32,753 nucleotides of DNA from a virus: the IMG/VR virus record IMGVR_UViG_3300021247_000160, positions 1 through 32,753 of that record; one strand, 5' to 3'. Shown here in pieces: positions 1-32,753 of the stretch (the stretch's first letter is position 1; the number at the start of each line of letters is the position of its first letter). Position numbers and translations under genes: made by a program. The notes under the pieces were generated by a model. The model worked only from the letters and a program-made list of their open reading frames with translations, was not told the DNA's origin and did no database searches.

Positions 1-804
1 CCCAGTCACGGCTCCGGGTCTTGCCCCAGTAACAACAATATCCTCGGTTGTAGCGGGCGATGCCCCGCCAAGCGATGTAAGAGTTGTCCCCAACAAGTTA
101 CCAAGTGTCGAGCCAGCAAGGTTAGACCCAGTATTTAGTGCTGCGTTTACAACGATGTCGCCCACAGAGCCAGCGGTAGTTCCAGCGGTAGTTCCAGCGG
201 TAGTTCCAGCGGAAGTTCCAGCGGTAGTTCCAGCGGTAGTTCCCGCCGAAGACCCGCCTAGTCCAGACGCTTGGCCCCCAAGGTAAGCACCGCCCGCAGC
301 AACAGCCGCCCGCGTCAAGGTATCTTGAAGACTACGGCCCTGTGCTGCACTCGAAGCACCGGAGCCAAGAGCCGCACCCACAACAGGGCCGACACCGGGA
401 ATAAAGGACGCGGCGAATGGAAGGACATAATCAGCTAAAAAACCAAGACCGCTTTGCGACGGGGCTGCGCGGGCAACGTCGATATAGCGGGTTCCACCCA
501 CACTTCCATCTGGGTTTATTGTGCGTTCGCCGGTTTGTATGGTAAAGTTAGCATTCCCGCCCTGTTCGTTGGCGATGCTTTGGGCCATAGCGACCGCTCT
601 GTTCGCGCCTTCAACCCCAGAACCACTAAAGATAACATTACCCCGGTTGTCTACGAGGCGAATTTCTTGTTCGTCGTCCACATAAAACGTGTTACCAGTC
701 CCAAACGCAAGTGGCCTTTCGCCAGCGTATGGGCCTACAATAGCTGTCCCACGTGGTCCTTGCTGTGCTGCTCTTGCGCCGGGAGGCGCTTCACCCATTG
801 GCAT
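1..804 (-). CDS. Gly/Ala-rich virion-type protein downstream of portal, partial (C-terminus beyond window)
   Basis: The frame is open from an ATG at 804 to the window edge, at least 268 codons. The start overlaps the portal stop as TAATG, so it is probably translated by coupling to the portal gene. The N-terminus (MPMGEAPPGARAAQQG) is followed by a soluble region to about residue 115. A hydrophobic Gly/Ala-rich stretch follows (about 120-180, containing LPFAASFIPGVGPVVGAAL). Then come six Gly-Thr-(Thr/Ser)-Ala repeats (about residues 188-211) and two short TonB-box-like strings, DIVVNA and EDIVVTGAR. The position next to the portal and the membrane-active composition suggest a minor virion or ejection protein. 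A scaffold would normally be acidic and coiled-coil, which this is not. No family was recognised. Confidence 0.7.
   Translation of the reverse strand, partial: MPMGEAPPGARAAQQGPRGTAIVGPYAGERPLAFGTGNTFYVDDEQEIRLVDNRGNVIFSGSGVEGANRAVAMAQSIANEQGGNANFTIQTGERTINPDGSVGGTRYIDVARAAPSQSGLGFLADYVLPFAASFIPGVGPVVGAALGSGASSAAQGRSLQDTLTRAAVAAGGAYLGGQASGLGGSSAGTTAGTTAGTSAGTTAGTTAGTTAGSVGDIVVNAALNTGSNLAGSTLGNLLGTTLTSLGGASPATTEDIVVTGARPGAVTG
172..243. repeat. 12-bp in-frame tandem repeat, six units
   Basis: Six consecutive units of agcggtagttcc. The unit at 208-219 carries agcggaagttcc. On the minus strand each unit encodes Gly-Thr-Thr-Ala, or Gly-Thr-Ser-Ala for the variant. Twelve is a multiple of three, so copy-number change would lengthen or shorten the protein without a frameshift. 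Confidence 0.95.
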
Positions 805-3170
805 TACATCATTCCTTCTGGTGGCATTTCAGGTTGCATCGGCATTTCGGGTTGCATCTGCGCTTGCTGGACGGCCTGCGCCATCTGTGCGTTCTGCGCG
901 GCCTGTTGGGCCTGCAAAGCCGCACGTTCCATTTCGCCTTGCTGGCGTAGGAGTTCACGGTCGCGCTGCATCAACGCTTCGATGTTGGCCGTGTTGACTT
1001 GCGCGCCGTACTTGGCTTCGATCTCGGCTGCCTTAATCATCATATCGGCGTCGAGTTTGTCGCGCTCACGGTCGTCTTTGCGCAGCATCTCTTCGCGCTG
1101 CAACTCAAGTTCGGCTGCCTTCTTCTGGATGTCAGCGCGGATCGCTTCCATCTGAACCTGCGACAGCATCTCTTCCGGTGTCGGCTGCGGTGGCGCAGGC
1201 GGTGGCGGAGGCGGCATCATGGCCGGGTCTTTAAAGAATACAGTCGGGTCTTTATAACCAGCCAGCGCCATCATCTGAGACAGCGTATTGTAGTAACCCT
1301 GCATGTCAGCCAATGGAGCGCCCATCTGCATGAGCATCTCTTGCTTGGCGGCGACTTGGCCTAAGAACGCCATCTTCTCTTCGTTGCTGCCAGTGCCGAG
1401 GGCGACATTCACTACAACGTCCATGCTCGTGTCCCACACACGCGGGTCAATCGGAACGAATGTGTTGCGCAAACGCACCATGCGTGGTGCGTCTTGGTTC
1501 TTGGCGATAAGCTGCATCGACTTGCGGAACAGGTTCTTCATGCCAGTCTCGGCGAAGATACGGCAGATCAGTTCAATATGCTGCGCCGCAGCAGTAATCG
1601 TGGCTGCGACAGCGGCGCGGGTCGAAGACTGAAGCGCGTTAGCATCGAGGCCAGACGCGGCCTTGGAAATGCCTGTGCGGTTCTCGCGCAGTTCGTCCAT
1701 ATACTGCAACATCGGGAAGGCTTGCTGCCCGACGAACGGCATGGTGAACGGCTGCACCATACCCGGTGCGCGCATACGGATAATACCACCGACTTCGGTG
1801 TTCATTACGTCTTCGAGATTGACTTGGCCTTCGACAACACCCGTGCGTGGGTGGATCGACTGGGCCAAACTGTCCAACGTATTACGCAGGATGTTCGACT
1901 TGATAAGCTGAATGTCCATCGTCACGTCGGCAATCGACATGCCGAAGAATGTGTGCGGCTCTGGATCAGGGCAGAAGTCTACAAACGGAATAAAGTCGCA
2001 AGGTTCCCAATGCAGAACCTTGTTGGCTGTGCCCGCAACGCATACGCGGCAAAGTTCCGCAATCCCGTCGCCGTCCATGTCAACATACACATAGCCCTCA
2101 ATGTAGAGAACTTTGCGCGATGTCGTATCTGTGCGGCCAGTGATTTGAACGAACGCTTGTGGGTTACGATCAAAGGCTTCTTGGTTGCCTTCGAAATCGT
2201 CGAGCGTTTCAAAGCCAAGGTCTTGAACCTCATCGAAATCGTAGCCCATCTTTACAAGATCGGATACGGTGACGTAACGACGGTGGGCTACAAACTCGGC
2301 AGTCTCAATAGAGCGCGCACGGCGGTCAATCAGAAACTCTTCGGGCGGTACGGACTGAACGCGCAAGCGGCCCTTCTCAACTGTACGGACTACTGTACAG
2401 TCGTAGGTCGCAGGCTGGGTTTGACCCATCATACCCATCGGCGTTTCGACCATCGTCTCGCCGTAAGTAATCTCTACGTCCTTAACTTCGATATTAACAT
2501 CGGCCTGAAGGACGGAGAATGTAGCTTCGTCCAGACCCGTAAAGTAATGGGTCGTGACATCTTTTTCGGTATTCCACCAGACTTTCATGATCCCGTTCTT
2601 GCGGATCAGCGCGTCCTTAAATGTGGAATAACACTCGTTGAATAGGTTGTTGTCGCGTGTCAGGCAGTAGTTGACGTAATCCGTCGCTTGCTGCGCGGTC
2701 GCAACATCTTCTGGGCCGTTCGGCGCAAACTCGACAACGTTGTTCGCCGCGAAAAATATCTTCATAATCGACGGCATCATGGCCTGCACGGTATCGCGCA
2801 CGTCCATAGATATCGCCTGCGACCGGCCTTCCTCTTCGTTGCCGAAGGGTTCGCCCTTATAGTACTGGCCTGCAAGCGCACGCTGCGGCGAGATATCATC
2901 GTCGATATAGTTTTGCGCGTCGTCGATTTCGGCGATGATGATGTTCTGAAGTTCTTCTTCGGATACAGGCTCTTCTACCTGCTCGTCTTCCATCTCTGGC
3001 TCTTCAATGGAAATCTCTGTCCCATCGGGGAGTTCAACCTCAGTTTCTTTGGACATATCTTCGCTGTCGTCGTTTTCCGAGTTGGCGTTGGGAACCCCAG
3101 TATCCTGATACATACGGTTGTTCTTAGCCATGTCGGCCTTACTCGGCTTACGGTTATTACGATATGCCAT
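804..3170 (-). CDS. Portal protein (head-to-tail connector)
   Basis: A 788-residue protein that would form the dodecameric ring at the DNA-packaging vertex, contacting TerL during packaging and the neck adaptor afterwards. The N-terminus is basic, then acidic (about residues 30-85). The core starts near residue 90 with the pattern typical of large podovirus portals (YYKGEPFGNEEEGRSQ, then DTVQAMMPSIMKIFF). The C-terminus has a proline run near 655 and a Gln/Glu-rich predicted coiled coil to about 765, consistent with a barrel or crown. It starts at 3170, overlapping the previous stop as TAATG, and ends in TAATG with the next gene. The length is in the range of P22/SU10-type portals rather than lambda types. 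The family call is from remembered sequence patterns. Confidence 0.88.
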   Translation of the reverse strand: MAYRNNRKPSKADMAKNNRMYQDTGVPNANSENDDSEDMSKETEVELPDGTEISIEEPEMEDEQVEEPVSEEELQNIIIAEIDDAQNYIDDDISPQRALAGQYYKGEPFGNEEEGRSQAISMDVRDTVQAMMPSIMKIFFAANNVVEFAPNGPEDVATAQQATDYVNYCLTRDNNLFNECYSTFKDALIRKNGIMKVWWNTEKDVTTHYFTGLDEATFSVLQADVNIEVKDVEITYGETMVETPMGMMGQTQPATYDCTVVRTVEKGRLRVQSVPPEEFLIDRRARSIETAEFVAHRRYVTVSDLVKMGYDFDEVQDLGFETLDDFEGNQEAFDRNPQAFVQITGRTDTTSRKVLYIEGYVYVDMDGDGIAELCRVCVAGTANKVLHWEPCDFIPFVDFCPDPEPHTFFGMSIADVTMDIQLIKSNILRNTLDSLAQSIHPRTGVVEGQVNLEDVMNTEVGGIIRMRAPGMVQPFTMPFVGQQAFPMLQYMDELRENRTGISKAASGLDANALQSSTRAAVAATITAAAQHIELICRIFAETGMKNLFRKSMQLIAKNQDAPRMVRLRNTFVPIDPRVWDTSMDVVVNVALGTGSNEEKMAFLGQVAAKQEMLMQMGAPLADMQGYYNTLSQMMALAGYKDPTVFFKDPAMMPPPPPPAPPQPTPEEMLSQVQMEAIRADIQKKAAELELQREEMLRKDDRERDKLDADMMIKAAEIEAKYGAQVNTANIEALMQRDRELLRQQGEMERAALQAQQAAQNAQMAQAVQQAQMQPEMPMQPEMPPEGMM

Positions 3171-3613
3171 TAATCTTCACCTCGTTCAGGATAATCCATC
3201 CCGTGCATCGCCAATGCACCACGTTTACGGCTGCTCATTTCAGCGGTTATAGGACCGCCAGCAAGCCAAGCATCACATGTACGGTCGCCAGCACACTTAA
3301 AATCAAACAACTCACAATATCCAAGGTTCGCTGCATCTTGAACTTCTTCTTCATAAGATGCGTCCTCCTCACCCTTTTCGATACCATACTTAATGCACTC
3401 TAGCATACGGGGTGTCTGAATAAACGCAGAGCAATTCTTGCAACGCATTGTCTTAGCTTCGGGAACATCCGTTGCCCACATGTCGGCCTTGGCCGTCCAA
3501 AACTCAGCGTTAGGCTCACCGGGATTAGCGGGGCCATATCCGACATTCTTGAAGGCCCAATTACGAGCCTTCAAGTTTGCCTTAACGTCTTGGGTTTCGA
3601 TAGGGCAATCCAT
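3170..3613 (-). CDS. Cysteine-rich protein of unknown function upstream of portal
   Basis: 147 residues with seven cysteines at about 3, 58, 61, 73, 100, 107 and 113. They include a CxxC pair (RCKNCSAF) and a C-terminal block (GYCELFDFKCAGDRTCDAW) followed by GGPI. The spacing suggests bound metal, either zinc or an Fe-S cluster. I recall similar small Cys-rich proteins beside structural genes in aquatic phages but cannot name a family. Both ends overlap neighbours as TAATG (3613 and 3170), which fixes it inside the packaging/portal unit and makes it very likely a real gene. A role in portal assembly or host redox is only speculation. Confidence 0.75.
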   Translation of the reverse strand: MDCPIETQDVKANLKARNWAFKNVGYGPANPGEPNAEFWTAKADMWATDVPEAKTMRCKNCSAFIQTPRMLECIKYGIEKGEEDASYEEEVQDAANLGYCELFDFKCAGDRTCDAWLAGGPITAEMSSRKRGALAMHGMDYPERGED

Positions 3614-3798
3614 TATTTCTTTTTCATCTTCTTGCTCATCCCCGCTTCAGACAGAGCAATCGCTATAGCCTGTTTGCGCGATTTAGCCAAGGGAGCCTTT
3701 GCAGGGCCTTTAGGATTTACGCCAGCGTGCAACGTGCCGCGCTTAAATTCGCCCATGACCTTAGCTACTTTCATGTCGGCCTTAGTTGGTTTCTTCAT
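3613..3798 (-). CDS. Small basic protein, DUF6496-like
   Basis: 61 residues, strongly basic (MKKPTKADMKVAKVMGEFKR at the start, KKMKKK at the end). A central SRKQAIAIALSEAG string is the hallmark of the DUF6496 family, seen in phages and some bacterial genomes. Function is unknown, and the charge suggests nucleic-acid contact. The start overlaps the upstream gene as ATGA and the stop overlaps the next start as TAATG, so it is embedded in the coupled run leading to the portal. Confidence 0.75.
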   Translation of the reverse strand: MKKPTKADMKVAKVMGEFKRGTLHAGVNPKGPAKAPLAKSRKQAIAIALSEAGMSKKMKKK

Positions 3799-3947
3799 TT
3801 CTTTTTACCCTTCGCAGTTTTCGCAGCAGCCTTAAACGCTGCCGCAGTAGGCGCACCCTTTGTTCCGGGCTTGCGCATCTTTTCGCCAGAACCAGCTTTG
3901 ATCCGCTCCTTCTTGGCCGCAATGTTGGCATAGAGACCCATCTTCAT
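3795..3947 (-). CDS. Small Lys/Ala-rich protein
   Basis: 50 residues (MKMGLYANIAAKKERIKAG..., ending AKTAKGKKK). The ATG at 3947 was chosen over a second in-frame ATG at 3941. It overlaps the previous stop as ATGA and has a ggggaag ribosome binding site about six bases upstream. The stop overlaps the next start as ATGA. The Lys/Ala composition resembles small histone-like or DNA-binding peptides, but no family was recognised. Position and coupling on both sides are the main support. Confidence 0.65.
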   Translation of the reverse strand: MKMGLYANIAAKKERIKAGSGEKMRKPGTKGAPTAAAFKAAAKTAKGKKK

Positions 3948-4234
3948 TTGGACTTCCCCTTGTTTCGGGTTGAAATGGCTTTGGCTTTGGACTTCGCGTC
4001 TGCTTTAGATGACGCACCCCACGCTTGCAGAGATAAGAGAAGGCGGGTTGGTTCGCCTTTCGCATTACGCTCCGGCCCCGGCATGTTCCCCATACGCGCT
4101 AAGAATGATGCCCTCCGTGGATTATCCCCTGATTTAACCGGCGCTTTCAGGTTGGCCCCTTCGGTTTTCTTGAAGTGGCTACGGCCCGCTTCATTGAGAC
4201 CGCCCTTTGGATTTTGAAAACGCTTCGCAACCAT
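3944..4234 (-). CDS. DUF6321-like phage protein
   Basis: 96 residues from ATG 4234 (MVAKRFQNPKGGLNEAG...). The frame extends upstream, but the ATG at 4276 lies inside the endonuclease VII gene and lacks a ribosome binding site. ATG 4234 follows an aaataggt site 11 bases after that gene's stop. Motifs NPKGGLNEAGR, GDNPRRASFLAR and KGEPTRLLLSLQAWG match my memory of DUF6321, a small basic phage family of unknown function often near terminase and portal genes. The end overlaps the next start as ATGA. Confidence 0.72.
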   Translation of the reverse strand: MVAKRFQNPKGGLNEAGRSHFKKTEGANLKAPVKSGDNPRRASFLARMGNMPGPERNAKGEPTRLLLSLQAWGASSKADAKSKAKAISTRNKGKSK

Positions 4235-4244
4235 ACAAACAAAC

Positions 4245-4667
4245 CTATTTCTTTGGCGTATACGCGCCGCGCTCACTCAAGTAAACAATGGCCTTGTAAA
4301 GAATGTCTGTACTTTCTCTTGCGTGGCCAAGCATCTTATTGCACATTGAACAAAGTATGCCGCGTACATCACCCGTATCATGGTTATGGTCAACGACAGC
4401 TGATCGACTACCCTTATACTCTAATGTCTCGGATATTTCTACCTGACAAATAGCGCAGGCGAAATTCTGATTGGCGATGATAGAATGATATTCATCAAGG
4501 CTTATGCCGTATCGCTGTTTGAGATTACTGGCGCGGTGGTAGTTTGGGCGGGCGGCTCTCTGACGGCGCTGCGCTGCGCGTAGGCAAACCTTGCAGGCGG
4601 GGCGGTAGGGGTAGAAGCCGTCAATCGGCTTTTCTTCGCCACATTTCGAACAAGTCTTTGTTTCCAC
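4245..4667 (-). CDS. Endonuclease VII-like HNH nuclease (Holliday-junction resolvase family)
   Basis: 140 residues. The start is GTG at 4667 with an agggag ribosome binding site eight bases upstream; no ATG is suitably placed. Residues 71-110 carry the recombination endonuclease VII signature: CxxC at 71/74, VVDHNHDTG at 91-99, then RGILCSMCN at 102-110. The second Cys pair is 106/109, and Asp93, His94, His96 and Asn110 are the likely catalytic or structural positions. An extra N-terminal Cys set (6, 9, 25, 28) looks like a second zinc ribbon. Family members cleave branched DNA. Next to TerL it probably trims branched concatemers before packaging, as T4 gp49 does. A homing HNH enzyme is a less likely alternative, given the DHNHDTG signature. 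Confidence 0.85.
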   Translation of the reverse strand: METKTCSKCGEEKPIDGFYPYRPACKVCLRAAQRRQRAARPNYHRASNLKQRYGISLDEYHSIIANQNFACAICQVEISETLEYKGSRSAVVDHNHDTGDVRGILCSMCNKMLGHARESTDILYKAIVYLSERGAYTPKK

Positions 4668-4713
4668 AGATATGCTCCCTTTGGCGTCTATAACCTAAAG
4701 TTCGCAGAAAAGC

Positions 4714-4765
4714 AAAAAATGGGGTGGCGGCGTTTCGCTATTACCGGCCCAGCCGCGCACACCCC
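4714..4765 (-). terminator. Intrinsic terminator in front of endoVII
   Basis: On the minus strand, GGGGTG (4765-4760) and GCGGC (4756-4752), separated by a 3-nt bulge, pair with GCCGC (4731-4727) and CACCCC (4726-4721). This gives an 11-bp stem with a 20-nt loop. One A and then six T residues (4719-4714) follow. It lies between a strong promoter and the endoVII start, so it either ends a small RNA or attenuates the operon. Confidence 0.65.
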
Positions 4766-4808
4766 TAGTTCCCGCCGGCAGGGAGAGGGAGAGGAAAACC
4801 TGCCGGGC
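4714..4808 (-). ncRNA. Candidate small RNA or attenuated leader between terL and endoVII
   Basis: Predicted from sequence only. A near-consensus promoter (4842-4815) would start transcription near 4808. The first hairpin is at 4806-4775, with an 8-bp stem CCGGCAGG/CCTGCCGG. Its 16-nt loop UUUUCCUCUCCCUCUC is all pyrimidine and complementary to purine-rich ribosome binding sites. A second hairpin at 4765-4721 followed by six T residues looks like an intrinsic terminator. The product would be about 95 nt. Either it is a stand-alone RNA, or it is a leader in which most transcripts stop before endoVII and the portal operon. The two-hairpin plan with a CCUC-rich loop resembles anti-Shine-Dalgarno small RNAs of alphaproteobacteria. 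That resemblance is inference. Confidence 0.5.
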
Positions 4809-4814
4809 AAACCA

Positions 4815-4842
4815 AATATATCACATCGTTTGTCTATGTCAA
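4815..4842 (-). promoter_or_regulatory. Sigma70-type promoter overlapping the terL stop
   Basis: On the minus strand the -35 is TTGACA (4842-4837, six of six), the spacer is 16 bp, and the -10 is TATATT (4820-4815). The -35 box overlaps the TGA stop of terL (4841-4839). It is the best sigma70 match I found in the window. It points toward endoVII and the portal operon. Confidence 0.65.
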
Positions 4843-6248
4843 ACAATGCCCTTTATATTCCGGCGTAATGCCCCACTCTTGTTGGCCATTGAGTATCCGT
4901 GCATGATCGTCGATATGTCGGTGGCGAGGCATAAGCACAACGCATCCGCCTTATCCGGCGACGGAAGCCCACGCTTCTTCATGCTCTCCTTACTTTCCAC
5001 CTGCATCTTACCCGACGACGTAAAGGTGTAACGCGGTGACGCCAACTCGGCGAACAACTGCTCGTCCTTCGGTATCTTAACGTCGCGGTTCGCCAGCCAC
5101 CCCTTGCACTTAAACCACAATTCGGCGCGTAGGTTGGCGTAAGTCCCTTTCATCGCAGGACTTTCTGCCACGTTGATCCCGCGTGCTGGCAGACCCAGTT
5201 CGCGCAGACGGTCAAGCACACCCGCCCCCAACCCGATACTATCTACCAATATCTCAACGGGTTGCTCGGAAGGTACAAGTGCCTCGAACTCGGCCACGAC
5301 TGCGCCGGTTAGCTGCATCAAGTCCAGACCTTTCCAAGTCTGTATCTCTTCAACAACTGGGCCACGCCGCTTAGCGAGGGCGGAGGCATCCGAACCCATA
5401 CGCGCCACGTCTAGGCCCCACACACTCTTCGTCTGCTTGGCAATCTTGATCTCGCGGTTCATGGCGCTGTCGATCAACTCGACAGGAATGACGGTATCTT
5501 CTTCACGTGGCGGGAAGTTACCAAGAACACGCACATGGTACGCCGGGCTGTCTTCCCCGTACCGTAGCTGCATCTCTCGCACGAACGCATCGGATACGCG
5601 GGGACTATCAAGACAGCTAACGTGAAAGGTTTTCCATTCGCCCTTCAAGCGGTTGTGCGTATCGTAGAATAATCCGCTGTTTCGCGTAGGGTTCCCCAGC
5701 AGCAAGGTCGTCGCATTGTGGCCGGACATAGAACCGGACGCAGCTTCGTACACACTCTCCGGGATACCGGACGCTTCGTCGGCGACGAGCAGCACGTTGT
5801 CGGCGTGGATACCCTGCAACGCTTCCGGCGTTTCTGCCCGGCTCGTTCGAGCGGAGATAAAGGCTTCACTAGCTGCGGCCTTTAACTCGATACGGTCGGC
5901 CTTGACTTCGATCAGCGTCTTGAGAACGTCGGGCAGTTCGTTCACCCATCGCTTCAGTTCCGCGAACATCGCATCGAACAACTGTGCGGATGTCGGCGCA
6001 GTGACAACCACCTTCACCGGATACCGTGTCAAAAAGTAATGCAGCATGGCCCAGCTTGCGGCTGTAGACTTACCGACACCGTGGCCGGAGCGCACGCTGA
6101 TCCTGCGGTTCCCGGAACTAATCGCTTTCAGAAACTCGATTTGCCAAGGGTCTGGTTTGGTTCTTAGAATATCGCGCACGAACCCGACGGGATCATCGCG
6201 GTACTTCTTCAAAAACTCCAGAAAGAAGTTTGGTTCAGACTTCGGCAT
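4839..6248 (-). CDS. terL: Terminase large subunit (packaging ATPase and nuclease)
   Basis: 469 residues. The N-terminal ATPase has a Walker A SGHGVGKS at 54-61, a Walker B LLVADE with Asp157/Glu158, and a coupling motif LLGNPT near 183-188. The C-terminal RNase H-like nuclease has GLDVARMGSD (Asp280), VDSIGLGAG (Asp336) and PDKADAL (Asp432/Asp435). It cuts concatemeric DNA and pumps it through the portal. The ATG at 6248 lies 14 bases inside the end of the upstream recombinase gene, next to a GGGGAG-like site. Length and motif order are normal, and nothing looks broken. Confidence 0.96.
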   Translation of the reverse strand: MPKSEPNFFLEFLKKYRDDPVGFVRDILRTKPDPWQIEFLKAISSGNRRISVRSGHGVGKSTAASWAMLHYFLTRYPVKVVVTAPTSAQLFDAMFAELKRWVNELPDVLKTLIEVKADRIELKAAASEAFISARTSRAETPEALQGIHADNVLLVADEASGIPESVYEAASGSMSGHNATTLLLGNPTRNSGLFYDTHNRLKGEWKTFHVSCLDSPRVSDAFVREMQLRYGEDSPAYHVRVLGNFPPREEDTVIPVELIDSAMNREIKIAKQTKSVWGLDVARMGSDASALAKRRGPVVEEIQTWKGLDLMQLTGAVVAEFEALVPSEQPVEILVDSIGLGAGVLDRLRELGLPARGINVAESPAMKGTYANLRAELWFKCKGWLANRDVKIPKDEQLFAELASPRYTFTSSGKMQVESKESMKKRGLPSPDKADALCLCLATDISTIMHGYSMANKSGALRRNIKGIV

Positions 6249-6915
6249 TCTTATCTCCCCTGATTACACGTGCGATTGTTTGGTGACTAACCGATATACC
6301 ATGACGCTTTGCTACGATAATAGCAATATCGCGGTAGCTATGACCTTTAACGCGTGCGGCTTTCATTGTAATCAACGCGTCCTGCGCGTTTGGTTCTGGA
6401 AGCAGCTTGGCCTTGCGGCCTGTGCCTGACTTCTTAAAGCCGAACGGCACTTTGCCGCCGACGTATCCGCCCTGTGACTTCTTCGCTCTCTTACCGGCGG
6501 TGACACGTTCTCTGATACGGCGGCGCTCCTCGCCGGAGAAGACGGCCATGATCTCTAGCATGAAGCGTCCGTTCGGGTTGGCCTTGTCCATGACATTGCC
6601 GTAGCCGTTGATGATGAGATTAATGTTCGCCGTGTCCCAGTCGGCAATCACGTTTAGTGCGTCTCTCGCATCGCGAAACATACGGTCTAGCTTCGATACG
6701 ATAACAGTATCGCCGGGCCGGAGGAACGCCAGCTTGCAGCCTTCTTCTCGGCGTAGCAGTGGGACGCCGCCGGAGACGCCCCGTTCTTCGTAGATGTGCG
6801 TCAACTCTAAATTATGCGTAAGCGCAATGCCTTGGATTTGGCGCGCTTGATCGTCGAGCGATGTGTTCTCAATCTGGTCTTCAGTCGAGACGCGAGTGTA
6901 TCCATAAACTGCCAA
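6235..6915 (-). CDS. Serine recombinase (resolvase/invertase family)
   Basis: 226 residues starting at TTG (6915), with a gggag ribosome binding site seven bases upstream. The translated start VYGYTRVST is canonical and includes nucleophile Ser10. Residues 1-135 form the resolvase catalytic domain, with RPGDTVIVSKLDRMFRD and the ERRRIRERVTAGKRAKK helix E region. After a GGKVPFGF linker, residues about 185-222 form a helix-turn-helix (GHSYRDIAIIVAKRHGISVSHQTIARVIRG). It is the size of small resolvases, not large integrases, so it is more likely to act on multimers or an invertible site than to integrate the genome. It overlaps terL by 14 bp and should be co-transcribed. No inversion gene or clear res site was found nearby. 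Confidence 0.93.
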   Translation of the reverse strand: MAVYGYTRVSTEDQIENTSLDDQARQIQGIALTHNLELTHIYEERGVSGGVPLLRREEGCKLAFLRPGDTVIVSKLDRMFRDARDALNVIADWDTANINLIINGYGNVMDKANPNGRFMLEIMAVFSGEERRRIRERVTAGKRAKKSQGGYVGGKVPFGFKKSGTGRKAKLLPEPNAQDALITMKAARVKGHSYRDIAIIVAKRHGISVSHQTIARVIRGDKNAEV

Positions 6916-6946
6916 CGTATTTCTCCCGTTTTTCGTGGTCCATCGC

Positions 6947-6975
6947 TGTTACAACTTATTGTTACAGTTTGACAA
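6947..6975 (-). promoter_or_regulatory. Possible promoter with direct repeats for the recombinase-terL unit
   Basis: On the minus strand a TTGTCA (6975-6970) sits 16 bp from TGTAAC (6953-6948), a modest sigma70 match placed about 25-30 bases before the TTG start. The plus strand carries TGTTACA at 6947-6953 and again at 6960-6966 with a 13-bp period, overlapping this promoter. An inverted copy TGTAACA is at 7169-7175. The repeats could be regulator sites. Confidence 0.35.
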
Positions 6976-7137
6976 GCAAAAAGTTAGAAATTTTTTTGGC
7001 TGGGGTAGCATAAAACACAGGGGGTACGGGGGGTGGGGCCACATCTCCATGTCTGTCAGGTTATACACACACGCCCCCCGTGCGCGGCGGGGGCCGGGGG
7101 GGGGTCGGATCGAAAGGCCATTTCGACCTCCCCGCCC

Positions 7138-7163
7138 AAAAACCCACGCATTTCTGCGGGTTT
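7138..7163 (-). terminator. Terminator-like hairpin
   Basis: On the minus strand AAACCCGCA (7163-7155), a GAAA tetraloop (7154-7151) and TGC-GT-GGGTTT form a stem with a 2-nt bulge, followed by T residues opposite 7138-7142. It would stop leftward transcripts, though no leftward gene is visible to its right. It may block antisense transcription into the recombinase unit or end an unrecognised RNA. Confidence 0.4.
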
Positions 7164-7252
7164 CAGGGTGTAACAGTGTATTAGTGCTGGACCAAATGGG
7201 GTCGGAGGCGCACGAAAACGGAGGCGCGGCGCTGCCTCTTTCCCTTGTTAAA

Positions 7253-7268
7253 CCGGCACATCGTGCCT
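7253..7268. promoter_or_regulatory. Operator-like palindrome, copy 1
   Basis: The site ccGGCACATCGTGCCt has 5-bp arms GGCAC/GTGCC. A second copy with the same flanks lies 101 bp downstream, before the first early gene. Symmetry, repetition and position suggest a repressor or activator site. The 59-residue XRE protein of this operon is the obvious candidate ligand. Confidence 0.5.
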
Positions 7269-7294
7269 GCCGCATTATGTTGCAAAGGCAAAGC

Positions 7295-7314
7295 AATCAC
7301 ATTGCGATGTGATT
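7295..7314. promoter_or_regulatory. Perfect inverted repeat AATCACAT/ATGTGATT
   Basis: Arms of 8 bp at 7295-7302 and 7307-7314 surround a TGCG centre. It lies between the two GGCAC operators and upstream of the first early gene. It could be a dimeric regulator site or the stem of a short RNA hairpin; there is no T-run after it. Confidence 0.4.
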
Positions 7315-7353
7315 TGATTGTTTACAATTGTTTTCAATTGAGTTATTGAGACA

Positions 7354-7369
7354 CCGGCACATTGTGCCT
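7354..7369. promoter_or_regulatory. Operator-like palindrome, copy 2
   Basis: The site ccGGCACATTGTGCCt has perfect 6-bp arms GGCACA/TGTGCC around one T. A weak promoter (TTTACA at 7321, TATTGA about 17 bp later) would start near 7356, inside this palindrome. Occupancy would then block the early operon. Confidence 0.5.
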
Positions 7370-7404
7370 ACTACCAACGTGTCCACACAGAGAGGGATTA
7401 CGAA

Positions 7405-7557
7405 ATGGCAAATGTAAGCAACCAAGGTTACGAGATAGAAAAGACTGCTGGCCGTAAGTTTTACATCACCAGCAAGAAGTACGGAAATATCTTTGGGCCG
7501 TTTACCCGCAAGTCGTGGGCTATAGATTACGCAAAGCGGATTGACGCCGCAGCTTAA
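7405..7557 (+). CDS. Small protein, first gene of the early-type operon
   Basis: 50 residues (MANVSNQGYEIEKTAGRKFY at the start). ATG 7405 follows a strong GAGAGGGA site (7390-7397) seven bases upstream. The body is basic and aromatic (YITSKKYGNIFGPFTRKSWA), with a C-terminal short helix. It resembles small phage proteins with a single beta-sheet domain, but I do not recognise a family. As the promoter-proximal gene it may be a host takeover protein; that is inference from position only. Confidence 0.6.
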   Translation: MANVSNQGYEIEKTAGRKFYITSKKYGNIFGPFTRKSWAIDYAKRIDAAA

Positions 7558-7577
7558 CAACGAAAGAGGGAATGACA

Positions 7578-7691
7578 ATGGCTTTTGATTTATCACAATA
7601 TGTACCGTTTAACGTATTCGCATTTATATGGTTAGTTAGTATGCTGGCAGGTCTATCCTATGCTTGCCGCAATGATAATAAGGGAGAGTAA
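7578..7691 (+). CDS. Single-span membrane microprotein
   Basis: 37 residues from ATG 7578, with an aaagaggg site about seven bases upstream. An in-frame ATG at 7572 is too close to that site. Residues 11-30 (FNVFAFIWLVSMLAGLSYAC) are a clear transmembrane helix, with a short charged tail RNDNKGE. No family was recognised. It could modify the host envelope early in infection. Good ribosome binding sites before it and before its downstream neighbour support it as real. Confidence 0.55.
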   Translation: MAFDLSQYVPFNVFAFIWLVSMLAGLSYACRNDNKGE

Positions 7692-7693
7692 TC

Positions 7694-7831
7694 ATGATTA
7701 AACCGCAACAAGCCGCGCCGTTAGGCCGCAAGCACCGGGTATCCTCGGACAATGCTTGGCCCTTGCGAAACTCACAGGGCCTCACCTTCGCAGAAGCCAA
7801 GCGCCTTAGAGAGCAGGAGACAAGCAAATGA
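7694..7831 (+). CDS. Small protein of unknown function
   Basis: 45 residues (MIKPQQAAPLGRKHRVSS at the start, FAEAKRLREQETSK at the end), starting three bases after the preceding stop with a gggag ribosome binding site. It ends in an ATGA overlap with the methyltransferase start. Basic and hydrophilic, with no recognisable domain. The overlap and spacing are the support. Confidence 0.55.
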   Translation: MIKPQQAAPLGRKHRVSSDNAWPLRNSQGLTFAEAKRLREQETSK

Positions 7832-8250
7832 GCGTGCACTTCTCAAGCGCGACCGACCTATGGGCGACGCCGCAAGAATTCTTCGACAAGCAGAACGCAA
7901 TTTACGGCTTTACGCTGGATGTTTGCGCGACCGCTGACAACGCCAAATGCGCCCGATACTTCACCGAAGCGGACAACGGCCTAGCGCAGCCTTGGCAGGG
8001 CGTTTGTTGGATGAACCCGCCCTATGGTCGCACAATCGGCCAATGGATGAAGAAAGCATACGAGAGCAGCCTAGCAGGCGCGACAGTTGTTTGCCTTGTT
8101 CCGGCGCGCACTGATACGCGCTGGTGGCACGATTATGCCATGAAAGGCCAAATCGAATTTATCCGTGGACGTCTTAAGTTTGGCAGCGCCAAGAACAGTG
8201 CGCCCTTCCCGTCCGCATTAGTTATATTTAACAAAGGGCAAAGCAAATGA
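7828..8250 (+). CDS. Phage DNA N6-adenine methyltransferase
   Basis: 140 residues of the phage Dam-like family. The start FSSATDLWATPQEFFDKQNA is the family N-terminus. FTLDVCATADNAKCARYF follows, then the catalytic NPPY at 63-66 (in VCWMNPPYGR), and a C-terminal FPSALVIF. It would transfer methyl from S-adenosylmethionine to adenine in phage DNA, probably to protect it from restriction or to mark it for regulation. Target specificity cannot be read here. The start overlaps the previous stop as ATGA. It is slightly short, but the motifs are intact. Confidence 0.9.
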   Translation: MSVHFSSATDLWATPQEFFDKQNAIYGFTLDVCATADNAKCARYFTEADNGLAQPWQGVCWMNPPYGRTIGQWMKKAYESSLAGATVVCLVPARTDTRWWHDYAMKGQIEFIRGRLKFGSAKNSAPFPSALVIFNKGQSK

Positions 8251-8255
8251 GATTT

Positions 8256-8332
8256 AGTTTTTAGTTTTTAGTTTTTAGTTTTTAGTTTTTAGTTTTTAGT
8301 TTTTAGTTTTTAGTTTTTAGTTTTTAGTTTTC
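8256..8332. repeat. Heptanucleotide tandem repeat (AGTTTTT)
   Basis: Ten perfect copies at 8256-8325, then a decayed copy agttttc. The unit carries TAG. Because 7 is not a multiple of 3, stops fall in all forward frames, so it is non-coding. It sits between the methyltransferase stop and the ribosome binding site of the next gene. The upstream ATG (8247), in the usual aagcaaATGA context, reads only five codons before stopping in the repeat. Confidence 0.95.
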
Positions 8333-8345
8333 AGGAGCCAAGCAA

Positions 8346-8531
8346 ATGAACGACAATGACGACGACGAAGAGCAGTTCGAGAACTACACCGAACGCGCAA
8401 GCGCAACCTTGGCCTACCGCCTTATGGGATATCTGGAATTTCTGGGCGTGATAACGGACGAGCATGTAAATTATATTCGCTGGCCGCCCATTGAATTGAT
8501 AGAAGATGCAGAAAAGGCCCTGATGGAATGA
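8346..8531 (+). CDS. Small acidic protein of unknown function
   Basis: 61 residues (MNDNDDDEEQFENYTERASA at the start), very acidic at the N-terminus, then likely two or three helices. ATG 8346 has a caggag ribosome binding site just after the 7-bp repeat. The stop overlaps the next start as ATGA. No family recognised. Acidic small phage proteins sometimes mimic DNA; here that is only a possibility. Confidence 0.6.
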   Translation: MNDNDDDEEQFENYTERASATLAYRLMGYLEFLGVITDEHVNYIRWPPIELIEDAEKALME

Positions 8532-8773
8532 CGCCACGGGAAAAGAACCTTAAAGATATAGAACATCTGGCCGAGGGCTACGGCTACACGGTTGAGGACA
8601 TGCTCGGCAAGTCGCGGTTCAAGCGTGTGGTGGCTGTGCGCCGCCTGTGCATCCTGATGCTTCGGGAGAAAGGCTACAGCACAACCGAAATTGGCCGGAT
8701 CATGAACCGTGACCACAGCACAATCGTTCACGCATTGAACAAGGATACCGCAAATGACAAGCGAAGAATTTAA
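8528..8773 (+). CDS. DnaA domain-IV-like DNA-binding protein
   Basis: 81 residues that look like the C-terminal DNA-box-binding domain of DnaA without the AAA+ ATPase. The region from IEHLAEGYGYTVEDMLGKSR through VVAVRRLCILMLREKGYSTTEIG leads into NRDHSTIVHALNK (60-72), which matches the DnaA signature DHTTVxHA. The lysine/arginine pair before VVAVRR fits the basic loop. It could bind DnaA-box-like DNA at the phage origin (see the repeats at 9557-9890) or compete with host DnaA. It starts in an ATGA overlap and its end overlaps the XRE gene by 20 bases. Confidence 0.82.
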   Translation: MTPREKNLKDIEHLAEGYGYTVEDMLGKSRFKRVVAVRRLCILMLREKGYSTTEIGRIMNRDHSTIVHALNKDTANDKRRI

Positions 8774-8933
8774 AGCAACACGCGAGAAGCTGAACATGAC
8801 GCAAGGGCATCTCGCCCGCAAAATTGGGCTGTCCGAAAGGTCGATCCGATACTATGAACAAGGCGGGCGTTCAGTCCCGGCTCCCGTCTCTATCCTCTTA
8901 GAGACGTTTCTAAGGGGTCTGGAGCGCGTCTAG
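8754..8933 (+). CDS. XRE-family helix-turn-helix regulator
   Basis: 59 residues, little more than one HTH domain: FKATREKLNMTQGHLARKIG, then LSERSIRYYEQGGRSVPAPV as the recognition region, then a short helix LLETFLRGLERV. The Cro/C1-type fold binds operators as a dimer. The GGCACA/TGTGCC palindromes in front of this operon are candidate targets. It overlaps the DnaA-like gene by 20 bp in another frame, which indicates tight coupling. Confidence 0.85.
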   Translation: MTSEEFKATREKLNMTQGHLARKIGLSERSIRYYEQGGRSVPAPVSILLETFLRGLERV

Positions 8934-8962
8934 CTACAATCGGGTAGTTACCTAGCAATCAC

Positions 8963-8993
8963 CCCGTATGCTTCTCTATGGGCTTTATACGGG
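8963..8993. promoter_or_regulatory. Inverted repeat before terS-like gene
   Basis: Arms CCCGTAT (8963-8969) and ATACGGG (8987-8993) are separated by 17 bases in the 87-base spacer before the TerS-like start. There is no T-run, so it is not an obvious terminator. It could be an operator or a leader hairpin. Confidence 0.3.
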
Positions 8994-9020
8994 CTTATAT
9001 CACTACTTAAAGGATAAGAC

Positions 9021-9554
9021 ATGGCCGGACATATTAAACGACGCACGATTGCGTCAAACTTAGACAAGGTTGGTGAGACTGTTTTGCTGGAGAAGATTGC
9101 ATCTGGCCTAACAATGGCTGGCCTTGCTCGTGAACTGAACATCAGCAACCTCTCGCTCTATCATTGGATACGCAAAGACCCAGACAGGGAGGAGCGGTTC
9201 CGGCAGGCTCGGACAATCGCAGCCGACCAATGGGCGGATGAGTGCCTCGACATTGCCGACGCCTCGGACAGCGTATCGGCTAACGCGGACAGGCTCAAGA
9301 TCGAAACGCGCAAATGGTTGGCGGGGGTTACTGCTCCGGATAAGTTCCAAGCCAAGCCAGCCGCAGCGGTCCAAGTCAACGTGAACCAACTCCATCTTGA
9401 TGCACTGCGCCAGCTAAACTTGGCGTCGTCAAATCCTCATGACCAAATCGAGCATATCGAGGAAGAAGTCACCATAGACATCACGCCCCCAAAGCAAGTC
9501 GGCTCACATAACCTCGATGCAGACGACTTGCCGGGTGTGTTTGACGACGATTAA
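9021..9554 (+). CDS. Terminase small subunit-like protein
   Basis: 177 residues. An N-terminal HTH (about 25-55, LTMAGLARELNISNLSLYHW then IRKDPDREERFRQARTIAAD) is followed by ADECLDIAD and RLKIETRKWLAGVTAPDKF. This arrangement is typical of Sf6-type small terminases, which recognise the packaging site and recruit TerL. The C-terminus is acidic (EEEVTIDIT, VFDDD). An aaagga ribosome binding site precedes the ATG. It is on the opposite strand and about 2.8 kb from terL, which is unusual but not unknown. A sequence-specific regulator is an alternative. Confidence 0.72.
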   Translation: MAGHIKRRTIASNLDKVGETVLLEKIASGLTMAGLARELNISNLSLYHWIRKDPDREERFRQARTIAADQWADECLDIADASDSVSANADRLKIETRKWLAGVTAPDKFQAKPAAAVQVNVNQLHLDALRQLNLASSNPHDQIEHIEEEVTIDITPPKQVGSHNLDADDLPGVFDDD

Positions 9555-9556
9555 CG

Positions 9557-9890
9557 GAAAACTGCCATCCGTGCATGGTTTGCCCCTTTCGGGCCGGGTT
9601 TGAAGAAATCCGTGCACGGTTTGGCCTTTTTAAAAATGGCTGTTTTCTGCGATCCGTGCATGGTTGGGCCAGAAGTGCATGGTTTTCTCAATAACGTCCT
9701 ATACATTTTGGGTGTTTACTAATACTAATATATATATTATATGTATAAATACCCCGTGTATAAGGGCTCTTGGTAGGAAAAGGTCGGCACTTCCGGCCCA
9801 ACCATGCACCGATGGCAGTTTTCTGCGGGTTTCAGCGCACGCCAAACCGTGCACGGATTTTTCAAACCCGGCCCAACCCGGCCCGAAAGG
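9557..9890. repeat. Inverted-repeat region around an AT-rich core: candidate origin or packaging site
   Basis: Left arm segments 9585-9625 and 9652-9678 recur inverted at 9841-9890 and 9787-9813. The outer pair matches almost exactly, apart from a one-base difference and an extra 10-bp ggcccaaccc-type duplication on the right. The inner pair matches at about 25 of 27. The core CCGTGCAYGG or a close variant occurs at 9569, 9610 and 9654, with weaker or inverted copies at 9674, 9801 and 9847. Between the arms lies a very AT-rich stretch (9720-9751). Repeated binding sites flanking an easily melted core is the usual plan of a replication origin. Proximity to the TerS-like gene also allows a pac site. 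Confidence 0.6.
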
Positions 9891-9897
9891 ATTTTAC

Positions 9898-10398
9898 ATG
9901 ACAATACACCAGACTTTGAAAGAGACATTCGACTACGACCCCGACACCGGGGCGCTGACCTACCGCCAGCCAAGAGGATCACTCCCCGCCGGACGCCCAG
10001 CAGGCACGGAGACCGCCGGTGGTTATAACGTTATGTATAATGGCTCCTATATTATGGCCCATCGGATCATCTGGAACATTGTGACAGGCGAATGGCCACA
10101 GCACCCTGTCCGCCATGTCAATGGCAACAAACTGGACAACCGCTGGGACAATTTAGCAGTCCACGCTCCGCTCCGTGAGCGCGACCCAATCACACGCAAG
10201 CCTATTCCCCGTAACACCGACCGAGTTCCCGCGCACGGTATAGGCCGACAGACGTTTCATAAACTAGGCGTGACATTGATTGCGGCTAACGCCATAGTTA
10301 AGGGAGAGCGCGTTTTCCTTGGCCGTTTTAAGACACCGGAAGAGGCAAATTCCGCATTTAAAGACGTAACGGGCTACGACGCTCCCGGCTTCCCGTAA
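9898..10398 (+). CDS. HNH endonuclease (phage homing type)
   Basis: 166 residues from ATG 9898, with a gaaagga ribosome binding site. The frame runs further upstream, but only through the inverted-repeat region. The N-terminus FDYDPDTGALTYRQPRG is the usual lead-in. YIMAHRIIWNIVTGEWPQHP and VRHVNGNKLDNRWDNLAVH give the HNH core with His55, His73 and Asn81/Asn85. The C-terminus (GERVFLGRFKTPEEANSAF) resembles an AP2-type DNA-binding strand. Such genes are mobile and cut near their insertion site. The ribosome binding site lies inside the right arm of the inverted repeat. Confidence 0.87.
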   Translation: MTIHQTLKETFDYDPDTGALTYRQPRGSLPAGRPAGTETAGGYNVMYNGSYIMAHRIIWNIVTGEWPQHPVRHVNGNKLDNRWDNLAVHAPLRERDPITRKPIPRNTDRVPAHGIGRQTFHKLGVTLIAANAIVKGERVFLGRFKTPEEANSAFKDVTGYDAPGFP

Positions 10399-10435
10399 AA
10401 AAAAGAGGGGGCGCTATGCCCCCTCAACTTTTTGT
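10397..10435. terminator. Bidirectional terminator between HNH and DUF3310 genes
   Basis: The arms GAGGGGGC and GCCCCCTC (10405-10425) surround a GCTAT loop. A run of eight A residues lies on the left and CTTTTT on the right, so it can stop transcription both ways between convergent genes. The DUF3310 stop codon lies inside the loop. The same 21-bp hairpin recurs at 32151-32171. Confidence 0.88.
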
Positions 10436-10704
10436 ATCAGCCGATCAAGATACCACCGCGCTTTGCGAAGGTCCGCGACCGGATCGGCTTTCTTTTCATA
10501 ACGCCACATATATTTGAGGACATTAGCTTTCAACGCGCCGCGAAAGCCTTCGTCGCTTAGCGCGGCCTCGATGGCGTCAATCGCCTCAATCCCCCCAGCG
10601 GTGTAGTGCGGTGGGCTATTGACCACATCGACCGCACCGCCAACCACCTCTGCGTTCAACGCATCCCTGATCTCTTTGTATCGCATAAAATCATTCCCAT
10701 ACAT
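10414..10704 (-). CDS. DUF3310 protein (phage nucleotide-metabolism associated)
   Basis: 96 residues. The hallmark starts at VNSPPHYTAGGIEAIDAIEA, continues through FRGALKANVLKYMWRYEKK, and ends PVADLRKARWYLDRLIQK. This is DUF3310, sometimes annotated as nucleotide kinase-like; its biochemical role is not settled. The start overlaps the primase stop as TAATG. The TAG stop lies inside the shared terminator hairpin. It usually sits among replication genes, as here. Confidence 0.88.
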   Translation of the reverse strand: MYGNDFMRYKEIRDALNAEVVGGAVDVVNSPPHYTAGGIEAIDAIEAALSDEGFRGALKANVLKYMWRYEKKADPVADLRKARWYLDRLIQKVEGA

Positions 10705-13181
10705 TACACATCATCCCTATCATCTGCCTTAAAGTTAATCTCGACGCCAAAGAAATCGTCCGACCCTTCGTCGATCATGGCGTTGATGATCATGTGGTCT
10801 GCATCGCCAATGAGAAGTTCAAGACCACGGAACACACGCTTCGTTCGTGTCGCCCGGTCCCTTGTGGCATCATAGCCATGCGTCTTCATCTCACCATTGA
10901 ACTTACGCTGCGACCACTCCTTGCCCTTGGCTTCGTTGTTATCCTTGCACCAGTCGCGGAAGTCATTGAACGCCTCGTTGGTGGTCATCTCATTGTCTTC
11001 GCCAGCAACGCAACGCTCCGTGATCCAGCGGGCCAATGCATCCTCTCCTGCGAGATACTCATCGGTAGCTTGGATTACGGCCTGTGGTGGGTTCAACCCT
11101 TCAGCCATCCATGCCTTTGCACCCTCAATGATCCACGCCAAGATGGCGGGATATTCTTCCTTCAGCTTATCGGGCAGGTCCATGTCCTTACGAACCGGTT
11201 TGGTGTCGAAGGGAATGAGGTGCATACGCCGACGCATAGCGTCATCCACGTTAGTAATCTCCGGCTTCGTATTGCCTGCGATTACAAGCGTGAACTGCGG
11301 CTCGAACTCAAACAAATCCTGCCGCATGAAGCGCGCACTGATCTTGTCCCCGCCAGTAAGCGACTTCACCTTGGCTTCGTCCCACCTGCGCGACGGGTCA
11401 ATCTCCTGCGCGTGAACGAGCCGAGCGCCCATCAACGACGCCAACTCCGTAGGGTGACGCTGATTGTTCGACGCCAAGAAAACGTCCGCACTGGCCACGG
11501 TGGCATAATCGCCAAGGATATTGCCTATCGCTCCAAGGAACGTCCCTTTGCCATTGCCGCCGGACCCGTGGGCGAAGGCGAGTACATGCTCCTTGGTACT
11601 ACCCGTCGCGGAATAGCCCGCCAACCTTTGAAGGTAAGAGATCATCTCGCTATCACCGTTGCACGCCTCATTAAGAAACGCTTGCCATTGCGGGGCTGGC
11701 TTGCTGAAGTCCGCCTCGACCGATGTGCATTTTGTACACATGCGAGAACGGTCATGGGGGAGCAACGTCCCCGTCTTCAGGTCCACCATACCCGACCGGG
11801 TGTTGAGGATATAGATGTCCGCGTCTAGCTGCTCCGTCGTGGCCTGCATTGACGGCTCAACCGCTGCCAGCTTCGCCACGTTTGCGATCACATTGTATGA
11901 CGCCACACGCTGCGCGATCCGCTCACCCTTTTGCGGGCTGTCGATGTGCTGCAACGCCTCCGCCGACGCGTTCGCGCAGACCTTGCGGACGATGGACAAG
12001 TGCTTGTTCGCCACGTCCTTCGCCCACTTGTTGCCGTCCCATGCGACCCAGCCCATGCCGCCCACAACGTATCGGATATCCGAAACGTGTAGCCGAGCAA
12101 CGCGCTGCGCCAAAGCAATGTCGCTGTACTCAATCGGTGTCTCGCCCGCAGACGCTACCATGCCGAAGTCGTCGTCGCTGAAGTCCGTCACATCGAACTC
12201 ATCGACCTCGCGTTTGTAGCCAAAGGCTACAGCCTTATCCGCCAGCCAGTCCCAGCCCAATTCATAGGGCGGGTGCATACGACCGAAGTCTGCTTCGATA
12301 GTATCGAGCGAGTTAACCCCGTCTTCCCAACGCTCGGCCCACGATGCGAATATCTCGAACGCGTCTGTCTCATTGTCCGGGCCACACGCAGCCTTGATGG
12401 CATAGCCCATGCGAATATAGTCATCGCGGTCAGGGAAATGCTCGGTCTTGTTCGGGATGGCTGCCACGGCTGCGGCCACATGGGTAACGCTTGGCGCGGT
12501 GAGCGATGCCTGATCGACGGACTGCCGCTCGACTGCCTTCTGCGCCGTCTTATCCGCGTGGATAATCTCGCAGCCCATCATCTCCAACGTCTCCGTTAGA
12601 TCGGCGAAGAACTGCTCAATCTTTTCCCGCGTGACCTTCTTCAACCCAGCCGGGCCACGTTGCGTCAGGTCCACATCAAGACTGTACGGCTCCTTGGTGA
12701 TAGGGTGGATACCGCCGATGACGTACTGCTGCCCGTCCCCTAGAAACTCTACAAGCTGCTCAACGCCCCGGTCATCGCGGAACCGCACCTGCATCCGGCC
12801 GATCTTATCGTCGGTGCGATACATGAACAATCGCTTGGGGAAACGACCGATACGCATCGGGGCTTTGCCCAATGCCTTCACCGCCATATCACCAATGACA
12901 CGAGCCAACCCCTCGTTAACAACATCAATGTCAACCGCAGGATATTTGCTTGCCTTCAAGCCGATATTAGCATGGCTGCGGTCCCACCTTTCCACATCAT
13001 TCGGCGTCGGCACATAGTCCTGCCAAGCATACCCGCCCCATGTGCCCTGTGCATTCTGCCGACCGGGTGCTTTGCCTGCCTGATCCGCTTGTATTTTAGA
13101 CATGGCCGACAACTCGGCGTTCGGCGGGATGACAGACACGAGATCGGTGAACCCAATCTCATACAGCGTTTTAAATTTCAT
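10704..13181 (-). CDS. Primase-helicase (primase-polymerase domain plus SF3/D5 helicase)
   Basis: 825 residues. Residues about 1-200 form an archaeo-eukaryotic-type primase-polymerase domain with acidic pair VDIDV (Asp84/Asp86) and the GGIHP motif (156-160). About 235-325 resembles the PriCT linker, with the DDYIRMGYAIKAACG pattern. The helicase has a D5 N-terminal segment, Walker A GSGGNGKGT at 539-547, an acidic Walker B region AQEID near 591-595, and motif C IAGNTKPEI near 634-642. Arginines follow at 650-652. It should unwind phage DNA and lay down primers, working with the family A polymerase encoded divergently. It is coupled to both neighbours as TAATG. Confidence 0.93.
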   Translation of the reverse strand: MKFKTLYEIGFTDLVSVIPPNAELSAMSKIQADQAGKAPGRQNAQGTWGGYAWQDYVPTPNDVERWDRSHANIGLKASKYPAVDIDVVNEGLARVIGDMAVKALGKAPMRIGRFPKRLFMYRTDDKIGRMQVRFRDDRGVEQLVEFLGDGQQYVIGGIHPITKEPYSLDVDLTQRGPAGLKKVTREKIEQFFADLTETLEMMGCEIIHADKTAQKAVERQSVDQASLTAPSVTHVAAAVAAIPNKTEHFPDRDDYIRMGYAIKAACGPDNETDAFEIFASWAERWEDGVNSLDTIEADFGRMHPPYELGWDWLADKAVAFGYKREVDEFDVTDFSDDDFGMVASAGETPIEYSDIALAQRVARLHVSDIRYVVGGMGWVAWDGNKWAKDVANKHLSIVRKVCANASAEALQHIDSPQKGERIAQRVASYNVIANVAKLAAVEPSMQATTEQLDADIYILNTRSGMVDLKTGTLLPHDRSRMCTKCTSVEADFSKPAPQWQAFLNEACNGDSEMISYLQRLAGYSATGSTKEHVLAFAHGSGGNGKGTFLGAIGNILGDYATVASADVFLASNNQRHPTELASLMGARLVHAQEIDPSRRWDEAKVKSLTGGDKISARFMRQDLFEFEPQFTLVIAGNTKPEITNVDDAMRRRMHLIPFDTKPVRKDMDLPDKLKEEYPAILAWIIEGAKAWMAEGLNPPQAVIQATDEYLAGEDALARWITERCVAGEDNEMTTNEAFNDFRDWCKDNNEAKGKEWSQRKFNGEMKTHGYDATRDRATRTKRVFRGLELLIGDADHMIINAMIDEGSDDFFGVEINFKADDRDDV

Positions 13182-13402
13182 TAGTGCAACTCCCTCTTTT
13201 CAATTTGGTCACGTCTCTGCATCAATATGTCTACTGCTGCGTCGATGGCGAAGAGCGCAAAGTCCGGTTCAGCATCGACTAACAATGTGTAGCCGGGTGT
13301 CGTCATTATTACACCGCGCTCCAACTCTGCTTCAAATCCGATTACGAATACTGGAACGAACTCAACCGTTTGTTCTTCGTCGGTCCATTTTACTGTATCC
13401 AT
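13181..13402 (-). CDS. Small protein of unknown function
   Basis: 73 residues (MDTVKWTDEEQTVEFVPVFV at the start), acidic, with a beta-rich first half and a helical end (FAIDAAVDILMQRRDQIEK). The ATG at 13402 was preferred over an adjacent GTG at 13405. The stop overlaps the primase start as TAATG, so it belongs to the primase operon. No family recognised. Confidence 0.6.
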   Translation of the reverse strand: MDTVKWTDEEQTVEFVPVFVIGFEAELERGVIMTTPGYTLLVDAEPDFALFAIDAAVDILMQRRDQIEKRELH

Positions 13403-13404
13403 CA

Positions 13405-13623
13405 CTAGGTCCTTCCAAAGACACCCCGGCCAGTGTACGCAGCGCGATTGTCGGCTTGGATTTGGCGGGTGCTTCTGTCGTTTATAAGCGACTGGACATA
13501 TAGCAGAAGTTCGTAGGCATCAATCTCACCTTCGATTTTTATTCTGTTGCCATCCCGGCTGGTGTAGCCACGTGTGTTGTTGTCCAGCCACTCAGCCAGT
13601 TGTGCTGCTTGTACCTGTTTCAT
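13405..13623 (-). CDS. Small protein of unknown function
   Basis: 72 residues from ATG 13623 (MKQVQAAQLAEWLDNNTRGY at the start). The longer upstream frame has no supporting ribosome binding site, while this ATG overlaps the previous stop as ATGA. Helical ends flank a short basic beta segment (SRDGNRIKIEGEIDAYELLL). No family recognised. Confidence 0.6.
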   Translation of the reverse strand: MKQVQAAQLAEWLDNNTRGYTSRDGNRIKIEGEIDAYELLLYVQSLINDRSTRQIQADNRAAYTGRGVFGRT

Positions 13624-13775
13624 TTCAAATGATCCCCTTCTGCAATGCGATCCGCAAGCCAACGGGTGTTGCGCTCGAACATGTTCATCCGGCCAGACCG
13701 AAGCCAAGCAATGATTGCTTCCTTCTCGTTGACGACAGGCGGTTTCTCTTCATTAGTTTTTGTTGGACGTGTCAT
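13620..13775 (-). CDS. Small protein of unknown function
   Basis: 51 residues (MTRPTKTNEEKPPVVNEKEA, then IIAWLRSGRMNMFERNTRWL). The start overlaps the HTH gene stop as TAATG with an aaggag ribosome binding site, and the stop overlaps the next start as ATGA. A disordered charged N-terminus precedes one or two amphipathic helices. Coupling at both ends is good support although no family is recognised. Confidence 0.6.
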   Translation of the reverse strand: MTRPTKTNEEKPPVVNEKEAIIAWLRSGRMNMFERNTRWLADRIAEGDHLK

Positions 13776-14545
13776 TATATTAACTCCTTAATTTTAAATC
13801 CTTTTGCTTGAGCGTAGGCGATGAGGTCGTCGAGCCACATGATGCCTTTGCCTGAAACAAAATACTGATTGATGCCCCGAAAGGGTACATTCTTGATGTC
13901 ACCCCATGTGTGCGACGACTGCTCGTACATCTTTATATCCGCACGATGGACCGACGGGTGCGTGCGGCGCAGAAAATTCGCAGCCTCAGCCGCAATCAAT
14001 TTTGTGTGGCCGGAGAACTCACGCCGAGCAACTGGCTCATCCCCTTTGACTTCATCCGGAACAAACGTATCTGTTTTCGCGTACCATTCCGCCTTTGGTA
14101 TAGAGGCGATACCTGTTTCTCTAAGCCAGCCCTTAACCGTTCTGCGGTCGCTGCCGTATAGACGCATGAGTGCGGCGCAGGTCATGGTCGGGGCCATCGT
14201 GCGGAAGTTATCCGGCACAGCCTTCTTCCTTCCGCTTGAACTGACAAGGACTTCCGTAAGTTTAAGTTCGTCCATCCAACGAATGACCACCGACCTGATC
14301 CGGCCATAGTGTTTAACGAGTTGCGTTACGTTCATAATCCTTGCCATCTCCCTTAGATCATCTGGCGGTGGCGATTTGTGCGAAACGAACTCTCGCTTCA
14401 GCCCAATCTTCCTGCGCCGAGTGTCAACGGCGTCAGCCGAACGGCCAAGCACCTCTCCAATCTGCGGGTACGTCAGATTTTTATGGTAAAGTTCTGTAAG
14501 AATAGCGTCCTCTTCAGGCCGCCACGGGGTAAAACTTTTGGACAT
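13775..14545 (-). CDS. Multi-helix-turn-helix DNA-binding protein
   Basis: 256 residues from ATG 14545, chosen for its gagggag ribosome binding site; upstream ATGs lack one. The N-terminus FTPWRPEEDAILTELYHKN, LTYPQIGEVLGRSADAVDTR is a Myb/SANT- or GcrA-like module. Two further HTH-like segments follow (VKHYGRIRSVVIRWMDEL near 80-95, LMRLYGSDRRTVKGWLRETG near 125-145). A C-terminal domain of unknown type has a WLDDLIAYAQAKGF end. As first gene of the leftward replication operon it may control that operon and the divergent polymerase unit, or recognise replication DNA. Confidence 0.75.
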   Translation of the reverse strand: MSKSFTPWRPEEDAILTELYHKNLTYPQIGEVLGRSADAVDTRRRKIGLKREFVSHKSPPPDDLREMARIMNVTQLVKHYGRIRSVVIRWMDELKLTEVLVSSSGRKKAVPDNFRTMAPTMTCAALMRLYGSDRRTVKGWLRETGIASIPKAEWYAKTDTFVPDEVKGDEPVARREFSGHTKLIAAEAANFLRRTHPSVHRADIKMYEQSSHTWGDIKNVPFRGINQYFVSGKGIMWLDDLIAYAQAKGFKIKELI

Positions 14546-14578
14546 AATCTCCCTCATTTGTTTGTCGCCTCTCTTGGG

Positions 14579-14643
14579 TGGCACAGGTTCAATATCGAAT
14601 GCAAGAACTTTTTTTTGTTGACGACACTATGCGACTTGTGCCA
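14579..14643. promoter_or_regulatory. Inverted half-sites in the divergent HTH/polymerase promoter region
   Basis: TGGCACA (14579-14585) and TGTGCCA (14637-14643) form perfect 7-bp inverted arms 51 bp apart. They lie in the only space between the leftward HTH operon and the rightward polymerase operon. The half-site GGCACA/TGTGCC is the same as in the palindromes at 7253 and 7354, which suggests one regulator for both. A TTGACG at 14618-14623 is a possible -35, but no good -10 follows at normal spacing. Confidence 0.45.
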
Positions 14644-14690
14644 GCTATAGGGAAAGCAAACGTGACACCGACGAAAAAGAGGGAACGAGT

Positions 14691-16598
14691 ATGGTAGTAT
14701 CGGTAGACTTCGAGACGCGCAGCGCCGTCGATCTCCGCAAGACAGGCGTCTATAAGTACGCCGCTGACCCATCAACCGACATCTGGTGCATGGCCTACAA
14801 GGCCCCGTGGTCTGACGACGTGCTAGTATGGCAGCCGGGCGATGAACGGGATATCTATCTCGAAGATTGGATCATGGCGGGCGGATTGCTCTCGGCGTGG
14901 AATAGTCAGTTCGAACGCACAATCTGGAACGAGATTATGGTTGGCCGTTATCAATGGCCAGCTACGCGCATCAAGCAATGGCGCTGCACGATGGCACAGG
15001 CCAGCGCGATGGGGCTGCCTCGTTCTCTAGGCCAAGCGGCTGCCGTCCTTGGCGTCGAAGAACAGAAGGACAAGACGGGCGCAGCCCTTATGCTCCGGAT
15101 GGCACGGCCGCGTAAGGTGAACGCCGACGGCAGCTACACATGGTGGAACACGAAGGATAAGGTCGAACAGCTTATCCAGTACTGTCGCCAAGATGTTCGA
15201 ACGGAACTGTCCGTCGCGGAAGTACTGAACGAAATGCCCGACAGTGAACGTCGTCTTTATCAGCTTGACCAACGCATCAACGACCGGGGCGTGGCGCTTG
15301 ACGTTGACCTTGTGCATCGCGTCAAAGCACTGGCCTCAAATGCCAGCATAGAAATTGACGCAGAAATTCAACGCCTTACCAAAGGGCAAGTCAAAGCTGC
15401 AACGAATGGGGTGGACTTAGTTGCTTGGCTTAACAGCCACGGGATTGCCACCAAGTCTGTTGACAAGCAGACCGTTGCTCGGCTGTTGACCTCCGACAAA
15501 CTGCACCCGGTGATCCGCGAGGTTTTAACACTGCGGCAGAATGGGGCCAAGTCCAGCACAGCCAAGTACGACGCGATGCTTCACGCGGTCAACGAAGACG
15601 GACGGATGCGCGGTCTCCTTGTTTATCATGGCGCGGCAACCGGCCGCTGGTCGGGTAAGTTAGTGCAGCCGCAGAACTTCCCGCGTCCGCAAAAGAAACA
15701 AGACGAGTTGGACGAGATCATCGCCAAACTTAAAGCGGATGAGGATGTGTCGGAGCATGGAGCCGGTACGGTTCTGGCGTCCGACTTGCTTCGGTCGATG
15801 CTGATCGCCGAGGATGGCCACCGGCTTATGTTCGCCGACTATTCAGCGATTGAAGCCCGCGTTCTTGCGTGGGTAGCGGGGCAGAACGATCTCGTTGAGA
15901 CGTTCCGAAAGGGGGGAGACGTGTATAAAGAAATGGCATCGGCCATCTACAACGTAGACGTGGAGGCCGTCACTGACGCACAGCGGCAGGTCGGGAAGAT
16001 GGCAATTCTGGGTTGCGGCTATGGCATGGGCGGTAAACGCTTCGCCGAGCAGTGCGCCAGCATGGGTATCAAGGTAGATGAGGACGAAGCCAAGCGCATC
16101 GTTGCGGTCTACCGTGAGAAGAACAATCGGATCGCGCAATACTGGCGGGATGTCGAACAAGACTTTGTAGATATGGTGAAGGAAGCAGGCAGGGTTGGGA
16201 CCGTCGGGCTTCCATTACCTAGCGGGCGGTCGCTTACGTACCACAATCCGCGCATCATTCAGCGAGAGACACCTTGGGGGGCTATGCGCGACACAGCCCA
16301 AGTCGATACGCTGAATAGTGTGACGCGTCAGTGGACATCGCAGATTATCTGGGGTGGCCTATTGACCGAGAACGTGGTGCAAGCGACTGCCCGTGACCTT
16401 ATGGCCACGGCCATGATGGCGTTGGAACTTAAAGGCTACAATGTTATCCTGTCCGTACACGATGAAATCATATCCGAAGTGCCAGATAATTTTGGTTCGC
16501 TTGACGAAATGATTGACATCATGACACGAGTTCCGGCATGGGCGGAAGGCTGCCCCATCAACGCCGAGGGCAAAGAAGGGAAGAGGTATCGCAAATGA
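14691..16598 (+). CDS. DNA polymerase, family A (PolA-like) with 3'-5' exonuclease domain
   Basis: 635 residues. The N-terminal DEDD exonuclease has Asp6/Glu8 (VDFETRS), a second motif near LSAWNSQFE, and YCRQD (Tyr164/Asp168). The polymerase part has motif A FADYSAIEAR (Asp383), motif B RQVGKMAILGCGYG (Lys436, Tyr444) and motif C SVHDE (590-592). The position equivalent to E. coli Phe762 is Leu440. There is no 5'-3' nuclease domain, as usual in phages. An aagaggga ribosome binding site precedes the ATG. It is the replicative polymerase, primed by the primase-helicase encoded on the other strand. Confidence 0.95.
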   Translation: MVVSVDFETRSAVDLRKTGVYKYAADPSTDIWCMAYKAPWSDDVLVWQPGDERDIYLEDWIMAGGLLSAWNSQFERTIWNEIMVGRYQWPATRIKQWRCTMAQASAMGLPRSLGQAAAVLGVEEQKDKTGAALMLRMARPRKVNADGSYTWWNTKDKVEQLIQYCRQDVRTELSVAEVLNEMPDSERRLYQLDQRINDRGVALDVDLVHRVKALASNASIEIDAEIQRLTKGQVKAATNGVDLVAWLNSHGIATKSVDKQTVARLLTSDKLHPVIREVLTLRQNGAKSSTAKYDAMLHAVNEDGRMRGLLVYHGAATGRWSGKLVQPQNFPRPQKKQDELDEIIAKLKADEDVSEHGAGTVLASDLLRSMLIAEDGHRLMFADYSAIEARVLAWVAGQNDLVETFRKGGDVYKEMASAIYNVDVEAVTDAQRQVGKMAILGCGYGMGGKRFAEQCASMGIKVDEDEAKRIVAVYREKNNRIAQYWRDVEQDFVDMVKEAGRVGTVGLPLPSGRSLTYHNPRIIQRETPWGAMRDTAQVDTLNSVTRQWTSQIIWGGLLTENVVQATARDLMATAMMALELKGYNVILSVHDEIISEVPDNFGSLDEMIDIMTRVPAWAEGCPINAEGKEGKRYRK

Positions 16599-16855
16599 CT
16601 GACGCAGTTTCAGAAGAGCGCCGCCGCCGCATTCAGCTTTCGATGTGGGCCTATGCTTACGAGATTGCGAATGACCCTATGGTGTCGGATGCAGTGTTCG
16701 ACGCGACGGCCGCACAGTCTGATCCGTCAATCACAACCGGCCATCTCGACGATTGGTGGAGAAAGAACTTCCAGCCCTACACAGGAAGCTGGGTTCGCAG
16801 CCATCCAGAACTTAGCCAGCTTGAGCGGCGTTATAGGGAAGGGGAGTATCAATGA
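16595..16855 (+). CDS. Small protein resembling NAD-dependent DNA ligase domain Ia
   Basis: 86 residues. SMWAYAYEIANDPMVSDAVF resembles the LigA N-terminal helix pair around YxYYVxDxPxISDAEYD, which binds NMN. The nucleotidyltransferase domain and its lysine are absent. DDWWRKNFQPYTGSWVRSHP follows. It cannot be a ligase alone. I recall similar stand-alone proteins beside phage replication genes. It may bind NAD or DNA, or be a fold relic. It overlaps the polymerase stop as ATGA and the next start as ATGA. Confidence 0.6.
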   Translation: MTDAVSEERRRRIQLSMWAYAYEIANDPMVSDAVFDATAAQSDPSITTGHLDDWWRKNFQPYTGSWVRSHPELSQLERRYREGEYQ

Positions 16856-17997
16856 CAGCACATGCTAAATTTGGCGCGTCGAATGCAAAGCGCCGCATCA
16901 ACTGCCCCGGTTCGCTCAACGCCGAGGCTCCGTTCCCTAACGAGAGTTCACCTTACGCCGAACTTGGTACGGCTGCACATGAGTTTGGTGAGTTCTGCTT
17001 GGTCAATGACCATGAAAATACCTTCGCCTTCATTGGCCAAGAGTTTAACGGCCACAAGGTTGACGACAACATGGCTCGTGCGGTGCAGGTTTACATCGAC
17101 TACATCCGAGATGTGGCCTCATCGGAACCGAGCATCTGCCGCTATGAGAAACGCTTCAGCCTAGACAAACTTGATCCACCCATGCCGATGTTCGGCACGG
17201 CGGACTGTATCATCTACGCCAAGGCAACTGGAACACTGTACGTCATTGACTATAAGCACGGCCAAGGCGTTGCGGTTGAAGTCGCGGACAACGAGCAGCT
17301 TAAATATTATGCGCTCGGAGGCATATTGGAAATAGGCGAGAAGGCTCCGGTCAACAAAGTTATAACGGTCGTTATACAACCCCGCGCCATGCACCCCGAC
17401 GGGCCAGTGCGGGAGTACAGCTACAGCCGTGACGACATATTGGACTACGGCACAGAACTTATTGACGCAGCGCACGCAGCCTTAAAGCCGGACGCGCCGC
17501 GCATCTCCGGCGATCACTGCAAGTTCTGCCTTGCGGCTGGCACTTGTTCGGCCCTGCGCAACAACGCCCTTGAGGTCGCACAAGACGAGTTTGGTACAGT
17601 ACGAACCGTCAATGACCTAAGCCCGCAGGAAGTCGCGGACTATCTGCAAAGGGTTCCGTTGGTTGAAGAGTGGATCAAGTCTTTGCGCCGCCATGCCAAT
17701 ACTTTGTTGGAAACAGGCGCGGGCCTCCCCGGCTACAAGCTGGTGGAGAAACGACCGACGCGCCGCTGGCGTGTTGAAGAAGAGTTTGTGGCTTGGGCCA
17801 CAGAAGAAGGTCTCGATGACGACGACATCTACGAAAAGAAGTTGAAGTCGCCACCGCAGATCGAGCGTGTTGTGGGCAAGAAGAACCTGCCTGCATCGCT
17901 CGTCATAGCTGTATCATCCGGCACATCAATGGTCGCTGATACAGATAACCGTCCAGCCGTTGCCTCATTGGCGGCGGATGACTTTACCGTTGAATAA
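16852..17997 (+). CDS. DUF2800 protein, Cas4/RecB-like nuclease
   Basis: 381 residues. RRINCPGS (Cys18) and GTAAHEFGEF open the family pattern. The PD-(D/E)XK core is FGTADCI (Asp118) and VIDYKHGQG (Asp133, Lys135). VVIQPRAM follows. The Fe-S-type cysteines DHCKFCLAAGTC (Cys223, Cys226, Cys232) with Cys18 would make a four-cysteine cluster, as in Cas4 and AddB. It is probably an exonuclease for recombination or end processing, paired with the next gene's ssDNA-binding protein. The start overlaps the previous stop as ATGA. Confidence 0.88.
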   Translation: MTAHAKFGASNAKRRINCPGSLNAEAPFPNESSPYAELGTAAHEFGEFCLVNDHENTFAFIGQEFNGHKVDDNMARAVQVYIDYIRDVASSEPSICRYEKRFSLDKLDPPMPMFGTADCIIYAKATGTLYVIDYKHGQGVAVEVADNEQLKYYALGGILEIGEKAPVNKVITVVIQPRAMHPDGPVREYSYSRDDILDYGTELIDAAHAALKPDAPRISGDHCKFCLAAGTCSALRNNALEVAQDEFGTVRTVNDLSPQEVADYLQRVPLVEEWIKSLRRHANTLLETGAGLPGYKLVEKRPTRRWRVEEEFVAWATEEGLDDDDIYEKKLKSPPQIERVVGKKNLPASLVIAVSSGTSMVADTDNRPAVASLAADDFTVE

Positions 17998-18007
17998 GGA
18001 AACTACG

Positions 18008-18568
18008 ATGTCAAAAGTTATTACACCCGAAGCAATCATCTCTTATCCGCATGTGTTCGAACCGCAGACGCCTCCGGGTGCAACGGAGCCGGTCTATTCT
18101 TGCTGCCTTGTATTCCCTGACGGCACTGACTTGTCCGAACTCAAAGCGACGGCTGCGGCTGTGGCCAAGGAGAAGTGGGGAGACAAGACTAAATCAATGG
18201 TGGAAGGCGGCAAAATCCGTATGCCTTTCCGCAACGACGGCGAAGAGAAGGGCTATCCAGAAGGCTCGATCTTCATGAACGTCAAGTCGAAGCAGGCCCC
18301 CGGTGTTGTCAGCAAGTTTGCTGGCGAGAACGGCAAGCCCGCTCCGATTACAGACCCTAAAGAAATCTACCCCGGTGCGAAGGTCCATGCCTCGCTGCGC
18401 GCTTATGCGTACAGCGTGAACGGCAACAACGGCGTTGCATTCTCTCTGGGCAATCTCCAAAAGGTAGATGATGGCCCCCGTATGGATGGCCGTCTGTCTG
18501 CTGCGGACGAGTTCACTGCGGCGGAACGTCCGTCCGCAGACATCTCGGACCTTGACGATTTGCTCTAA
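18008..18568 (+). CDS. DUF2815 protein, probable single-stranded-DNA-binding protein
   Basis: 186 residues from ATG 18008; an aaggaaac ribosome binding site lies just after the DUF2800 stop. The pattern MSKVITPEAIISYPHVFEPQ, then YSCCLVFPDGTDLSELKATA, YPGAKVHASLRAYAYSVNGN and GVAFSLGNLQKVDDGPRMDG is DUF2815. Its members are thought to bind single-stranded DNA with an OB-like fold. The acidic end (DISDLDDLL) resembles the partner-binding tip of SSB proteins. It probably coats DNA at forks and works with the DUF2800 nuclease in recombination. Confidence 0.88.
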   Translation: MSKVITPEAIISYPHVFEPQTPPGATEPVYSCCLVFPDGTDLSELKATAAAVAKEKWGDKTKSMVEGGKIRMPFRNDGEEKGYPEGSIFMNVKSKQAPGVVSKFAGENGKPAPITDPKEIYPGAKVHASLRAYAYSVNGNNGVAFSLGNLQKVDDGPRMDGRLSAADEFTAAERPSADISDLDDLL

Positions 18569-18577
18569 ATGAAAGGG

Positions 18578-18609
18578 AGGGCCGGGGAGTTGGAAGTCGC
18601 CTCGGCCCT
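18578..18609. terminator. Hairpin between convergent SSB-like and SNF2 genes
   Basis: Arms AGGGCCGGGG (18578-18587) and CCTCGGCCCT (18600-18609) pair at nine of ten positions plus a G-T wobble, with a 12-nt loop. The T-runs on either side are weak (CTTCTTAAT, CCTTTCATTT). The position between two converging units supports a bidirectional terminator. Confidence 0.6.
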
Positions 18610-18611
18610 TC

Positions 18612-19895
18612 TTAATCTAATGCTTCAGAAATCATCTGGGCTTTCTTGGCTAGGGTCTTAGCCACAATCTCATCGACAGAATTGACAAGGCCGAATGTCC
18701 GCACGATGACGGGCTTTGTCTGGCCGATACGGTGGCAACGCTTAGCCGCCTGTGCGTTCACCGCCGGAACCCAGTCCATCTCCACAAACGCCACCTGATT
18801 TGTAGCCGTCAATGTGATTGCTGTGGAACACGCCGTGATCTGGCCGATGAATACGCGCACCTTCGGGTCGGTCTGGAAGTTATCAATCGCCGCTTGACGG
18901 TCGGCTGTCGGCATACCGCCTGCGACTACGACCGGGCTGAAGTCTTTCAGTCTATCGTAAAGCGTCTGGATTGCGTCGGTGTGGTAGGCGAAGATGACGA
19001 TTTTGTCGTAAGCATCATCCGCCAATTCGCCCGCTATCTGTGTGGCAATGGGCGCTGCCTTGGCCGCACCTGTCAGCCGTCTTAATGACGCGATGTGCGG
19101 GGCGATGTTCTCAATCGCGGCGGACAAGTCTTGCCCCGTAAGCGAATGCGCGAGGATCATATCGACCGCTTCGGCTTGGCGCGGGTCGTCGATGTGTTTC
19201 CTGTCGCTCCAGTTTTCTATTTCGACTGGCGCGCTCTGCCACCAGATAGGCGGCAAATCTTTCAGCACAACTTCGCCCTTGCGGCGAAGCATGATCGACT
19301 GAAGTACGGTCTTGAACTCAGCCATGCGCTCGGTCTTGTTACCAAGAACCTGAAGGCCGAACTGGCCGCTCCAAGTCTTGCAGAAGTACGTTGTAAAGTC
19401 AGCGAAGTTTAACGGGTACTTCCAAATCGCTTTAAGATGGGTCCAGAAATCGCTGACATTATTAGGGATGGGAGTACCGCTAAGAAGCCAAACACGATCA
19501 GCAAACTTAACAAGGCCATCACCGCGACAATACTGACCATATAGATACTTTGTGCGCTTAGCAGTACGGTTCTTGAGATAATGAGCCTCATCCAGAACGA
19601 GAACGTCTGGCTCAAACTTTGCGATTTCATTGCGGACCTCCTTCGACTGTGTGATTTTATCGTAGCTGAACACCTTCACTTCGCGCTCGACGGTTCCCCA
19701 TCGCTCGAACTCACGCCGCCAGTTAATCTTAGCAATGGCCGGGCAGATCACGACGACTTTTGTGAGGCCGAGTATATCACAGGCTGATATCACTTGAAGT
19801 GTTTTGCCAAGGCCCTGCTCATCAGCAAGGAATGCGGCCGGGTTCTTACAGAGAAAGTCTGCGCCGACCTTTTGGTAATCGAATAGATGGTCCAT
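18612..19895 (-). CDS. SNF2-family DEAD/H helicase-like ATPase
   Basis: 427 residues from ATG 19895, chosen for its GAGAGGGA ribosome binding site (19908-19901) and because MDHLFDYQKVGADFLCKNPA begins at the conserved region. Motif I is DEQGLGKT (25-32), motif II LDEAH (101-105), motif III LLSGTPIPN (137-145), and motif VI AAKRCHRIGQTKPV near the end. Phage SNF2 proteins of this length are single-subunit translocases with a role in replication or recombination, similar in scale to UvsW-like activities. It ends the long leftward unit. The start lies 50 bases inside the RuvC-like gene, so the two are coupled. Confidence 0.92.
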   Translation of the reverse strand: MDHLFDYQKVGADFLCKNPAAFLADEQGLGKTLQVISACDILGLTKVVVICPAIAKINWRREFERWGTVEREVKVFSYDKITQSKEVRNEIAKFEPDVLVLDEAHYLKNRTAKRTKYLYGQYCRGDGLVKFADRVWLLSGTPIPNNVSDFWTHLKAIWKYPLNFADFTTYFCKTWSGQFGLQVLGNKTERMAEFKTVLQSIMLRRKGEVVLKDLPPIWWQSAPVEIENWSDRKHIDDPRQAEAVDMILAHSLTGQDLSAAIENIAPHIASLRRLTGAAKAAPIATQIAGELADDAYDKIVIFAYHTDAIQTLYDRLKDFSPVVVAGGMPTADRQAAIDNFQTDPKVRVFIGQITACSTAITLTATNQVAFVEMDWVPAVNAQAAKRCHRIGQTKPVIVRTFGLVNSVDEIVAKTLAKKAQMISEALD

Positions 19896-20373
19896 CGTCT
19901 TCCCTCTCGGCGGCGTAGCAAGCGATAAGCGCAGCTTCAGCCCGGCCGTCATCCTTTTTCCGTGCGAAGAGATGGGCGTAATCCGGGAACAACTCTTGTG
20001 CCCGCTGACGACTGCCGTCCTTTCCTCCGAACGTGCGCATAGACTTAATCCAAGTCGCAGGCGGTATCAACTCAAAAGATATAGACAGGCCAGCAAGGAC
20101 ACCTTCGACGATACCGGCAGCACGGCCGAAGCTGAACATCGACGACACACCTTGGCCCGGCATGGCGTGAACTTTCTCGATGATGGCTTTGATTTCGCCG
20201 GTCATGTGCGGTCGCAGGCTATCAGCCAGCATATGCGCGTCCACCTGATTGACGACACGCGGCCCGCGTTTAACTTTAAGAGTAGGCATGTCGATGATGA
20301 CAAGTTCTCGGCTATCCTTATCCAGAATAGCAATAGCCCCGAACGCGCCGGGATCAATGCCCATGAACTTCAT
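19846..20373 (-). CDS. RuvC-like Holliday-junction resolvase
   Basis: 175 residues with an RNase H-like core: MGIDPGAFGAIAI (Asp7), AIIEKVHAMPGQGVSSMFSF (Glu66), PPATWIK, and KKDDGRAEAALIA (Asp141/Asp142, Glu146). This matches phage RuvC-like crossover-junction nucleases, which cut four-way junctions and branched DNA. The ribosome binding site is weak, but the gene starts 18 bases after a small coupled gene. Together with endonuclease VII it gives the phage two unrelated junction resolvases. Confidence 0.9.
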   Translation of the reverse strand: MKFMGIDPGAFGAIAILDKDSRELVIIDMPTLKVKRGPRVVNQVDAHMLADSLRPHMTGEIKAIIEKVHAMPGQGVSSMFSFGRAAGIVEGVLAGLSISFELIPPATWIKSMRTFGGKDGSRQRAQELFPDYAHLFARKKDDGRAEAALIACYAAEREDDGPSIRLPKGRRRLSL

Positions 20374-20390
20374 GGGCGGTGTGTATAATA

Positions 20391-20522
20391 TCAGAAGCTA
20401 GTTCGCAAGTGACTGCGTGGCCCCAAAGACTTACGATGGCGAAGCCCGTCGGGTTTGTGGCGACGTTTCGACTTTGGCTGTGGCCGCCACGACATGTCTC
20501 TAACACTAGTCTTCTTGGCCAT
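20391..20522 (-). CDS. Small highly basic protein
   Basis: 43 residues. The ATG at 20522 overlaps the stop of the large virion gene as TAATG; the stop is TGA at 20393-20391. The sequence begins MAKKTSVRDMSWRPQPKSKR, followed by RHKPDGLRHRKSLGPRSHLR, with about a third Arg/Lys/His. It resembles a ribosomal-type or DNA-binding microprotein. No family is known to me. Coupling to both neighbours and absence of another use for this 132-bp space support it. A chance frame is the alternative. Confidence 0.5.
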   Translation of the reverse strand: MAKKTSVRDMSWRPQPKSKRRHKPDGLRHRKSLGPRSHLRTSF

Positions 20523-23200
20523 TACTCACCTTCGCTCATTTGAGTAGCACCCATAGCCCCGCCGGTAGCTGCGGCTCCAGCTAGGAACTGATTAATCAAT
20601 TCAGACTTCTTGCTGCCAGACGCTTGGCTAATCCGCAAAAGCAGATCGCGTGCGGGCTTGCTTTCGTAGAACCGCTTTGCAACGCCAAATCCGGCGGACA
20701 TCGCTAAACCCGTACCGGCGGATACCGCTGTACCCATACCCAGCAGCGAACCAAGCACCGTACCTGCCCCGCTAAAACCACCCATCGCCATAATAGGCTC
20801 AAGCTTTGCGCCAGTATCTGGTAAAAACTGGGCGGATTGAGCGCGGCGAGTAGCGCGCAGAACTTCGGCTAAACCCTTGACGCGGCGCATATCGGAAGCA
20901 CCGAAGAACTGCGAAAAGTTGTCGGATAAACCCATGACTTCACGAGCGAACTTATTCGGGTCTACGTCGCCGGTTTCCTTATTCATCGCACGCTTTGCAG
21001 CGTCCTGAATAAGCAAAAGGCGGGCGCTTTCACGGCCATCTTTGTTCAGGCTCGTGAACAGTGTACGAACATCGGCAGGCTTCGATCCGGTTAGCATCTT
21101 CGTAACGAGAGTTGGGTCAAACTCGCCCTTGTTCAGCACGTTTTTCAAACCGCCAACGCGCAGTTCATCCGCCGTGCGCGCCAACTTTGTATTTGCTACC
21201 TTCCAGAGATTGAAGTCTTTGGCCGTGCCATTCGCCTTGATATAGTCGCCCATATCTTCGTTAAGCGCAGTGTAGACTTTCTGGAATGCCTTTTCCGACT
21301 TATCGGGAATTGACGCAAGATTAGGGTCGCTCTTTAGATTAAATAGCGTCTTGCGATTGGCTTCGATTTTAGCGAGATCGCCCGGTCCGGTAAGGCTGTT
21401 GCGAACATCCTCAAGCTGGCGGATCAAGGGGCCAAGTTGCTGCGGAAGGTTCTCTGCTTTCAGATTATTGAGCAGGCCATCAATCGCGGAAACCGACTTC
21501 GTAGCAGGAACATCACCGCGACCAGCAAACTGCTGGATTACGTTCTGCTTCATGTCCGTGTACCGACCAATCGTGGCCGCACGGGTCTGGTTCAAATTGC
21601 TTACAACTTCAGAAGCAAGATCGCTATCTACGCTAACACCGTAATCCGCCAAAAGATTTTCAACGGCGTTTTGCCGAGCGACTTGCTGCTCACGGCGCAT
21701 CCCTGCCGTGCCAAGTGGCATCACTTCGCCAGTTGACTGCGTAAACTGCGCTAAGCGGGTCGTCGGCGGCATAACGTCGCTAGTCATGACCGGAATGTCA
21801 GCTTGACGACCAGCGGCGATAATCTGTTCTGGAGAGATTTCGACACCAGAAAAACGACCGGTGGACGGCACGTTTGTACGTGAAGCGCCAGTGAATGTAC
21901 CCGGACCACCCGGCAAGAAACGATTGGCAAGCGCACCGCCCGCTAACGCACCAAGACCACCGTATGCCGCGCCTTTAAGACGGTTACCTTCGCCAGCCTC
22001 TCCGCTACCGTACAGCGCACCGTATAGGGTTTCACCTATAAGCGGCGCGGCTCCGGCAAGTCGAGTACCAGCGAGAATACCCTGAGCACCGCGAATGGCG
22101 GGGATTGACGCCATAGCACCGCCAGTCAATTCACCGACAAATGAAGAGACGGGGGCGGTTTCGCGCAGATATTCTTTGGTTTCTGGGGCCATGCCGTAGC
22201 CTGCGGTGAGAGCGTTAGCTGCGCCACCAAAGTAACCAGCGGCCATCTGGCCCGGTTCGGTCTTTAGCACTTCGCCAATTAGACCCTGTGCTGCACCCGT
22301 TTCGCCAGTTGGCGTGACAATGAACTGCATCGGTCCGCGCTGTTCCGCAGCCTTACGAACAATGTCGAGATAGGATGGGTCAAGCTGGCGTCCATAACGC
22401 TGCCCGATAAACGCTATTTCTGTAAGTATTTGATCTGGAGTTTTTCCGGCGCTAATACCCTCGTTATAGACCCCCTGAATTTGGGTCTGAAGCGTGCGGT
22501 CTTCGTCGGTAAGTTGGGCCGCACCGGTCGTAGCAGGAACAAGCTGACCGGGTTTAGCGCCAGCTTCTGAAATAACCGCTTTAGCTGGGGCAAGCGACGG
22601 CGCGAGGGTAATACCCTGCTTGTCTGGATCGCCACCCGCATCCGCTACAAGACCACGGTAGGTGTTAGCAAAGGTGTTGTATGACTGCGCCCGCGAACCG
22701 TAAATGCTCAATGCGGTATTCACCATGTCCGTCCGCTGTTGGGGCGAAAGACGCTGGCCACTGGCGAGACGGTTGTAGGCGTTACGAATTTGTTCAGGAA
22801 CGCCAGCCGCGTTCTGCGCGCTGGCCTGTTCGCCTTCGCGGACAACCGAACCGGGATCGAGGGCCTTCATATACGAGAAGATAAGGCCGATGTCGCCCAT
22901 TGCCGTACCGTCGCCCTGCGCAAGTGTAACAATCTGGCGGGTAGCGTTGGCTACATTCTTGAAGTCCTTGACTTGAGCATCGCCAAGAAACTCTTTGCGA
23001 TAGTCTCCGATAAGACCACGTTCGGAAGCCGCAATATCGCGCCTTTCCTGCCGTGCTTCACGCTCGGCGCGCTCGGCGTCACGCTTTTCATCGCGCTTTC
23101 TACGCTCTTCTTCCGCCGCCGCGCCGGGGGCGGGGACAAAAGTGTCACGGCTACGAATGGGTGTAGGGACAAATTGAGCAAAATAATTAGGTTCAGCCAT
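20522..23200 (-). CDS. Large virion protein, probable DNA-ejection (internal) protein
   Basis: 892 residues. An N-terminal highly charged coiled coil (about 28-60, EEERRKRDEKRDAERAEREA) is followed by a helical region and a Gly/Ala-rich segment near 330-440 (AGYFGGAANALTAGYGM). Further helical stretches come next, then a hydrophobic Gly-rich segment near 835-860. Size, helical content, membrane-active segments and position at the end of the virion block match the ejection proteins of podoviruses (compare T7 gp15/gp16 or P22 gp16/gp20). It carries no visible lysozyme motif; a peptidase is encoded separately just upstream. The exact family is unknown. Confidence 0.72.
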   Translation of the reverse strand: MAEPNYFAQFVPTPIRSRDTFVPAPGAAAEEERRKRDEKRDAERAEREARQERRDIAASERGLIGDYRKEFLGDAQVKDFKNVANATRQIVTLAQGDGTAMGDIGLIFSYMKALDPGSVVREGEQASAQNAAGVPEQIRNAYNRLASGQRLSPQQRTDMVNTALSIYGSRAQSYNTFANTYRGLVADAGGDPDKQGITLAPSLAPAKAVISEAGAKPGQLVPATTGAAQLTDEDRTLQTQIQGVYNEGISAGKTPDQILTEIAFIGQRYGRQLDPSYLDIVRKAAEQRGPMQFIVTPTGETGAAQGLIGEVLKTEPGQMAAGYFGGAANALTAGYGMAPETKEYLRETAPVSSFVGELTGGAMASIPAIRGAQGILAGTRLAGAAPLIGETLYGALYGSGEAGEGNRLKGAAYGGLGALAGGALANRFLPGGPGTFTGASRTNVPSTGRFSGVEISPEQIIAAGRQADIPVMTSDVMPPTTRLAQFTQSTGEVMPLGTAGMRREQQVARQNAVENLLADYGVSVDSDLASEVVSNLNQTRAATIGRYTDMKQNVIQQFAGRGDVPATKSVSAIDGLLNNLKAENLPQQLGPLIRQLEDVRNSLTGPGDLAKIEANRKTLFNLKSDPNLASIPDKSEKAFQKVYTALNEDMGDYIKANGTAKDFNLWKVANTKLARTADELRVGGLKNVLNKGEFDPTLVTKMLTGSKPADVRTLFTSLNKDGRESARLLLIQDAAKRAMNKETGDVDPNKFAREVMGLSDNFSQFFGASDMRRVKGLAEVLRATRRAQSAQFLPDTGAKLEPIMAMGGFSGAGTVLGSLLGMGTAVSAGTGLAMSAGFGVAKRFYESKPARDLLLRISQASGSKKSELINQFLAGAAATGGAMGATQMSEGE

Positions 23201-23201
23201 G

Positions 23202-23504
23202 TTATTTCCCGATTACAACGTGCCAATGCGGCCCAGTGGCGTATTTAGATGGATTACTAACTTCGTCCCTAGCTTCTACAATATTGTATCCAGCTTGGCG
23301 AATAGAATTGATGTATTGATTAAAAGTTACGCCCGGAATTGGTGCGATGTCAACCGCGCCACGGCTAGTGGCGTGATATGAACGCGGATTGGCCTTCGAC
23401 AGCGGATGGCTTGGGCCGCGATAACCTGAAGTAATACGAGCGTTAGGGAATAGTTGCTGGACTACAGACTTACCGTCCGCGAAACCCGCCGGTAGTGTTA
23501 CCAC
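23202..23504 (-). CDS. Stand-alone M15 peptidase domain (virion-type wall hydrolase)
   Basis: 100 residues. The zinc and catalytic pattern of M15 D-Ala-D-Ala peptidases is intact: SGYRGPSHPLSKANP, YHATSRGAVDIAP (His44, Asp52) and GPHWHVVIG (His93, His95). The start is GTG at 23504 with a perfect AGGAGG site five bases upstream, inside the end of the preceding gene (35-bp overlap). In related phages such domains can be fused to ejection proteins. Here it sits as its own gene between two of them, so it likely opens peptidoglycan during DNA entry. The lysis-type M15 enzyme at 27661 is a separate gene. Confidence 0.85.
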   Translation of the reverse strand: MVTLPAGFADGKSVVQQLFPNARITSGYRGPSHPLSKANPRSYHATSRGAVDIAPIPGVTFNQYINSIRQAGYNIVEARDEVSNPSKYATGPHWHVVIGK

Positions 23505-24291
23505 TACCGCCTCCTAGATATTCCGCTGATTTACCGGGGCCAAAGAAGCTATCAAACTCTGCCGCCCGTTTTGGATCGGCACGAAGAGCGGCAGCCGCTT
23601 TTGGCGTGACAGGGGGGTACTCTGGCGTGACAGGTAGGTCCTCACCGCCAAATATAACATCTGACGCTTGCTTATACCGCTCCCCCCACGGGCCGGATGT
23701 AGTGAGAATACCCTGCGCCGCAGCAACGTTTTGAAGAATTTTTTTACCTTCCGGCGATTTTGGATCAATACCCGCAGCGATAAGCTTCTTCTCGGTGTCA
23801 GTTTCTTCGCGGCCCTGTTGGCGTGCAACCATATACTGCCGCCGACCTACATCATCAAGAATGGCGAACATATTGCGCTCGCTAGGGGTTAGCGTCTTAA
23901 TAAACTCTTCTTCCTCTTGCGTTTTCTTCTGCAACTGCGCAATCTGAAATTGTGCGTTCAGCTTATCCATCTGCTGCTTGCGCACGTTCTGAAGAACAGC
24001 GGCCGGATCAGCAGCGCCACGGCTACCTGCGGCCTGAAGCACTTGGCCAACCGCAGCTATTTTTTCAGCAGTTGATAGCGGCCCAATACCGCCACGCATA
24101 AGAGCCTGCATATCCTGAATGTACTTTGCCGTCGGCGTAAGCGTAGGCTGCACTGTAGCAGGCATGGGCTGTGACGCAGCGGGCCTAGCGCCCGAAGTGA
24201 TTAAGCGTGCGAGGTCATTAGCGGTAGGGTTAACGCCTGAAATACCTGCAATACCTGCAATAGGTATCCGCCTAAAATCTTCCAAAGCCAT
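23470..24291 (-). CDS. Probable internal virion protein
   Basis: 273 residues. The N-terminus is Pro/Ala-rich (MALEDFRRIPIAGIAGISGV), then a predicted coiled coil about 85-125 (AVLQNVRKQQMDKLNAQFQI, AQLQKKTQEEEEFI), then helical and Pro-rich parts and a Gly-rich end. No catalytic motifs. Its place between the 282-residue protein and the M15 peptidase fits a DNA-ejection protein. It overlaps the next gene by 35 bases. No family recognised. Confidence 0.65.
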   Translation of the reverse strand: MALEDFRRIPIAGIAGISGVNPTANDLARLITSGARPAASQPMPATVQPTLTPTAKYIQDMQALMRGGIGPLSTAEKIAAVGQVLQAAGSRGAADPAAVLQNVRKQQMDKLNAQFQIAQLQKKTQEEEEFIKTLTPSERNMFAILDDVGRRQYMVARQQGREETDTEKKLIAAGIDPKSPEGKKILQNVAAAQGILTTSGPWGERYKQASDVIFGGEDLPVTPEYPPVTPKAAAALRADPKRAAEFDSFFGPGKSAEYLGGGSGNTTGGFRGR

Positions 24292-24295
24292 CTAA

Positions 24296-25144
24296 TTATC
24301 TCCGCTGTAGGATTTCAAGAAGAGTACCAAGCGTGGTCGCAGCCGTACCAACTTGGCCGAGCGTTGACTGGCCGGGCTGAGTTGTCGTTTGCGTGATCGG
24401 AGACGGAAGACCCTGCGAACCCAAAAGCAATGTCCGAAGCTGCTCCTGTGGGAAGCCGCGCTGTTCGAGGAAGTCCTTGTAGGCCAGATCGAGGTTCTGC
24501 TGGGCCATGCCGCGCTGCGCTTGACCAACGCCTTGAAGCATTGCCGCGTATGCCTGCTGATTGCCCAGCGCCTGTTGGCCGAAGCCGGACAAGGCTTGTG
24601 CGCCCGCAAGCTGCTGACCCGGCAGACTTTGTGCAAACCCAGCGGCTTGCGAGTATCCCTGATTATACAGGTTCGCCAGCGTCTGAGCCGTATTCAAATC
24701 CTGCTCACCTGCAAGCTGCGCTTCGTATACACCGCGACGCTCATTGCCAAATGCCCGCGATGAGGCAAGCTGCGCCCGCGTTGCGGCATCACGCTCAGCG
24801 CGGCTCTGTGCCAGACGCGCCATCGTGGCGTCGATGACATTGGTCTGGAACGGCGACATGAAGCCGGAGACATCTTGCTGGAACTGCTGCGGCGAGTAAC
24901 CGGCTGCGCGTTGAGCAACCTGTGTGGCCTGCTGAAGTTGCGGCATACCAACTTGATCAGTAGCGGCGCGGGTGGCAACACCGAACGCCTGCTCTTCAGC
25001 GGGCCGGAACTGTGCAATGCGCGGCCCTTGGTATGCCTGATACGGAATGGCCGCGACTTGCTGTGCGGCCCCATAGTTACGAGCCAGAATATCCTGAATG
25101 AAAGGATTGAGTTGCTGTGCAGTGGTTGTAGTAGTTTCCGCCAT
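24296..25144 (-). CDS. Gln/Ala-rich internal virion protein
   Basis: 282 residues from ATG 25144, with a ggggaa ribosome binding site five bases before; an upstream TTG is less likely. It is nearly all helical and rich in Gln and Ala (YQGPRIAQFRPAEEQAFGVA, QATQVAQRAAGYSPQQFQQD). The LASSRAFGNERRGVYEAQLA region looks like ejection-type virion proteins I recall from marine and alphaproteobacterial phages. It probably leaves the capsid with the DNA. No enzyme motif is seen. Confidence 0.7.
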   Translation of the reverse strand: MAETTTTTAQQLNPFIQDILARNYGAAQQVAAIPYQAYQGPRIAQFRPAEEQAFGVATRAATDQVGMPQLQQATQVAQRAAGYSPQQFQQDVSGFMSPFQTNVIDATMARLAQSRAERDAATRAQLASSRAFGNERRGVYEAQLAGEQDLNTAQTLANLYNQGYSQAAGFAQSLPGQQLAGAQALSGFGQQALGNQQAYAAMLQGVGQAQRGMAQQNLDLAYKDFLEQRGFPQEQLRTLLLGSQGLPSPITQTTTQPGQSTLGQVGTAATTLGTLLEILQRR

Positions 25145-25214
25145 TATATTCCCCAAGCGGCCTAACCGCCTAATCCTTCGTCATTAACACAAAACAAAAT
25201 AAATTGACAGCCCA

Positions 25215-25430
25215 TTACACGTGTCGCGCTCTGACTTGTTCGTTATGGTCTACGTAGACTTCAACATGATGCCCCTGCTCATCGACCATGATTAACCTTG
25301 CGGGCGGATGGATGAACACATCAAGCCCCTGAACATAACGCTCGTTCATTGTCATTTCAATCAAACGATTACGTTGCGCCTCATACGCGGGATCATATTG
25401 GGCGGGAGGTGGTGGGAGTTTTAGGTTCAT
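25215..25430 (-). CDS. Small protein of the tail/ejection block
   Basis: 71 residues. A Pro-rich start (MNLKLPPPPAQYDPAYEAQR) and a helix LIEMTMNERYVQG precede a beta-rich end. It starts in an ATGA overlap with the large nozzle-type gene. Proteins with this PPPP-x-YDxxY opening occur at the same place in related phages as far as I recall. Function unknown, perhaps a tail or ejection chaperone. Confidence 0.65.
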   Translation of the reverse strand: MNLKLPPPPAQYDPAYEAQRNRLIEMTMNERYVQGLDVFIHPPARLIMVDEQGHHVEVYVDHNEQVRARHV

Positions 25431-26908
25431 CGACGCCCACCCGGAATAGCGTTAAGGCGCTGAACACCAACACGCCAATCAGATGGCGTCGTGGTTGTCA
25501 CGCGCATTTTGATCTGGCGTCCGTTGAAACGAACCGATGTCGGCTGTGTCAAACTGTACGGGCCGTAAGTTATCTCTTCACTTGTCGGATAATAGCGCGT
25601 CTTGAATGTGGCGGAAACGCTGCCCTGATTGCGTTCGTCGGGGATCATCTCGTTAATATACAAAATCTGATCGCCGTTTCCAATCTGGAACGGGCCGCTC
25701 TCGGCGTAAGGGAGCGCGTCGCTGTAGTTCAGGCCGACTTCGTGGTCGTAGATAAAGCCATCCGTGCCAACCATGACTGGGTTGCGGAACACACTGCGGT
25801 CCGCACCCGCCGTGCGGGCCAGCATACCAATAGACCAATGGTTCTCTACATAATCCCACACAACGTAGCTGTCGTTCTCGTTAGAGTTAGCCGACGGATA
25901 GAACCACCAGACTTCGTTGTACTGGCTGTTGTTAACGGCGTAGACTTTCGACAACTGGTTCGTGTTAATGTTGTTGAACACATAGTCGTAGACTTCGCAC
26001 GGCAGCGGCTTGACGTAGCCGTCGTAAATGTGGAAGCCCTTCTGGCCCATCCACACCGCCATGTTGTCAAGAACGGCAACGCAGTTAGCGGATGCAGCAC
26101 CGCAAGCACGGCCTGCAATTTCCGCTTGGTAAACAAATGGTTGGCCGACGTATGTTAGAGTGTGCGCGTCAATGTCTGTCAGGATAAGGTTCTGGCCGCG
26201 AACACGCTTGCCGGTGATAATCCGCCCAGACGTTTGCAGGATGATGCTGCCAGCCAGATTGGTAGAAGCGGCTGTCCAGATGGTATTGTTTTCAAGATCG
26301 GACCACGCAACCTTACGGCCATCGCCGGAAGCGCCAAGCGCAAACAGGGAGCGTTCAGCAGTTACCATAAGCCCAATGCAGCTTGTCGGCGCGTTGGTGA
26401 TTACCGCAGCCTTGGTCGGCGTAGTATAGTCAAGCTGCCACTCATACAACTTGCCGTCAGATGTCGAACAGCCGACGAGATATTCACCCCAAGTGTCTAG
26501 CGACCATGTGGTAGCTGGCGTTACGGAACCCGTGTCGGCGCGAGGAATGCCGTAATAGCCGCTGCCGTAAGTACCAATCCCGTAACCAGCGCCCGTTGAA
26601 GCATCGTCGGAACCTGCGGTGAAACCAACAGGCGTAATATCTACCAGCGCATTGGACTGCGTTACCGCATAAAGTTTCGACGAAGTTCCGATAGCCATGA
26701 GGCGCACGCTGCTGTTCGTCTTCCAAGTAAGAAGAGAACGAGCCTTGCCCGTTAGCGCGGAGATGTTGCGCTTCTCCCACCCGCCGACCGGCTCCATAGC
26801 GCCTTCTGTCCAGCGCACAAGATTAACGTCGTACCACCGCCCGGCGGACTGAAGTTCAGTGCCGTTGCGAAATACGCCGGGAGGAATGTTAATCGGAATT
26901 AGCGCCAT
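25427..26908 (-). CDS. Tail nozzle / DNA-stabilisation-like virion protein
   Basis: 493 residues, beta-rich throughout, with the opening MALIPINIPPGVFRNGTELQ, SAGRWYDVNLVRWTEGAMEP that is common in podoviruses. Repeats of a blade-like pattern (WSLDTWGEYLVGCSTSDGKL, then NMAVWMGQKGFHIYDGYVKP) suggest a propeller-type fold like the tail nozzle or head-completion proteins that plug the portal (T7 gp12 or P22 gp10 roles). A YGIGTYGSGYYG motif near 108-119 resembles the repeat-containing protein at 30125. An agcg-Met start with neighbouring lysis genes upstream. Role is by analogy. Confidence 0.72.
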   Translation of the reverse strand: MALIPINIPPGVFRNGTELQSAGRWYDVNLVRWTEGAMEPVGGWEKRNISALTGKARSLLTWKTNSSVRLMAIGTSSKLYAVTQSNALVDITPVGFTAGSDDASTGAGYGIGTYGSGYYGIPRADTGSVTPATTWSLDTWGEYLVGCSTSDGKLYEWQLDYTTPTKAAVITNAPTSCIGLMVTAERSLFALGASGDGRKVAWSDLENNTIWTAASTNLAGSIILQTSGRIITGKRVRGQNLILTDIDAHTLTYVGQPFVYQAEIAGRACGAASANCVAVLDNMAVWMGQKGFHIYDGYVKPLPCEVYDYVFNNINTNQLSKVYAVNNSQYNEVWWFYPSANSNENDSYVVWDYVENHWSIGMLARTAGADRSVFRNPVMVGTDGFIYDHEVGLNYSDALPYAESGPFQIGNGDQILYINEMIPDERNQGSVSATFKTRYYPTSEEITYGPYSLTQPTSVRFNGRQIKMRVTTTTPSDWRVGVQRLNAIPGGRR

Positions 26909-26942
26909 GTTTTTATCCGTACCTAAAGTCTTAGGTCTTATA

Positions 26943-27296
26943 TCACTTTCTAGAAGTTTTTACAGCTTCTTCCCATGCTTCTATAGTTCGGCGATGGCGC
27001 AGAGCGCAATCCCCATATTTAGCTATTATATCTACTTCCCATATAGCACGCTCAGGATCAATAAGCGTAGCTGGCGGCGAAGGTAGCGGCGGGCAATTAC
27101 TCGCTAGGTTCGCTGGCGGCTGCGGCATTGGCGCGACTGACACCGCCTTCGAGCAGCCGGACAATGCGAACATCGGGAGTACAATCAGCAGAAACAGCAG
27201 GCAAAGTTTTGTATATCTCGCGGATTGTTTCTCGCTCTCCGGCGACCACGACATCGGCTTTATCTCGTTCGGCTTGGTAAAGCGTTGAAACCGCAT
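26943..27296 (-). CDS. Outer-membrane spanin (Rz1-like lipoprotein)
   Basis: 117 residues from ATG 27296 with an aagga site; an internal ATG (27254) with a weaker site would give 103 residues. A charged N-terminus precedes the hydrophobic LCLLFLLIVLPMFALSGC, ending in a lipobox with the lipidated Cys. A Pro-rich segment (PMPQPPANL, PPLPSPPATL) follows, as in Rz1. The first 200 bases lie inside the inner spanin gene in another frame, the classic nested or overlapping spanin arrangement. With the inner partner it would fuse inner and outer membranes at lysis. This implies a Gram-negative host. Confidence 0.85.
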   Translation of the reverse strand: MRFQRFTKPNEIKPMSWSPESEKQSARYTKLCLLFLLIVLPMFALSGCSKAVSVAPMPQPPANLASNCPPLPSPPATLIDPERAIWEVDIIAKYGDCALRHRRTIEAWEEAVKTSRK

Positions 27297-27456
27297 CTAT
27301 TTTTCCTTGCATTTGCTGGCGTTGCTTTTGCGCCTTTTCCAAAGCCTTGGAATAAGCGGCATCGCACTGCCAGTCTTTGATCTTCCATCCGGCGGTAAGG
27401 CCAATAGCAAGAGCGCCTGCCGCCACATACCCCATGAATGGATTAATCCGCACCAT
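27097..27456 (-). CDS. Inner-membrane spanin (Rz-like)
   Basis: 119 residues: an N-terminal transmembrane helix (about 7-25, FMGYVAAGALAIGLTAGW), a periplasmic coiled coil (AAYSKALEKAQKQRQQMQGK through QAERDKADVVVAGERETIRE), and two cysteines (31, 91) that could link subunits. ATG 27456 has a gggaa ribosome binding site and overlaps the holin gene by 14 bases. The out-of-frame overlap with the lipoprotein gene makes the pair convincing. Confidence 0.85.
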   Translation of the reverse strand: MVRINPFMGYVAAGALAIGLTAGWKIKDWQCDAAYSKALEKAQKQRQQMQGKIDAVSTLYQAERDKADVVVAGERETIREIYKTLPAVSADCTPDVRIVRLLEGGVSRANAAAASEPSE

Positions 27457-27664
27457 TTATCTTTCCCCATTCCCTCACCGCGAATATAGTAGCACATGAC
27501 GCAATCGTCGCCGCTAAATCAGTCAGCGATATTGGAGACTTGGTAATCATTGGCAGCACAACCGCGTTAACGATAACGCCGACTGCAATACCAACGCACG
27601 TCACTGGCCTCCACCAAACGCGGACACGCTCAAGCATGGCCGCTTCAAGTTCCTTAACCGTCAT
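27443..27664 (-). CDS. Holin
   Basis: 73 residues with two transmembrane segments (about 20-42, PVTCVGIAVGVIVNAVVLPM, and 47-65, LTDLAATIASCATIFAVREW). Short charged ends and the WWRPVT and REWGK strings resemble phage holins beside M15 endolysins. It starts as an ATGA overlap with the endolysin stop and runs into the inner spanin. It would time lysis by opening holes for the endolysin. The small membrane protein at 28053 may be a second holin or an antiholin. Confidence 0.78.
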   Translation of the reverse strand: MTVKELEAAMLERVRVWWRPVTCVGIAVGVIVNAVVLPMITKSPISLTDLAATIASCATIFAVREWGKINGAD

Positions 27665-28053
27665 TTCGGATCAGGGTATTTAGCGTGAGGAAGTTCCCAA
27701 TGCGGGCCATCCTTAAAGGATTTCCAGTCTCCACCCCATGTAATCTGCACGTTCTCTAGATTGGCTGCTTTCTTCATGGCCGCTTCAATTTTGTCAAAGA
27801 GTGGCCAATCCCAACGGATGCTACCAGCTACATACGGCGCGATGTCAACCGCAAAGCCGTGGATGTGGCGTGAGCGCATTGTCTTAGTCGCGCCTTTGGC
27901 GAACAGTTCTTTCTGCCGGGCTACAGTCCGCAGCCCCTCGATGACAGTAAAGTCTATATCGGAAATGCTGATAGCGCGCTTAACGACGCGCACCAAATCA
28001 GGATGCACACCGCGAAGGTTTAGCAAGGAACGTGGGCCTAGTTTGAAAGCCAT
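27661..28053 (-). CDS. Endolysin, M15 L-alanyl-D-glutamate-type peptidase
   Basis: 130 residues of the VanY/M15 type that phages use as lysins. IEGLRTVARQKELFAKGATK precedes SRHIHGFAVDIAPY (His63, Asp70) and WKSFKDGPHWELP (Asp115, His118), the zinc and catalytic set. No signal peptide or wall-binding domain, so release depends on a holin. Coupled by TAATG to the preceding small gene and ATGA to the holin. Confidence 0.92.
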   Translation of the reverse strand: MAFKLGPRSLLNLRGVHPDLVRVVKRAISISDIDFTVIEGLRTVARQKELFAKGATKTMRSRHIHGFAVDIAPYVAGSIRWDWPLFDKIEAAMKKAANLENVQITWGGDWKSFKDGPHWELPHAKYPDPK

Positions 28054-28271
28054 TACCGATCTGCCTTGTTATCCAACTTGTCTTCAATCCGGCGTAGGTG
28101 CATCATTACCTCGTCGAACTTCTTGTCGATGCTGTTGAACTTCTCGTCACCAAACTCCAGCTTCGTCTCAAGAATTGCAAGACGATTGCTGAGTTGCGTC
28201 CATACGCCGATGATGGCGAAGATGCCCGCAACGACTGTGAGAAGCGTGTCGATGCCGAATGACATGTCCAT
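28053..28271 (-). CDS. Small membrane protein of the lysis cassette
   Basis: 72 residues from ATG 28271, which overlaps the previous stop as TAATG; the longer frame is rejected. One transmembrane helix (about 6-26, IDTLLTVVAGIFAIIGVWTQ) and a long charged coiled coil (ILETKLEFGDEKFNSIDKKF, MMHLRRIEDKLDNK). Directly before the endolysin, it may be a second holin, an antiholin or a lysis regulator. I cannot choose between these. Confidence 0.7.
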   Translation of the reverse strand: MDMSFGIDTLLTVVAGIFAIIGVWTQLSNRLAILETKLEFGDEKFNSIDKKFDEVMMHLRRIEDKLDNKADR

Positions 28272-28618
28272 TAGCTTGCTGCTCCTACCCAAGCCAATGC
28301 GGCTTCATCCCAAGTGTACGGCTCACCGTCATCTGGGTACGCAACCGGTGCGTTCCATAGGCAGGTGTCTTCGTTAAGTGTCCATGACGCAAACGGCTGT
28401 GGCGCAATAAAGGCGTCACGCACGGGGTCGTAGGTGTAGCCGATACCGGCGAAGTTCTTACGTAGCGGTCGGCCTTCGGGGTGTTGCCCACCGTATGTGT
28501 TGTACGAGGTCTGCACGAATAACGATGGATCGCCAAACATTCCGGTGTCGATGACATCCTGTTCGATGACCAGAACTTCTGCGACGATGCCGTCGATAAC
28601 TTTGGCAAAGTGGCTCAC
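28271..28618 (-). CDS. Small conserved fibre-region protein
   Basis: 115 residues, start GTG at 28618 (GTGA overlap with the Gly-rich gene). The opening [40 protein letters not shown] and the later RPLRKNFAGIGYTYDPVRDA resemble a small family widespread in marine phages, usually near tail-fibre genes. GPEDG-like aromatic repeats (WTLNEDTCLW, YTWDEAALAW) occur at the end. It may be a fibre tip or fibre chaperone; function is not established. Confidence 0.75.
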   Translation of the reverse strand: MSHFAKVIDGIVAEVLVIEQDVIDTGMFGDPSLFVQTSYNTYGGQHPEGRPLRKNFAGIGYTYDPVRDAFIAPQPFASWTLNEDTCLWNAPVAYPDDGEPYTWDEAALAWVGAAS

Positions 28619-29445
28619 GCGGTGTAACTCCCCGATGAGTTGAATTGTAGAATGGTGTTCGACCCACTGGTCGTAACTGTTGGCGAACCGGTTGTCGTGC
28701 CGCTGTAGTCGGCTGTTGGGATTGAAAGGATGACCACACCTGAGCCACCTGCGCCGCTATTCGTTCCGAGGCCGCTGCTTCCGCCACCGCCACCGCCACC
28801 AGTGTTAGCGGTTCCCGCTACTGCGTCTGAAGTCCGTGCGCCTGCACCACCGCCACCAGTACCGCCAGCGCCAGCGTTGTCTAATCCACCGCCACCACCA
28901 CCGCCAGCGCGTGTGACCGAAGTGCCAGTAATGCTGGACGCAAGGCCGTTACCGCCTTTACCGCGGTTAGTTCCTGCATCTGGCGAGATACCTGCCTCAG
29001 ATGCACCACCACCGCCAGCGCCGTTGCCAGACGCAGACGCACCAGTGCCACCGGCAAAACCTTGTCCAGATGTCGGCGAACCACCAGCGCCGCTTTCATA
29101 CGCGCCACCGCCACCGGAGCCGCCATTACGCCCAGTCTTGGTTCCGTTCTGAGTACCACCGCCACCACCGCCGGTTGAGGTGACGCTTACCCCAGTGCCA
29201 GAGAAGACAGAGTTGCTACCGTCGTTACCTTGGGAAGTACCACTGGCCGATGCGCCGCCGCCGCCGACAGTTATGGTATAGACTTCACCCGGCGTTAGTG
29301 TCGCGGTGCTTGTTAGGTATCCACCCGCACCACCGCCACCGCCATTGCTCCGACCACCACTAGCACCGCCAGCGATGACAAGATAGCTGGAAGAATAAGG
29401 CGCTTTACTACCCATCCCTGCCATTATGCAGGTAATGCCCGTCAT
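28615..29445 (-). CDS. Glycine-rich fibre/adhesin protein
   Basis: 276 residues from ATG 29445, which overlaps the preceding stop as ATGA. After a short start ([14 protein letters not shown]), [14 protein letters not shown] opens a long domain. Runs of four to six glycines separated by short loops ([37 protein letters not shown]) dominate it. This pattern occurs in phage receptor-binding proteins with polyglycine-helix sandwiches. Host-cell binding is a fair inference. Short beta strands (TYTITVGG-like, [10 protein letters not shown]) frame it. Confidence 0.75.
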
Positions 29446-30116
29446 GTTACGTTGCCCGTCGCCACCCATACTGTAGAAGCGACTTTAACCAGTGTTACAA
29501 GGCCGTATTGCGCCAGTGTGCGTGAGCCTGTGTTGGCTGTTCCAGCTTGGCGCAGTGTGTCAGTCGTGATGCTAATTGTCTGCGTAGACCCGCTGTTGTT
29601 GAATACCACAATCGTCGTGCCGATTGGAAATGCTACCGATCCGTTTGCAGGGATTACTACCCCGCCCGTCGTAATCGAGATGTGCTTACCCGCATCGGAC
29701 AACGCCAAGGTATAGCTGGCTGTCTGGCTGTTCTGTGGCAAACCGCGATAGCCGATAGTGTCGGCTGCGATAGTTCCCGTAGCAGTAATCGTGACATCTT
29801 GGTCGAGTGCCGTAATGTCGGTGTTCGCGCCGGAGGCTGCTTTGGCGTTAAGCTGCGTCTGGATGGCGGATGTCACGCCATCAAGATAGCCGAGTTCCGC
29901 AGGGCTGAGCGTCGCGCCATTGGCGGATACACTTCCCGCAACAGTAAGTACTTTGCCCGTGCCGACGTTTACGCCAACGCTCGTACCTGTGCCGTCTGCT
30001 TTAAACAGCGCGTCAATGGTGTCCAGATCGGTATTGAGTTTTGTACCCCAAGTATCGGCGGATGCGCCAACTTCAGGTTTAGTCAATCCAAGGTTTGTTG
30101 TGGTTGTATCAGCCAT
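29442..30116 (-). CDS. Tail-fibre protein
   Basis: 224 residues. [20 protein letters not shown] and [18 protein letters not shown] form the N-terminal pattern common in short fibres of marine phages, probably for virion attachment. A helical bundle segment with an [20 protein letters not shown] string follows. The C-terminus is a beta-rich domain of about 100 residues ([40 protein letters not shown]), typical of fibre heads. It is coupled to the Gly-rich gene. Confidence 0.85.
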
Positions 30117-30124
30117 TTAAGTCC

Positions 30125-30823
30125 TCACGCAGCTTGCTGCCATATTTCTTCTGTAACAGAAATTGGCGTCCATGTCTCGCTTGTTATTGATTGTGGTGTC
30201 CAAGTTTCTGTAATTACTTCGACGGGTGTCCAAGTCTCAGATGTATCACTCGCAGCCGTCCACGTTTCCGGCGTGATTGGCTGCGGTTCCCATTTCTTTG
30301 TGGCGTTAATCGTGACGCTAGATTGCGCGTTACAAACAACAGATGTCGTCGTCTTGCGGGCCACGGACACGCTTGTCGATGAGACTGCGTTCGTGGCGAC
30401 GTTGATAAGGAATACGCCCTGCAACGACACAGTGACGCTAGAAACGGCGTTAGAGACACAAGACGCAGGTTGAATAACAGTCACCGCCACTGCCGCGCTC
30501 GATGTTGCGGTAGCTGCCACAGCGGCGTTCTGGATACAAGTTGCGGCTACCGCCGCGCTGGATGTGGCGTTGTCCGTAACCGCAATGGTCGTAACCTGCT
30601 GCGCGGATACTGTTGCTGAAGATGTCGCTGTGTCTGAGACAGCGGCAAGCAGAATACGTTGCGCGGAAACCGCCGTACTGGACGCGGCGGTTGCCGATAC
30701 CGAAACCTCAATGGGGTCTTCGCCGTAGCTGCCAATGCCGTATAGGCCGCTACCATATCCCGCAGGAATACTCGCAGCAGCAAAAGGCCCATTGCCGTAT
30801 ATACCGCTGCCGTAGACAGACAT
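30125..30823 (-). CDS. Repeat-built fibre/spike-type protein
   Basis: 232 residues. The N-terminus repeats YGSGxYGxG (about 4-33). Then come seven tandem 20-residue units, such as AAVSDTATSSATVSAQQVTT and IAVTDNATSSAAVAATCIQN, with an invariant Ser-Ser in the middle. The C-terminus has five units of about 10 residues around ETWTP. The regular alternation suggests a beta-solenoid or stacked-hairpin spike. The nozzle-type protein shares the YGSG motif. No family recognised; it lies between fibre and neck genes. Confidence 0.7.
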   Translation of the reverse strand: MSVYGSGIYGNGPFAAASIPAGYGSGLYGIGSYGEDPIEVSVSATAASSTAVSAQRILLAAVSDTATSSATVSAQQVTTIAVTDNATSSAAVAATCIQNAAVAATATSSAAVAVTVIQPASCVSNAVSSVTVSLQGVFLINVATNAVSSTSVSVARKTTTSVVCNAQSSVTINATKKWEPQPITPETWTAASDTSETWTPVEVITETWTPQSITSETWTPISVTEEIWQQAA

Positions 30824-30827
30824 CTAC

Positions 30828-31208
30828 TTAGTCCAGATTGATGTCGAAGTCGCCCGCAGGAATACGGAGAACGTCACCGCTTGCAATCGTCTTGCTTGTG
30901 GTCAACGCGCCATAAGACATCATGTTCCCACCGGAAACAGCGTCAAAGACCGCAGCGTAGGTTACTGTACCCCATGACGCAGTTGCAGTCGGAAACTCAA
31001 CTGCTGCCGTATTAGACGCTTGGTTACCCGTAACGGTGAACGCAACAGACTGCCGAGCGTAGGAGCCACCAGAGACTTCCGTCCCAGTGTTACCCTCGCC
31101 GGGATCAGACGTATATAGACCGACATAGAGCGTACCCGGAGCCGTATATGGCGTTGCGCCGAACACATGACCGAGAACCTTGTTCTCAAGATAATTGGAG
31201 AAACTCAT
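30828..31208 (-). CDS. Conserved tail-fibre-associated protein
   Basis: 126 residues. MSFSNYLENKVLGHVFGATP, YTAPGTLYVGLYTSDPGEGN, then VEFPTATASWGTVTYAAVFD and a final SGDVLRIPAGDFDINLD. This is a small beta-rich family frequent in marine phage fibre regions. The SWGTVTYAAVFDAVSGGNMM signature is diagnostic as far as I recall. It starts as ATGA in the stop of the neck gene. Probably a small virion or fibre component; the precise role is unknown. Confidence 0.8.
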   Translation of the reverse strand: MSFSNYLENKVLGHVFGATPYTAPGTLYVGLYTSDPGEGNTGTEVSGGSYARQSVAFTVTGNQASNTAAVEFPTATASWGTVTYAAVFDAVSGGNMMSYGALTTSKTIASGDVLRIPAGDFDINLD

Positions 31209-31825
31209 CCGAATGTCCTTATACGAGATTTAAGTTTAGACGAACCGATACGTGCGCGCTCGTCGGCGATGCGCATATCCTCCACCAGCTTCTCGTACAA
31301 AGAAGTCCAGATGGCGGTGCGTTCATCTTCCTTCAAGTACGGCGCGGACTGAGCCAGCGTGCCATACAGGTAGATGTCTGGGCTTTCGGTCAGAAGCCAG
31401 TTAGTCGGCGCTGCGTCCGACAATGCGGGCAGCTTGGCGTAGTAAAGTAGTTCCGCGTCATACGACCCGTCAGGTTGCGGCAGAACTTCAAACTGCTGGC
31501 CGACGGTCGTAAAGAACATCGGCTGGCCTGCGGAACTGTAGACTTGGCTGTCTTCAAGAAGCTGTTCTGGCGTGACGTAAAGCAGCGCGGTGATAGGATT
31601 GGTGTTCAACTGGAACCGGATTGTTTCTTTCCAGTCAGCAGGAACAGCAAAGTACGGCGTATCCATAGTTGCGGTCGCCCGCGTCACCATTTTGCGGTGA
31701 CGGATTTGGCGGCTCATCTGTGCTTCCGCAAGCGATATAAAGTTGGGAATAGCAGATGTTAAGTCGGACCGATTGAGCCAATCGGCGACTGCGGTCTTCA
31801 ACTCTGAATACGTCGTAATCGCCAT
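31205..31825 (-). CDS. Head-tail adaptor (P22 gp4 / SU10 adaptor-like)
   Basis: 206 residues from ATG 31825 (TGATG overlap). MAITTYSELKTAVADWLNRS, then FISLAEAQMSRQIRHRKM, is the helical start shared by neck adaptors of P22 gp4- and SU10-type phages. A small beta domain follows (FAVPADWKETIRFQL), and the C-terminal helix ESLYEKLVEDMR-type segment lies near LVEDMRIADERARIGSSKLK. It would bind under the portal after packaging. Position right after the 101-residue gene and capsid fits. Confidence 0.85.
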   Translation of the reverse strand: MAITTYSELKTAVADWLNRSDLTSAIPNFISLAEAQMSRQIRHRKMVTRATATMDTPYFAVPADWKETIRFQLNTNPITALLYVTPEQLLEDSQVYSSAGQPMFFTTVGQQFEVLPQPDGSYDAELLYYAKLPALSDAAPTNWLLTESPDIYLYGTLAQSAPYLKEDERTAIWTSLYEKLVEDMRIADERARIGSSKLKSRIRTFG

Positions 31826-32130
31826 CAAACAGTCCCCGGCCTTGTGCGGAAGTAACGATTATCTGGATCGTTCAACCACTTCTTCATGCGCTCTTGGTCT
31901 TGCGTAATACCTTGGCGCTCTAATTCGTAATACACTGAAATGGGGATGCTGCCAACCTTTGTCCATTCACCCCAGCGTTCCGGCGCGCTATTGAACTCTT
32001 GTTTGTTGCTCTCAATGATTGCGGAAACGTCCTGCTCTTTCGAGATGATCGCTTCGTCCTTTTCGGCATCGTAATCGTAGAATGTTTTGACGCCTGTGAA
32101 AGCATCGTCATTGATAAGGCGTTTAGTCAT
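31825..32130 (-). CDS. Small conserved phage neck-region protein
   Basis: 101 residues (MTKRLINDDAFTGVKTFYDY at the start, with KKWLNDPDNRYFRTRPGTV at the end). It has a gaggg ribosome binding site before ATG 32130. Proteins with this NDPDNxxFRTRPG end lie between capsid and adaptor genes in related phages as far as I recall. Function is unknown; head completion is plausible. Confidence 0.75.
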   Translation of the reverse strand: MTKRLINDDAFTGVKTFYDYDAEKDEAIISKEQDVSAIIESNKQEFNSAPERWGEWTKVGSIPISVYYELERQGITQDQERMKKWLNDPDNRYFRTRPGTV

Positions 32131-32150
32131 AAAACCCTCAATAGTTAGAT

Positions 32151-32171
32151 GAGGGGGCGCTATGCCCCCTC
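32151..32171. terminator. 21-bp hairpin downstream of the capsid gene
   Basis: The arms GAGGGGGC/GCCCCCTC and GCTAT loop are identical to the hairpin at 10405-10425. No T-run follows on the minus strand, so it may be a partial terminator or an RNA-processing/stability element that lets capsid mRNA outnumber downstream mRNA, comparable in position to the site after T7 gene 10. Confidence 0.65.
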
Positions 32172-32189
32172 ACCCAGTTAGACCAAATC

Positions 32190-32653
32190 TTACGAGGTGG
32201 TCAAGTCAGCTACGATACCGTGTGCAGCTTGGTTGTTTACCTTCAGGCCGTATTCGACGAGGAGGAGAGCCTTCTCTGCGTCGCCCGTCTTGGCGAGGTC
32301 CATCTTCTGGATTGGACGCAGAACCGCCAACGATGCGTAATCGGGATCGACGATGAACGCGTCACGGTCACGCTGGAAGCGGTTAGGTACGATGTTGACT
32401 GTGCCGAAGTCGGACACATAAACGTCGGCTGCGCCGATGATCTGTGCCTGCTGGCCAGCAGGAACGTCACGGAACTTCGTGGCGATACCAGCAAATGCCG
32501 ATGCAGCGACCTTGTTGAAAGGACCAACCATCAACATCTTTGGCGTGCCGCCCGAAGTCCAGACGCTCTGGATTACGTTCTTCAGAAGTGTTTCTGTGAA
32601 CGCACGCTGCGTACCATCGGTACGGGCAGCAGTGGGGGTTGAGCCAACAGTTG
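32190..32653 (-). CDS. Major capsid protein, C-terminal fragment (SU10-type head protein)
   Basis: About 154 residues of real phage sequence. RAFTETLLKNVIQSVWTSGG, then PKMLMVGPFNKVAASAF, DVYVSDFGTVNIVPNRFQRD, DAFIVDPDYASLAVLRPIQK and a final KVNNQAAHGIVADLTTS. This is the C-terminal half of the SU10/DUF5309-type HK97-fold major head protein. The N-terminus is missing because the contig runs into an Illumina adapter at 32654. The ATG and first two dozen residues of the extended frame (MFQAEDGIRDRDVTG...) are adapter translation and not protein. The real gene would extend right of the window. Confidence 0.85.
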
Positions 32654-32753
32654 AGATCGGAAGAGCACACGTCTGAACTCCAGTCACATCACGATCTCGT
32701 ATGCCGTCTTCTGCTTGAAACAAAAAAAAGCGCGAGTACGCGAACGACGAGTA
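32654..32753. other. Illumina TruSeq index adapter plus trailing junk (contamination)
   Basis: From 32655 the sequence follows the TruSeq index adapter: GATCGGAAGAGCACACGTCT, index ATCACG at 32688-32693, ending ATGCCGTCTTCTGCTTG at 32717. The 36 bases that follow (an A-rich run and a tail) are read-through noise. It is not phage DNA and should be removed. Confidence 0.98.

Follow-up and report, generated by a model that had tools for sequence, protein, structure and literature searches.

We analysed a stretch of 32,753 bases from the virus record IMGVR_UViG_3300021247_000160 (the window), in which a predicted phage small RNA of ~95 nt lies on the minus strand (~4808-4714), directly after the terminase gene terL. 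The gene following the element encodes endonuclease VII (endoVII), with the portal gene further on, and directly upstream of terL a short serine recombinase of the resolvase/invertase type is encoded on the minus strand (6235-6915). Early genes include three small ORFs of 50, 37 and 45 aa on the plus strand (7405-7831), each with a GAGGGA- or AGGGAGA-type ribosome site and none with a Pfam match. They are followed by a Dam-type DNA adenine methyltransferase gene (7828-8250). Two exact copies of a palindrome-like GGCACATNGTGCC (7255-7267 and 7356-7368) flank AT-rich sequence before the first early gene and are probably operators of a phage repressor. An Sf6-type terminase small subunit is encoded at 9021-9554 on the plus strand, opposite to terL and ~3 kb away from it. 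The coordinates of the element and of its proposed targets are collected in Table 1.

Table 1. Features of the predicted small RNA, its surroundings and its proposed targets in the window
Feature	Position	Strand	Evidence
Sigma70-type promoter, TTGACA-16-TATATT	4815..4842	minus	sequence and conservation in relatives
Predicted small RNA, ~95 nt	4714..4808	minus	covariance model R1, covariation, G-U versus A-C strand test
Hairpin P1, CCGGCAGG / CCUGCCGG	4775..4806	minus	compensatory changes in relatives
Putative anti-SD loop, UUUUCCUCUCCCUCUC	4783..4798	minus	sequence; loop composition in 63 distinct relatives
3' domain, three-way junction, outer stem GGGGUG / CACCCC	4721..4765	minus	alignment, covariation
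T6 of intrinsic terminator	4714..4719	minus	sequence; T-run retained in relatives
Promoter-like TTGCTT-17-TATAGA for endoVII unit	4687..4715	minus	sequence; kept in relatives displayed
Proposed target GAGAGGGA, first early gene (7405, 50 aa)	7390..7397	plus	complementarity
Proposed target AGAGGGA, before 37-aa ORF at 7578	7565..7571	plus	complementarity
Proposed target AGGGAGAG, before 45-aa ORF at 7694	7681..7688	plus	complementarity
Proposed target AGAGGGAG, primase/helicase gene	13190..13197	minus	complementarity
Proposed target GAGGGAGA, HTH gene, 8-base match just upstream of start 14545	14548..14555	minus	complementarity
Proposed target AGAGGGA, PolA gene	14678..14684	plus	complementarity
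Proposed target GAGAGGGA, SNF2 helicase gene	19901..19908	minus	complementarity

The putative promoter is close to consensus and consists of TTGACA (4842-4837), which overlaps the terL stop, and TATATT (4820-4815), separated by a 16-bp spacer. It is followed by hairpin P1, whose arms CCGGCAGG (4806-4799) and CCTGCCGG (4782-4775) enclose a 16-nt loop of C and U only, TTTTCCTCTCCCTCTC (4798-4783), and then by a G+C-rich domain (GGGGTG...CACCCC) and T6, all on the minus strand. An initial annotation, made from the window alone, had described this arrangement of a promoter with its -35 on the terL stop, a hairpin with a C/U loop right behind it, and T6 within ~95 nt, and we find each of these parts in the sequence. 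It had drawn the 3' domain as a simple 11-bp bulged stem; covariation instead favours a three-way junction with GGGGUG-U-GCG / CGC-CACCCC, a local GGC/GCC hairpin, and a conserved GGUAAUAGCG. The single-sequence fold of the element (-44.4 kcal/mol) is unremarkable in the comparison with shuffled sequence that had been suggested as a check (z = -1.0), and, being no more stable than shuffled sequence, proves nothing on its own.

We therefore turn to the related phages for evidence of structure. We fetched the 80 viral contigs with the closest terminases, and in the contigs read among these the element or a variant of it lies directly after terL; in close terL relatives (~88% identity or more) it follows immediately. 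A sequence-pattern scan returned 82 stretches, which correspond to 76 unique segments; terL lies immediately upstream in 72 of the 76, two of the others being cut by the contig start and two being chance matches. A covariance model built from 30 sequences matched 90 of 97 loci, with one strong match apiece in those whole records that contain one. In the window, covariance model R1 matches 4817-4713 with 99.4 bits. Across 63 distinct sequences, two-sided compensatory changes are found in 17 of 25 base pairs, a number that none of 500 shuffles reached, and 98.8% of cells are paired, a signal that is destroyed when the pairing partners are slid. P1 shows compensatory changes in 9 of its 10 modelled pairs, with 99.8% of cells paired. 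The alignment used here was fitted to the structure, but an unfitted MAFFT alignment already gives two-sided changes in 11 of 22 pairs. The paired changes in both stems that the initial annotation had called for are thus present, and the stem loss in homologous phages that it had named as a refutation did not occur in the close group. A chance hairpin is ruled out by this covariation, despite the ordinary fold energy. Tolerated mismatches comprise 53 G-U and 2 A-C pairs, which indicates that selection acts on the minus-strand RNA and not on the DNA or the opposite strand; a DNA-level inverted repeat or cruciform is ruled out by the same ratio. The loops of the 63 distinct relatives contain 540 U, 489 C and only 4 G.

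By sequence comparison, the predicted RNA is carried right after the terminase gene by a large group of uncultured aquatic phages, and it falls into several sub-groups. In relatives, its predicted length reaches ~150 nt. Phages with terL ~88-91% identical can have a very different RNA sequence in the same place, but its layout is shared, with promoter-like sequence at the terL stop followed by two or three hairpins and then a terminator. One or more of these hairpins carry C/U loops, for example UUUUCCUCCUCUCCUU or UGUCUCCUUUCC. The model of type I, the sub-group of the window, recovered 11 of these divergent elements, some of them weakly, with no other match in 304 kb, and type II stems show compensatory changes in 5 of 38 pairs. 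Where terL is ~63% identical or less, we found no element, and genes or other sequence directly follow terL; such phages include Sinorhizobium phage phiM5 and several spring-water phages. The RNA is thus a feature of one clade, which rules it out as a property of all related terminase loci, and packaging in general does not require it. One exception among the distant relatives may be L302, where a CTCCTCCTCG-containing stretch and a G+C-rich hairpin follow terL (~3595-3760); this is possibly a distant cousin of the RNA, and its fold contains no clear C/U loop. The gap after terL in Octadecabacter DB virus 2 folds no better than shuffled sequence and was rejected. A BLAST search of the element against 50,697 phage records returned nothing relevant, and a terL search of 84,980 genomes returned one gammaproteobacterial bin, which, as a 63% terL relative without the element, is not informative for the host. 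The hosts of cultured phages with related structural proteins include Alphaproteobacteria.

We compared the predicted RNA to known regulators with anti-Shine-Dalgarno (anti-SD) motifs. In Sinorhizobium meliloti, the ar14-family RNA NfeR1 silences mRNA through anti-SD motifs that cover the ribosome site (PMC10746234). Like the phage RNA, members of the ar14 family (RF02344) are ~100 nt long, present anti-SD motifs unpaired in the loops of hairpins, and have a terminator hairpin. NfeR1, however, is chromosomal and has three hairpins with identical CCUCCUCCC motifs, whereas the window RNA has one anti-SD loop lacking CCUCCUCCC, a three-way-junction terminator domain, a phage location and apparent phage targets. 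The CCUCCUCCC motif of ar14 and cuckoo loops occurs in none of the 19 type I loop types and is absent from the window, and type I elements have one anti-SD hairpin plus the terminator domain in place of three hairpins each bearing the motif; in some other types the number of C/U loops is two or three. The window has no match to any Rfam family at gathering score or at E<=2, ar14 (gathering score 58.8 bits) included. Among the relatives, L080 (type IV) scores 25.2 bits and L190 14.5 bits against ar14. The best Rfam match of L080 is ar7 (RF02342), at 29.5 bits with the full model (E 1.5e-4 in a 151-base search); this is half of the gathering score of 60 bits, and the window RNA has no match there. 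The cuckoo RNAs CcsR1-4 of Rhodobacter sphaeroides (RF02791) likewise have hairpins with C/U-rich anti-SD loops, and L080 matches this family weakly (15.6 bits, E 0.11). CcsR RNAs arise by RNase E processing of a transcript that also encodes a DUF1127 protein (PMC10253847), whereas the window RNA appears as a single unit with its own promoter, between terL and endonuclease VII. L080 also scores weakly against mmgR. These low scores against ar7, ar14, mmgR and CcsR1 support a likeness of design. The analogy to cuckoo and ar14 RNAs drawn in the initial annotation thus holds for the mode of action; we do not file the window RNA as a member, because it has neither a family match nor CCUCCUCCC. Phage-encoded small RNAs acting on phage or host mRNAs have been described, among them lambda OOP, PreS and VpdS (PMC12197685). 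Unlike the window RNA, OOP is antisense to cII in cis, PreS targets host dnaN, and VpdS works with Hfq. In the open-licence papers searched, we found neither a report of the present RNA nor a phage regulatory RNA with one anti-SD loop directed against the shared SD type of many early genes.

What could the C/U loop pair with? Gene starts were taken from a simple script. GAGAGGGA occurs exactly twice in the window outside the loop's own complement, at +7390-7397 and -19908-19901. Both are ribosome sites, those of the first early gene and of the SNF2 gene, as initially annotated, and the shorter matches proposed at PolA, the HTH gene and the recombinase are also present. Requiring at least 7 nt of complementarity to the loop core CUCUCCCUCUC, we found 10 sites in the window, 7 of them at early-gene starts as compared with 2.6 for permuted loops; 8 of 300 permuted C/U cores reached 7 such sites. 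The seven comprise the early genes at 7405, 7578 and 7694, PolA, SNF2, primase/helicase, and a site within the HTH gene. No structural gene of the window is in this list, and weaker complementarity is seen at the recombinase, terL and endoVII. Loop pairing is stronger at early than at late genes in most genomes. Within a single genome, a random loop of C and U frequently fits the early sites almost equally well, so that single-genome pairing shows only that the loop is an anti-SD sequence; permutation tests of loop specificity in single genomes are mostly not significant. Significance was reached by the core-based test (in the window and one relative), by the pooled test and by cross-group tests, and specificity consequently rests on the pooled and between-group comparisons. 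The unpaired loop is complementary to SD sites beyond chance, with moderate significance.

The between-group comparison makes use of the different loops of the sub-groups. GAGGGA occurs at gene starts in 28 of 62 instances in type I genomes versus 6 of 50 in others, and AGGAGA in 40 of 121 instances in type II/III genomes versus 4 of 57 in type I. Complements of the type I loop are enriched at starts in type I genomes (31 sites versus 15.2 for permuted loops; 7/200) but not in other genomes (139/200). Conversely, type II/III genomes show an excess of start sites matching type III loops (37 sites; 7/200 and 12/200), and type I genomes show a deficit (6 sites versus ~20 for permuted loops). In duplex energies, the loop-by-genome interaction is -2.37 kcal/mol for early genes, reached by 30 of 1000 random loop pairs, versus -0.11 kcal/mol for late genes (368/1000). 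The terminase small subunit gene (9021-9554) was counted as early in the early-versus-late and duplex-energy tests; it carries no signal, and its inclusion thus weakens rather than makes the early-gene result. As judged from these sequences, a change of loop type between sub-groups goes along with a change of early ribosome-site type. Ribosome sites were kept fixed in the permutations, which therefore control for genome relatedness only in part, and because the genomes are related, few independent switches lie behind the between-group tests. A host-driven change in SD usage could also have moved loop and ribosome sites together.

It is somewhat probable that the element is an anti-SD RNA acting in trans, by which the phage reduces translation of its own early and replication genes collectively. 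Here, an RNA of ~95 nt would be transcribed from a sigma70-type promoter of its own, placed where terL ends, and stopped by its own terminator, and P1 would present the C/U-rich loop to GAGGGA-type Shine-Dalgarno sites. These sites are common to the small early genes, primase, PolA, SNF2 helicase and the HTH regulator and are not those of structural genes. Pairing would block 30S binding and thereby reduce translation of the early genes together, and the simplest purpose might be to tone down or shut off the early programme without interrupting translation of structural genes. We infer transcription, pairing in the cell, repression and timing from sequence. The structure, the promoter and terminator signals, and the co-variation of loop and SD type together support the proposal of the initial annotation that a phage RNA tunes early-gene translation by an anti-SD loop. 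A bolder version, to which we give slightly less than an even chance, is that this one small RNA acts as a master translational switch, whose loop co-evolves across sub-groups with a private SD dialect of early and replication genes that is absent from late genes. If so, the phage would control an entire class of genes by means of an SD variant that they share and a single RNA directed against it. This would be a simple and portable form of control; the only descriptions of it that we found concern host RNAs whose targets are scattered and phage RNAs with one target each. Whether phage SD variants carry regulatory information rather than only strength would also become testable. The covariance model itself represents a previously undescribed RNA family present in many aquatic phage contigs.

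The RNA could alternatively act mainly on host mRNAs, lowering host translation or competing for the targets of host anti-SD RNAs. As anti-SD sequences, C/U loops are generic, and the resemblance of L080 to the host regulators ar7, ar14, mmgR and CcsR1, at low scores, is compatible with such a role. From sub-group to sub-group, however, the loop tracks the SD type that the phage's early genes themselves use, and the type I core lacks the CCUCCU of a canonical anti-SD and would fit canonical AGGAGG sites more poorly, so that we regard a main action on the host as unlikely.

In 41 of the 47 distinct upstream sequences, the -35 and -10 elements differ from the 12-base consensus at no more than one position, and conserved signals thus provide the element with a putative promoter and terminator of its own, as for a stand-alone RNA gene. 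The initial annotation had considered a cis-acting leader or attenuator, in which this promoter drives the endoVII-portal unit and the 3' domain serves as a regulated terminator. The element does lie directly upstream of endoVII in the same orientation, and it has an unusually elaborate, conserved terminator domain. However, another promoter-like sequence, TTGCTT-17-TATAGA, is conserved at and after the T-run, which it overlaps; it could start the endoVII unit independently and favours a free RNA. Moreover, an attenuator gives the C/U loop no role, and in relatives a gene other than endoVII can follow the element (L260). We thus consider attenuation improbable.

GGUAAUAGCG (4745-4736, minus strand) is mostly unpaired and contains UAAUAGCG, invariant in all 30 type I sequences aligned; it is not accounted for by SD pairing and is possibly a protein-binding or tertiary-contact motif. 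The motif is absent from the sequences of other sub-groups displayed. That protein binding by the 3' domain is the chief function of the RNA, for example in packaging or polymerase binding, with the loop secondary, would fit the invariant UAAUAGCG and the position next to terL but is very unlikely, since sub-groups with 90% identical terL lack the motif and retain C/U loops, and distant terL relatives lack the whole element. Most type I relatives contain a variable extra hairpin between UAAUAGCGA and CGCCGCC, which is missing in the window; in L136 (28-181), this hairpin appears to be tandemly duplicated.
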